A DNA stretch of 64,000 nucleotides from Agelas oroides (taxonomy: Eukaryota; Porifera; Demospongiae; Agelasida; Agelasidae), in NCBI GenBank assembly GCA_949130485.1, contig OX422185.1, forward strand, positions 3,332,304-3,396,303, given 5' to 3'. The notes beneath the pieces were generated by a model, which saw only the letters and a list, made by a program, of their open reading frames with translations, made no database searches and was not told where the DNA came from. The position numbers and the translations under genes were made by a program. This document shows, in pieces, positions 1 through 64,000 of the stretch (position 1 is its first letter; each line of letters starts with the position of its first letter).

Positions 1-152
1 CCCCTCCTCCTCCTCCTCCTCCTCTTCCCCCTCCTCCTCCTCCTCCTCCTCCTCCTCCTCCTCCTCCTCCTCTTCCCCCTCCTCCTCCTCCTCCTCCTCC
101 TCCTCCTTCTCCTCCTCCTCCTCCTCCTCCTCCTCCTCCTCCTCCTCCTCCC

Positions 153-183
<31 letters not shown>

Positions 184-335
184 CCCCTCCTCCTCCTCCT
201 CCTCCTCCTCCTCCTCCTCCTCCTCCCCCTCCTCCTCCTCCTCCTCCTCCTCCTCCTCTTCCTCCTCCTCCTCATCCTCCTCCTCCTCCCCCTCCTCCTT
301 CTCCTCGCCCTCTTCCTCCTCCTCTTCGTCTTCCT
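1..335. repeat. CCT/CTC trinucleotide microsatellite
   Basis: The first ~335 bases are almost pure pyrimidine on the + strand, built from tandem CCT units with scattered C-to-T and A interruptions. The tract runs up to the first recognisable splice acceptor of gene A, near 359, so it probably lies in an intron and may act as an extended polypyrimidine tract. It has no coding content of its own. Confidence 0.95.
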
Positions 336-359
336 TGTCCCACTTGTACTTACCCACAG

Positions 360-3300
360 CGAGGATGGACCCCTCTCATTGCAGCTGCCTCCAAGGACCA
401 GAGAGATGTCATCAATGTACTCCTCCAACACGGAGCAGACCCAACAGTAGTCACCATAGAGGTAGGCAACACTACATGGCTGCCGTGTTATTCTCACATG
501 ACTCACAGGTCTCACAGCTCATTTGAAATATATGGCAGTTCTGTGCATTCAAAGCATTAAGGGTGGGCCTCATGCACACTTCAAATGTAGCAAGGCAAAT
601 GAAATATGCGGATTTTTACGAGACAATTGTTGCAGGATAACTGTGTGACAACTCACATGAAAGCTGAAATGGTTATAAAATGGTTGTGACATGGTTGGTA
701 CATGACCGAGAGGTTCGATTCACTTGACTTGTATGGTTGACAGCTACAGTTTAACACATACCGTATTTATTCGAATAGACGCCACCCTCAAATAATCACC
801 ACCCTCGAATAGTAGCCGCACAATCGGAAGCTATAAGTGAAATAAATGACGCCCTCGAATAGTAGCTGCTGCGGCTAGTATACGCAGCACACGCACACAT
901 ATGCAAATAACAACGGTTACCAGGCTACCGCTAGGGCTGTTTGTGTTGTATGATTCGTTTCCATGGCTGACAGCAGGACTGAGAGGCTGTGCGTACTACT
1001 GACAGTGTCTAACAGTTGTCACTGTATTGCTCATACGTGCAGCCGTCATTGATATCTGCAGGCTTTCCAAGGAAATAAATGCCACCCTTGAGTAATAGCC
1101 GCACAAAAATGAGCAGTGAAAAAAATAATACACGCAGCGTCTGATCTAAGAAATACGGTAACATTCACATTATTGTCACATGACTTACAGCGCTCAACTT
1201 ACATCACTCACATGTCATGATATCACCACACCATACATGGATGCAATACAATTATGTTACACGTTTGAAGTTAAGTGACTGCTGCCTTATCTTCTTTACT
1301 TGGTGTATCCAGGGCTCGACAACTGCTCTCTATGAAGCAGCTAAAAAGAAGTATGTTGACAGACGTACTAACCCAAGTGACACTGTTGGCATCCTAGCAG
1401 CCGCCACGAGCAATCAAGTAGCAAAGGTAACTAATTGCTACACAAGCTTGGTAAGTTAGTTGTCCAAGTACTACTACAAGTAGTGGATGTTGCTAACATT
1501 TTGTACTGCGCAAAAGTTGGAAGACCATTAGCAGCTCCCATTACCAGTTTGTGCAATTCACTAGACCAGAGATTGTAGAGAGGAAGGAGGAAAGGAAGAG
1601 AACAGGGATGACCAAAATTCTTCCATTTGATGCACGGCTAAAAGTTCCTTGAGTTGGTAGGTGGCTTCTTGCATGTCAGTAGCTTGTACAATGACGGATA
1701 AACTGTTCTCTGGAAGAACTGTTCTAAACTTTCAAAATATGTCGGCAAAAGCTCCTAACAGAGAACATTCATCCTGCTATGTATGCTCAAAGGAAACATA
1801 TTAATATCTTGTAGGTGCAATAATATTAAGTGTTGAGTATTGATAAATGCTGTAGCTATTTGTATCTTAGGCACGGTGTTTACTGGTTATTTTTTATCAT
1901 GTTGGTAGACCCAAGGTCTCTTTCTATGCAAGAAAGTGGAGGATGTGAGGACACTTGTGCAAAATGGTGCAAGGATTGATTCACAGCGAGGGGTGAGAGA
2001 ACTAGGATTTGAGTGAAGGGAAATGAAGGAAGGTTGGGGGGGTGGGGGTGCTATAGAGAGTGGAGAGGATTTATGTGGGAGGAAGGTGAACTGGAGGTAC
2101 CAGTGAGAGGGGTAGGAGGAGGATAGAATGTGAGAGGAGAGAGAGGAAAAAGGGAGCTTGGGGACAGGGATGAAGTAAGGGTAGGAAAGGGAGGGCCTGA
2201 AAAAGGAGATGGAAGGGAAAGGACCAATAGTACGACCATCAAATCTGACTGTTAGTGATTTCTGATCAAATGTAATTTCTGTGTTGTACTATCGAACGTT
2301 ACTATACTATACTCTGCAGGATGGCTGCACACCACTGATTGTTCATTCTGAGAGGGGCAACAACAGTGTTGTCATGGAGTTGTGTAAACAGGGAGCTCTG
2401 GTCAATACTCAGGACAAGGTGAGTGTTGAGGTTGTCTGCATGCAACAACTATCAGAAAAACTGTTGTATCACCAACGGAACTCTACAGCAAACAATAACT
2501 GATAACAGCAATGATGTCTGCATGCATGTGTGACTGAATAGTTGTGTTATGTTCTTCAGACGCAACAACATATATATGAAGAGTAGCAAGTACATGCATC
2601 TTAGTACATCTTCCATCCCTTTCCTTCCTTCCTTTTCCTCCTTTCCTTCTCCACTTCCTTCCCTCTTCCCTTCCTCCCTCCCTCCCTCCCTCCCACCCTC
2701 AATTTCTTCCTCCCTTCTTCCCATCTCTCTTCCTCCCTCCTTCCCATCTCTCTTCCCACCCATTCCTCCCTCCCTCCCTCCCTCCCTCCCTCTCAGGCTG
2801 GAGTCACTTCGCTAATGAAGGCCAGCCATGCAGGTCACTTAGATGTGGTCAGGACCTTGCTGAAATATGAGGCTGGAATAGACTTAAGATGCAGGGTGAG
2901 TGAAATCTGGTTTACACATCCATATCATCCGCTGGCACTCATTTGTTTCTAAATAAATTGTTTGATCGTTTATAAAATAATTAACTTCTTTTGTCCTTCA
3001 AACTTCCAGTTGATTATGGTATTTACACTTACTCTGTGATTGTTAATTATGTTTTTTGGTACTGCATTTGGTGTTTTTAGCTTTGATTTTCCTTGATTTT
3101 CTATGTTGTATTGTTTTATGTTGTTCTGTTTTTTTTTTTTTCAGAGAGGGTTCAGTGCTCTGATGTATGCAGTACAAGGCAATCATCTTCATGTAGTAAA
3201 GGAGCTCGTGCTGTCTCAAGCAGAGTTGAAAATAAGAGATAAAGTATGTATATAAATTAAAGTAAAAGGGCTGATGGAGGGGGGGGGGGGGGGGGGGGGA

Positions 3301-3729
3301 GGTGGAGAGGAGATCCTTAGAAAGGCATACCCTGTTATATTTGATGTACAGTAAGTAATGGGATGTGGGAGAGGCTAGAGGGAATAATTTGAAGGGGGGA
3401 GACGGGGAGAGGAAGGAGGAGAACAAGATCAAAGCTTCTGGCAGCTCAAGAGCAAGTTCTGAAACTAAAGTACATTATGTAATGTGAGTAGGGAGGAGCT
3501 GGGAGAATAATACCTGTGTTGTCTGTGCTGAGCAATTACTGATTAGAATCAGTACATGTCAAGTCATATGATGGTAGCTACATATGGGCTGTTTTCCTCG
3601 TGAAAGTTAAGGTGTGGTTTACCATATCACTAGGATGGGAGGACAGCTCTTGATCTGGCAACTCTAAAGGGCTCTACTGAGATTATGGAATGCCTGCAGA
3701 GAGCTACTCCCAAGACAACCACAAGCAAT
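360..3729 (+). CDS. Gene A, ankyrin-repeat exons (5' part, gene starts outside window)
   Basis: Seven exons with AG/GT borders can be read: 360-461, 1313-1426, 1909-1992, 2320-2418, 2797-2895, 3145-3243 and 3634-3729. All are in phase 0 and open, and most are 28-38 codons, close to one 33-residue ankyrin repeat each. Ankyrin signatures are clear: GWTPLIAAA with LLQHGADP in the first exon, DGCTPLIVHSERG, HAGHLDVVRTLL, RGFSALMYAVQGNHLHVV and DGRTALDLAT. The second and third exons are weaker matches. Ankyrin arrays normally bind protein partners, here perhaps as the sensing part of a Roc-COR death-domain protein. The 5' end is missing: no initiator exon is seen before 360. Exons 360 and 1313 resemble the last ankyrin exons of gene B (55651 and 57063), so the two are paralogous. 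Exon borders are my manual reading. Confidence 0.82.
759..1160. mobile_element. Short inverted-repeat element in gene A intron
   Basis: The left end reads accgtatttattcgaat and the right end aagaaatacggt, both next to TA, consistent with a TA target duplication. Internally it repeats the theme of 'ccctcgaatagtagccgc' several times. This is a small non-autonomous element with no open frame. The superfamily is uncertain. Confidence 0.5.
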
Positions 3730-3921
3730 GTGAGTTTGAACTTTGAACTTTGAATTCAGTGCTTTGCCACTTCAGAGTGAGTGCATACATAATCAAGACA
3801 TTCCATTTATTTCCCAAATTGTGGCTTTTTGTGGATAAACACATTAGTCAGCTCTGTTACCAACTATAGATTCTCTTAACTCTGTGAAGAAAGTATTAAG
3901 TAGATAATTATGAATGTATTT

Positions 3922-4489
3922 GGGGCGAGCCTGAGCGAGCCCCACACTAGCGTGACTGCATAGCGCACGTGCGTGTGTATGCTTGCTTGCTTGCTTGCGG
4001 CCATATACCGTAACTTTTTAATGAGCACATTTAAATATTTCACGAAGACTGAACGTCCTCGGATAGTCTCGTGTCCAGCCTGCTGCCAGAGCGCAACGTC
4101 GGCGTGAAAGAAACCCGGAGCGAAGACGACTCAATTTAACGCACGCGTAGCCACTTCGGACCAGGACAGACAAGGGCAGGCTGCTCACAGACGGTACAAA
4201 TTACGCACAGTAGTTGAGTTCAAGTTGCATAATCGACACTCGAAGAGATTCACTGAGCTCATAACTTCAGTGTAAAGTTTAGTCCAAGCGTGTGTGTAGC
4301 CGTAGTAGCTTCCTTGACCGGATAAATGGCTGCAATTTGTCAGCATGTACATGAAGCCAGTATTCTTTACCACGCTCATGGAACAGCAGACATGCAGTGA
4401 CGAATCCTGCTGTTACTAACAGTGCATGGTTTGTGTGCCATGGCAAACCATTAAATCGGCAATTGCATTGCTCGCTCAGGCTCGCCCCA
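3922..4489. mobile_element. Non-autonomous element with GC-rich inverted ends
   Basis: The left end begins ggggcgagcctgagcgagc and the right end is its complement, gctcgctcaggctcgcccc. The ~570-bp body has no convincing ORF. It lies in the intron between gene A exons 3634-3729 and 4668-4742. No clear target duplication was found. Confidence 0.6.
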
Positions 4490-4667
4490 CGATGATGCAT
4501 GAATCATCTTACTAGTAGCACTGGAAATGCTGTAGTGGTGGCTTCTCTGCCTAGAATTAATGAAGAAAAACTTTGGTCGATGTTTTTCCTATTACTATTA
4601 TCACTAGTGTATAAGTGTCAGCCTTGCTAAGTACTGACATATACCATTCTCGCAAACACTCATAAAG

Positions 4668-6401
4668 GACCCATTCAACCAACTATTGGGCAACTACTTG
4701 GATAAAGCTGAAAAGGCCAAGAATGGAGCTAATGGAGCAGATGTAAGTTGTATCATTTGTAGGACTAGTGTATTAATAGAAAATTGTGACAAATGGCGGT
4801 TGTAGGTTAGGAGTCAAAGCGCTGTGGCTCTAGCCAGAAAGTTGGCAGAAACCTTGGGTTTGAATCTTGGCAATCGTCAGCTTTTAAATTTTCACATCAA
4901 ATAATTATAAGTAAGTGTAGAGGGCTGGGGATTGCAAGGGGTCAGTGTACTAGAACCTGTAGCCAGAAACCCTTGGTTTGATTGATTCTTGCAGCCACCT
5001 TCTTCCATTTCACTTCATAACATCAAGCATGTATTTCTTTAGGTCTGGTAAGTTTATTGCATAAGAGGTCTTCTCTAGCTTTCACACTACAGGCTATATG
5101 CTTGATAGCTATGCTCAACAATTATTTTCTTTCAAAGTTAAATTCAATTTTCTCTCTACATACTGTTTTTTGGACATAAAGTTTACACCCTTTCTTTTTA
5201 ACTGCTTTGGTTTGTTTCTCTAAAGGCCATGTCAACTTCAGGGGTCACTGCATCTACAAGACCCAGCCCGTCCCTTTCCAGGAGACACAAACCCAACACA
5301 AATGGTACACAACCTGATGAGTACAATACTCAGAAGGAACAACTCGAGAAGGCTTGGAAGAGAATTGCTGATCTTGAGACCAGAATACACGATCTTACTC
5401 TCCAAGCAACAATGGTAAATACTGTTTCTTAGTCGACAGTCACAACAATAGTATACAAGAGTTCTATTCTGAAACTCACTGTCACTAAATTTAGTGAAAA
5501 AAAGGGGGCCAATTACTGTGAGAGATAACAATGTACTTAATGAGAGCCTTTATCTGATATCTGCATTGAAACCGAATACAATGTACTGTACATTTCTGGC
5601 CTGCATCACTTGTAAAGCATATCCTTAGATTTTAGAACTTCAAGGATACACATTTCACTGGTATGTCAGTATCTGGTAGCATTACAAGTTCCTTATGTTT
5701 CTCTAGGAAATGGTATTCACCATGACTGTTATAAACAATAACTGCTTTACTCAAGCTAGTATGTGTGTGAAAATGTAGTTGATTACGGAAGTACACATAC
5801 AAAGCAATGATCATTGATGAAGTAAATCAGTTGTTTCTTTATACCTGGCATCCACTCCAAATATACAGGATCCTCCAAAAGATGAGGATCTCTCATTCTT
5901 AGAGAGGAAACGTCTGGAAGAAGAGTACTTGAAACTGAAAGAACAGAAGAAGAAAGCCGAGCATTATGCTGTGGAAGCAAAGCAAACCACACAGCGGGTG
6001 AGATATAATAACTCTGTATGTTGAAATTGTATAAATGGATAAATTTTCTTATTATTTTCCAAGTTAGTCTAAATTTGCGAAACTAAAAACTGAAAAATAG
6101 ACCATCTCTGTGGCTGTCTATGCATGTAAGCACTAAGCAACATACATTTTTTTCATGTAGCTGTCAGCTGAGAACTTTAAGTTGAAAGAAGATCTGAGTC
6201 GAGAGAGACACGATTATGAGTTTTCAAAAAAGGACATGCTACGAGAAATGGAGAAACAAAAGCAGATGCAATCTTCATCAAAGGACACGGCAGACGCTAA
6301 ACTGGAAGTGTTCAAAGAAGAGGTGGAGACTCGAGCTGTTCAGCTCATGCAGAAGGCATTAAAATCATCCAGAATTGGCTCAATAGGCACCGAAGATCTG
6401 A
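4668..6401 (+). CDS. Gene A, linker and coiled-coil exons
   Basis: Four exons continue the frame after the ankyrin block: 4668-4742 (begins DPFNQLLGNYL), 5226-5414, 5869-5997 and 6161-6401. The first three are phase 0. The last ends in phase 1, which is what the next exon at 7233 needs. Exon 5226 starts with a Ser/Thr/Pro-rich stretch, then charged helical sequence (EQLEKAWKRIADLETRI). Exons 5869 and 6161 are rich in Glu, Lys, Arg and Leu (RKRLEEEYLKLKEQKKKAEH) and look like an ~110-residue coiled coil, likely for oligomerisation. The exon order (ankyrin, coiled coil, Roc-COR, death domains) argues for one protein. No database match was possible; the coiled-coil call rests on composition. Confidence 0.75.
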
Positions 6402-6558
6402 GTAAGTTGTCAGTAACATGAGTGGTGTTTAGTTACTGGCTGCTGCAATTGCAAAGCAATGAATCAGACAATTGAGATTTCAAGTTAAAAATTGTAAATG
6501 TGTAAGGGTACAATAATAAGTTAAATGGCATTACTGGTAAGCTACAGCAAACATTGTA

Positions 6559-7043
6559 CAGTGGAACCGCTCTACAGTGGACACCATTGGGGACCTTATA
6601 ACGAGGTGTCCCTAACTCAGGGGCTTCTGGTATATTTCAAGTAGACGTGGTACTGCGTAATCGGGCTGTTGAGCACAACGTGGCTGTGTTTTCAGAGTTT
6701 TCCCTTGCTGTACGATGGTGGACAAGGCTAAGCAGAGGCTAGTATACTATGAGTAACAGTGCTAATCTAATGTCAAGTTGTTTAACTCCAGCAGCAATGG
6801 CGGACAATCTTGCTAGAAGGGGGATGAGTGTCCACTAAATCGGGGTCATTAAGTATTGTTTGCGTACAGTTGGGAGTGTGAAAACTGTCCATTATACGGA
6901 GTAGCGTGGTGTTTGCTATTCAGGGGTTGCTTAAGTATTGAAGTGGATTGAAGTGGATTGAAGGACAGTCAGGATTTTTGGAATTGTCTATTATATCGTG
7001 GATATCCACTGTTGAGGGGTGTCCATTAAGCGGGGTTCCACTG
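6559..7043. mobile_element. Pogo/Tigger-like short inverted-repeat element
   Basis: The ends are cagtggaacc at the left and ggttccactg at the right, each flanked by TA, as expected for TA-targeting Tc1/mariner-pogo elements. The body repeats phrases such as 'gtggacaccattggggacc' and 'ggtgtccctaactc'. It is non-autonomous (about 485 bp) and lies in the intron before the gene A Roc-COR exon. A related element is at 19705-20242. Confidence 0.65.
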
Positions 7044-7232
7044 TAAAACTTTTTTGTGTGTAGCATTTTTTATATGATCCAAGAGCTTCACATAACACCA
7101 TACATGTACATTTTGAGCTGAGTAGGTTGAATGTTGAGTTCGTTCTTCAACCAGTCAGACATAAGCGCTTAAGCCACTTTACTGCAAATACTTTTTTTTA
7201 ACAGTCACGAATATTTCATTACTGTTCTCTAG

Positions 7233-9190
7233 AAATGAATTTCAACCAGGAGAAGGTGATAGAGATCATCAGCAAGGAAAGTATTCGAGGCAATTTTCTG
7301 GTGTTGGGTGTTACAGGTCTCCCAAAGTCGGGTAAAAGTGGTCTTGTTAATGCTCTGCTTGGTGAGGGAGCAGCCAACACTCGGGTTCATTCCAGCTTGA
7401 TGGGAGACTGTCACTTCTACAGAATGGCATTGTTGAAATATCCTACTGATGAGAGTCTAGTTTGTTGTCCAGTGGACCTAACTGATATTCACACCGTTAG
7501 TATCTCACTTAGTCTCGCTCGAGTAGCAGCCCTTGCCAACAAAGAACCACATGTTGAGAGGTCACAGAGCAGTCAGCCTTATTTTGATGAAAAGCTTCTC
7601 AATGACACTTTCACTAAGATGTTTGCAGACATCCACAAAACCATGGCTAAATTTCCAGTTGGATCTGCTGCCCTCTGCAGTGGCTCTGTCACCTTTGTCA
7701 ACATCTGGAAGCTTGGACCTAATAAAGCTTTTCTTGAGGTACTGCAACGCCTTGGAAGAGAGCTCAAAAAGCTCTTACTAGTCAATGTTCTCAACCTCAA
7801 AAGAGATGCTGATCACATGGGTAACCCTCCAGAATTGGTAGAGCATAAGGTAGACAAAACGTTCATGAAGAGAAGGCCTCGAGTTGACTATTCTACAAGA
7901 ATAGCTGGTATTCCAGCAAGCATGGCCCTTGTTGAGAAACAGCCAAGGACTTTGTACGCTCTGACACATGCAGATAAATTTGACAATGAGAAAGAACGAA
8001 AAGAAGCTGTAGAGAAAGTCAGAAATGCTGTTCATAATAGTGCAACTGAAGCCGGCATATCAGAAGCTATTCACCCCCAAATGTTGCCAATCAATACCAA
8101 AAGTGAAGAAGATGTCAAATTGTTGGAAAAAGCCATTGAAGAAATGGTTGAAAAGCAAGGAAGGTTTGTTTATGACATGCCTCTAAAGTGGTTGTTCTTC
8201 CGTGCTGCCCTATCACATTATGCAAAGGAAAAGAAAACTTTCTATATCACACGAGACAAGTTTGATGAAATTGCTCACGAGTGTTGGATTAAGACAGAAG
8301 ATGAAATTGAAAAGTTTATACAGGTTTATCGAGAAGGTTGCAGCCTACTCAGCTCTCCTGATATTCCAGTTCTCCACTCCAATATCATCATTAAACCGGT
8401 CCAATTTCTCCATGGTTTTGAAAAGCTTTACTACACTGACGCATTATTTCCACCAGGTAGAAATAACGTAGCACCATCAGAGAGTATCAGAGAGCATGCA
8501 AGAGAAAGCTTCAAGAAAGGTATCTTATGCAACAACCTAGCAAGAAAGCTGTGGGAAAATGACACCAACCTTTACCTTGAAGTGCTTGAATACAGTGGAT
8601 TCATGACTAGCCTCAACAGTTACAAAGAATGCTGTCCTGTCTGTAATGATCCAACCTGCTTCTTTGCACCTACACTGCGATCTGAGATGTGGGAGGAAGA
8701 ACCATCTCCTGACTCCCTCTTCATCACTTGCAGCACCGATTACATCGCACTGCAGCTACAATCACAATATGTGAAGCATATGCCGGACTACTTCCCACAA
8801 GTACAGCTCAAGAAAGTCCCCTACCACAATGCAATCTCTTTTGTCCACAATTATGAGCAAAAAATGATCACCATCGATGTTATTTTTCACAACGATGCAG
8901 TTGAAATCCGAGTGAGTCCTCATGTTAAAAACAGACTAATGATTGGTGAAATTCATAGCAAGCTGAAATCACTCAGTGTCGAGATCTTTGACCGAGTCTC
9001 AGTCAAAATGCCAGAAATGAGATTTGATTTGGCTGTCGCTTGTCCAAATTCAGAATCCGCGCCAAATCGTACTCACTTCATGCCATTCCACATTTGTGCA
9101 GTGTGTGTAGACCAATTAATCTGTACAGTCTGCAAGTCAGAAATGCCAGTCAGTCCAGAAAAAAAGCTTTGGATTAATGCTGCATATTTG
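7233..9190 (+). CDS. Gene A, Roc-COR GTPase exon
   Basis: A single 652-codon exon is bounded by acceptor ctctag and donor gtaagt. Near the N-terminus a P-loop is intact (GLPKSGKSG, about residues 29-37 of the exon). A THAD motif (LYALTHADKFD) fits the base-specifying G4 position. The usual switch-II DxxG is not recognisable: at the expected place the sequence reads NIWKLGPNK. A COR-like region follows (begins MPLKWLFFRAAL, continues with FYITRDKFDEIAHEC, and has SNIIIKPVQFLHGF). Roc-COR tandems are dimerising GTPase modules known from LRRK, DAPK1 and MASL proteins. No LRR or kinase is present. The last third has Cys-rich pairs (CCPVCNDPTC; CAVCVDQLICTVC) that could bind metal. Gene B carries the paralogous exon at 41164-43082, ending at the equivalent place. 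Confidence 0.82.
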
Positions 9191-9349
9191 GTAAGTATAA
9201 ACAATTTAGATAAAATATGAATATGACCATGTGGAAGTGTTGATTTTGTACATAATCACATACTTATGGCTTTTCTAGACCCTTACATGTACTTTTCAAC
9301 CTACCAACAAACCAACCTAGAGTCCATCCTGTCTGTTTATTCCTTGTAG

Positions 9350-9380
9350 GGACCAAAGTCATTTGCCATGGCACAGTATG
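9350..9380 (+). CDS. Gene A, possible 31-nt linker exon
   Basis: This short stretch lies between acceptor ttgtag and donor gtaagt and encodes GPKSFAMAQY, ending in phase 1. Gene B has a linker exon of the same kind (43421-43463, also phase 1 at its end) between its Roc-COR and death-domain exons, which supports the call. The next exon as I read it needs a different phase, so the joining here is unresolved (see the finding on the nearby element insertion). Confidence 0.45.
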
Positions 9381-9570
9381 GTAAGTGTGTATTTGTTTAC
9401 CAATATTAGATCCTCCCCCCACCTCCTCATCTCCAAACACACACACACGCAATCATGTCATGTCACAGTAGTACCATGTGCATTTACTTAACAGCCAAAA
9501 TATGGCACTGAACTTTTCAGTGGTGCTGAATGCAACTTCAATGGCCACTGACATTTTTTCTGACCCAAAC

Positions 9571-10263
9571 TAGCCTCGTTCCCAGGCCCTCGCCCACCTT
9601 CCCGTCGCTTGCAGTACGGTTAAGCGGGAGAGCAGAGGAGGTCGGACACGGTTGAACTTTACTAATTAAAATGGCTGAGGTCACACTAATTGATCTTGGA
9701 TATTGCAAGGTAGAAAGCTTTTTAGCTTTTTCTATGACTTGCCCCAGCCTTGAATTTTGATTTGAAAACTGGGGCCCCCCTCAGTAAAAGTCGAGAGAGC
9801 TAGTCTGTTGAGCTACGCAAAATCAATTAGTGTGACCTCAGCCATTTTAATTAGTAAAGTTCAACCGTGTCCGACCTCCTCTGGCGGGAGAGGGCCTGGT
9901 ACATTTTCTCACGTGAGTGACGTCACAGGTAGAAAGACAGTAGATTGAACATGGGCGAGCACGACTAAAATGTTGCTGTGTGTCTTCACTGTTTTGCCTT
10001 GGTAAAACTCTCTGTCCACCCGACTGTCTCGTGAAGAGCGACATAAAATCGCCTTCATGCGCTGCCATCTTTTGACTCGGAATAGTCGCGCTCTAGTGTG
10101 TGCATGTGCGCGAAGTTGTTTGTGGTTTACGTGACGCCCACACTCACATACGTAATTTGCCCTGTACATGACGTCATTCACGTGAGAAAATGTACCAGGC
10201 CCTCTCCAGCTTAATCGTACTGCAAGCGACTGGAAGCTGGGTGAGGGCCTGGGAACGAGGCTA
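9571..10263. mobile_element. Mutator-like non-autonomous element with 9-bp target duplication
   Basis: The ends are tagcctcgttcccaggcc and its complement ggcctgggaacgaggcta. The flanks carry the same 9 bases, gacccaaac, at 9562-9570 and 10264-10272. Subterminal sequence is also inverted (cttgcagtacggttaagc against the complement near 10207-10230). A 9-bp duplication is typical of the Mutator superfamily. It lies immediately upstream of the first death-domain exon of gene A. A second element is nested inside it. Confidence 0.82.
9633..9883. mobile_element. Nested foldback element with 9-bp target duplication
   Basis: A 251-bp insertion starts cagaggaggtcggacacgg and ends with its complement. 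The inverted ends extend to about 60 bases each. The host element's 9 bases gcgggagag are duplicated at 9624-9632 and 9884-9892, so this element inserted into an existing copy of the TAGCCTCG family. Confidence 0.8.
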
Positions 10264-10286
10264 GACCCAAACTATATATTGTTTCA

Positions 10287-10583
10287 ATGAGCAGTGAAAC
10301 CACATATCACCACACATCTTATTTGGTAGATCGCCTCACTTTGGATGAGCTAGAAAAGGTGGCTGACACCTTGTGTGAAGACACCGAAGTCAAAAATCTT
10401 GGACCCTTCATGGGAATCTCTGCAGATGAGGTGAAGCAGCTTGTTAAACACCACAACAATAGATCCTTGGTGGATAAGCTGAGAGAGCAGCAGGAGAGAT
10501 CAGAATGCTGCACGAAAAAATGTTTTGCAGTTGGTCTGATGAAAGCTGGGTGCTATCGACAGTCACTAACATTGGAACCCGGT
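10287..10583 (+). CDS. Gene A, first death-domain-like exon
   Basis: This open stretch encodes about 99 residues and ends with donor gtaagc in phase 1, which fits the next exon at 11233. The helical core reads LTLDELEKVADTLC, then MGISADEVKQLVKHH, LVDKLREQQERS and AVGLMKAGCYRQSL. This is compatible with a death-fold bundle but lacks a clear central Trp, so the match is weaker than the next exon. The true 5' border is unclear: candidate AG acceptors at 10290-10294 leave a phase that does not match the upstream exon, and the nearby element at 9571-10263 may have disturbed it. Position after Roc-COR matches the death domain in gene B. Confidence 0.6.
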
Positions 10584-11232
10584 TGTAAGCAAGAATAACA
10601 TTGACTATGTGTGTGTGTCGTAAGCTTTAACATTGTCTACTTGATTATCATTGCTCACATGCACGTACTATAAAGTGGTGATTGTGCAAACCATGATCTA
10701 TTACTAATTGTGTGTGGCAGTCAAAGGTAGAAAGCGAGTATTATCCTGGAACAGTCAGTGATTGCATTGAATTATGCAACAGGATAATATCTGATTATTG
10801 TTCGGGACTGCTAACCTCACCTCGTTCAAAGGCCACTCCCAGATTTCATCTCGCACCTGTGGAGAAAAACCCAATAAAATCTGGGAGTGGCCTGGGAATG
10901 AGGCTACAGGATTGCCACATATATGTATATGGTACCCACTACCACTTTTTGTGTTTAGTGGCTTGGAAATGTGGGGTGAAAATCTTGTTGCTATGGCAAT
11001 GGGTACCTTATATATGTAAACAATAGACTCTTGAGAGTGACAGAAATGAATAGAAAAACATATTGGTAGGACTATTATATCTACACTGTTGTGTAATTCA
11101 TGATTATCTGAATGGAATTCGGTTTTAGTCTAAATATACTAGTACTTGATTAGACCCTTTGTATGCGTATTTATTACTGTGTATAGTAAAACAGTAATAA
11201 CAAGTGTGAATTGTACTTTTCATTTCCTGCAG

Positions 11233-11761
11233 TGTTTGAGGTTGATTTGCAGGGAGGAAAGGATCAGTTGCTGGAGAGAGAATTAGCCACCGTCGCCTCC
11301 CACATCAGTGATTGGGAACAACTAGCGCACGCCCTGAATGTAGCAGAGTGTGTGCGTGACATTCAAGACAAGTTTAGAAGGAGTAAAATCGAGTGCTGTA
11401 CCCGAATGCTGAGAGTGTGGTATCACAACTACGAGAGTGGTGGGTGGGAAGAATCAGCAAGAGAGCATCTGACACGACAACTGAAGGAAGCTGGCTATGA
11501 GGGTGCTGCCACCTTCCTAGAGACAGGGTAAGGACAAGACATACATTCTCCTATGTATATGGTTTACGTTGTGAAGCTGTAGCACTGTTGTAACAGTGTG
11601 TGCATGAAGATGATAGTATGCATGAAGATGATAGTATGTTATGAGCTCTAATAGGAGGAACCAAAATTTACGTTTGGAGCTCAAGTGAAATATCAGTGAA
11701 TGATTTATGGTACCTTTCATTTCATTTCTTCTTCAGAGTGATGGAAACCTTTGTCAAATAA
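11233..11761 (+). CDS. Gene A, C-terminal death domain and last exon
   Basis: Exon 11233-11527 begins after acceptor cctgcag and splices (donor gtaagg, phase 2) to a last short exon 11737-11761 that adds VMETFVK and a TAA stop. The domain is a good death-domain match: DWEQLAHALNVAECVRDI, then ECCTRMLRVWY and LTRQLKEAGYEGAATFL, with the usual WeqLA and LkxAGy positions. Death domains recruit adaptors through death-fold contacts in apoptotic or immune signalling. Together with the upstream exons this gives ankyrin, coiled coil, Roc-COR, DD, DD, a DAPK1-like order without the kinase. Reading through the donor instead would stop two codons later at 11529-11531. Confidence 0.8.
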
Positions 11762-11762
11762 A
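11757..11762 (+). promoter_or_regulatory. AATAAA polyadenylation signal overlapping gene A stop codon
   Basis: The canonical hexamer AATAAA includes the TAA stop of the last gene A exon (11759-11761). If it is used, the 3' UTR would be only about 10-30 nt long. Confidence 0.5.
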
Positions 11763-12318
11763 GGTGCCCTCAATTAAATTTGACTTGGAACTTATTTTTT
11801 GAACATAGACTAATGTACTAACCCTTAAACCTTAATTTTAGTTTCTATATTTGTTATTTGATTCTACTGTAAAGCGCCGTGAATGTGTATGCAATTTTGC
11901 TACAACAGCCTTAGTACATGTAGCTTTTAATTAGTCAGGCTTGTTTAATTATTGTTGTTATTTGTGAGGTTTAGCTTTTCCACACTGCATTGTGTTTACT
12001 TTGGCTATTACAGTTGTGAGTTTTGTCATGTGATGCAGATTGTAATTAAAATTATTTTTCTGCATGGTTTGGCAAATAGCTAACATGAAACCATGGTTAC
12101 ATTAACTCGCCATTGTTGTATAGTTAAAATTCATTGCATATCATAAATACCATGTTAATTAAGTATGTAAACTCAGTGTGTAAACTGGTTTTAACTGGTT
12201 TGACACAATGATGACTGCAATACATACAAGGATGATGAAATCTGTATAGTGTTTTTGGCAGCTCCGTGGTTCAGTTTGTCAAGTTGATCCGGCCGCATAT
12301 TAAACTACTGTACAAGTC
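11762..12318. other. Intergenic stretch, start of duplicated segment (copy A)
   Basis: I see no gene. The sequence resembles 25.57-27.08 kb in patches (for example the area around 12060-12170 against 26820-26940), placing the start of the large segmental duplication at or before the last exon of gene A. Confidence 0.6.
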
Positions 12319-15300
12319 ATGGATCCAGATCTGCATGTAAGAACTTTTGTAATGAATGTTGCATTATTAATATCACAGATAGTCTCACAGCAAGAATAAA
12401 GAGTGCCGAGTTCCAAGTTGTCTACCACATGGAGATGTATATTTGTATTTCAGATGTGCACTTTGTTTACGATTTACAGCGCATGCATGCATGTATAATA
12501 TCCCCTCTAAACCAGACACCGTGGGACCTGTGTGTCCGTAATATGTATATAACGTATCCATATTTCAAGGACTTCTCTGGTATACTTCGGGTGTACTTCT
12601 GGTAGGTGTGGTAATGTGTACTTGGGAGTGTTGAACGAGGACGCACTTTCGGACCTCTCCGTTGCCGTACGATGTTGAGAAAAGTTAGCACGATGAGTGA
12701 CAATGCTAATATAATTAGACAAGCTTCCGGATTATCGAGTGAATTTTGTACACAGTCAGGTACTGTTGGGACTGGGGAACCTGTCCGCGGGGGGTAATGC
12801 ATTGAGAACTGTCCGCAAGTTATGCGATAACCGGAAGTTCCGGTTACGCCTTCTGGTGGGAAAGAACTTGTTCTCCACTCTATAGAGAGTCAGACGTTGT
12901 TTGACGCTGGTCTGGTAGCCTTGGAAAGTACGTATCAGCCCCGGAAAAGGTACGGTACGCTAAGGTGCTGTACGTTACCTAGTAAAGAGTAGCCTCGTAC
13001 CCAGGCTCCTCCTCATGCCGAAAAGCGAATGCTCTTCCCAGTGTTGTTGTAGACCCTTCTATATTCAAGCAACGTGTTACTCAATACTTTTTAAACCAAT
13101 AACTAGTTCTATTTTTCTCCTGTTTTGTATCACTGCTTATTGTTACCTTCCCTGCCCCTGCTTTCCCCTATTTCACTCACCCACTTTATATTGGTTATAT
13201 TAGGTTTCTGTTGGTTGTCTTTCCTGTATTATCCCTCCCTATTTGTCTGTTTGTTTCTGGATTGGCTTCATTATTAGCTTTTATCTACCTTGTCAATCCT
13301 GTATGCATCTTTGGTTGTGCATCAAACTTTCATAAAGGAAAAAGAAAAAAAAAGCGGGGAAGTTCTCTTTACTTAGCTTCGTACCCAGGCTCCTCCCCAC
13401 TTTTCGGCATTGGGAGGAGCCTGGGTACGAGGCTAAGTAAAGAGAACTTCCTAAGGCAGCAACCAGTTTTTTCAACAGATTTTCTCTCGCCCGTACAGTG
13501 CTGCGACCGGAATTTTCTGTTATCGCTTACGCATCTTATCAAAATTCCATCATACCTCAATCGTGAAAGCTCCTTCTATTGCTTTTTCTGATATCAATCT
13601 CTCAGGTTGCAGAAAGTAACATAGAGCGTAACAGCCATGAAGAAACTGTGCTAAAGCATATCCAATCTCACGTACGTATGTCTTTAGTATATAGTCATGA
13701 TTAGGCATTTCACTTTCATGTATAGAAAATAAACTGTATACCAAGTTTAGTTGGAATAGAGACTAATAATTGAAGTGTAATTACAGGAAGATGGAGGAGA
13801 TGCTGGAAGAGCTTTCCAGAAGGTGGTGGCTGAAAAGCAGGAACTGAGAGATCAGAACACAGCTTTAAAACAAGAAAATGAAGCGCCTGTTGCCGAACGT
13901 GATGAGCAGAGAATTGGGTGGATGGAACAAGGTCCATGGAAGGCAAGGGAAGAAGTGCTGATGGGTGAAAATCAACACCTCAAAGAGAGAAACAAAGAGT
14001 AAGAGAGATGTAGTCAAAAACTTCAGGAGACATGGTCAAACTTGAGCAAATCCATGCATGGTGTTCACAATATTGCATTGTGCTTTCTTTTATTAGGCTC
14101 TCAGCGGGTAGGCCTATAGGTGGAAGTACAAACACACTGGGCGCCTCCAATGAATGCTTTTATCGACTACTTGGATTCTACTTTGATCAGAAGCGTGACG
14201 CTCCACCAAGCAATGATCCAAGCAATGAGCCAAACAACGAGCCAACCATTGGTACCAAAGCTCTCCAATAAGTGCTCAATTAACGGTTTATACTATACTT
14301 TGTGTTTAACCACCGATGACGCTTTTTGGCGTCGTCTGACTTTGGCCGCATGTTATCAGTTGGTGCAATCCGTTTTGAAGATAGGTTCTGCGCTAGCAGA
14401 AAGGGTGGGACATGGGGAGGTGGGTGGGTGCATCCCTCTGGGTGACGGTGCATGTCGGCTGTTGCAGCTGGTTGTAGAAAAGCTCTGGTCAGTGCCGGGT
14501 GGGCCACTTGTCTGCTTTCTTGCACAAACAGGCGTAGAAAACGCTCCTTTCACCTTGTAGGACTCCATTTCTGGCATTTTAGGCAGCTTTTAGTCTGGAG
14601 GAGCATTCTCTGGTCGGACTATTGAACGCTCGCTAATGAGTGGGTGTGGCTAAGGTCATGAACCCACAGAGAATGTGTCAATATAGCTTTGACTCAAATT
14701 TCCAGTGTTAGCTCTAAGCAGAAGTGGAAATACGGACAAAGGAAGGTATCCATAGCCTAATAAAGACTTCCAGTAGATAGCCTACGGTGGTTAAAGAGTT
14801 AGTTAAATCTGTGCTTGTATATATTGTGCTCAGTTGTGATGTACTTTGTGCAACATTACAGATGCGCTTACTCAGGCAGGTGAAGCAGCCAGGAGAAGGA
14901 GATCACAGAGTCGTTCTAGAAGGAGCAGTCATTCTCATGGAGATCCCGACATTGCCTCTTGTTATGAGCGTGAAGACCAAGTGATTGAACGTAAGATAAT
15001 ATGAAAGTGATTGATACACAATGTAAGATAATATGGGTCTGAGAGTTAATGCATGGTTTCTGTTACAAGTTGTAATTAGTGACTCAAACTTAAAAACTGA
15101 GAATGGAGAAGCCACTGAGTGCAGATTGTATCTGAATTCCAAGTTTACACAAGTCATAACTGTGTACACTGAACTTGTCCATTTGAGGTGTAATGGATGG
15201 GTATATTATAATGTACTGTGTTCATAGACACAGATGGCCTAATTCAGGCAGGTGAAGTGGCAAGAAGACGAAGGTCACAGAGTCGCTCCAGAAGAAGCAG

Positions 15301-15963
15301 CCGTTCTAGCTGGGAGCCCCAACCTCCACTTATAGAGCGTAACATCCGATCATGCCATGCAAGTGATGATCAGCAAGTGCTGGTTGATGCACAGTGTACG
15401 TTCATAGCTAGTATACTTGATCCTCCTCTCCCACTTCTCTATAGCTACCACCAGTTTCTCTTACCCCTCTCTCATCAAACACGTTTGCACTATAACTAAC
15501 TAATTTTCCCTCTCAAAATACCTGTGGTTTCCATGCCAACCCTGCTTTCATCCCTGTCTCTTCTATACCCCATTCCTCTCACCTCACTTGATCGTTTTTC
15601 TTCTGTTTAGTGGCAAGAGATGTTCGTACCCTGCCACCGGTTTGGCTGCACACACTTCTCAGAGACAAGCAGTGGAGAAAGTTCTCAGAAGTCGTTCGGC
15701 TGCTTGACAAAGTCGATGGACAGAATATGCCATTACTTTCTAAGATGACAGAGGAGGCATTACATGCTTATGTCCGAAGCCAAGAATTCCGGAACAATCC
15801 TCGAAAGCTTTGTTCTCTCTTACAAGAAGTAGGATGTCAGATCCACATCCCCCCTACATCAGACAGCATAAAGACCCGCCACTCTGTTCCCCAAACTCTC
15901 ATGTCTAACAACAGACTGCAAAGCATGGATCGAGAAACAAAGAGGCCCTCGTCACTATCATAA
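12319..15963 (+). CDS. Coiled-coil, Arg/Ser-rich protein, copy A
   Basis: I do not recognise this gene. The model has seven exons: 12319-12336 (MDPDLH), 13606-13671, 13787-13998, 14097-14251, 14862-14990, 15228-15395 and 15611-15963 (stop). The intron phases 0,0,2,1,1,1 all join in frame. Exon 3 is a charged coiled-coil segment (AEKQELRDQNTALKQENE). Exons 5 and 6 each encode QAGE(A/V)ARRRRSQSRSRRSS, an Arg-Ser run like those of RS proteins or a nuclear-localisation patch. The last exon encodes a ~118-residue helical region (VARDVRTLPPVWLHTLLRDK, then FSEVVRLLDKVD) of unknown family. Start choice: the ATG exon is conserved in copy B, where it reads MDQDSQ with the same 18-nt length. Paralogue at 27083-28619. 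Function unknown. Confidence 0.7.
12337..13605. other. Intron with repeat fragments
   Basis: This is the intron of the copy A gene. It holds a decayed pogo-like fragment around 12565-12840 (phrases shared with 19840-20110, such as 'cttccggtata' and 'gcgtacttg' variants) and one end of a TAGCCTCG element at about 12991. No exon was recognised. Confidence 0.5.
13358..13451. mobile_element. Near-perfect hairpin with TAGCCTCG-type ends
   Basis: The arms gaagttctctttacttagc and gctaagtaaagagaacttc enclose cttcgtacccaggctcctcc and its complement, giving a ~94-bp palindrome with a loop of a few bases. The inner part belongs to the TAGCCTCG family. The outer arms are also inverted, so two inward copies or a rearranged insertion may be involved. 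Confidence 0.7.
14252..14861. other. Intron, no gene seen
   Basis: This is the intron between exons 4 and 5 of the copy A gene. One + strand frame stays open for 146 codons (14120-14560), but it overlaps exon 4 in another frame and has no recognisable domain. Confidence 0.4.
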
Positions 15964-16903
15964 GTATTCTACACTGACTCCCACTGAAACTGCAGTCTCA
16001 GTGGCATATGGAGTCACTGATATTGGTTTGAGGTGACAAAGGAGAAAAGAAGAACCCAAAACACCTTTTTTTTAGGACTCAAGTATCTTCTAAATGCTGT
16101 CCACTAATATATTCATGTGGTGCTGCCTTCTCACTGCTACAGTAATGAATGATATTATATACCATTCTTAGCTGATACTGTCCATGTGCCTTGGCAAAAA
16201 CTATACTCATTGTTCAATTTGCATAACTAGCTATTCCATTATGTGATGCTGTCGTGTAGTTTGTGTGTACTACTCCATCGTATTGCATGAACAATGGTAC
16301 CACACAATTCCAGTATAAGTATTATGCCATTGATGCACCAGCCAGCCTGAACAAACTTAAATTTTCTTAATCTTGTAGCTGCACAATAGTTGTAGCAACA
16401 TGCGTGTGCAGATATATATTATTACCAAGTAATTTGTTCGTACTTGTACAGTAACTTGTGTGCAAATTTCCTGGCAGTTATCAAAACAAGAGGCTGCACA
16501 CGCCACACATAAGGGGCTGTCCCAGGGGAACTCCCTCAAAGTTCTACAAACTGGTGAGACGCCATATAAGGTTACGACAGAAATTCCTGGGTTGGTATGC
16601 TACTGCACCGGGGCCTGGTCTGAGTCTGTACGTATCCTGGCCTCGGGATACACGATGAGGAAAACATCTTTCAAGCCACACCCCTTCAAGATTGTAAGAC
16701 GTCATGTAAGAATTACGATATAGTCTCTAACCCTGGTCATATATTTTTTCCAACCCCACAAACAGTAACAATTGTGCATGTGAACTAAAAGTTTGTGTAG
16801 TAATTAAGTTGTACCAGCCTAGCTACTTCATAACTAGCTATAAAAAGCATGTACATTTGATGGTGGTAAGCTATAGAGGTAGCTGTAACATAGCTACCTG
16901 TAG
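15964..16903. other. 3' flank of copy A gene, shared with copy B
   Basis: The block from about 15940 to 16760 matches 29335-30140 closely: the phrases ggtgctgccttctcactgct, ttgatgcaccagccagcctg and ctgcaccggggcctggtctg occur in both. No coding frame is conserved, so this is probably 3' UTR and intergenic DNA. Confidence 0.6.
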
Positions 16904-17241
16904 CAGAAGAAGAAAGATCCAAGATATCTGACCTAGCTACCACTCCCATCCAACCAGCACAGTGGTACGCTCTTGGACTTTCACTAGGACTGGAAAAAGG
17001 TGTATTGCACAACATTGAAGTAGATCAACATCACAAGCATGCAAAGTGCAAGCGAGCTATGTTCCAAAAGTGGCTAGAGTCAACCCCAACCGCGTCATGG
17101 AATGATCTCATCAAAGCTTTAGTTCAGATTGGGGAAGAAGAAAATGCCAAGAAGGTTAGAGAAGATTTCAATGTTGTGCCTATATCTGCTCAACTAACTG
17201 TTTGTACTACAGCTACAGTATTGCAGAACAGAGTCAACTGA
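16904..17241 (+). CDS. Orphan death-domain exon
   Basis: After acceptor cctgtag (phase 1) this exon runs to a TGA at 17239-17241 and encodes about 112 residues. The death-domain core is clear: QWYALGLSLGLEKGVLHNIE, then CKRAMFQKWLESTPTASW and LIKALVQIGEEENAKKV. It is close to the gene B death domain at 46530-46906 (QWYILGQALGL; CKREMFKNWL), which also has a phase-1 acceptor. No dedicated gene is seen around it. It could serve as an alternative last exon of the 12319 gene, whose exon 6 ends in phase 1, or be a stranded exon from a gene A/B relative. The matching place in copy B (near 30140) lacks it. Confidence 0.7.
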
Positions 17242-17568
17242 AATACATAATGACGACTTGCAAATGCAAGACTCAAATGCATGGCATAGTGCATTAACTT
17301 TGATTATATTTGCAAAGCACAATGTACGTTGTGTCATAACTTACCATGGGACTGATTTACAGTTGAAAAACACATAAATATCCATTCACCTCTATCCCAC
17401 CAACATTTCTTCTCTACCCCCCTTCCTGCTTACCCCCAGGATGTAACATCCTTTGTTCCTTTAGTGGCAAGTGTTCAGGAAGCTCAAGCCCAATCAAGAC
17501 ACACTGGAGAGCCATTGTTATCATGTGTAAAACTTTGCATATTCATCGACCTGCACTAACTCGCTTCC

Positions 17569-17858
17569 TAGTCTCGTGCCCAGAACCCACCCCCGAAAAG
17601 CGGGAAGAGGGTCTGGTGTTCTGAACGACTTTTCTTGTCACATGGGGCGGGGTCAAACGGCATAAAGAATGTAATTATTGCATTCCCATGCACTGCATGC
17701 ATACTAGATCTCATGGTTGATTGCTACGTCATCGCATATAATTACGCATTCTGCAATCTGATTCGAGCTCTCAGATTGGGGAGCTGTGACAAGAAAAGTC
17801 GCTCAGAACACTAGACCCTCTTTCTCGCACGTGCGGGAAGGGGCTGGGCACAAGACTA
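17569..17858. mobile_element. TAGTCTCG-type Mutator-like element, 9-bp target duplication
   Basis: The ends tagtctcgtgcccaga and tctgggcacaagacta type are inverted, and ctcgcttcc is duplicated at 17560-17568 and 17859-17867. The same place in the paralogous segment (30277-30285) has a single ctcgcttcc with no insert, so an empty site is visible within the window. A close relative lies at 37713-38000. Confidence 0.85.
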
Positions 17859-18472
17859 CTCGCTTCCATGCTAGAGTTGAGAGTGTGCAACTCCCATATG
17901 GTTTCTATGCCAGCCATCTGGATAGGCATATCAGCAGTAAATATGCTTAGCAGGTACTTAACATGAAGCCATTAGCTGTAGCAAAAGCCCCGCCTCTTTG
18001 CTGCTGTGTTTTCACAGCTGAGCATTTCACTGCTGATTGCTATGTCATCCTGTCCAGATGGTAGGTATAGAAACCATATGGGAATTGCACACTCGTACTG
18101 TAATAAACTCTTGTGCATACTGAAGCTAATAGAAGACGTTATGATTGATAGATTCCTCCCCAAAATTGTTGGGCCCCCATGAGATATTCTCCCAGTTTCA
18201 TAACACTGGTAAGGTGGAACCCCCGAACCTGGGGCCCCCTCTCCCACCATTCGCTTTACACTCTGTCAGCACATTGTAGAAGCCCATCTTAATGGTAGTA
18301 GGGATATTGTAGCATTAGCTTTGGGGGGCCCCAATTGGGAGGCCCCATTCTATCATGATGACACTAAAGACCCCTGGAAACTTGCCTCACTACGCCCTGA
18401 GTGGGAGCTTAACAAGCACTGCATTCTGTAATAACCAAATTTACTGAACTAACAATTTTCTTTTGGCATTGA

Positions 18473-18474
<2 letters not shown>

Positions 18475-18529
<55 letters not shown>
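18475..18529. repeat. (CA)n microsatellite
   Basis: About 27 CA dinucleotide units; the paralogous copy near 30660-30686 is shorter. Confidence 0.95.
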
Positions 18530-18530
<1 letters not shown>

Positions 18531-18779
18531 GTAAAACTGTTACTGGGTACAAATGAGTGGAATGTGAAGGGAACAAGGCACCATCAATTCAGAAAGCTGC
18601 CAGGATTTAAAATTACGCCTTGATAAAGTGCAACAGAGGGTTGGGGTTAGAATTCCCAAACAATGAATATTGACTTCCGGTAAATACCAGGATTCAAAAT
18701 CAACAATTCCCATTTGCCAATAAATTGATTTCTGAGTAAATTTAGGTACCTGGCATTTAAAGGGAGGTTTCTTCAAAAG

Positions 18780-19147
18780 AAACTTCACTTGCTCTCGAGA
18801 AACCTACCAAAGTCAGGAGTCAAGACGCCAACCTTATCATCTTTCACAGGTAAGCATGTTTCGATCATAGCGTGGCTAACTCAGTCTACTATCACTTTAC
18901 CCTTCTTAATATTCTGCTTACTATGCATGTACATTGTACATATAATTGCACAGGAAATTTCTACTGAGCTTGCAAAGACTAGACCATGGATGGAGGAGGG
19001 AAGAAGCACCCCACGACCCAGGATGATAAAGCCAGGATCATGAGCACCCAAGCCAAGCAACATGGCAGAGGGGAGACTGAAAAGGGAAGCTTTGCAGCTA
19101 GGGCTCAGAGTGCAGCTGACAAGAATAATCCACCACAACAGAAGTGA
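18780..19147 (+). CDS. Small SMP-like protein, copy A (53 aa), with spliced 5' UTR
   Basis: The CDS is 18986-19147 and starts MDGGGKKHPTTQDDKARI. It contains RIMSTQAKQHG, then KGSFAARAQSAADKN. From memory this resembles the SMP motif of plant seed-maturation (LEA-type) and related fungal or protist proteins, in which a RIQSxxA block is followed by GSFAARAQSAADKN. A 5' non-coding exon ends at 18849 (cacag then gtaagc), and the next acceptor is at about 18955. Both are conserved in the second copy (31144 and about 31217), so I take this as an expressed gene. The start is the first ATG after the acceptor. Its role is unknown; a desiccation or stress role would be inference from the plant family only. 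A single match to a short motif could be coincidental. Confidence 0.6.
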
Positions 19148-19704
19148 CTGGGCAAGGATACTGATGCTTAAACAATTAACTGAAAGACTGGAGTTATAGT
19201 TAACAGTATACCAGAACTGGCAATAGAATTGCATGCAAACTGTATATTGAGTTTTACTAAAGAAAGAATTATACCTTTGAATTCATAAATAGATCCATGA
19301 GAGAGGTAGGACAGCCTAGGACAAAAGATAGCTTCCAAGAGGAAGAGCTTGGCAAGGTATCAAAGGCTACATAGCACTCATGACTTGCAATATCAGTGCA
19401 TGTGTGTCAATGACAGTAGCCAGGTACAGTTGTCGGAGGAGAGAATGACTCTCCAGTCACTAAAATGTGTTAGCTAGCTACTATATAGAAAATATGCTTT
19501 TGATAAAAGCTGGTGACAGATGTTCAGTGGTTACCATATCTGCAAGATCCTGGTTGTAAGATGGTATGGGAAGCCTCCTCTGTGGTTGTCTTATGTAATT
19601 AGCAATACATATACGTAACCACTGTTTCTTCAGCTTATCTGCTACCAGGGTAACCACTCAGTGGTTAAAACAACCTTTACAGTGAATTCTCAGCATTCCT
19701 AATA

Positions 19705-20242
19705 CAGTGGAACCTCTATAATGCGGACACCATTGGTGCCATCTGAAGTGTCCTAAATACAGTGGAACCTCTATAATGTGGACACCATTGGTGCCATCTG
19801 AAGTGTCCTGAGTAAAGAGGTGTCCCTACTTCGGAGGCTTCCGGTATATTTCCGGTAGGCGTGGCAATGCGTACTTGTGCCGTTGAGCCCTACGAAGGCG
19901 CGTTCTAGAGCTCTCCCTTGCTGTACGATGGCAAGAGGGGATAACCAGAGGCTAGAACTATGCGTACCAGTGTTAGTATAATGTCCAGTTGGTGAATCAA
20001 TCAGCGGTGCCAGACAATCTTGTGCGAGAGGCCTTCCAGCGTCCGCATTATCGAGTGAATTTTGTACAGTCCAGGTACTAGCGGGACCGCAAATCTGTCC
20101 GCTTTACGGAATAGCGAGGTGTCCGCATTTCGGAGAGCTGTAAAGTATTACGCATAATGCAAATTCAATCCGGACTGTAACATTTTGTCCTGTATAATGA
20201 GGTTTCCGCTGTAGAGAATGTTTGTTAAGAGAGGTTCCACTG
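19705..20242. mobile_element. Pogo/Tigger-like element with duplicated left end
   Basis: The ends are cagtggaacctctataatg at the left and gaggttccactg at the right, with flanking TA. The first ~55 bases occur twice in tandem (19705 and 19759). The sequence is related to the element at 6559-7043. No transposase frame is present. Confidence 0.65.
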
Positions 20243-20648
20243 TATGTCATAGCCTACTTCAACTCTTATAACAGTTTCGGCATACACACCACACATACCA
20301 TATAAACTCATTATGAAAGTGTCCATTTATGAAGTAAGGTGTGCTAAAATTGATGCATTTTCACCTGATATTCTACCTGGCCTGTCATGTTGGGGAGCTA
20401 CCTTAGTGGTAACATGACCACAGGTTAATTCATGTGAAGGTTAAAAATGATTAATATTGGACAAAATCAAGCATGGTCATGCAAATGTACAAATTTGTAC
20501 GTTCTCTGCTCGTGGTTAAAGTTTGTACAAATAACCAGAAATTATTACAAACTGTGTAGGATACTGTATAGATGTATGCTAGAAAGTTTGCATCCTCCTA
20601 AAATCATGTATTCACACCATCATCGTGCATCATTGCAAAGTTCGCTTA

Positions 20649-21225
20649 TAGCCTCGCCAGGCCTTCCCACCGTCCAGTTTTTGATGGCTTCCGATATGCA
20701 AAAACCTTTACCCTCTGGCTTATTAACAACTCTGATACTTATCCTGATTAGTCAGTGCACAGGCTGCCCGCCTATTCATAGTATCAGCAACCAGGGGTGT
20801 AGAGAGGCCTCCAAGGCCTTCCCACCGTCCAGTTTTTGATCCCTTGCAGTATGCAACTCCGTTTTTGCAGCATGCATTAGAATGCACTAGAATGGACAGT
20901 AGAATGGCACTAGAATGGTCTGCAGAATGGGCATGGGATAAAATGGTGTTGCAATCATCTTAGAAGCAAGTAGGAACCGATAAAACATCGATGTTGGCCA
21001 CTCACAAGATAATTTTTTTTTTGATATTGCCTTTAGACTGAGTTCGGTGTATGAACACATTTTATTACCAATTACACCGTGATGGTTTTTGACTTTTTGA
21101 AGTTTGAGGAGATGTATTCCAATGGAAGAATGGAGTTTGAAGATTATGCAACTCCATATTGCAACTCCGTTTTTACATATTGCAAAACTGGACGGTGGGA
21201 AGGCCTGGGAACGAGGCTAGATGGT
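20649..21225. mobile_element. Compound TAGCCTCG-type element
   Basis: The left end is tagcctcgccaggccttccc and the right end ggaaggcctgggaacgaggcta, with the inverted phrase ccaccgtccagttttt inside each end. The same phrase recurs once more internally (about 20815-20840), so this looks like a nested or rearranged copy. No matching 9-bp flanks were found. Confidence 0.55.
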
Positions 21226-21843
21226 TTCCGCAAGTTCACTACTGAGATAATCTTCCGATCTGGGGGAGGCTTGGGAACAAGGCTTCTTAAAACAATGGGA
21301 TGTAACCGGGGGTTCCCCTTAAGTTATCAATCCCGCTTTATCATGTTTCATTCAGAACATCAGCAGATGGTTTTGTTGTATATTTAAACTTGACTTCACA
21401 ATTGCTCTTTCCAGTAAACACATGCAAGTTTAGACCTTTGTGGTCCCAATATGTGTCATGGCAATTGTCATAACATTTTCACATGCTTTATGTGATATGA
21501 GCACAATATATTTTATGACTGTGTAGTAACACTTGAGAAAAAAGTGCAGAAGCATCTGTATGTAGTACATACAAATACACCATCTACATGCATCTAAACT
21601 GTACTAACTGTATGGGATATGTGAAGATATAGCTACACATGCCCAAAGGAGTTCACAGCTTGACTTGATGCACACATGCTACATGCAGGAGTGCAGTACA
21701 TTGTGGAAATGTTATCTATATCAGAACTCAGCCATACTGTTTTAAAAAGGCCACAAGTACTTAAAATTTCTGAGCAATGCTCACTGGCATGTAAAACATG
21801 CACCACAATGTATAGCTAAGTAGAGGTTTTGCAACTGTGGATT

Positions 21844-23624
21844 TTAATGCTGCAAACAAATGAGTTGATGATATATAAAATGGGAAGGCAAATTGCAGCC
21901 ATGCTCAAGTATAGGCATCCATACCATAAACAAAACATATATTTCAATTCCAAGATCCAAATTCAACCAGGCTATGAAGACTACAAGCACTTGTTGGAAT
22001 ACATTCAGGACAGATGTCTTTGGTTTAACAAAGAAGAAAGCATGATTTACACGAACAATGTTGGCATAAAAGATGAGACCATTGACTGTTCCCATGGAAG
22101 CAGACAATCAGGAATAGCACTAGCATCAGACCAGCTAGTGCAAATGGAAGGATAAGAGCAAGGTGAGTGTTTGTGCACTCTAAACACTGGGAAGTTCCAA
22201 ATGCCAGACTGAGGTTAGACTTGCATCTTCCACAAATAAGACCCAAACGTCCATAGGCACACTGCTCATCTGGGTGGTCAAGCTGCAGCCAAAGTGAAGT
22301 GGGTTTGCAGTAGTCAAGTGGACAGTAGTAGCGTGTCATTTCCATTGGGGTGAATGCTAATCCAAACTGACTTGGTTCTTTGTATCATTGGTGTTGCACC
22401 AGATATGTTGCAGAGTAGACCTTTGTCTTTGAGTAGCGGAGCACACTCACACTGAGCAGTCAGGGTGGATAGTTGGAAACCAGCGGGACATGGTAGGAGT
22501 GTAACAAGCAACTGAATGCTAGTTTGTATTTTGTAATGTTGGATTACGTCATCTATCTTTAACTCTATCAATTTGAAATGTCCACTTGAGAAGATAGTGT
22601 ATGTTAGGTTTGTACAGGAATGCCCAGTTTTTTGAGTTTCTTGCAGTGGAGCAAAGTGAGCACCTTGGGATTTGTTTAGAAATTCAGCACGCACAAAACC
22701 AGGAACATTTCTCTGTCCATGTAGCACTACTGGAAGCTTGAACATTTGCTCTGGATACACTTTAGGACGATTCTTGTGGTTACACCGATATACTGCAACA
22801 GGATTAGATGATACTTGCGATGTAGGTGAAGAAATATCTATGATTTTAAATATGACGGTAAATACAGTACTGTTATGCATTACCGACTGACTGCCGATAT
22901 AAAGGTAACAATCATCAATCCCTCCACCATACACTGCACTTCCTGCCTCATCAGCAGTGTTGTTTTCTAAGGTAACCATTGCATCAATGTGTGAATAGGG
23001 ATATTGTAGATTCACTAGTTGAAAGAAACATGGAAATTTTATTACTGCATGTTGATCTACAATATAGATACCACCGCCTCTTATTGCATGATTGTTTGTG
23101 ATTTCAATGTGAGTGTGGGGCATCAGGTAGAATATTGAACCACCTTGTAGTATCATAGCTCCTCCAAGTATCCCCTTGTTTCCTGAGAAGATTACATGCC
23201 CGCCAAAGTAGAGTGTACTTTTAAAAGCTTGTAGTGCAGTTTGTTGGTTCATTGCAAACATACAGTTGATAATTTTAAAAGTTTTTATTGTAAATACTGC
23301 AACAACATTAAGATTTTTTCGAAGTAATTTATCTTGGTCTGGCAATTTACTGTTGTTTGTGAAATTTGTGTCTTGGATCAACACTTCTAGTGTACTGGAA
23401 AACACGTCAAATTTTGCTACCATTATACTACTTCCACTTTGTTTTTGATTTCTTTGAAACGAACAATTCTTAATAATGATTTGATATGCAACATTAATGT
23501 ATCCCTTGTATAAGTCAATGATAACACCTCCTCCAATATTGTCATAAAACTTAGAGTCAGAAATGCACAGAAGTGTCATGTTACCCCCATTATAATTGGT
23601 AGGAATTTGTACTGAAGTGTTCAT
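21844..23624 (-). pseudogene. Decayed beta-helix/membrane protein gene
   Basis: The minus strand has three consecutive frames that read as one protein broken by shifts. 23624-22314 encodes a long region of Asn/Gly-rich beta-helix-type repeats (ITNNHAIRGGGIYIV, TLENNTADEAGSAVYGGG), ending with a Cys motif (CPAGFQLSTLTAQCEC). Near 22380 the frame shifts to 22345-22025, with YYCPLDYC, CRFG-like and LICGRCKSNLSLAFG motifs, then a hydrophobic helix (LALILPFALAGLMLVLFLIV). Near 22100 it shifts again to 22107-21844, where NGLIFYANIVRVNHAFFF and LNLDLGIEIYV appear; a further frame change and a stop follow near 21920. I remember this order as an expanded uncharacterised membrane-protein family of sponges. 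At least three lesions mark it as a pseudogene; its start and signal peptide were not found. Confidence 0.72.
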
Positions 23625-25173
23625 CGCACTATAATAAAATACAAATCCTGCTGGGTATTGTGAGAAGTACAGCTACCTCCTGTAGAGCTCTCATTGTTAG
23701 CTGTGTAGCTGTATGTAGGCCTCTGGATGAATAAGCATGCATGTTATGTATGTAGGTGTAAGTGTGCACCTTGTTCAACCAACTATCCCATGTTTAGTTA
23801 TTAACTACAGTGATCCACAGTTTACACATTATACTGCATCACCATTGAGCTATCTAACCAATTACCAGGCCTCAGCCATGTCAGTGAATGCATAGATTTT
23901 ATAAGGTTGTTAGCTAAGTAGTCATAATGATATGGAACATTTTCCTGTACGTGTACATAATATGAAAAATTATATAACATGCTATAAGAGTGACTGATTA
24001 CAATTCTGTACTGCTAAACTAGCAGCTATATGTATGGAGACACTCACCTTTACACAAGTGCAATGGAGAACAAATGATTCAATGTTCTTAAAAACAGTTT
24101 TTACACTCTGCAGTGTCACCTAGTATGGACATTGTGTTGTTGCATGTGATCAAGATTTGGGACTACCAAGGTTTGTAAATGAAGTGAAGGTAAATGGTAA
24201 GGTGTTTGCACAACAAGAGTGTTCACTGTTAGTTATTATTGATATCAGCACTTTGTTGGTTATTATTGATATCAGCACTTTGTTGGTTATTATTGATATC
24301 AGTACTTTTGTTGGTTATTATTGATATCAGTACTTTTGTTGGTTATTATTGATATCAGTACTTTTGTTGGTTATTATTAATATCAGTACTTTTGTTGGTT
24401 ATTATTAATATCAGGACTTTATTATTAACACACTAGATAGTACTACTGAATGTGGTATAAACATCCATACTCAAGTTGTGCAAGGAAGTGCATAATTATG
24501 TCACAATAAAATTTTTTGATTATTAGTATAAGGAAGGTAAAGGTTTGATATATGTAATATGGACATTATACGGATATTACTTATAAATATAGAGGGGAGG
24601 GTGTGGAATGGTGGCTTTGTCTTTTTGAGTTCACCCATATTTACAAAACAAACCAGACGTAGTGACAAGCAAGCCCTTCCCAATAGCCTACACAAAGGGC
24701 AGACAAACCTTCCTGGAATCCTGGAGCACCTTTCAGAGTACACCAGGAGACAGACTGCATGTACGAAGGCAGACAATTTTCCCCCTGGAACCCTGCTCAG
24801 GGCACCAGGAGACAGACTCAAAAGGGCAGACTAGCCTGAGAGGGGATCCAGGGGAAGGCTTGTTTTCATGTAGCTTATTCCTTGGTAGCTTCCTAAAGGG
24901 ATGCCAGAGGAATACAGGCCTTCCGGTGGCACCCATTTAATAGGGACTCATTACACAGGGACATTGAAGTCTTCCCCTGGATATTGGCTGCCACATAGTG
25001 CTCAGTACCAGGGAAGGGCTTAAGTACTCAATAAATAGATAGTTAATCTTCTTTTACTACTTTTGGGTCTCAAACTATTTCACTCCAAACTCTTCCCGGG
25101 CTGGATTGGTACATTACCCCCAGTATGTAACATATTATTATTCTTGGCTTCATTCATTCCTTTTTTTTGTTTA
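23625..25173. other. Non-coding spacer
   Basis: Apart from the minisatellite at 24232-24425 I see nothing supported. A frame at 24662-24940 (92 codons) and its overlaps have no recognisable domain. Confidence 0.5.
24232..24425. repeat. Minisatellite, 27-28 bp unit, about 7 copies
   Basis: The unit reads gttattattgatatcagtactttt with small variants. The gatatcag core recurs at 24241, 24268, 24295, 24323 and 24351, then as aatatcag at about 24379 and 24407. Confidence 0.9.
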
Positions 25174-25174
25174 G

Positions 25175-25400
25175 TGGCAAGGGATGTCCATAGCCTGCCA
25201 TCTCTTTGGCTGCTCACACTTCTCAGAGACAAGCAGTGGAGAAACTTTTCAGAAGCTGCTTGACTCCTTGACAAAGCTGGTAGGCAAAATGGACCACTAC
25301 TTTCCAAGATGAAAGAGGAGGCATTACACACTAGGTGTGCAGCCAAGAATTTTGGGACAATCCTCAAAAACATATTTCCCTCTTACATGAGGTAGGCTGT
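25175..25400 (+). pseudogene. Broken copy of the VARD last exon
   Basis: After gtttag it reads VARDVHSLPSLWLLTLLRDK and matches the last exon of the 12319 and 27083 genes. It is interrupted by a TGA at 25261-25263, and downstream the homology continues in shifted frames (a LLSKMKEEALHT-like stretch, then loss of frame). No upstream exons of this gene were found beside it. Confidence 0.75.
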
Positions 25401-27082
25401 CAGATTGACTTAGGTATATGCTGTTGTCAAAAACACTTCAATTGTATATACAGCAGTGGTAACAGTGTGCATAAAGTATAATCATAATATTATTGTATGT
25501 GGAGAGCAGATATAAGATGCACCTTTGCAATTCATATCCAGTGAGGTGGACACCTTCATCAAGTGAAGTTACTCATGATCGTGGTTCAAAACTTAGTTTT
25601 TACTTAGATTTAGATAAATGTGTAATTGTGTTAACTTCATAGAAGTTTGTACTATTGCTTGTTAACTGACATTTTCCTAGCTTTGTGTACTAACATGCAT
25701 TTTTGCTAGCACCCATAGTTCACTTTTTAACATTGTTTTTTAACCTTTACACAGCAAAAACACTTGGGTTACTTCAACCACATTTTAGGTTGTCTGAGTT
25801 GCATCAGTGTGACCAAGGAATTCTACCAAATACGTTTTCTTCATTGAGGAGCTTTTTCAGTTCCATTTAATAGTTAGCCTCATCTTTCAGAAGACTTATT
25901 TGGCTACATTCCTGGCATTACTATCACAACCATGCAACCAAGGAACTCCTCCAGGGGCAGATGATTGTGTAACATCAAAGAAACAACAAACCTCAACTGA
26001 TATGCTGATTTATAGGCTTTCTGAAAGGAAGTTATCAACCCTCTGAAAGGAGATACTAATTTAACAAAAGAGGGAAGCTTCTCAACTAAACTCTTTTAAA
26101 TTGTAAATTTACGTGTCACGCACACAAAAGGAATGCAACTGAGGTGACCAAAATATATGGTTGAAGTAACCTAAACGTTTTTGCAGTGTATACCCTATTT
26201 TAAGTTTGTTTTTGGCTGATTTTTATACTCCCTTGTTTCATTTGACCATATGTAGCGTGAGAATAATTTTGCTAACTGTCGATGTGTATTTGAGGTTGCC
26301 ACTACTAATTAGCTTCAAGAATACATTACAAGTTTTCGTACAGCCAATAATTTCAAAACAGCTGACCCTACAAGTTACAAGAGAAGAGTCAGCTTGAAAA
26401 TTATCATACTGCCACACTTTCAATCCTAGGACACTTACTTTTTAAATGCTTCAAACACAGACGGCACATATATAACAGTGCAAAGATCATGACTCTGCAG
26501 TAGCTGCACATGCTAGGATTGAAGGTATCTATGGGTGGTTATGTGGTAAACGTGGGGCTTGAATATTCAAATTTACATGATCACCTCTTAACAACAGGTA
26601 CTCAGTATTACTGTACCTGTTGGGAACAATGCAATGCTACTGTCATAATGTACTCGTTGTCAACCAATAATGCAAGTTTAACACCCTAACCTTTTTATAA
26701 TTTTGGTATGTGTTATTTCATCACTGAAGCGTGTTTTCCCGCTGTAATACAGTGTTGTCATATGCATGTTTGCCAGATTGGCTATGAATAACCCAGTGTG
26801 CAAATGATGTTAATTAATGTTTTGTGCATGCCAAATAGTTATTCATGCAGTAAGAAACCATAGCTACCTTAATCACCCTCGTCATAGTTTAAATTTATTG
26901 CATCGCTGAAATACCTGCTTTAATAATCGAATGCTGGTTTGATCTGGTTTGAAACAGTCATGATTAAATTAAAATATTTATGATGTTTGGCAGAGGATGA
27001 TGCAACCTGCAAGATTTTCACTCGTATCACAGTTAGTTGAGTTTCTCTGATTCAAGTTTGTCCAGCCTGTCCTCAACAAACC
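25401..27082. other. Spacer with start of duplicated segment (copy B)
   Basis: A short stretch at 25545-25570 encodes EVDTFIK then TGA and resembles the last exon of gene A (VMETFVK, stop, 11737-11761). The remainder matches the 11.8-12.3 kb spacer in patches. No gene was seen. Confidence 0.45.
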
Positions 27083-28619
27083 ATGGATCAAGACTCTCAA
27101 GTTAGTTTGGCAATGAATGTTGCATACTTAACAAGCTGCTTAGCCTATGGTTATGACTATATTAAGTAGTTGGGCTATATGTATTCTACTTTAAGACTGG
27201 CTTGTTGGAGTACATTAAATGATCAAGTGCAGACATGCAAGTATATAGCATTACAAATCAGCAAATATTATAGGACTAGCTTTTTGCCACTGATAATGCT
27301 ACAACCCATACATAGCCACTCAGAAAGTTAAGTAGCCTAGCCTTATGAACAGTACACTGTTATATACCAGTTATCTGAGAAGAATGAGTACGTTGAAAGT
27401 TGTTATTGTAACTACATGTACATGTATACTAGGCAAGTGAAGATGTACTAAGGGTACTGGTGGCTGAGAATCAGGAACTGAGACAGAGAATTGCAGACGT
27501 GCATGATGCACTTGACACAGAGTATGATGAACACAGAATTTGCCAAATGAAGCATCATCTGTGCACGGAGAGAGAAGAGGTTTTGTTGAGTGAAAATCGA
27601 CAACTTAGAGAGAAGATCAAACAGTAAGAGATACAGTCAAAATTACAGTGACAATATTTGTGCATGGAGTGCAAGACTGCATACAGGATGCGGTAACAAT
27701 CATTATGATCGCCTTCTAACATGTTTATTTAATAGGCTGTCAGAGGGTATGGTTGCAAGTGGATTTGCAAGCACACAGACCTCATCCGATGAATGCTTTA
27801 TCTCACAACTTGGGTTGTATCTTGGTCAGAATCGTGATGTACCTCCTAGCAACAACAGTGGTAAGGCAATTGATTGTGCTTAAGACTATTGTAGTATGGC
27901 CAATTGTATTCACCATGTGTACCTTCTCAGATGCAGCAGTTGTTGTTCAAGCAGGTGAAGTGGCCAGAAGAAGGAGGTCACAAAGTCGCTCAAGAAGGAA
28001 CAGTCGTTCTGGCTGGGAACCCCCACCTATCTTTGCAGAGCCCAACAAGAGATTCTCTCAGGAAAGTGAAGATTGCCAGGGGTCAGCTGCACAATGTAAG
28101 TTCAGACACAAGCTGATAGCAACATTTTCAGTTATAATGTATTGGGCTACCTAGTCTGATCCAGTTGCTAGCTTCATTCTAAGCACTTCATATACCATCA
28201 CTTACCCTTGCTGTAGCCAACCCGTTTGCAACAATCAACAAGTAATGGTTTCATTACTGTATTATCATTTTTCTTTCCATTTAGTGGCGAGAGATGTTGC
28301 ACCTGTTTGGTTGCTTGCCCTATTCAGAGACAGGCAGTGGAAAAACTTTTCAGAAGTGGTTCAGCTCCTCGACAAAGCTGGTGGACCAAATGGACCACTA
28401 CTCTGTAAGATGACGGAAAAGGCTTTACACACTTATGTGCATAGCCAAGATTTCCAGGACAATCCTCAAAAGCTGATTTCACTCTTACATAAAGCAGGAT
28501 GTCTTAGGTATCTCTTCAGAGATTCAGTTAGTACAAAAGTCCTCCTTCGTTCCACATCGGTCAATATAGAAAACCGCCACTCAGTTCCAAAGACTGTTAC
28601 ATCAATCAACAGACTGTAA
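27083..28619 (+). CDS. Coiled-coil, Arg/Ser-rich protein, copy B
   Basis: This is the paralogue of the 12319-15963 gene, with six exons: 27083-27100 (MDQDSQ), 27433-27623, 27736-27860, 27931-28095 and 28285-28619 plus the introns between them; the equivalent of copy A exon 2 was not found. Intron phases (0,2,1,1) match copy A. It has the coiled-coil exon (RVLVAENQELRQRIADVHDA), one RRRRSQSRSRRNSRS exon where copy A has two, and the VARDVAPVWLLALFRD last exon. It ends about 15 residues earlier than copy A: where copy A has CTG CAA, copy B has CTG TAA. The frame is otherwise intact, so it is probably functional. Role unknown. Note that five exon intervals are listed; I could not place a sixth. 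Confidence 0.7.
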
Positions 28620-30176
28620 CAAGTGGATGGGAAAATGAAGAGACACTCATCATCAAGTTTTCATTGATATCAACTCTGCTGTAGCTATAGATCAACTTTT
28701 TAGTCTTGTATCCAGCTCACCATTTTCCACCCCAGCACACACACACACACACATACATATAATCTAGCACAAAGCAATCAAATTGAGAGTGCTATTGTTT
28801 GTTGTGCTGCTATTTAATGTTGTTGTTGCTAATATTGTTTTCAGGTTGTTTTTTTTATTTTTATTGTTTTTTGTTGCTGCTGTTTTTGTTGTTGTTGCTG
28901 CTGTTGCTGTTAAGAAATATCATATAGAAACAACAAGTATATTCTGCAACAAAGGCCTCATGAAGCAGTATACCATATACCATATCATATCTATTATGCA
29001 GAGGTGTATCTCCAGGTATATTGATACATGAACGTAAAATCGTTATAAATACATGCATGTAATAATGCATGAAAGTAAAATCACAGTAGTCAGCGCTGAC
29101 ATGAACACAATACTTTTATATTTTTGTGAGCCCAAAAATCCCAGGTGCATGGTGAGGCATGCTTTTCCCTCATCCAGGTACTTGCCATTGCTTTTTGTTG
29201 TTGTTGTTGTTGTTGCATTGTTGCATATCCCCAAGAAATGGATAATACAAACACTGAACACTCAGAATGCACTATAAACGTAAGGGGATCTGGCACACTG
29301 CGAGTTGGGAGTTGTACATAGTTGGGTATGTGGAAGAGGCCCTCGTCACTAGCATAAGTAACTCCACTCATGTCTCAGTTGTTTTGAGGTGACAGAGGAG
29401 TAAAGAAAAACAAACACATTTTTGAGGGGACTCAAGTATGTGTTCTAAATGCTAGCTACCCGCATGTAATGATATTCATGTGGTGCTGCCTTCTCACTGC
29501 TGCAATAATGAATGATGTTTAGCTATACCATTCTTAGCTGATGCTGTCCATGTGCCTTGGCAAAACTATACTCATTGTTCGATTTGCACAACTAGTTATT
29601 ATCATGTGATGCTATCATGTGCACTGTGTCCATTTCAGTTTGTGGTAATCTCCATCATATTGTATGAACAATGTATTAGCCACTACTACACAACTGTAGT
29701 ATCATACAATAATATAAGCATTATATGCCATTGATGCACCAGCCAGCCTGAACAACAAACTTAAATTTGTAGCTGCACAATACTTGTAGCAACATGCAGT
29801 GCATGATAATTTCATACGCGGTAACGTGTGTGCAATTTCCTGGCAGTTATCAAAACAAGATCAAGGCATTGGCTAGACTGCACAAATAAGGGGCTGTCCC
29901 CGGGGAACTCCCTCAAAGTACAAAATTGTTGGAGATGCCATAATGATTATTATGGCAGAAATTCCTGGGTTGGTATGCTGCTGCACCGGGGCCTGGTCTG
30001 AGTCTGTACGTATCCTGGCCTCGGGATACACGATGACAAAGCTCTTTCAAGCCGCCCCTTCAAGATTGTCACGACGTCGTGTAAGAATTACGATATAGTC
30101 TAACCCTGGCCATATATCTTTTCCAACCCCACAAACAGTATTAATTGCTTCTGTTGTTCCTTTCCTTTTGTTTAGT
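28620..30176. other. 3' flank of copy B gene with an insertion
   Basis: About 690 bases (28650-29335) containing CA, TTG and TTGTTG runs separate the stop from sequence matching the copy A 3' flank (29335 onward against 15940 onward). Frames here (28783-29031, 29043-29371) are low-complexity products and are not supported as genes. Confidence 0.5.
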
Positions 30177-30488
30177 GGCAAGTGTTCTGTGTTTAGGAAG
30201 CTCATGCCCAATCAAGACACACTGGAGAACCAGTTATCGGGTGTAAAACTTTGCATATTCATAGACCTGCACTAACTCGCTTCCATACATACTGAAGCTG
30301 ATAGAACAACAAATCGAGCACTGCCCTGCCCTCAGACCACGAGAAAAGAAAGTAGCAAACCAAAGAGCTCCATTGGTGGCATCATACTACCTCAATCTTC
30401 CATGTCTGGCAGCCCTGACACCGGAAAAGACACCGATTCTCCATGCCTCAAACCGCTTAATGGTAGTAGGGGTATTGTAGCATTAAGT

Positions 30489-30490
<2 letters not shown>

Positions 30491-30521
<31 letters not shown>

Positions 30522-30522
30522 C
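30491..30522. repeat. Poly-G tract of about 30 bases
   Basis: An uninterrupted G run within the duplicated segment; copy A has only ggggggcccc at the matching place (about 18325). Its length may be an assembly or sequencing artefact. Confidence 0.9.
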
Positions 30523-31074
30523 GATTGGGAGGCCCTATTCTATCATGTTGACACTGGAAACCCCTGAAAGTGTGCCTCACCACAAGTGGCTATCCTCCCA
30601 CTAGCAATGCAATGTGTAAATTTACTTTGCTAAACTAACAATTTTGTTTTCGCATTGAATTACACACACACACACACACACACACATACATATAATCTAA
30701 GACTGTTAATGGATACAAATGAGTTGACTGTGAAGGGAGCATGGCATCAGCAACAATTCAGAACGCTGGAACCTGGGAGTGGGGTAGTCATGAGGCCAAA
30801 TCCTAGTCTAGAGGTCAGGCTGACAAGGATGAGCGTGCAACATGAAAAGGAACATAGCTAGCAAGCACCTATACAGTCATGTATATACATACTATAGCAG
30901 TTTTGATGTAACAGTTAATACTGAGAAAGCATGAATCTGGCCAGTCTCTATTGCCAGGATTCATTGGGGAAAATTCTGCCCCAAACGATGAATAATGACT
31001 TCCGGTAAATAGCTACCTGGATTCAAAACCAATAAATTGATTTCTGAGTAAGTAAAGGTACCTGGGAGGTTTCG

Positions 31075-31385
31075 ATACTTCACTTGCTCAAGAAACCTAT
31101 CAAACTCAAAAGTCAAGACACGCCAGCCTTATCATCTTTCACTGGTAAGCATGTATTGATCATAGCATGGCTAAGTCTCACTTTACTGTTCTTAATATTC
31201 TGCTATCGCTTGCAAGGGATTACACCATGGATGGAGGAGGGAAGAAGCACCCTGTGACCCAGGATGATAAAGCCAGGATCATGAGCACCCAAGCCAAGCA
31301 ACATGGAGGGGAGACTGAAAAGGGAAGCTTTGCAGCTAGGGCTCAGAGTGCAGCTGACAAGAATTATCCACCACAACAGAAGTGA
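31075..31385 (+). CDS. Small SMP-like protein, copy B (52 aa), with spliced 5' UTR
   Basis: The CDS is 31227-31385, starting MDGGGKKHPVTQDDKARI and ending YPPQQK then TGA. It differs from copy A by a few residues and one in-frame codon deletion (HGRGE against HGGE). The KGSFAARAQSAADKN block is identical. The non-coding 5' exon ends at 31144 (gtaagc donor). Neighbouring spacer has diverged far more than this frame, which supports purifying selection. An in-frame ATG at 31167 would extend the N-terminus by 20 residues, but it lies in what is intron in copy A, so I prefer 31227. Confidence 0.62.
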
Positions 31386-34300
31386 CTGGGTACTGATGTC
31401 TAAACAATTAACTGAAACACTGGAGTTAGTATAGCTAGCTAACTGTAGAGCAGAACTAGTAATAGAATAGCATACAAACTGAATATTGAGTTTTACTAAA
31501 GAGAGAATTACTTTGCATTCAGAATAGATTCATGAAGAAGGACATATAATGACTTCTCTCCTTACTCATTTACTCCAGCCAAGCACATGTGTAGCAGCTA
31601 CATATTTCTCAGCAATCTTCAGTAGCCATTCTCTACTAACCCAATGGGATTTGTTCAAGCCACCATACCTGTCATAGGCTACTTCAACTCTTATAACAGA
31701 TTCACTCATACACACCACATATACCGTAGCTATATTAGCATGCAATGCTGATAGCACCTTTACGTTTGATTGTGGGAGTCCTGTAGTGGGTCACTGAAGG
31801 GAGTCACTGTATCATTGATCTGCAGGCCTAGAGATCCAATGACAGGGATCAACATGTTTGGAGTCAACTAAATGTACGACTAGCTACTTGGAACAATGGC
31901 GGCTGCATGGCCTGCATTGACTAATCAGGAGGAGTATCAGCATTGCACAAATTGTTGTTTTTGCATATTGGAAGTGATCAAAAACTGGACGGTGGGAAGG
32001 CCTGGGAACAAGGCTATAGCTATAACTGGACTTTGCAATGATGTGTGGTAATGCAGTGTGAATGCCGAACCGGTGGTAGCTTGCTAGTTGTAGTTGAGCA
32101 ACAACAATAAGCCGCTGTTTGGCTGAGCATCACTGTCGGTCAGTGCTTGTGTAATTGATTAACTTAACAAATTGTGCAATCAGGTTTATATTTTGCCTGA
32201 TTAGCCTGTGCACAGGCCAGCCACCTATACATTGTATCAGCAACCAGGGGCAAAGTGAGGATGGTTATCAGCAACAAGAGAGGATGCATGGTTTCCAAGT
32301 TTGCTTACTTTAAACTGAAGCAAGCTTCAGATCTGGGGGAGGCGTGGGAACAAGGCTACTTAAAACAATGGACTGTAACGGGGATTCCCCTTAGAAATAG
32401 TCACCTGACATTCTTGCGTATAGCCCCATTCCCATGCAGTGTGCGTGATCTAATAATCGAAGACTTGGAGGGTGGGAATAGCCTGGGAATAAGGCCAAGC
32501 TGTGTTTATAGTTACGGAGCTATGCCGCAGCTGCAACTTTTCTCGCTCTCGCTGACAGTGTCTTACTCCTTTTTTGTAAGTATATTGTTGATGTCGTTCT
32601 TGCAAATTCTGGCCACATATAATGATATATACATAGCGATTGGATAGCCGGCTGACTCAGTACGCTATAACTACCTGGGGTGTAGGAGTAAATCTCCCCC
32701 TTCTCTTGCACCCTTGATTTCCCAGATATGCACAAACACGTTCTTTTCCAGTGATAGCTAATAGTCATGAATACTGGCAAACTTGTTACAAACAGGCAAG
32801 CCCACATTCTCAGTATTTGATCACTTGCACATAATTTACATAGCAAAATTTCCTGAATATCTGCTACACACCAATGATTGCCGTTTTCTTGGTGAAACTG
32901 AAACTTAATCAGTTCACTGGTGTTTTCCCCCTGCTTGCTACATATATAGTGCACCAGCTTTGCACAAACAGGCATTATTTTTTCTCAGTGACATACCGTA
33001 GCAACAGGTCATGATTTGGAAGTATGAAAGGTGAGGTATTTTCCTAAAAGCAGAGTACAAATAAATTGATCTGTGGTGCTGAATGTCATGCTCATAAATT
33101 CAGAGCAGTATATGTACTGATGCATGACGGTTAATCCCTCTGTTCAAACTGTAAAAGCTGCATGAAACGCATGCTAGTGGGAAACCCATGACCGTGAGAG
33201 CAAACTTTAGAACGTAAGGTGAAGCTTGTGATAGGAGTTAGTTCTGTATGCTCACTGCAAAATTTTTGTTATAGTGTTTTGTAACATGTATGTGGTTTTT
33301 TTGCATCCCCTCGATCGCCTTCGCAGGCAGAACCACCATGTGGATCCTTCCATGAAAAGTATAGTTTAGCAGTGAGTGAAACTATAGCTACAGCGTTATG
33401 CATGCAGAGTTACATTTGTACTTAGTCCCGGATTCTTTTGTCTGCGTAATAATCAAACAAGAAATTTTGCAAATGGCGTGGCACATGATTGCAACCGTGA
33501 CACCTACTATAACGCCCAACATAGAGGGACTAATTGATGCTTGGACACTAACTTAAGAAACGTTGCGCTCTTGTTGCACGCACAGAGGTCCAGCAGACTT
33601 AAGAACTTAAGGATAGGTGGGCTAATGTTTGACAACAACTTATAACAAACCTTTCCCTGTCAATTTGCCTGCCCATTGTATATACTCTAAACTTTGTTCT
33701 TTTATGTATTTTGTTTTATGTATTTTGTATGTATATTTTTTGTAGTCCAGTAAGCCTAACCAGGCTGGCTACGCGCCATGCGTAGTGACTTAAAAATAAA
33801 TTTGAAAATTGAAATCAACTGCAAACAGTCTTCTACCCGGGATTCAGCAAACGAAACATTACATCCGTTCAAGCACCTGTTCTCGGAAAAAAGATTCTAC
33901 TAGCGGACAAGTCTGATAACCATGTATTATATCGTCGCTAGCCAAATTTTGTAATTGCTGCAGCATGGTATGGGCTCGTAGGCAAGGGCAATGGAAGTGC
34001 TTTAGACCTTTAAACTTTGTGGTCCGTCAGTCCGAAAATAAAATTTTGCCTCTACTAAGTGGCGAGGCTGCATTTTCACTGACTTGGTACTAGCAGCTTT
34101 GCTGCATCTTCACGTGCACAGTATTGACTACCTATGTTAATCTCGCGAGCCAGCCGTATTTTTTAAGAAACTTGAATACGCTGCTGGCTCAGCGCGCAAG
34201 ATTATTGTGCTCACTGCATGTGCATCACGCTCACTAGTAGCGTGCATGTTCACTGCAATGCGACCTTGCAATGCACGCTCGTCCGTGCGCTGTTCATGTG

Positions 34301-34856
34301 CCTTGCACGTTTACAAGCGCTGTGGTGTGTTCTATAGAGTCTCCTAAGATGCCACACTGCACGATTGCGTGTTTCGCCCGAAAGAACAATACGCATACTT
34401 GTGCTCACTGTGCGACGCCGTGCAGAAACGTGGAATTGTGGTGGTCTGGGCCTTCCCACTTTTCCTCGAGGTTTATGACTGTGCGATGCGGCCATGCATT
34501 GCACGCTTGAGCCCTCTTCGCAATGTGGCGTATTTACGCTTTACGCTCACATGTGCGCCTTCACAAGTGCTGTGGTGTGTTTGTGCGACGTGCGACATAC
34601 ACTGTAGAAAAAAGGAAGTAGCAAGTCTGGTAAATGGGCGTATTACTTCAGACCGCTTTGCTGGAATGCTAGCACAGCTAATTAAAACGCAATCATTAAT
34701 TAAAACATTGAAGCTAATTGCTAGCCTGGTACCCGGCGCGGCCGGGGACAAGGCTAGCTAATTGCATGCTTGCGGAGACGTCAGAGAAAGATGGCGCATA
34801 AGGCCGTGTAGTCTCGGAACCAGTCCGCGTGCGAGGGTCTGGTTCCGAGACTATAA
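31386..34856. other. Gene-poor stretch with element fragments
   Basis: It contains single ends of TAGCCTCG-type elements (about 31975-32025, 32330-32360, 32465-32500), an imperfect hairpin at about 34143-34197 (gagccagc with gctggctc arms) and two loosely repeated CpG-rich blocks at 34225-34330 and 34485-34590. The long minus-strand frame 32975-32520 has no recognisable domain. No gene is supported. Confidence 0.5.
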
Positions 34857-34999
34857 ACTTTGGCAAGAAGCATACAGACTGTCCTTCCCGCACAAGTGAA
34901 CTTCATTGTCGACCAAACCTGTAGGCAGCAAGAACTGCTGAACCCCCCCATATCTGTCATTTCTCCCAAGAGGTGGATCAAAGCTCTAACAGTTACAAA
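34857..34999 (+). other. Possible isolated exon
   Basis: A frame of about 46 codons (begins ARSIQTVLPAQVNF, ends KRWIKALTVTK) runs up to a gtatga donor at 35000. No start, acceptor of quality or partner exon was found, and its phase does not suit the next candidate acceptor at 38396. Confidence 0.25.
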
Positions 35000-35920
35000 G
35001 GTATGACTACTGCTTTGCCTTTATAGCTGCGAGTCAGTGGTTGTACTCCCATAAAAATAGTGAATAGTAAAGGGTGTCAAACAGCTCTGGCCTTGCCAGC
35101 ATGCACTGTGCCTGTGGCAGTTTTAACTCATCCTGTGGTTAAGGCCACTCCACTCCAAGAAGTTGATTCATTGTTTCCATTACACTGGAAACTTCAGGAC
35201 ATGCGGGCGGGCGGGCGGTTCACTATTCATTATTCATTTAGACCCAGCTAGGCGGGGTGTGATGTTAGACACGAAGAAATCGATGAACGAATGCTCTTCA
35301 TCCGCCATGGAAATGATCGTCCACGGCAGCACCATACATTTGGTTGATACAGAGTAAATGCAAACATTTACAATCGTGCCGGCCATTCGAAATCAGTCAT
35401 CGAACACAGGACTTCGACAGTTCATGACAGTTGTGGGCAAGCACGTGGTCGTTAAGTTGTTCACGTGATCTGCAGCACCATCAATAATGAATAAACATAT
35501 GCATAATCAACAAAATAATGCAGCTCATAAAACGGATGCAGGCGGGAAATGGGAAACAATGAATCAACTTGGAGTGGCCTAATCAATCCTCCTATACACC
35601 TGCTACAATGCCAATTTATGTAACCCTCCCTCCTTTTTTCTTTTTTTCACCCCAATCAGATGGTGGAGGGTCTGTGAACAAGACTAGCACGTACATGTAT
35701 CTAAATAGAGTCTCATTTTTTCCCAATTTGCACAGTAGACCTGCACCCAAGGTTTTCTATTATGCATGTGCATGCACATTTTAATAATGTACGAAGTTGT
35801 TTTGTTTATCCAGTCACTGGGAGCACAAAATGACATAAAAACATTCCTGGTCCAGTGAAATCTGCACAGCTAGAGTTCAACAATTCATATAGGTGGCCCA
35901 AACATAGCATATGTTATAGA

Positions 35921-35994
35921 TAAACCACCCCCTAGGCATGTTTACCCGGAACTGTCAAGTGTACTACTAGATAAACACGCCTAGGGGGTGGTTT
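35921..35994. mobile_element. Small hairpin element
   Basis: The arms taaaccaccccctaggc and gcctagggggtggttta surround a ~40-base loop. It is likely a very short inverted-repeat element; no clear flanking duplication was found. Confidence 0.55.
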
Positions 35995-37712
35995 ACCTGG
36001 CTTGTGGCTGGGCAGCCATACAAATCAAAGGCTAGCACTTAGCGACGGTTGCATGGAACTAACCGTTTTCCAGGCTTCCACCATGAACGAACACAGAACT
36101 CGGCAAGTTCAGTACACTCCTTGTCCATTGTTTCAGATGTAAAGTATCATTGACAGCACAAATGCTGACCTCGCCGGACACAATCCACCTTTTAACTGTT
36201 GAAACTGCCCACTTTTTGTGTTCTTGGTGTTTTTCAGAGTATATCTTTTCGAAATAGTCTTCCAGTGATAGCGCTTCAGCAAAGTGTTCTGATTTTCCTT
36301 ATGTGACTGTTAGCATTATCCTTTATTTTGTACTTTGTTTCGCATTTTTGTGTTCTAACTGCCATGATGACTGTGTGCTAACTACCGTAATTGATGTGTT
36401 CTAACTTCCTAATTGCCATGTTCTAACTGCCTCATTAGCGTCTACACAATATAAACTGCAGGCGGTGCATTGGTACGATCTGCCATTTGTTGAGCCTTCC
36501 ATGTGGTTCTTGTATAACCAATGCATGGTGAAATTCATAATACCATAATATAGTTGTCATAACAGTGAATCACACGTATGCACAGACCCTGAGGAGAGTT
36601 GTACCTTGACAGTGACTTTTAGTGCTATTCTATGCTAACCGTTTCTTAAACAATTTTCCAAATAGATACTAGGTTTGTTTAATAAGAATGTTGGTTTTGT
36701 AATTCCAAGACAGGTTTCCACACAAGAAGCTCACCATTAGGTGCCAAAATTGGAGGTTAAAATGAGGAAGTCTTGATAGAGCAGTATCTTCTTTACAGAT
36801 AGAAACTTGGTTAATGTTGCCGGGCAGTTGTGCAGCAGGCCAACTCCTGTAGGCAACTTATCTGGGTTGGATTTCATAATCATTGTTCTTGCACCAATAA
36901 CATGCATGCATATGAGTATAGTAGTGTCATGTGTCATGCTGTTTATACAGTTGACAGCTCGGAATTAGTCAGTTTCCATGGTGTATATATTTGTGTGAGG
37001 TGTCTCAGATAACAGCCTGTCAATGCCACACTACCAGACTAGTATATGTCACAATGACGCTAAAATGGCAACTAGTTTGTGGCATGTTAAACTTGTTTGA
37101 GTAAAACGTAACCTCCGGTGGTTCTTGATGTCTTTTTCTTGCAGTACAGCTGCACCATAACACTATTCTAATTCTGAAATTTTGCTACCGTACACTGAAT
37201 GCATGTGACGTCAAAGGTACACTATTACAGATTTGTTCTGAAGTAAACCTCAGTATGGCCAAGTATGGCAAATGCTCACGGTAAAAGTGGTAGTTTGATC
37301 TGCCCACATGAGATGTCACAAGCTTTGATCTTAATTTTTGTTGTTGTTATAGTGTTTGATTGCTAATTTATACAGTTACCTTCATACCACAGGACATTGA
37401 AAAGAAATTATTAACAGTTACCAGTTGCAAGACCAATGTAGCCAAGTAAGCTGTCTCTTCTCTGTGTTGGATACCTTTAGCTGTTGTTGTTGATGTGGCT
37501 GTTACTGTCTGTTTTGATTACTGGTAAATACATAAACATAACATTACATACCCCACACTACACTCACTCAGCAGAAAGTGGTACATGCAGTTGTGAAGGT
37601 GGGTGGAGGGTCTGGTGAATATAGTACATAATCCTACCATAGCCTAGTATTGATATTGAATTTCACTATTCAGCAGGCCCTCCTCCCTTCTTACTGGGTG
37701 TCTGTCTTGCTG

Positions 37713-38000
37713 TAGTCTCGTGCCCAGACCCCACCCCCAAAAAGTGGGAAGAGGGTCTGGTGTTCTGAACGACTTTTCTTGTCACATGGGGCGGGGTTGA
37801 ACGGCATAAAGAATGTAATTATTGCATTCCCCATGCACTGCAGGCATACTAGATCTCGTGCTCGATTGTACATCATCGCATATAATTAAGCGTTCTGCAA
37901 TCTGATTCGAGCTCTCAGATAGGGAAGCTATGACAAGAAAAGTCGCTCAGAACACCAGTCTCTTTCTCGCACGTGCGGGGTAGGTCTGGGCATAAGACTA
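37713..38000. mobile_element. TAGTCTCG-type Mutator-like element, 9-bp target duplication
   Basis: It is nearly identical to the element at 17569-17858 (shared subterminal text such as gttctgaacgacttttcttg). gtcttgctg is duplicated at 37704-37712 and 38001-38009. No ORF of note. Confidence 0.85.
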
Positions 38001-38401
38001 GTCTTGCTGAGGGTCTGGGAACGAGACTATAGAGGGTGGTAGCACATGGCAGCTTTGTGTCTTGGCTATAGAAATCCCTTGGTCAATGTTGGTTGGAGCA
38101 TTTTCCTCTTTTTGCTTAGAAAACACCCAGATATTTTTCAGTCTGGATTACGATTTGACTGTTGAGAGCTCAGGTGTTGTTAGAGGCATAAGATTGTTGC
38201 AAGTTCACTTTTTGTAAAGCTTAAAGAGAGAAATAGCAAGAAAATAAGAAACTTTCTTTTTTTAAGGAAAGCATTAGCTAAACGTGACCTGGATAAGAAA
38301 TAGGTTTATACCACCAAAAGTTGGCTGTCACAGACACAGAACACATCCTGCACATCCCATTTCAAATTTGTTGACTTTTGTTTTTCTTTTCTCCAGCAAA
38401 A

Positions 38402-38867
38402 ATGGGGATTGATCTTGACCTTTGGAGGGCACGCATTGGCCTCTTCAATGCATCTCGAACTCCTCGCTTGCATTCGATGGTGAACTTGGTGAATGTCCGT
38501 GTTGGCATATCCTTGCTAACTGCACTGTGTGGAGCGGTGCTTACAGTCTTCATACCATACTCTCTACTCACACATATCCTTTGTGCTTCCCAGCTGCCAC
38601 ATATTGCTTCCATACATGCTGTGTACACACTGCACCCACTTTACGTTTTGAGTTCGTTCGCATCCCTCGCCCCAGTCCTGCGTTTGATGTCTTGTCTTCT
38701 TGTCACAGTTGGAGTAATAACTGTTTCACATTCTTCAGGACACACACTCTCCATCTCTGGGTATAAAATCTCACAAAAAATGATCATCATCTTGCTACTG
38801 AGCTATTCTTTGGCACACCTACTTATTCTCGCAGGAGATGTTGAAACCAATCCTGGCCCTGAACGAG
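38402..38867 (+). CDS. Gene B, leader exon ending in a 2A-like ribosome-skipping sequence
   Basis: The exon encodes 155 residues from ATG 38402 (MGIDLDLWRARIGLFN) and ends in phase 1 at a gtaagc donor. Three hydrophobic stretches are visible at about residues 34-62, 80-108 and 127-144. Directly after the last comes AGDVETNPGP (residues 144-153), which matches the 2A consensus D(V/I)ExNPGP in full. At such sequences the ribosome skips the Gly-Pro bond, releasing the upstream chain and continuing from the Pro. The next exon in phase is the Roc-COR exon at 41164, so skipping would release a membrane-targeted leader and a Roc-COR protein beginning P-E-R-V. 2A-like sequences are known in some marine invertebrate NLR genes and in non-LTR retrotransposons. 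No endonuclease or RT follows here, so a host gene is favoured. Confidence 0.78.
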
Positions 38868-39487
38868 GTAAGCTCCTATAAATTAACTTTAGTTAGCTAT
38901 GTTAGACAGATCAGCATCCTTATGGTGTCGGTAGCTGGAGACAGTACACACTATCAGATCACTTAGTTTCTCACTAGTAGCATGACTTCTGCTTATACTA
39001 GTGGCTATTTTGGAAAAAATTGTCTGCAATTAGGATTAGGGTTGATCTCTGCTTGAAGATGGGTGACAAAGTGTACCCAAAACATTGCTCTCAATGAGCA
39101 TAGTTTGTCAGCCATGTGAAATCCAAAGTATAACATCAGCTGCTGTTGAATTCGAAGCTAGACTTGGTTGCTCCCAGACCCCTGACCAATCCCCACTTGG
39201 ATCACTTACTGCATGTTATACTGAAAGCAATATACACACTGGATGACAAGGTCGGGGAAACAAATTACTGTTGAGATGTACCTCTCAGTGTTCATTTTTG
39301 AAGCTAGTGTATATAGTTATATAAATGGCTGCATGATGTGAAAGTGCAACATGGAATACTTGTTGAATGAGAGAAACATGAAAATCCAGCTGGGACTCAA
39401 GCACACTTCTGAATATTACTGGTCACTTGATTCAGCGCTAAGAAAGAACACTAGTTATTTCTGTTTGGCATGTTTTCAACTTTGTAC

Positions 39488-39684
39488 ATCTTAGCACAAT
39501 CTTAGCACAATCTTAGCACAATCTTAGCACCATCTTAGCACCATCTTAGCACCATCTTAGCACAATCTTAGCACCATCTTAGCACCATCTTAGCACCATC
39601 TTAGCACCATCTTAGCACCATCTTAGCACCATCTTAGCACCATCTTAGTACATCTTAGCACCATCTTAGCACCTCTTAGCACCT
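39488..39684. repeat. Minisatellite, 11-bp unit
   Basis: About 17 tandem copies of cttagcaccat or cttagcacaat. It is a direct repeat without spacers, so not a CRISPR array. Confidence 0.95.
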
Positions 39685-40109
39685 CAATGAGTTGGAATTC
39701 AGCTGAAAACTCTATGCAATGTGCAGTACATGTAGATCATCTTCTGCTCTCATGTTAGTGGTTCCAGTTGCTTATACGGTAAGGACTTAGAGCAAACAGG
39801 AATGTCTTTGGTATGTGAACCCCAGCTGGATCAATTGAACCTTATTGGAATGGTGACTCATACATGCACAATGTTACCTATTGAATTTGACTATGTAGCT
39901 GTAACTCTATCTTATGGCTTTGTACTTAGTGCATTGTGTGCATACTATAAGCCTTAAAAGCTGAATGTAACTCGAAGTATGTCATGTAAGTAAACTGGAT
40001 GCATGTACATGTACATCGTTGATGATTACAACCACTCATGGACCTGTGTACAAGCTATGAATGGTTGTGGATTCTTGTGGAAGAAAGAAGATGCAGTACT
40101 GTTTAATTC

Positions 40110-40155
40110 TAGCCTCATTCCCAGGCTAGACTCCCCAGGCCCAGGAATGAGGCTA
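40110..40155. mobile_element. 46-bp TAGCCTCA hairpin
   Basis: tagcctcattcccagg and cctggaatgaggcta-type arms (one mismatch) with almost no loop. The flanks gtttaattc and atttatttc agree at seven of nine positions, as expected of an old 9-bp duplication. Confidence 0.6.
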
Positions 40156-40475
40156 ATTTATTTCAGTATCACTTTTGTTTGTGAATAATTGTATCGTCAC
40201 TTCCAGGATATATTTTAAGTTGTGCCTGAATTTACAATTTACAATTGTTGCAGATTGTGTATTGTTGAGTGTTTTGTGTACAGTTCATTGATTACATATG
40301 TATGGATATCTGATAGATGAATATGATGTAACTGTTCTTTGTGATCAAATTACATTGTCATTTGAGCAATGATTCCTTTTCATGGTGTATATACCTTTGG
40401 GTAAGCCAACACCTATTGGGCAGTAATACCTATTGGCTGCACTATATATGGAAAAGGCAGGCTTAGCAGTTCTAT

Positions 40476-40736
40476 CAAGAGCGCATAAGAACGGGCGGCT
40501 AGAGTAAGAGCGTGTAACTACGTAAAATTCGAAACCGGGCGGAATTTTCCGCCAGTACTAAAAATAGTAACACGTGCTGCGCACGCTGCGTTGACATAAG
40601 CTATTATGCAGGGTTGCTAAGCACGCACGTGACCGGGTGTTCTATTTTTAGTACGGTTCAATAATTTTGCTCGGACTACGGGCTTCTATTAGAGTTACAC
40701 GCTCTTACTCTAGCCGCCCGTTCTTATGCGCTCTTG
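40476..40736. mobile_element. Long inverted-repeat element (CAAGAGCGC ends)
   Basis: The arms begin caagagcgcataagaacggg and run for more than 40 bases, with a second inverted pair inside around the phrase ctatttttagtac. An unrelated short element at 53786-53912 shares the aagagcgcat end. Confidence 0.7.
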
Positions 40737-40746
40737 GTACTATACA

Positions 40747-41066
40747 TAGTCTCGTGCCCAGACCCCACCCAGCTCACGCGAGGAGAAGGGGTCTGGTGTC
40801 ACAAGTCCAAATCCTTGGGCTAGCTCCAGAAACTTGGAGCGGCCAATCAAATCACAGAGCGGTATTTATTGGAATAATGTGGAAGCGAGAGCAAGTACTT
40901 CAATCATACCGCTCAAAGCGTGTTATGAGATTCATTATCCAACACTGAGCAATTTGTAATTCTACACTACCAATTACAAGGCTTCAACACTTCCGCTAGC
41001 CCAAGGATTCAGGCTTGTGACACCAGACCCTTTCCTCGTGAGAGGTTGGGTCTGGGCACGAGACTA
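40747..41066. mobile_element. TAGTCTCG-type Mutator-like element
   Basis: The ends are tagtctcgtgcccagaccc and its complement. The flanks tactataca (40738-40746) and tgctataca (41067-41075) agree at eight of nine positions. It lies about 100 bases upstream of the gene B Roc-COR exon acceptor. Confidence 0.78.
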
Positions 41067-41163
41067 TGCTATACAGGTCAGGAAGGATTGTGTTAGTTCA
41101 ATGAATCACACGCACCTTAACATGTGACAACTAAAGTTCGATAGTAAAGTGCTTTTGTACTAG

Positions 41164-43082
41164 TGACTCGTTTCAGCACCACACTGCCATACACCTCTGT
41201 AGGAGCAGGAGGTGAACATCTCTCATCCATCTTCCATGCACTAAAATATGGCACATCTGCTCCACTGAGAATGCTTCCACTGCTTGTGGCCGGGGTTCCT
41301 GGTGCAGGAATCACAACACTACTGAAACATTTGTTTCCGAAAATAACCTTCGCAAGAAAAAGTCGTGCTACTCGTAGTTTACAAGCTGTACTAACTGAGA
41401 AAGGCTGTTTCGAACTAGATCAAGCTGTGGTGGTTTTGCAACAGGTCTTCGATGGTGTAAAGGCTAAGAAAGCATTGAAAGGCTTGAAAGAAGTTGAGCT
41501 AGTCTCTAGTAAGGATTTGGCACTAGCTGAGCATACTCATCAAAGTATGTTACCACCTGGTTTCAAGGGCCCGATGGATTTCTTCAAGGATGTACACTGC
41601 AGTGATGTTGAAGGCTATTTTGCTGATAAATGGTGTACTGTGTACCTCACAGATATGGGAGGCCAGCATAACTTTGATACAATACTTCCAGCTTTTGTAA
41701 CAATGCCTTCAGTATTTCTGTTAGTCACAAATCTGAATGAAGATCTGGCATGTAAGCATGGTAGTGCTGCTACTCATTTTGGTCTCACTCCTCAAGAAGT
41801 GATAGTGCAGTCTCTTTCAAGCATTGACTGTGTTATCCATTCACTACCACATGGTATCAAGCCCAAGGTCGTACTAGTTGGCACTCACATGGACTTAATT
41901 TCTGAAAAGCAGTTTACCAATGTTGATGATCTCCTTCAAGCTTTGATTAGAAACACAGAAGTTGAAAGCTTGGTTCATTTTGCCTCTCCAACTCAGATGC
42001 TTTTTCCCGTAAGTAATCTCTCAGTTGAAGACCCGGGAATTCTGCATTTGCAGGCAGCACTCAAACATTTTGCACTAGACAGTGAAGAGTTCCAGGTAAC
42101 TGTGCTCCTGAAATGGCTAATCTTTAATGCTGTAATCCAACAAACCAACAAACCCGTATGGACATATGAACAATGCTTCCAAGTAGCAGAGACATGTGGT
42201 ATAGATACATACAGTGAGTTTGACGACGCTCTGCAGTTTTTGCATACAAGGGTGGGCATGTTGAGATACTTCCCCATGATCAAGGAACAGCGCAACATTG
42301 TTATTATCAAGCCAGACTATCTGTTTGAAGTCTTGTCTAATTTGGTCACTGCAAATTTCACCGAGAAAAAGGAAGACCAGATTGCTCTCAGAGAATTCAA
42401 AAAGACAGGCCTACTTGCGATGGAATTTTACCAAACTGCTTCCAAACACTCTAATGAGCTCCTGACAGCTTCAAAGCTGTTTCCACTACTTGAATATCAT
42501 CACACTGCTGTACGATGTGGTCAAACCACGTTCTTCATACCATGCATTCTTTCCTCTTCTCCATATGACCACTCTGCTTCATTTCACTCAAGTGATATTG
42601 CTCCACTCCTGATACACTTTGATTGTGGTTACTGTCCAGTAGGCTTGTTCTCCTCACTAGTTGTACACCTGGCTGAAAACAAACCTGGTTCCAAGTTGCA
42701 GTGGAATTTGATTACTGGAACAATGTTTCGAGATCAGATAAGTCTCCATCTTGAACCTTGTCACAGTACCGTGAGATTGACAAAATTCCTAGCTTACTAC
42801 AGTGTGGAACTTCTTTCTACTGATGTTACTGCTTGCAAAATGTCTCTGGGAGAACTTTGTGTAGAAGTCCGACGATGCATGGAAAATGGACTCAAAGTTT
42901 CAACGAACTATACAATGTACAATTTCGAACTTGCACTGCTCTGTCCAGATCCTGAATCCAAGTTGCATCCACACCCCAGTGTCATCAAATTTCATCAGGG
43001 CCAACAGCCTCATGTAAAATGTGTCAAGACTGGGAAATTTTGGAAAATTCCTCTCAAATCGACCATTTGGTTTGAATACCAA
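41164..43082 (+). CDS. Gene B, Roc-COR GTPase exon
   Basis: This is a single exon of about 640 codons. Acceptor tactag and the phase-1 start fit the donor at 38867, giving NPGPER then VTRFSTTLP; donor gtgtgt at 43083 is phase 0. The P-loop is degenerate: GVPGAGITT has Ile where the nucleotide-binding Lys should be. Switch II is intact as LTDMGGQHNF, and G4 reads VGTHMD. A COR domain follows: TVLLKWLIFNAVI, TYEQCFQVAETCGID, then IVIIKPDYLFEVLSNLV. The C-terminal third matches the end of the gene A exon, including the final aromatic stretch (STIWFEYQ against KLWINAAYL). There is no LRR or kinase. The defective Walker A Lys suggests weak or no GTP hydrolysis, which is inference. Without the 2A exon the first in-frame ATG would be near 41268, after the start of the domain. 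Confidence 0.85.
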
Positions 43083-43420
43083 GTGTGTGATAATGTTTGT
43101 GCATGCTGTTTGTATAGTTAATGTAATAGGGTAGTGGAAAGCCTTCACACATATAGCTGATACCACTTGGAGTCATATGTCTAGGGGGAGGAATTGCATA
43201 GTGCATTATCGACCTAATGGACAGAGCCCAGCATACACAGCCTAGTGGAGCCGAGCATACATGGCCTTAATAGGTAACTGTTTTAGTTTTGTGCATGCTA
43301 TTCTGCATTTGTGTGCATGTACCTATGCAACAGGGTGGTTGTATATGGAAGCCTGATTGAGATCACTGTATTGCTATAGTGAAATGTATTAATATGCGCA
43401 AGAATGTGTTCTTTTGACAG

Positions 43421-43463
43421 GAGAAGGATGGACCAATGGTGGTAGCCGACTCACCAGTTGCAG
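43421..43463 (+). CDS. Gene B, 43-nt linker exon
   Basis: It encodes EKDGPMVVADSPVA between acceptor ttgacag and donor gtatgt, entering in phase 0 and leaving in phase 1, as needed by both neighbours. Its place matches the small gene A exon at 9350-9380. Confidence 0.65.
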
Positions 43464-46400
43464 GTATGTAGCTGTATAACATATCCTTTTTTCCAACATT
43501 TGTATTATGTCTACACAGTACATGTGAGTCATTTTGCAGCTTCTGCATACAAAAATGCAACTGGGCAGACTATGTTCTAATGATTGAGAGAGCCATGATG
43601 GGTCTTGGTGGATTATGCACCGAACAACTATTTTGTGACATCTATGCTCTGCCTGTGTGCAAGCTAGTTGAACTGTTGGCTACAAATGTGCTATGAGAGA
43701 TGGCCTTAACTGATATTTGTATGGCCAGGGTAGTCTATAATTATTGATGAAATGGACTGGTGTGACTGCAATTTTCTATTACAAAAAGGTTTTTACTCGC
43801 ATCTGCATGAGAGAATTAGTATTTGTAATCTTGATTGTACCACATTTCTTCACAAAGGGCCATCTTCAGAATACCTTCTTGAATGCACAATAAGACTTGT
43901 TCAATGTATACTCAGTTACATGATCACAGGAAGATCACAGCCTGACTTATTTTGGCTAAGCAAATAACTAAATGACATTGCCACAGCAAAACGATTATGG
44001 GTTATGACTGTCATCTATATTGATGTGCTTACTGGACAACTAGTGGTAGGCACCATATATATACTCAAGAATTTACTTTGCAAACAAAGTGTAGACACTT
44101 TGCCGCAAACGTTCTCTATAGGATGGCTAGCACACAAGGGCATGTGGAAACGTGGCTGTGTCAAGTTGTAAACCCTGGGTACAAAGTTGAAGCCAAACCT
44201 CCACCATTGCTATGACATCATCTCTGAGATTTTGCAGGCATTAGCTACATCTAGTTATTTTCTCTCAGTCCTGAGCAACTAATAGTAAATGTAAGTCTTA
44301 TTCTGAGAGTTTCTGTTTGTAGCTAGCTGCTGCAACATCCAAATAATTTCAGGGTGTCTCTAATCACTGGAATGGAATATGGAATGGAACGGTGGAATGG
44401 AATATGGAATGGACGGTGAATGTACACAGAACAGCTAAATCATGTAACTGACGCACTGCTCAGTCTAGGCTGAGCTATACCTACTACAGCTTGGGCTCTT
44501 ACCTCACTGCAGAGGCTTTATGAGCAAGTCCTTGCTGACATATTTTTATTTCTGCCTCGTCTGGTACGTATGCTTTTTTGAACAATACATGTTGTTGTAA
44601 ATAATAGTGCTGTATGTATATCCATAACAATGCAAGCAACCGAAGAAGCCTCAAAATGACACCTTGTAGATAGTTTGAAGAAAGTATGAACAATTCACAG
44701 ATTCAACAACTTCATGAATGCTAACAAGCTACCAAAAGTGAAGCTTGTAGACCATGATGCAATGCCCTTTCATACCCCTTTGTGGCAACTGTAATGCATA
44801 ATGATCTCTAAATAAAAGCATGGATGGACATTGACTTTCTCATCACATTTGATGACTGCGGTAACGTGTGCATTTCTCATTTCCTCGTTCAATTCCCACG
44901 AAATAGCGTGACGTCATATGCGTTAGCTAGCCAATGAAATGTCCCTACGTCCTAAGTATGTAAAATTCAAAATGAAGATTGCTGACTGCACAAAGATGGT
45001 AGCCTATAAAGACACAAAAATGGTCAATAATTGCTAGCATAGTGTGTTTACTCCCGGCGACACCAGGAGGCCAGGAAGCGGCAGACCGAGTAAGTTGATT
45101 GTGACGTTGATGTGTAGCCTGTTCCAATCATATTCACGGAAAAGTCGCGGATACTATTCGGTCCGCTCGCGAATCTAACGTACTGTGTACTGGCAGGAAC
45201 AGCAAGAGTACTGATAGCTTTACCCGTGTATTAATAATCAACGTGACAATTAGTGCCGCCTAAGATTCTAATGAAGCTGTTTTACGCAGGCATCTCCAAC
45301 TGGCGGCTCTCGCCGGGGGAGCAGCGACGTCGTTGGGCGCGCGCGAGGACGCTGTAATAAGACCGAACAAACTTATTTTCACTTATTTTCACGTTCGAAA
45401 AAAAAGTCCGTAAAAATTAAAGTGCGCATGGACGGCGAAATCTCTTTGCGATTTCACTAGGCCGATATTTTAACATTGCGTGAACTTAATTTTCTTAGTC
45501 CTAGGAGTAGACACAGGCCCAGAGACAATAGTATAACGACATTCATATAATACAAAAATGACATAGCTTAATTTACTTGTATTATGAGTCAGAGGGTATT
45601 ATGGGTCCACATATAACTTGTAACTACTAAAATTTCCAAACTCGATGTCCATTTAGGGTGCATGTAGGTGCCATTATCTACCAAATTTCCCATCAAAATG
45701 TGTTTGCTATGTAGTATTTTTCAAGGTTTGATGATTGTTAGGGTGCCACATTATGAACCCTGAACAGTGTATGTTAACATTAATACCATGGTAGAATGGA
45801 AGGTGCTCTAGTGAAGAAAAATGGCTGTCTGAACAAAGACAGGTTGTACAATGCTAGAATACAGTTTGAACTCCAACTGAAAATGTTTCAATCAGCAAAG
45901 CACCTGGTGACTCATAATACCAGCAGTCGACTCATAATACCTTCAAGAGTGATTTACATAGGTTCTTTCTGTTACAACCACTGCTTACAGGGGAAAATAT
46001 CAATTTTATTTTATAAGCCGTACGTTCTCTGGAGAAATGTTTCAATCTTTTAGATGCGACTGAAAAATACACTACACTAATGAGCAGTAATTCAGCTTAG
46101 GTGGCTCATAATACTAGCATCTACCTTAATACGTATACATGGAACTTATGTTGTATACATTTTGTACATGCAGCAGTTTGTTTTCCTTATGATATCCTCT
46201 GCTTCGTCTAGTTTGAAACTTCTACGGCACAGCCTCTCTATACAGCGGCAAGCATTTAACTCTGAGGGCCTGGAATCTATGTAACTGACATGGCTGTGGT
46301 TTGGACAGCTTAACCCAGCTATGACAATTGGCATGTTAGCTAGCTCATTGTTGGTGTAGTTTTCTTTGGACCAGTGAGATTTTAGCTTATTTTCTGAATT

Positions 46401-46529
46401 GTTTATTGTCATTAATGACTGCATTGACCAAGCAGTCATATTCAATTACATATGAGGTTTTTTGTTTCTTGAATTGTGTGAAAGCAAAAAGTAAACTTGT
46501 TGATAATAATGTATTTCTGTTTCGTGCAG
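43464..46529. other. Intron of gene B
   Basis: About 3 kb without a supported exon. There is a short GGAATGGAATAT tandem stretch at 44370-44415 and a CpG-richer block at 44870-45400. Frames 43752-43967 and 45796-46053 show no domain. Confidence 0.5.
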
Positions 46530-46906
46530 TGACCCAGCTTCCCCCACAAGGAGTTTCTGTGTTGAAACCTCCAGTTGAGAAACCAGCTCTACAAGAACTG
46601 GCCGTAATTCCCCTAGAAGAATCACAATGGTACATACTAGGACAAGCCCTTGGCCTCGAAGAGGATCTTCTGAAGTCCATCCAGCATGGATATTCCAATC
46701 CAACCAAGTGCAAGAGAGAGATGTTCAAGAATTGGCTGAAAGAAAAAGATACAAAAGTTTCGTGGCATGTTTTGCTTGGAGCCTTGAGGAAAATTGGAGC
46801 AACTGATGTGGCAGACGTGGTACGAAGTGAGTATGGTATTTCGGATAGCAGTGATTCTGAGGAGGTATCAGGTGGTGAGGATGAAGTGGATGCGGGATTC
46901 AGTGAG
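46530..46906 (+). CDS. Gene B, death-domain exon
   Basis: The exon enters in phase 1 after gtgcag and leaves in phase 0 at gtgtgt. It encodes about 126 residues. A Pro-rich lead (VTQLPPQGVSVLKPPVEKP) is followed by a death domain: EESQWYILGQALGLEEDLL, CKREMFKNWLKE, VSWHVLLGALRKIGATDVADVV. It ends with an acidic Ser/Glu/Asp tail (DSSDSEEVSGGEDEVD) that may be phosphorylated. The closest sequence in the window is the orphan exon at 16904-17241. It is expected to recruit other death-fold proteins in the cytosol. Confidence 0.82.
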
Positions 46907-47069
46907 GTGTGTTTAAACTTGTACGCTCAATCTGCCTAGCATGTGATTATGCATGTGACTAACATATTAGTACCTAAGTAGGCATTTACATTGTGCAGTT
47001 ACTACATGCAAATAACCCATGATACATAATTGCATGTAAAATTATATTAGTTGAGATGTGATCTTACAG

Positions 47070-47390
47070 GGTGTGGGGGGGGGGGGTGAAGGAGGGGGGA
47101 GGGTGATGAGAAGGGGGAGTGGGCGGGGAAATAGTACATTCAGCACATTCAATGTTGTATACATGTTGCATACCATGGTGGTGATGTCATATGGATAATT
47201 CTAGAATAGTGACTGTAGGTTTATTGACACCATAAGCAGCATGCATGATCTCATCATGAGTTGTGTAAACATTATATATGTGGGAGGGGGGAGGGTGTGG
47301 GGGAGGGGTGAAGGAGGGGGGAGGGTGATGAGAAGGGGGAGTGGGCAGAGAAATAGTACATTCAACACATTCAATGTTGTATACCATTGG
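47070..47390. repeat. Duplicated G-rich intron block
   Basis: A block of about 80 bases (ggggtgaaggaggggggagg, then gggagtgggc, then gaaatagtacattca) occurs at about 47085-47165 and again at 47300-47385. Both copies are in the intron between the death-domain and CARD-like exons. Confidence 0.7.
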
Positions 47391-47484
47391 TGGTGATGTC
47401 ATGTGGGTGTGGTCTAGAATAGTAACTGACACAAAAAGTAGCTGTATACATGGTGCATGTGTCAAATTATTGCTCTTGTTGTAG

Positions 47485-48660
47485 GATGTGGACATTACTA
47501 AGCCAAAGATGGGATCCATCTCACATTCAGAGAAACATCGTGAACTTCCGAAACCTCCAGAGTACATGGCATTTGAAGCGTGTTACAATCAACTCATGTC
47601 CCTAGTCAGTGAGCAAGCCAATGATTGTGCAAGAAGAGCATTTTCAAGGGCACTGATTGACACTTCAAAATTGGATCATATCGGATCATCTTTGGTCACA
47701 GATGAAGTGAAAGCAGCTGAATTGCTGAGAGAAATAGGACAAATGATTCGTACCTCCGTCCCGCAAGCTTTTGAGCGGTTTCTACTAATTCTAACCACAG
47801 ACCCAGAAACTCCAGTAGTGCAACGACTAAAAAGGATGACAAATGTTTACAAAGTGGTCACTGAATTTCAGAAATTGTCTGCCGGTGAAATCAACTTGGA
47901 TGCCTTAGCGGAGGAATTCCTCAACAAAGGATTGATCACACCATCTAGCTATGAGGAATGCATTCAAACAGACGAGAGTCTGCCAAAGGCGATGATTTTG
48001 TGCAAGCAACTTTCAAAGCTGAGAGCAAGTCATCCATTTGTGAAACTATTGGCAGCTTACCCAAACACAAAAGATGTAGCTGAGGCACTAAAACGAGAAT
48101 CTGGCACTTCGTCTCCCAGTTCTGAGGATAGTTCTGGCTACCTCACTGGTCGAACGGAGGACCTGGAGAGCAGCCTTGGATCAACGTCATCGGGGGAAAA
48201 CCAAAGACCGATTGAAGACACTAAACCCTGGGAGTCAGGATTTAGTTCTGGCTACCTAACTGGTCAAATGGAAGAACTAGACAGTAGAATTGACCTGGAG
48301 AGCAGCCTTGGATCAACATCATCGGGGGAAAACCAAAGACCGATTGAAGACACTAAACCCTGGGAGTCAGGATTTAGTTCTGGCTACCTAACTGGTCAAA
48401 TGGAAGAACTAGACAGTAGAATTGAATCAAGGAACGACCAAACACTGACCAAAGATGCCATTCTCGATGCGTCAATGTACCCTTCTCTTGAATCAAGCAC
48501 TTCTTCTGACCAATTCCACTCATTGGACAGTCAAAATGGCACTATGGTCTTGGGTACGTTGAAAGAACACTTATCAGAAAGCACCCTACCCAGCTTGGAG
48601 TGTCAGAGTAGCACTGTAACTCCCTTCACAGATACATCTACGCCAAAAGTAAGCCATTGA
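47485..48660 (+). CDS. Gene B, CARD-like helical exon with internal repeats
   Basis: The exon starts in phase 0 after gttgtag. Residues ~27-115 (FEACYNQLMSLVSEQANDC to RFLLILTTDP) look like a six-helix CARD-type fold, and ~125-210 form a second related helical block (LDALAEEFLNKGLITPSSYE, FVKLLAAYPNTKDVAEALKR). A Ser/Gly-rich tail carries SSGYLTG three times within a 44-residue repeat that is present twice plus a partial copy. The exon either ends at a gtaagc donor after 48648 (phase 0) and joins the ankyrin exons, or is the last exon with TGA at 48658-48660. CARD calls rest on helix pattern only; the second block could equally be another death-fold. Confidence 0.65.
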   Translation, partial: DVDITKPKMGSISHSEKHRELPKPPEYMAFEACYNQLMSLVSEQANDCARRAFSRALIDTSKLDHIGSSLVTDEVKAAELLREIGQMIRTSVPQAFERFLLILTTDPETPVVQRLKRMTNVYKVVTEFQKLSAGEINLDALAEEFLNKGLITPSSYEECIQTDESLPKAMILCKQLSKLRASHPFVKLLAAYPNTKDVAEALKRESGTSSPSSEDSSGYLTGRTEDLESSLGSTSSGENQRPIEDTKPWESGFSSGYLTGQMEELDSRIDLESSLGSTSSGENQRPIEDTKPWESGFSSGYLTGQMEELDSRIESRNDQTLTKDAILDASMYPSLESSTSSDQFHSLDSQNGTMVLGTLKEHLSESTLPSLECQSSTVTPFTDTSTPKVSH

Positions 48661-49080
48661 TCCAACTGTATAATTATGTGGCAGCTAGTTCCAGGTAGAA
48701 ATCTGTCACAAATTTGTGATCACATTGCTGCATTCAAACTACTAATATTAGTCTCTCTCCCAGCCCTTCAGCAAGACCCCAGTAATTTAGGTGGTCAAAA
48801 AAGTAAAGAAGTTTGTAACTTGGATGCTCAATATGGAGGCTGTTTTTGGGGCAGTGAGCCTTTTGTCTTTGTTTTTGAAATGTAATAGCATTTTGAAATC
48901 TAAAAAAGAGATCTTACACATCATGGACTAGTAAAAGCTTTCAACAGAGGAGAACAAGGTTGGTAACACTTTGATGGTACTTGTAAGTCAAACCTTGATA
49001 AGCTTTAACATGAGAACAGCAGTTTTACAAACAGCCTTTATAAAGTCAAAATCGGTGTTTAGTACTGCTATGCGAAACAC

Positions 49081-49377
49081 TAGCCTCGTTCCCAGGCCGT
49101 TCCCGCCTCCAGTTTTTGATCGCTTGCAGTATGCAAAAGTGGAAGGCCTGAGAGAAAGAGTCACGTGTGTGACATCAGTTAGACATGAAGGTAGACGTGA
49201 GAGGGGCGGTGCCCGACGAAGAATCTTGAGGTCCTTCTTGTAATATCTTGTCTAAGAACTTGAGACTGTAATGTTAGAAAGACAGTGTCAATACAGCTCG
49301 TTGTTCGGTAGACTCAAGGCTGATCAATGCATAGTTTGTAAGTTACAACGATCAGGAACAGCCTGGGAACGAGGCTA
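49081..49377. mobile_element. TAGCCTCG-type Mutator-like element, 9-bp target duplication
   Basis: The ends are tagcctcgttcccaggc and its complement, and the flanks gcgaaacac (49072-49080 and 49378-49386) are identical. Confidence 0.85.
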
Positions 49378-49439
49378 GCGAAACACTGCCTTAGTTCTGA
49401 TTTCTCTTTGCTGTTTGCTGATTACACCATGCTCATGTG

Positions 49440-50057
49440 TAGCCTCATACCCAGGCTCTTGGTAGGCGGGGAGAAAAAGAGCCTGGTATCCACTGTTCGC
49501 GCATGCGCGTAATTATCCCCTGCTGAGCACGTGTTCAGGCAATAGTGGGAGGGGAACACGTAATACATATCCACGTGATTGATAGTGTGACGTATTATTT
49601 AGCAAGTATAATGCAGCGAAGAGCGAAACAACTACATACAGCTAGCGCTACACCGCCCTGACTCGCTATAAGTTCTTGCTAACAAACAGTCTATGACAAA
49701 TGGCAACACTTCGTATCACACAGACTTACCAGGCAGTAGTCGTATAAACACGTCTTTCCCCTAGCAAACGTCCAAACTGGAAGCTACCTGTACTTCCCTG
49801 AGACTCATATCAGAAGTACCGAGCCATCGGAGGGAGCTGGAGGGCGAAAAAGAACGAACAACCGAAAGACTTCCATTGTTGGTCAGAAAATTTGTGGACG
49901 ATGTAGTGGTAAGTATACGTTATGAGGTCACGGTTTTACGGATATAACACGATAGTTTCCGATTTCCCAAGATTTCTGGGAAATTAAGCGCATGCGCAAA
50001 CAGTGGATACCAGGCTCTCTCTTTCCCCCGCCCACCGAGAGCCTGGGTACGAGGCTA
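49440..50057. mobile_element. TAGCCTCA-type Mutator-like element enclosing an exon-like frame
   Basis: The ends are tagcctcatacccaggctc and the complement of tagcctcgtacccaggctc. The flanks gctcatgtg are identical at 49431-49439 and 50058-50066. Subterminal arms (caaacagtggataccaggct and its complement) are long. Inside, 49765-49908 is an open stretch with splice-like borders. Confidence 0.85.
49765..49908 (+). CDS. Candidate gene B exon lying inside a mobile element
   Basis: These 48 codons are in phase 0 at both ends, between ccctag and gtaagt. The peptide begins QTSKLEATCTSLRL and continues with a charged helix (RRELEGEKERTTERL) and LLVRKFVDDVV. The phase matches both the 48648 donor and the 50264 acceptor, so it would fit between them. 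It sits entirely within the element at 49440-50057, which makes an exonised or captured fragment possible; a chance open frame of this length is also possible. Confidence 0.35.
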
Positions 50058-50263
50058 GCTCATGTGTGAAGGAATTTATGAAGTTTGAGAAGGGGAGAGC
50101 CCAGGGACGATTTAGCTACATGTGTATGTACATGGTTCAGACAATAAAGGTCATCCTCAAACAATAAAGTTGATGTCTTGTCTCGTTGTATTGTCTCGCT
50201 GTATTGTTAGGCAGTCTCAGCTGATTGTGCACTGTCTAATAGAATGATCACTTCTTGTTTCAG

Positions 50264-50311
50264 GAGAAACCTGAGAAGTCTGCTGTGTACCCATTCCAGT
50301 TCCAAGCTGAG

Positions 50312-50342
<31 letters not shown>

Positions 50343-50734
50343 TACGTGTGTGTGTGTGTGTGTGTACGTACGTGTGTGTGTGTGTACGTACGTGTGTGTG
50401 TGTGTGTGTGTACGTACGTATGTGCATGCATGTATGTGTGTGATGCTGACCAAAATTTGTAACACATTTGTCGATAACTAAGTCATTTGGTTAACCTTTT
50501 GCTATATTTGGTGAAAATCAATTTTTAAACTAATAAAAGCCGATTATTCTTCCTTTTATGCATCAAATTTCTAACTAACAAGGCAGTCAAGTTAATAATT
50601 GTCTCTATCTCCAGGCACAAACATTATTTGATGATCCTGCTGAAAAGTTTTTGGTGGGTGTAGAGCAGAACGATCCTGCAGGCATCGACTCACTGTTGAG
50701 ACAACAAGAAGTGACCGTTGATCAAGTGCTCAAG
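50264..50734 (+). CDS. Two exons leading into the gene B ankyrin block
   Basis: Exon 50264-50311 (EKPEKSAVYPFQFQAE) and exon 50615-50734 (AQTLFDDPAEKF, then LVGVEQNDPAGIDSLL) both have AG/GT borders and phase 0. The second resembles the capping helix pair ahead of an ankyrin array. They may continue gene B after 48648 or belong to the 5' part of a new gene of the gene A type; no ATG was found that settles this. Confidence 0.55.
50312..50425. repeat. (GT)n with GTACGTAC interruptions
   Basis: A TG/GT repeat directly at the donor of the 50264 exon, broken by three gtacgtac blocks. The ORFs on both strands here are low-complexity artefacts. Confidence 0.9.
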
Positions 50735-51430
50735 GTATACTATACCATATGGTTGGTAATTTTCCTGTTTTCATTTCAAATTTCAGAAACCTTGATTTTG
50801 ATCCATTTTACAAATCATTGAAACATGAAATCACCAACCGTATGGTATACGTATGGTTTTGTTGGTTGCAGTGTCATTTTGCAAGTACTACAAAAAGTTC
50901 TGTGCTGATGCCATGCAGCTTAACGCTATTCATACGTTGTTGGTTGCAGCGCAAGAGGTATTCATGAGTCGTTAATCGCTGTGTGGATATTCATTTTGCC
51001 AACAGGCTACCATTTGATAAAGCTAATGTAGGGCAGTTGTGTGTGCCTTCTAAGAGTTATTATTTTTCCAGGAGTAGCTGCATTCATCAATATAAATCTG
51101 AGTTGCGATGGAGAGCTATATGGGAATTGGTTTAGTTGGATGTCACCCCTTGCAACACACTGTTATGCAATTATGACCGTGTTCCACCCATTCCACTTTG
51201 TCAGTATTACCTCAGCACATGATGTAACTAGGAGGGCATTTGTTTGTTGGTTGCTATGCATGAACCATGGTGACAGATTATTTCACACTTTGTGACTGTT
51301 GATCTAATTAAGGTTGCTGTGGCCTCAGGTATTTTATCAAATCAACCTAGTCAACCTATGGTCTGTCACCATGGCAATATCTTTATGGCAATTAAAGAAT
51401 TAGGGAGAGGCAAAATTTTATTTCCCCCAG

Positions 51431-51628
51431 GATGGTCGTACTGGCTTACATCTGGCAGCAGCCAGTGGTTACCATGATGTTGTGAAGGTGCTTCTATACC
51501 ACAAGTGTACTGTTGATACCCGGGATCATGGCGGCATTACTCCACTGTACCTCGCTACCTACTATGGGAACTATGAGGTTATGAAGATGCTGGTTGCGGC
51601 ATTTGCCGATGTGAACGCTGTTACCAAG
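51431..51628 (+). CDS. Exon with two ankyrin repeats (gene B or a following gene)
   Basis: The exon is exactly 66 codons, phase 0 at both ends: DGRTGLHLAAASGYHDVVKV with LLYHKCTVDTRDH, then GGITPLYLATYYGNYEVMK with LVAAFADVN. Both are good ankyrin repeats. Gene A instead uses one exon per repeat. Confidence 0.85.
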
Positions 51629-51698
51629 GTGATTTTCACTTGTCACTTCAGCTTTTCAGTCTCCCTCTTTGGGTGGGATGAGTTCCAGGTTTTGAGTA

Positions 51699-52240
51699 GC
51701 CTCGTTCCCAGGCCCCGCCCAGCTTTCTGTCGCTAGCAGTACGGTTAAGCGGGAGAGGGCCTGGTACATTTTCTCACGTGAGTGACGTCACGGGTAGAAA
51801 GACGGTAGAAAGACTTTAAGGGTGGGATGAGTTCCAGGTTTTGGGTACATATGCACGTTTTTGTTCCAATAACCATGGTGAAAAAGATTATTTGAATGTT
51901 GATCTAATTAAGGTTGCTCTGGCCTCAGGTATTTTATCAGCATATGTATGCTGTTACCAAGGTGATTTACTACTCAATCTTTTCAGTTCCCAGGTATTCC
52001 CACGATCTACTTTTAGATCGCTTACAGTGTGCAAAAACGGAGGGGGAAGGCCTGGTCCATTTTATCACGTGAATGACGTCAGTGTCTACCTAGGTAGACA
52101 GAGAGGGGGAGGGGTACCCGATCGAAAAAATGCATTTCGCGCATGCATTCTTCGTTTTGAACCAGGAGTGGTACGTTTTCACTTTGCAAACGTTCGAAAC
52201 TCCAGTGCTTGGGACGGTGGGAAGGTCTGGGAACGAGGCT
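51699..52240. mobile_element. Rearranged TAGCCTCG-type element pieces
   Basis: A left end (tagcctcgttcccaggcc, 51699 onward) breaks off near 51810 beside a duplicate of the 51665 flank (gggtgggatgagttccaggt). A right end (gggaaggtctgggaacgagg) appears at 52215-52240. This looks like two partial copies with local duplication. Confidence 0.5.
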
Positions 52241-53785
52241 ATCCGTGATGTCTCACCAAGGAAGTATTAGTTAGTATACAACATGTGGATTCATGCCAGG
52301 GCATGCAGCTGCCTTACCAGATCAACAATGGGAGCTTGATGGCTTCAATGTACTTTGTTAACAAGTACAAGTGCTGATGCTCATACCATGAATGACCCTC
52401 CTCCCACTCCTTCCAGTTCAGTTAGTTCAAAGGTGCAGAGTATCAGCAACTAGCTGGTCTTCAGTACAGCGCTTTGCAGATAGGTTGTCAGCAGTTACAA
52501 GAGCAAAGTAAACTTGTGGTCAATCAATGGTTTCATAGGCTACAAGGACTGACAGTCACGTTTTATGGTTTCTTCAAAGGACTTTAATCAACCACAGATA
52601 CACGCTGTCCGTACAACCTACCTGCAAAGCGCAGTAGCTACCTCAAAAGATAATGCAAACTACCTGTACAAGGTAGTACAGGAAATGCAACACAGAAGTG
52701 CTCACAATGTGTAATCAGTTACCTAGGCAAGAAATAAGAATGTTGCTAATATCTCTTCTACATGTACAGTGATGTTGCCTAAGTAACTAGGTTATATAAC
52801 AGTCCATAATATTAGCAACTTGTAAACAACCACTCCCAAGGAAGGAATATAATGATTAAACTTTGCTAGCTTCTGATTTATGATTTCACCCTAAATGTAA
52901 ACTTTTTAAAAATCAAATAACATTACCTCACCGGTTAATTCCCACCACAACAACTGCACACTCAGACAGTAACACTTACAAAACAAATACATTATTAGTG
53001 ATGAGATAAGAGGAAAACAAGCAAATGAGAACTCTTGTACACTACGTAAATATGGTATAAACAGTACACTAGCTATTATATAAACAATGTACTCGTGGTC
53101 TGATGTATGGAAACAGAGACTTACCCTTTCAGTAGTGACTTATGACATTTGGAATGTAATTTTTGTACTTTTCCTGCATTCTTAAGTGTAGCCTTATCAC
53201 ATCATCAAGGGAAATCCCCTTTACATCAGCTTCCTGTTATGATCCCACTGAGGAATTTCCCTCATGCAACATGGCATTTTTACCCTACTGTCTTCATTTT
53301 TGTGTGCTCATGTGAATTCATCAGGGGAAATTGTACCCATATGATATCCCTCTAAAAAGATGTAGAACTGTGGATTCAAAAATTAATTGTAAACTGCTCA
53401 TATTAATGGACTTTTTGCTCTGGTATTTGGTAGCTTGCAGAGGAGCCAGTTGTTGAGTTGTTTCCTTGGAATGTCGTCAGCTAGAGCACACTAATTGTCG
53501 CTACAACATGACATCATGGCTCTCCCTACCTGAGTGGCTTGGTCACTCGAGTGTACAGACATAGTTGTAATCTTTGTGAGCAATGGGAATCCCCCCATTT
53601 ACTCTTTCCGCCTTTGTATTGAGGAAAAGTACAATCCCCTACATTCACTTGCAGGAACTGACAATGACAGCTAATTGTACATATGATGATTCAATGCATA
53701 CACATAGTTTCCAAGAAACATGCATAGTAGAAGCAGTGATCAATTAGTTCCTGGTTAAAGTTTACATTGTACACTGACTTCCTGC

Positions 53786-53912
53786 AAGAGCGCATAATGA
53801 CGTCATATTTATTATTATTATTTTTTATTCTCCTCCCTCCCAAATAAAAATGACGTCATTATGCTATATTCTCCTCCCTCCCAAATAAAAATGACGTCAC
53901 TATGCGCTCTTG
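53786..53912. mobile_element. Short foldback element with 8-bp target duplication
   Basis: The arms aagagcgcataatgacgtca and the complement of aagagcgcatagtgacgtca flank two direct copies of attctcctccctcccaaat. cttcctgc is duplicated at 53778-53785 and 53913-53920. Eight bases would suit a hAT-like element. Confidence 0.7.
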
Positions 53913-54726
53913 CTTCCTGCAATCTAGTTTTGTTCCCAAAATCATGAATAGTACAAAATTGGAGGCATGTCATAATAAGCTAAAATTTAAGGGCTGAGAA
54001 TCAGAGTGGTGTAACCCCCAAATGTTGAGTTTCCCCCCAACTCCTAACGTGGGAATACTGTTAAAATGTGTTTCTGAAACTGCTGAAAAATTAAAAATTT
54101 TGGGCCTTTTGTTCATAGGGTATGCAAGTTGTTTATTCCATTTCTGTGCAATTCATCCAGTACTTGATTATAACTCATAATCAAGTACTGGATGAATATG
54201 AGTGGCAAAAAAGGCCTAAGAATGAGATTGTACACATGGCGTAAACTCGGGAGCATAAATACCGGTACTTTTATTTCAATTGTGCCTCTTGATGGTGCCA
54301 TGCAATCACATAGGGTACCTATATTCATGGGATACCATACCACAACGCTGAAGTGCAAATGGAGCCTTAGCGATGTACCGACAAAGCTACCGCTAGAGTA
54401 GACTGCTTGACTAGTCTGCACTTACGAACGAACCTACTGCCATCTGCTGTCAATCTTCAGCATCACTACGTGACCAACCCCCTGAACCACTGCACACAGC
54501 TTGTTGCACAACGTCGACTATAGCCAGCTTCCGTGAAGTAGTATCTCGCCATTGTTGCCCGAGCTCCAGTATTTTTTTTTTCATTATTTTTATGAGAACA
54601 AATTTGTTGCAGCTGCTCGTGGGACAGCTAAAGTTAGCTACTGCTATCTACATTTAGTCTTCAAGCAACTCCGCCCACAGACCTGATAGTACTAATATTC
54701 ATAGAGTGCTTTTATTCGGGTGGGTA

Positions 54727-54766
54727 TAGCCTCGTACCCAGGCCACGTGGCCTGGGTACGAGGCTA
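54727..54766. mobile_element. 40-bp perfect palindrome, minimal TAGCCTCG element
   Basis: Each half is tagcctcgtacccaggccac and its complement, with no loop. gggtgggta flanks it on both sides (54718-54726 and 54767-54775). It consists of nothing but the inverted ends of the family. Confidence 0.88.
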
Positions 54767-55217
54767 GGGTGGGTACTACTACAGCGGTTTGAGTTGACCT
54801 TGCTGATTTTAGCACGAAATGGATGCTCATCACAGTGCGCAGCTTCCCAACCACTCAGCGTCTTCATAGTCTCAAATTCACCCTAGTCGATAAAAGCCAT
54901 TCACAACACTCTGTGGTTGCTGTCCGTTGCGAAGGACGCCATTTTCTAATGTTGTACGCACGTGTACATGTAGTCTCGTTCCCAGGCCTAATACCGCGAT
55001 CATTTGTGCAAACCATGAACCAAAAGGCTGTGCATATGAATATAATTATGTGGTAAACTTCTTTACAAGCTGAATAGGAAGCCTAACCACATAATTATAT
55101 TCATGTGCACAGCTTTTCGGTTCACAGTTAGCAAGGTCAATGCAAACCGCTGTATTCAGGAAACTGATAGCAACAGGTACTTATATTCATAGGGTACTTA
55201 TACTCTTGAGTTTATGG

Positions 55218-55601
55218 TAGCCTCGTTCCCAGGCCCCGCCCAGCTTTCCGTCGCTATTAGTACGGAAAAGCAGGAGAGGGCCTGGTATCTTTTCTCACGA
55301 GTGACGTGAGGATAGAAAGGATGGTAGAAAGGGTTTAATTGTGCGTGGGTGCACAGGGCCCCGAACAGCCAAAGTACCAGGTAACTTACCGCACATATCT
55401 AGCTAGCGGAGGGCGATTGTCGTATACACCGAGCGTTGAGTGTGTAGTCGGTTGAACAATACGTGAAACACAGCCTGTTTGTTCAGAAAATTTCGCCATT
55501 TTCCGATTACGTCATGCTCACATGAGAAAAGATACCAGGCTCTCTCCACTTTTCCGTACTGCAAGCAACGGAAAGCTGGGCAGGGCCTGGGAACGAGGCT
55601 A
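55218..55601. mobile_element. TAGCCTCG-type Mutator-like element, 9-bp target duplication
   Basis: The ends are tagcctcgttcccaggcc and its complement. agtttatgg is duplicated at 55209-55217 and 55602-55610. The subterminal phrase gctttccgtcgc is inverted at the other end. It lies 50 bases upstream of the 55651 ankyrin exon. Confidence 0.87.
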
Positions 55602-55650
55602 AGTTTATGGTACATTTACATATAGCTTTATTACTCCTTTCCCACCCCAG

Positions 55651-55851
55651 GATGGCACCCCCGTGTTACTCCACCCTGCCTCAAAGGGGTACTCCATGGT
55701 GACAGACTATCTCCTGGAGAATGGGGCAAACCCGAACCTTGCAGACCACCTCGGAGTCACACCTCTCATAGCCGCCACTAGGAAGGGACAGAGGGACGTG
55801 GTAGCTGTACTGTTGCAACATGGAGCTGATGTCAGCCCTGTTAGTCTTGAG
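55651..55851 (+). CDS. Exon with two ankyrin repeats (gene B or a following gene)
   Basis: 67 codons, phase 0, acceptor ccccag and donor gtgaga. Repeats: DGTPVLLHPASKGYSMVTDY with LLENGANPNLADH, and GVTPLIAATRKGQRDVVAVL with LQHGADV. The second repeat is the counterpart of gene A exon 360-461 (TPLIAAASKDQRDV, LLQHGADP). Confidence 0.85.
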
Positions 55852-57062
55852 GTGAGAGCCATAGCAAGGAACAAGAACAACATTGTATTGGAACCCCTTT
55901 TAAAAGACGTCCTAAATTATGAACATCTTGCACATTTTCTAGTCTGTTGGTACATCAGATTAAAATAGTAGCACTATCTACAATCAGTATAGACCACTTA
56001 TGTCATGACATGTGATTGTGGTACCCCTAAATCAAAGGGTAGTCACTTACGTACATGTCGCCTGTAGAAGCTTTTGCCACAAGAATCAAAATGGAGTCAA
56101 GCAATCAATGCCCTTTTTAAGAGTCGATGAAGGTGGTTGACCTCTGAACAGCAAAAATCAAGGGATCAATGAAGGCACGGCTACCATTTTGTCCTTTGAA
56201 CCACTTAAATCAAGTGACCGAGAGCTTCAAAAGGGGGAAGGGGACAAGCAAGTGATCAAGTGTAGTTCTCGCCAATCAAAGATCTTGACCCTGTCACAAT
56301 TACTTCAGCAAGCGACATACCACCCCTTGTTGAATGCATTTCCTAGCAATGTTATTGATACTGTGTGCATTGCAGGATGGGATTCACGTTACTGTTCTTC
56401 AGTAAACAATCTTTGTAGATACAAGCAGTATGGGGCGAACTTGTGGCCAGGATTCTGTGTGTGCTGTGTGTAATCATGTTACCATAAACTACAATTGTAT
56501 TTGCAACAGTAGAGCTGGAATTGATGGTAAACAGCCAATAAACAGTCAATTAATATTGAAACATAGTAAACACACACTACATGAATGTAATTGTGTGGGC
56601 ACACACAGCACTATAGCAACAAAAACATTGATATATCCTGTTACGTACACAATGTTGATATTCTCATGTTACCCAGCTAATCAGTTTGTATCAGTAGAAT
56701 CAAGGGCTCCATGATTGTGTTAATCTGTCTAGTAATTATTAAACCCTGACCAGACCCTGATAATTCCTTCATTCCTAGACCTGCGCTACCTTTAGGATTT
56801 GATCACTTTCAGTTTGCAAAAGCGGCAAAGCCTGAGAGATCTCGTCATGTGCTATGATGTCGGGTAGTGTCAAATAGAAAGTAGATATGGGAGATGATGC
56901 CAGGCAAAGTAAAGTATCTTAAGGAGAAGAATCTGCCGATTCTTTCTTGTAATGTTCTTCCTAGTAATCATTAAATGACATAGTAGCTGTTGGGGGTACA
57001 AATTGGTGATATCATCAGCATGCCTTCATGAATTGAAATCTGTACATTTTTTTTCTTTCCAG

Positions 57063-57155
57063 ACCTCCAGGACGGCTCTACAAGAAGCAGTGCACAGAGA
57101 GTATACTGAGATAGTTACCATGCTCATCAAAGCTCAGTCTGCGGCAGATGAAAGA
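57063..57155 (+). CDS. Ankyrin-type exon (gene B or a following gene)
   Basis: 31 codons, phase 0, acceptor tttccag and donor gtaaga: TSRTALQEAVHREYTEIVTM, then LIKAQSAADER. It corresponds to gene A exon 1313-1426 (STTALYEAAKKKY). No later exon was found before the retrotransposon, so the gene presumably continues beyond the window. Confidence 0.75.
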
Positions 57156-58920
57156 GTAAGATTAAATAATACCGTTTAGCAACAGTTACAACAAGTAGAT
57201 CTCGTATGGTCAATATGGCCATGGCACTGTACCAGTCGAAGGAAAAAAAATGGTGTCATTCTCGCATGTTACCTTCCCCAGTGTTTTGTTGTAGCTCTGG
57301 GCATCCAAAATATGAAGAGGCATTCCAGAGTTTTCAAGGCTTTTGGCGTCTGAAACCATCACAGGAGCTAGGGTCGAGGGTTGTTTTTGTAAGTATGGAA
57401 TTGGTCTGGTTTCTTGAGATCAAAGTAGAAAAAAGTGGTGTACAGAGCATCACGGAGGGTGAGGTCTGGGCACAAGACTACAAATGCTGACACTTGTGCC
57501 AACACCCAATTTAGAAGCAGGATGGTGAAGCCACTGAGTGCCAGTTGTGTCAACACTGTGGTAGCACACTAAATACTGATTACATCTGATTGCATAAGTC
57601 AGGTAACTCAGAGAAAATTGACTCCCACTCTGACCAGAAACAGGAAATTAACTTGTGTGGCCTAAAAGAGAATTTTCATGTGGTACAGCATTAAGAGAAT
57701 AGCCTCGTTCCCAAGCCCCACCCAGCTTTCCGTCGCTTGCAGTACAGAAAAGCCGTGGAGAGCCTGGTATCTTTCCTCACGTGAGCATGACGTAATCGAA
57801 AAATGGCGAAAAATTGCAGAATTTACAGGCTGCGTTTCGCGTATCTTCAACCAACTACATGCTCAACGCTTGGTGCGTATGACAATCGCCCCCCGCTAGC
57901 TAGATACGTGTGGTAAGTTACCTGATACCTTGGCTCTTTTTCCTGTTCTAGGCCCATTGCGCCCACGCACAATTAAACCCTTTCTACCATCCTTTCTATC
58001 CTGACATCACTCACGTGAGAAAAGATACCAGGCCCTCTCCTGCTTTACTGTACTATAAGCAACGGAAAACTGGGCAGGGCCTGGGAATGAGATTAAGAGA
58101 ATGTACATGAAGTAACAGATCAAGCCTTTCAGCCAATTCACATTACATTTCCACATTGAAATTTATTAGTGCATGTTAGTGTTGTCCCCATTCTGCATTC
58201 GAAACGTTGGAAAAGTGCTACCCTCGGAGACAATCTATCACTTCAAGTGACTTCAGTAGCCAGACCTTTCAAGAACAACAGGTTAGATTGAAGTGGCCCA
58301 AACATGGCCTCAAAAGCAATCTCAGAGCACCTAATTTTAAGACTTTTTCAATTGGAGGGGGTGCATGCCCTAGACCTCCCTGGGTTGTGCATACTTACAT
58401 GCATTGACGTCATAATGGCCATACTAGTGTAAATAGCTGTCTCCAGCTTTGCAGAGAATTGTAGTAGTCAAAGCTAAAGTACCATGAATAGTATTTTTGT
58501 TGGCAAATGCATATATAGTCACCATGACTTTATTCTGTGGTTAGCTTATTCATGTACATAGAAGCTTTGTGCACTTAGTGCACTTCCACAATGATACAAA
58601 CTGTTGGCAGATTGTGAAGTGCTGATAAAATTCTTGGCTACTTAGCAGCCAAATGTATCCTTTATAGCCGCCCCACATCTAAAAGTCTTCCAACAGTGTA
58701 TGACGTCAGGTAGTGTCAAGTTGGCAAGTAGTAAATGCAGTGTACAACGATCGAAGGATGTCTGTTCAATGACTGGCAGACAGGGTGTTCACATGGCTAC
58801 ATCAGTACAGCTTGTTCAAATTATTAATGCAAATAAATAATTATCTTTTGCTGGGGGAGTGTTTGTCCTTTGTCCTAGGATTCCACCAAAGCTTCACTTA
58901 AATTAGTGCTGAATAATATA
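57156..58920. other. Intron or flank, element-rich
   Basis: It contains the element at 57700-58092 and single element ends. No exon was recognised; the 94-codon frame at 57206-57490 has no domain. Confidence 0.5.
57700..58092. mobile_element. TAGCCTCG-type element with eroded right end
   Basis: The left end is tagcctcgttcccaagcc; the right end (gggcctgggaatgaga) has lost its last bases. ttaagagaa occurs at 57691-57699 and again at 58093-58101, consistent with a 9-bp duplication. Internal sequence is related to 55218-55601. Confidence 0.72.
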
Positions 58921-59556
58921 TATGTGACCCGCTGAGCGAAAACCCGGCACTTCGCGCAAATATTGAATTTGAGTTAGAGGCAATTTTATCCGCACAGGTC
59001 GTTTCCCAGCTAAACTCAGATTATTGCACCAACGTGTCACAGGGGGCTTGCACTGTATGATGCTGAATTATGAAGGCCGGCTCTGCTACTATAACAACGA
59101 TATAAGCTCGAACTCACAGGCAGGCCCGTGAAATACGGGAACGCGTTGCTATGGACAGCTTGTACGCGTTTTTCAAAAACGCGATTTTACCAGCTTCCAG
59201 TCCGTATACGGTTGTCTTTCTGTCCATAGACACAATGTAAGCCCCCGCTTTCACAACCGCTGTCTTTCCCAACTGTCTTTGCCGACATTCAAGCTGCTTT
59301 TTTACAAGAACACGTGTAAATTTACGTGACACGATAGTATACGGAGATATCGTAGCAACGTAAAAACATTGCGTTTTCTGGAAAAGTTGCGTTCCGCATC
59401 CGCTACGCATTTCCCTCTGTAGCTCGGGAACCAAGCAACCGATCGCTTCCATTTTTATCCTGCCGCACAATTACACATTGGTATACCGATTTCCGGTCTT
59501 ATCTCGATTTTCATAAAATGCACGATGTGCCGGGTTTTCGCTCAGCGGGTCACATA
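58921..59556. mobile_element. Inverted-repeat element with TATGTGACCC ends
   Basis: The arms tatgtgacccgctgagcgaa and the complement run about 30 bases (through aaacccggca). The ~636-bp body carries a minus-strand open frame at 59470-59114 (118 codons, begins MCGRIKMEAIGCLVPELQRE) with no family I recognise. Confidence 0.7.
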
Positions 59557-59572
59557 TAGTAGAGGTGTGTCA

Positions 59573-59690
59573 TGTACGTTGATTTCGCTTCACTTGGAAT
59601 AAGTGTAAAAGTACAAGCATGTAATTGCTAGTACTTAGTGTTGACACTTCACACTCATTCGAAGCGAGGCGAAATCAACAGTATAGTCGT
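59573..59690. repeat. Hairpin with degenerate arms
   Basis: gttgatttcgcttcacttgg and the reversed ccgaagcgaggcgaaatcaac-type arm lie about 70 bases apart. A small foldback remnant is likely. Confidence 0.5.
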
Positions 59691-59821
59691 ACCTGTGTGG
59701 GGAGTACATAAGCCGAAAAATAAGCGGGGAGGAAATTGTAGTCTAGCACTTGTGTCTGGGGTGCATACTGAAAGATGTTGCAAGCATTTGCAGGGTGAAG
59801 TCCACTCATGTAATTCCCCAA

Positions 59822-59999
59822 TTAACATTCAACATAATTGGCTTTAACTAGATATACATCCAATGATGGATTATGCTTGGCGGATGTGTGGGCCGGAATG
59901 TTGCAAATTCTCCACCCTAGATACAAAAGCCTATATGTAGGATAATATCAAATTAGATGTGCCTGGGGTGTCTGTGGAGCGGAAGCCCACAACGGCCCA
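59822..59999 (-). repeat. Split direct repeat, B2 copy
   Basis: It starts (plus strand) ttaacattcaacataattgg and ends aagcccacaacggccca. It is the outer 3' end of the retrotransposon. Confidence 0.88.
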
Positions 60000-60309
60000 C
60001 ACATGATCAACATTCATGAGGTTTAAGACCAACATGAATGGATAAAGGAATTGAAGGTGCTAGAGCTGTCTGAGCCCTGCTATTGTGATGCTGCAGTAGT
60101 ATGAATATTAAGAGGTGGGTGGGAGTGGGAGAAAATTTGCGGCAGAGAAGCTGGCGACCCAACTGCTGGTAGAAGGTTGCTATGGTGCAGAACGCGCGTT
60201 CATCTGGCCCAAGCGCAATCCGCCATGTATGCGCTTGCAGTGCGCATGCGCAATTGCCTGGTGTTGAGCAAGGTCATGTTAACTCAGTTTAACTAACGTT
60301 AAACTGTAT

Positions 60310-60487
60310 TTAACATTCAACATAATTGGCTTTAACTAGATATACATCCAATGATGGATTATGCTTGGCGGATGTGTGGGCCGGAATGTTGCAAATTCTC
60401 CACCCCAGATACAAAAGCCTATATGTAGGATAATATCAAATTAGATGTGCCTGGGGTGTCTGTGGAGCGGAAGCCCACAACGGCCCA
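60310..60487 (-). repeat. Split direct repeat, B1 copy
   Basis: Same 178-bp sequence as 59822-59999 with one observed C/T difference, lying about 180 bases after the recombinase stop. Confidence 0.88.
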
Positions 60488-60668
60488 GTGGTGGGACCGA
60501 AGGACGCACCCCCCAGGCACACACACAAACAAAGTATATAGGTTAAGAGGATGAAAGTTCAGAGTAATATGTAGGACCAACTTGAACATAAATGAGCGTC
60601 TATAATCTGAGCCACATGCAATTGGAACACATATAATTGAACACCATCTTACATAATAATTACAATCA

Positions 60669-61751
60669 TTAATTCTTGGACAAACATCGAGAAACGCTTG
60701 CTAACTGTTCGCGAGGAATACGGATGTATCTCAGGTATGCGGTGCTCTCCCACCGGCCAAGAGTTTGAATTAGTGAGTCTTCCAGGCCACATGCTGCTGC
60801 AGTTGTTGCGGCACCAATCCTAAAACTGTGCCCTGAATAGTGGGCCGGATTTATGCCAGATTGCTGCAGAGCTGTTCTCACATGCTCCACGAATCGCTGA
60901 CGTGTGAGGAAGCGGCCGTCTTTGAAACGGAACAGAGGACCGGAACCTTGCTGGCCTTGGGCAGCCAGGTATGCAAGGAGCGCTGCAATTGGGCAGATAT
61001 CATTGTAGGTTCTACCAAGGAATATAGAAACCCCCTTTCTAAATGGATCAGTCTTTGAGGCCTTTATTGACACTCTGACAAGAGTGGGGTTGGCTGGGTT
61101 GTCTATAGCTATGTCATCCATTGCCAAGTTGACTGAGGGGTCAAAGCCTCTGTCAGACTGAACTGTCATCTCTCCTGCTCTTAAAAAGCCATAAAAACAA
61201 AGACAGCATGCTGCCCACAGCATTACATAGTCTGGATCAGCAGCCTTTCTATCCCATGTACTTTTTATCTTGCGTAAGATCGATGGAGTAATTGGGAGGC
61301 GAGGACGTGACTTTACTCCCAGAGCAGCTTGGTAGCGTTTAACACCTTTTAGGACCAGCTCCAATTTAACCAGTGATTGCTGGTTAAAAGGGTCAAAACA
61401 ATTTTTCTCTATTTGTAAGTGGCGGACCGCTGAGAGGTAGCTTTTTATTGTCTGGTGTTTTAAGCCTTGCAGAGCTAAATATGCAGCAAAGATGCAGAGA
61501 GTCGATTCAGCAGCAGGAAAAGGTGTCAGGTTAGCCTCCTGGCAAAAGGTAATAAATCTGTTCTTCCCAGAGTTATACGACCGCTGCGTAGATTGAGCTA
61601 GGCCTTGGGAGAAAAAGAATTGAACAAGCTGACCCAGTTCATTGATGTCCAGTCTGGTCTTGTGTATACCAGAACCTCCAACAGTTGGGGAGGGATTGTG
61701 GTGGGTTGAGGCTCTGCATCTGGGACCTTTGCAAGAAAGAGAGGTAGACAA
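60669..61751 (-). CDS. Tyrosine recombinase of the Ngaro-like element
   Basis: 360 residues. The catalytic set is visible: Arg in FLRAGEMT, Lys in IKASKTD, HSFR in the GHSFRIGAATTAA motif and a Tyr nucleophile in GRWESTAYLRYIR. An N-terminal SAM-like core-binding region precedes it (STQRSYNSGKNRFITFC; TIKSYLSAVRHLQ). It replaces the DDE integrase of LTR elements and would join circular cDNA into the genome by strand exchange. Its reading frame overlaps the 3' end of the RT frame by about 150 bases in another frame, so translation may need a frameshift or re-initiation; the first Met may not be the real start. No stops or shifts mark it as broken. Confidence 0.92.
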   Translation of the reverse strand: MSTSLSCKGPRCRASTHHNPSPTVGGSGIHKTRLDINELGQLVQFFFSQGLAQSTQRSYNSGKNRFITFCQEANLTPFPAAESTLCIFAAYLALQGLKHQTIKSYLSAVRHLQIEKNCFDPFNQQSLVKLELVLKGVKRYQAALGVKSRPRLPITPSILRKIKSTWDRKAADPDYVMLWAACCLCFYGFLRAGEMTVQSDRGFDPSVNLAMDDIAIDNPANPTLVRVSIKASKTDPFRKGVSIFLGRTYNDICPIAALLAYLAAQGQQGSGPLFRFKDGRFLTRQRFVEHVRTALQQSGINPAHYSGHSFRIGAATTAAACGLEDSLIQTLGRWESTAYLRYIRIPREQLASVSRCLSKN

Positions 61752-63367
61752 TTACGTGATAGTGCATCTGCTGCAACATTAAGACTGCCAGGAATGTGGC
61801 GTGCAAATATATCGAAATCAAAATGTGCTGCAATGAAGAACAAGCATCTTAGCAAGTGCATTGCTGTTTCGTGTTTACAGTAGCCAGCATTAATAAGAGC
61901 AACTACAGCCGCATTGTCACAGTGGCAGAGCACAGTACAGCCTCCCCATGCTTTGCCCCAGATTGCTGCTGCAATGACAATTGGGAGAAGCTCCTTTGCG
62001 AGTATGTCTACTGTTTTCCAAGACGTGTGCCAGGAGCATTGGAACCATTTTTGCTGCCAGAATGCACCACAGCCCCAACTCCCCGATGCATCACTAGTTA
62101 TGGTAATATCTGGAACGTCTCTTTTAGCTGCCCGTAGGAGGCTTACACCATTCCATGCCTCAAGGAATGTGCACCACCATGTGAGATCCGATCGAAATTC
62201 TCTGCCCAAGCGAATATGGTGGTATGGTTTCTTTCCAATTGTAGAGGTCTGTATCATACGGCGCAGAAAGGTGCGGCCTGGTGTAACCACTGAAGAAGCA
62301 TGCTGGAGGTCCCCGATTAAAGACAACAACTCTCGTTTAGTGCAGCTTTTCCGGCCTTGCCAAGTGTGGATTGAGCTACGTAGACGTGAAAGTTTCTCTG
62401 CTGGCAGTCTAGCTTCCATAGCAACAGTGTCAAGCTCGATCCCCAGAAAAACAAGGCGTGTAGTGGGGCCTACAATTTTAGAAGGAGCCAGTGGGACACC
62501 TAGGAGTGAGCACAGGTCCTTGCACTGACTCAAACCTTGACTGCATCCATCTGACAAGGGCGGGCCAATGATAAGAAAATCGTCTAAGTAGTGGATCACA
62601 AAGGGTACGCCTCTTTTCTTAAGCATCCATTCAATGGAATCTGCCAGGCAGTTGAAGATTTTAGGAGCAGAACGCAGGCCGAACGGAAGGGTAGTATCGA
62701 TGAACAACTGCTCACGCCACTTCATGCCAAGAAGAAGCCTGTCCTCAGGATGCACTGGGACAATTCGGAATGCGCTTTTTACATCAACTTTCGCTAAAAG
62801 TGCACCTTTCCCAAGGCGGGCAATTTCTGAAATGGCATCCCTCACTGAAGGGTAGGTAAGAGAGCACAAAGCAGGGTCTACTCCATCATTTACACTGCAG
62901 CCTTCAGGAGATGAAAGGTCTAAAATCATGCGCCACTCATTTTGTGCATGCTTCTTTGGTATGACTCCGAAGCGGCTAATGTGGACCCCTGAGAGGATAG
63001 AGGGGTTAAGAGGACCCAGTATGCGGCCTAACGAGCATTCTTTGACTAGGTACTCATCAATAACTAGGGGGTTCTCTTTTGCAGACTTCATATTGGACTT
63101 GGCTGATTGACACTCCCTAGGGTAATTGAAGCCAATCCTGAAGCCTTGAGATATGCCTTGTAGCAGATACTGTGCAAACCCCTTGTCAGGGTGGTTTTCT
63201 AGCTCTCGAGCCCATGCAGCAATATTGAGCGGTGTAGTAATAGATGTGAGGAAGGGTGGTAGAGATGGGGGATGCTGCTGTTTGCAGTTAGCCAGAGCAA
63301 GCAGATCTAGCCTGTACCGGTAGGCTGCAAGATAATAATGGAAGGGAGGGATGTGGGGAGCAAGCAT
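61598..63367 (-). CDS. Reverse transcriptase-RNase H of the Ngaro-like element
   Basis: 589 residues. RT motifs in order: SRFGVIPKK, WRMILDLSSPEG, ALLAKVDVKSAFRIVPVHPE, LPFGLRSAPKIF, and the YLDDF catalytic box (about residue 265). RNase H follows with SDASGSWGCGAFW, AKELLPIV, CDNAAVVALIN and HIPGSLNVAADALSR, covering the acidic and His positions. No chromodomain or integrase follows. It copies element RNA and removes the template strand. It lies about 170 bases after gag and overlaps the recombinase frame at its end. The frame is intact, so the element may still be active. Confidence 0.93.
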   Translation of the reverse strand: MLAPHIPPFHYYLAAYRYRLDLLALANCKQQHPPSLPPFLTSITTPLNIAAWARELENHPDKGFAQYLLQGISQGFRIGFNYPRECQSAKSNMKSAKENPLVIDEYLVKECSLGRILGPLNPSILSGVHISRFGVIPKKHAQNEWRMILDLSSPEGCSVNDGVDPALCSLTYPSVRDAISEIARLGKGALLAKVDVKSAFRIVPVHPEDRLLLGMKWREQLFIDTTLPFGLRSAPKIFNCLADSIEWMLKKRGVPFVIHYLDDFLIIGPPLSDGCSQGLSQCKDLCSLLGVPLAPSKIVGPTTRLVFLGIELDTVAMEARLPAEKLSRLRSSIHTWQGRKSCTKRELLSLIGDLQHASSVVTPGRTFLRRMIQTSTIGKKPYHHIRLGREFRSDLTWWCTFLEAWNGVSLLRAAKRDVPDITITSDASGSWGCGAFWQQKWFQCSWHTSWKTVDILAKELLPIVIAAAIWGKAWGGCTVLCHCDNAAVVALINAGYCKHETAMHLLRCLFFIAAHFDFDIFARHIPGSLNVAADALSRNCLPLFLAKVPDAEPQPTTIPPQLLEVLVYTRPDWTSMNWVSLFNSFSPKA

Positions 63368-63540
63368 TGATTATTGAACTGTGTTAACAATGAGATGATA
63401 TGCCTAGATATAATTTTATATGCAACAAGAGCAGCACATATGGTAATACAGATGAAGATGAGCAATGCGGGGTGTGCTATTTATACATGTACTTTTTGCT
63501 AAAATTAACACATACAGTATCTGAGCAGTAGCGCCCCTAG

Positions 63541-64000
63541 CTAGCAACTAGTGGGAGCTTGGGAGCTTGAAGGCTGCTTGATGCGCTTGCTGCACTCTTT
63601 AGCCTTGTGGGGTTGGTTGCAAATAGCACATAGATGTGCATACTTGCATGATGGGAATGTGCATCCCCTCTTCCAGTTCCAATTAAGGCAGTAAATGCTG
63701 CGAGCATTGAGGGGAGCAGAGAGCAGGGAAGGTGGAGAAGCTGCATGGAATGGCTGCTGATGTTCCCATGCAATGGGGTTCAGTGTGAGATTTGCAGTGC
63801 ACTCAGCTGTTTTATGGCTACGGCTTTTGCAAGTTGTGCAATAATCAGCTGACCTCAGGAAGCACATATTCCAGATGGTGTTGTTAATTTGTGCCCACTT
63901 TTCAGGCTTGGAGACTGCTGCTTGTCGTCTGAACATGGTATCATAGTCAAGCCAAGCCTTACTGTAGTGGCCTTCACGTTGGCCTTCCTCACTTGCTTTA
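63541..64000 (-). CDS. Gag-like zinc-finger protein of the Ngaro-like element (N-terminus outside window)
   Basis: The frame is open to the window edge at 64000; an internal Met is at 63936, but upstream sequence (KAWLDYDTMFRR) continues the same frame. Cys/His motifs: CTTCKSRSHKTAEC (C-x2-C-x4-H-x4-C), CLNWNWKRGCTFPSCKYAH (CCCH-like) and CAICNQPHKAKEC. Such fingers in gag bind element RNA. TAG stop at 63541-63543. This three-finger pattern is, from memory, common in DIRS-type gag proteins. Confidence 0.82.
   Translation of the reverse strand, partial: KASEEGQREGHYSKAWLDYDTMFRRQAAVSKPEKWAQINNTIWNMCFLRSADYCTTCKSRSHKTAECTANLTLNPIAWEHQQPFHAASPPSLLSAPLNARSIYCLNWNWKRGCTFPSCKYAHLCAICNQPHKAKECSKRIKQPSSSQAPTSC

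Follow-up and report, generated by a model that had tools for sequence, protein, structure and literature searches.

The 64,000-nucleotide stretch of Agelas oroides DNA analysed here (contig OX422185.1; hereafter, the window) raises the question of what a short open frame, with three hydrophobic segments and a 2A-like peptide at its end, is doing ahead of a Roc-COR frame. A sequence-only reading had proposed that the two are exons of one gene, that ribosome skipping would separate their products, and that exon shuffling could bring the leader in front of many different proteins. Our answer, to which we assign a probability of roughly three in four, is that this short frame is the first coding exon, in portable form, of a cellular gene of immune type, a single mRNA of which would give the leader and a separate Roc-COR/Death protein. 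The coordinates of all features are collected in Table 1.

Table 1. Features of the leader exon and the downstream gene in the window.
Feature	Position	Strand	Basis or remark
3' splice-site-like tract (pyrimidines + CAG), tttgtttttcttttctccag	38377..38396	+	ends 5 bases before leader ATG
Leader exon: 5 nt non-coding, ATG 38402, phase-1 end	38397..38867	+	open frame and splice signals
Leader head MGIDLDLWRARIGL, common to fam1 leaders	38402..38443	+	sequence comparison
Hydrophobic segment 1, residues 29-57	38486..38572	+	Kyte-Doolittle, window 19
Hydrophobic segment 2, residues 82-101	38645..38704	+	Kyte-Doolittle, window 19
Hydrophobic segment 3, residues 125-147, extending into 2A	38774..38842	+	Kyte-Doolittle, window 19
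2A core G-DVETNPG/P	38834..38860	+	Gly-Pro bond predicted to be skipped: 38857/38858
Splice donor GT, phase 1, GAG/GTAAGC	38868-38869	+	score 6.0
Acceptor AG (candidate, in frame) for an exon starting at 41164	41162..41163	+	frame check
Further in-frame exon starts	41203, 41206, 41209, 41212	+	frame check
Roc-COR exon; splicing may cut it short of its stop	41164..43121	+	ORF 41148-43121
COR-A domain	42114..42470	+	PF16095
Death domain	46613..46828	+	PF00531, 5.5e-10, in ORF 46340-46939

The Leader Exon and Its 2A Core

From its ATG the leader frame is open through the 2A, passing over three hydrophobic segments into LILAGDVETNPGP and on to a strong donor. The segments, recovered by the Kyte-Doolittle scale, and the GDVETNPGP end (core at 38837-38860, p11 Gly at 38834) bear out the sequence-only reading, and the exon end that it placed at 38867 was correct. 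Its skip point, put at two residues before the junction, has to be moved: three residues, Pro-Glu-Arg, plus one base lie in between, and the donor is 10 nt past the start of the Pro codon. Because the tract tttgtttttcttttctccag lies 5 bases upstream of the ATG, the leader has the appearance of an internal exon with both ends present. By eye, 11 of 21 other leaders (L004, L005, L042, L051, L055, L077, L085, L011, L044, L070, and L075) have a similar tract ahead of the ATG, and the other 10 lack a clear one.

The window DVETNPGP conforms to the 2A/StopGo core (D/G/C/N)(V/I)ExNPGP, and the preceding HLLILAG-D has the L-rich context with (A/S/C)G before the D; by sequence, the signal is a 2A (StopGo) of the Leu-rich class. 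The accessible parts of Li et al. (2026, PMC12846837) describe the (A/S/C)G-D context for the L-rich viral StopGo motifs 2/6 and tie (A/S/C)G plus a Leu-rich context to 2A activity. At the 56 genomic sites that we read, p11 was Gly in all and p10 was A, S, or C in 54, neither residue being required by the search pattern. A hydrophobic N-terminal leader ending in 2A is the form of the known 2A-like signal sequences on immune receptors, and the window leader has that form.

After the 2A end had been stripped, the head MGIDLDLWRARIGL matched several fam1 leaders with 86% identity over 14 aa (E ~4e-4). A near-identical repeat family was rejected, as tblastn with the whole leader returned only the leader itself and one distant 34% match (E<=0.001); by these comparisons, it is through its 14-aa head and its 2A end that it is related to other leaders. 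N-myristoylation of the MGID heads was considered and dropped because the window leader departs from the pattern for it.

Leaders and 2A Sites across the Genome

The D(V/I)ExNPGP DNA pattern occurs at 283 sites in the 259-Mb genome (179 DVExNPGP and 104 DIExNPGP), versus none for the reversed patterns in the same genome and ~0.23 expected by chance from the base composition of the window. A chance motif is thus ruled out, and this excess, together with the intact core, supports reading the leader end as a 2A. A genome-wide pattern for G(V/I)ExNPGP, lacking the valine codon GTG, found no sites.

Two head patterns, MGIDxxxWR (fam1) and NGPDEWRAR (fam2), were chosen without any 2A requirement. 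A listed 2A core follows on the same strand within 1.5 kb in 73 of the 79 fam1 heads (68 in frame) and in 29 of the 30 fam2 heads (27 in frame). A check for the same leader elsewhere had been suggested by the sequence-only reading; the pairing of head and 2A is conserved family-wide. Since a single 2A site near C3:678 kb serves three heads, these 102 heads are linked to 100 different sites out of the 277 listed. With the core excluded, dN/dS was 0.39 for fam1 (12 sequences), 0.31 for fam2 (3), and 0.56 for fam3 (8).

A donor scoring >2 was present at 26 of the 43 non-mobile sites sampled, always in phase 1 and in 25 cases 4-16 nt past the start of the Pro codon; a Death exon lies downstream in 23 of the 43, although 6 of these had supplied the queries. 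The sampled gene leaders are mostly ~120-165 aa long and usually have one or two hydrophobic segments, compared with three in the window. The bodies behind them include NACHT-LRR (at L044), ankyrin, Roc-COR, and Ig, and the 2A sites are oriented towards immune domains: within 10 kb, a same-strand 2A lies upstream of 12/105 NACHT and 6/132 COR-A loci, whereas the control placements gave 0 NACHT and 0 COR-A on the opposite strand and 1 NACHT and 2 COR-A for same-strand 2A downstream. Given the head/2A pairing, the phase-1 donors, the Death exons, and the varied bodies, the window leader is apparently a member of a large set of portable ATG-to-2A exons, which lends support to the idea that it could be attached to many proteins.

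The Roc-COR Frame and Its Predicted Join to the Leader

The Roc-COR exon begins 2.3 kb downstream of the leader and can be joined to it in frame. The phase 1-to-1 join through 41164 proposed earlier stands as a prediction, four other acceptors being equally in frame; since each of the five gives 791-807 residues free of internal stops, the frame is robust, though the candidate acceptors are several.

Pfam detected COR-A in this frame (PF16095, 35.4 bits versus a cut-off of 35.3) and found no Roc domain. The AlphaFold model is weak (mean pLDDT 52.9), and with this low-confidence model 16/16 Foldseek matches at E<=0.001 were Roco/LRRK proteins; the order Roc then COR that marks a Roco protein is present on the strength of this marginal COR-A and those matches. 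The alignment profile of the Roc-COR frame gave no matches to the sequences of solved structures in the PDB. G3- and G4-like motifs occur in the Roc, and its P-loop reads GVPGAGIT rather than GxxxxGK(S/T), with Ile replacing the Lys, a change that may impair normal GTP binding by the downstream protein. From strand and nearness, the Death domain probably belongs to the same gene. The gene is of the Roc-COR type, probably with Death, and not of the NACHT-LRR type.

Because 2A leaders also lie ahead of Roc-COR frames at three more loci (L043, L085, and L086), the window case is not unique. No Pfam family was found in the L085 frame, which was called Roc-COR from profile comparison with paralogues of the window frame (99.5%). 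A general association between 2A and Roc-COR genes is ruled out by the 6/132 figure given above. Furthermore, two of these six COR-A loci (by L042 and L044) have ankyrin or NACHT-LRR frames in between, and at two (by L043 and L085) the COR-A lies in another Roc-COR frame, more distant than the one directly behind the leader.

Proposed Mechanism and Alternatives

In the mechanism that we favor, start codon, multi-pass hydrophobic leader, and 2A are all supplied by the portable exon, which has a phase-1 donor a few codons past the skip point and would be spliced to the Roc-COR exon to give a single mRNA. The leader, translated first, would engage the membrane machinery, and two hydrophobic segments would be outside the ribosome tunnel by the time the third brings the ribosome to Gly-Pro; this third segment may double as the exit-tunnel element of the 2A. 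With the Gly-Pro bond left unformed, the leader would be released as a small membrane protein, and the ribosome would carry on to make a separate cytosolic Roc-COR/Death protein beginning at Pro. Failed skipping would yield a fusion tethered to the membrane, and the skip rate would therefore set the membrane-to-cytosol ratio.

Several observations count against this explanation. The part of the window leader that separates head from 2A has diverged strongly and does not align with other leaders; a listed 2A is missing behind seven heads (six of fam1, one of fam2); and 17 of the 43 non-mobile sites, L085 included, have no donor scoring >2, with no Death exon seen in 20 of the 43 within the DNA examined. 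At the join, a promising acceptor at 41177 falls in the wrong frame, several in-frame acceptors are available, and the Roc-COR frame has a possible independent start at its Met 36 (~41271), just ahead of the P-loop. No listed 2A lies within 10 kb upstream of 126/132 COR-A loci, and at 15 kb there is little difference between COR-A loci with 2A upstream (9) and same-strand downstream (6). The altered P-loop belongs here as well.

The divergence of the leader and its three hydrophobic segments would also suit a weak or inactive 2A, the exon then simply adding an anchor to make a membrane-bound Roc-COR/Death protein, and sponge NLR architectures do include transmembrane domains (PMC12909245, accessible parts). 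We consider this unlikely, as the core is intact in the very context linked to activity (PMC12846837) and the exact core is kept behind nearly all fam1 heads while the remaining leader varies. Slightly less likely still is a leader exon expressed apart from Roc-COR, in another transcript or as a gene for a solo micro-protein, with Roc-COR starting at Met 36. The position of this Met favors such a start, but leader and Roc-COR share a strand at short distance with several in-phase acceptors, the arrangement is repeated at L043, L085, and L086, and a strong donor after the leader would be pointless without a downstream exon.

It is very improbable that the leader belongs to a mobile element, whether a 2A-bearing LINE or a PHD/DUF6570 element. 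The 2A core is known from APE-type non-LTR retrotransposons (Odon et al. 2013, as cited in PMC4981915 and PMC12846837, both in their accessible parts), and copies with an endonuclease domain do occur in this genome: 12 of 40 spread-sampled 2A sites were of mobile type by eye, and in 10 of these copies Pfam found a PHD finger after the 2A in nine and an endonuclease domain in two, with DUF6570 in two extended copies. Unlike the window leader, however, the 12 mobile copies have no consistent donor next to the 2A (phases 0/1/2 = 3/3/6), none has a Death exon, and mobile leaders >45 aa do not cluster with gene leaders in BLASTP. An endonuclease or reverse transcriptase frame joined to the leader would have spoken against the sequence-only reading, but neither was found in frame after the window 2A, where the genomic frame closes at ...NPGPERGKLL followed by a stop, and no full-length element with either domain and an MGID..WRARIG head was present among the sampled fam1/fam2 loci. 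The downstream Roc-COR frame, the donor, and the leader comparison together rule out a retrotransposon frame for the window leader.

Relation to Known Systems and Significance

The closest known system, as far as the accessible parts of Roulston et al. (2016, PMC4981915) describe it, is that of the Strongylocentrotus purpuratus NLRs, which bear 2A-like signal sequences whose dual targeting by skipping was demonstrated in reporters. There, as here, an N-terminal hydrophobic leader ends in D(V/I)ExNPGP, in that case ahead of cytosolic Death/NACHT/LRR receptors; the sea urchin sequence is 26 aa, whereas most of the gene leaders sampled here, at ~120-165 aa, are longer, usually have a phase-1 donor directly behind them, and precede Death, ankyrin, Roc-COR, and Ig bodies besides NACHT-LRR. 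The viral StopGo motifs 2/6 share the Leu-rich stretch and the (A/S/C)G before D at p12 but sit in polyproteins rather than in a leader exon with a donor (PMC12846837). In sponge NLRs, hydrophobic segments are likewise joined to NACHT-LRR/Death receptors and were interpreted as making putative membrane-bound receptors (Koutsouveli et al. 2026, PMC12909245); no mention of 2A peptides was found in the accessible parts of that study. The sequence-only reading was right that 2A on marine-invertebrate NLRs is known, and the Roc-COR case, for which it named no parallel, has company in this genome. No description of sponge or Roc-COR 2A leaders was found in the open-licence literature, and what appears to be new is the form as an exon, the scale, the occurrence in a sponge, and bodies of the Roc-COR, ankyrin, and Ig types.

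More tentatively, and at slightly less than even odds, a whole layer of the innate-immune genes of this sponge may use interchangeable ATG-to-2A leader exons, each mRNA giving a small membrane protein and a cytosolic Death-domain receptor of NACHT-LRR, ankyrin, or Roc-COR type. If so, the published membrane-bound sponge NLRs would in part be unskipped polyproteins on paper, a warning that annotations of membrane-bound receptors may describe joined products, and 2A would be a common rather than a rare cellular device. If the sites work, the exon form would explain the spread of 2A leaders, and 2A skipping would be a routine choice of immune-receptor location in an early animal lineage.

Genome-wide 2A cores and their leaders

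DNA patterns for the 2A cores DVExNPGP and DIExNPGP gave 179 and 104 matches, respectively, in the 259.3-Mb genome, where ~0.11 and ~0.12 would be expected by chance from the window base composition; the reversed patterns gave no match genome-wide, nor did the GVE/GIE core forms (pattern without the valine codon GTG). Of the 283 sites, 277 (100/102 + 77/77 + 100/104) were listed, and the surrounding DNA was read at 56 of them. Gly occupies p11 in all 56, and Ala, Ser or Cys occupies p10 in 54 (the exceptions being one Thr and one stop), these being the positions just before the core Asp, at which the search pattern imposed no residue. The arrangement is the Leu-rich (A/S/C)G-D context known from viral StopGo sequences (PMC12846837).

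Comparison by BLASTP of sampled leaders >45 aa, with the 2A end removed, gave the gene-leader families fam1 (MGID..WRARIG), fam2 (NGPDEWRARIG), fam3 (..YIYHHCQLGHV..), and fam4; mobile-element leaders formed separate groups. The leader-start pattern MGIDxxxWR alone had 79 genome-wide matches (reversed control 0). At 73 of these a listed 2A core follows on the same strand, no more than 1.5 kb downstream, in 68 cases in frame; the commonest head-to-2A distance is 375 nt (435 nt in the window leader). The second head, NGPDEWRAR, matched 30 times, against none for its reversed control; a listed 2A follows 29 of these heads, 27 of them in frame. Near C3:678 kb a single 2A lies downstream of three fam1 heads, so the 102 heads with a 2A correspond to 100 different sites among the 277 listed. 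The family leaders are under evolutionary constraint, as pooled dN/dS, 2A core excluded, was 0.39 for fam1 (12 sequences), 0.31 for fam2 (3), and 0.56 for fam3 (8). In the BLASTP comparison, similarity between the window leader and fam1 is confined to residues 1-14 of the former (86%, E ~4e-4).

The leader as a probable exon

From the ATG at 38402, the window frame MGIDLDLWRARIGLF... is open as far as LLLSYSLAHLLILAGDVETNPGPER, directly past which lies a good phase 1 donor, GAG/GTAAGC; its hydrophobic segments are residues 29-57, 82-101, and 125-147. Upstream, a 3' splice-site-like tract ends 5 bases short of the ATG, and start codon, leader, and 2A therefore appear to lie within a single internal exon; of 21 other leaders inspected by eye, 11 have a comparable tract ahead of the ATG. 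Joining 38867 to 41164, 41203, 41206, 41209 or 41212 gives a single open frame, and joining it to 41177 does not.

The best donor past the Pro codon was chosen, using generic weights, at each of 55 read sites, comprising 43 non-mobile sites (window counted) and 12 copies in mobile-element-type frames. Donors scoring >2 were found at 26 non-mobile sites; all 26 are in phase 1, and 25 lie 4-16 nt from the start of the Pro codon. Irrespective of score, phase 1 was best in 39/43. The 17 sites scoring <=2 include L042 and L085, as well as three (L011, L049, and L058) in which a Death domain lies within the same exon as the leader. Best-donor phases 0/1/2 in the mobile copies were 3/3/6. The uniform phase and position of the donors fit a shuffled 1-phase exon.

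Domains downstream of the leaders

Within the downstream DNA read (0.9-1.5 kb at most sites), a Death exon follows 23 of 43 non-mobile sites (window excluded but L087 counted) and none of the 12 mobile sites; the Death query sequences came from six of the 23. The longer stretches read have the orders leader-Death-ankyrin (L042), leader-Death-NACHT-LRR (L044), leader-Death-Roc-COR (L043 and L086), leader-Roc-COR (window and L085), and leader-Ig (L087); strand and order suggest that leader and downstream domain frames form one gene. The Death matches in L042, L043, and L086 are under the Pfam cut-off (18-19 bits vs 22.6). The Roc-COR identity of L043 (99.9%) and L085 (99.5%) comes from profile comparison, because the L043 Roc match is below the Pfam cut-off and the L085 frame has no Pfam family; in L086, Roc is above the cut-off and COR-A slightly below.

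In the window Roc-COR frame, COR-A is marginally above the Pfam cut-off, and Roc has no Pfam match. An AlphaFold model built from 17 paralogues was weak (mean pLDDT 52.9), but all 16 Foldseek matches to it at E<=0.001 were Roco or LRRK proteins; a Roc-COR profile search against PDB sequences gave no match. The P-loop lacks Lys in the window and has Arg in L085 (GKTGSGRS), and both Roco proteins possibly have altered GTP binding.

Coordinates of features in the window, C3:3332304-3396303, and elsewhere on contigs C3 and C20
Feature	Position	Strand	Remarks
Roc-COR-like frame, second	window 7202-9220	+	COR-A 17.4 bits, under cut-off; no listed 2A site upstream within the window
Apparent internal leader exon	window 38397-38867	+	
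Short tandem repeat	window 39493-39685		intron after leader; unit ~11 nt, tcttagcacca (by eye)
Roc-COR frame	window 41148-43121		~2.3 kb downstream of leader
Roc P-loop	window 41292-41315		GVPGAGIT
Death domain	window 46613-46828		downstream of Roc-COR frame
ORF	window 47485-48660	+	near-identical repeats around SGYLTGQMEELDSRIDLESSLGSTSSGENQRPIEDTKPWESGF; no Pfam family
DIRS-like element	window 60669-63370	-	RVT_1 reverse transcriptase adjoining tyrosine-recombinase-like frame
L087, short 2A leader ahead of Ig-domain frame	C3:3488250-3491250		PF13927, 9.3e-12; ~157 kb from window start, same Roc-COR/Death neighbourhood
Long tandem Roc-COR gene array	C20:6346271-6705259		no listed 2A leaders

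Mobile-element copies

By eye, 12 of 40 spread-sampled sites (L045-L084) are of mobile type, in a sample in which lone sites are over-represented because few were taken per cluster. Among the ten copies submitted to Pfam, a PHD finger follows the 2A in nine, an endonuclease domain is present in two (L045 and L048), and DUF6570 in one (L046). Extending the L046 and L053 sites, which belong to two groups, gave 2A-PHD-DUF6570 open frames (L089 and L090). These elements are probably not LINEs but another type of transposon, and may be Helitron-like; DUF6570 is associated with Helitron-type proteins. Published work describes 2A for non-LTR elements. The sequence-only reading had set its membrane leader and separate Roc-COR/Death protein against a retrotransposon frame joined to the leader; no such frame was found joined to the window leader, and on this point the reading holds.

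Position relative to NACHT, COR-A, and Death loci

A same-strand 2A lies within 10 kb upstream of 12/105 scored NACHT loci and 6/132 COR-A loci; at this distance there were none on the opposite strand for either, and one and two, respectively, downstream on the same strand. For the other 126 COR-A loci, including the C20 array, the 10 kb upstream contain no listed 2A. At 15 kb, the upstream and downstream counts were 17 vs 2 for NACHT and 9 vs 6 for COR-A, so COR-A shows only weak directionality past 10 kb. The 150 Death loci scored gave, at 10 kb, 15 upstream on the same strand, one opposite, and one downstream. The NACHT and Death counts are partial, as 105/314 and 150/870 candidates were scored.

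Proposed partitioning and its precedent

With roughly the last 35-40 residues of the nascent chain inside the ribosome tunnel, segments 1 and 2 should have emerged by the time the ribosome is at the Gly codon and could then contact the membrane, while segment 3 would serve as the 2A element that binds the tunnel. A small membrane protein would be released at Gly, and translation resumed at Pro would produce a Roc-COR/Death protein without a signal; failure to skip would leave a tethered fusion. Partitioning of this kind was demonstrated by Roulston et al. in reporters with sea urchin NLR leaders (PMC4981915); for the window gene it is a prediction. The principle of 2A leaders is already known. 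In the open-licence literature searched, we found no publication on 2A leaders in sponges, or on such leaders ahead of Roc-COR, ankyrin, or Ig domains; Rao et al. 2025, to judge by its title a systematic survey of 2As in eukaryotes and viruses, falls outside this coverage. Sponge NLRs with transmembrane domains have been reported (PMC12909245), and 2A leaders suggest a different interpretation of these receptors that could be tested.
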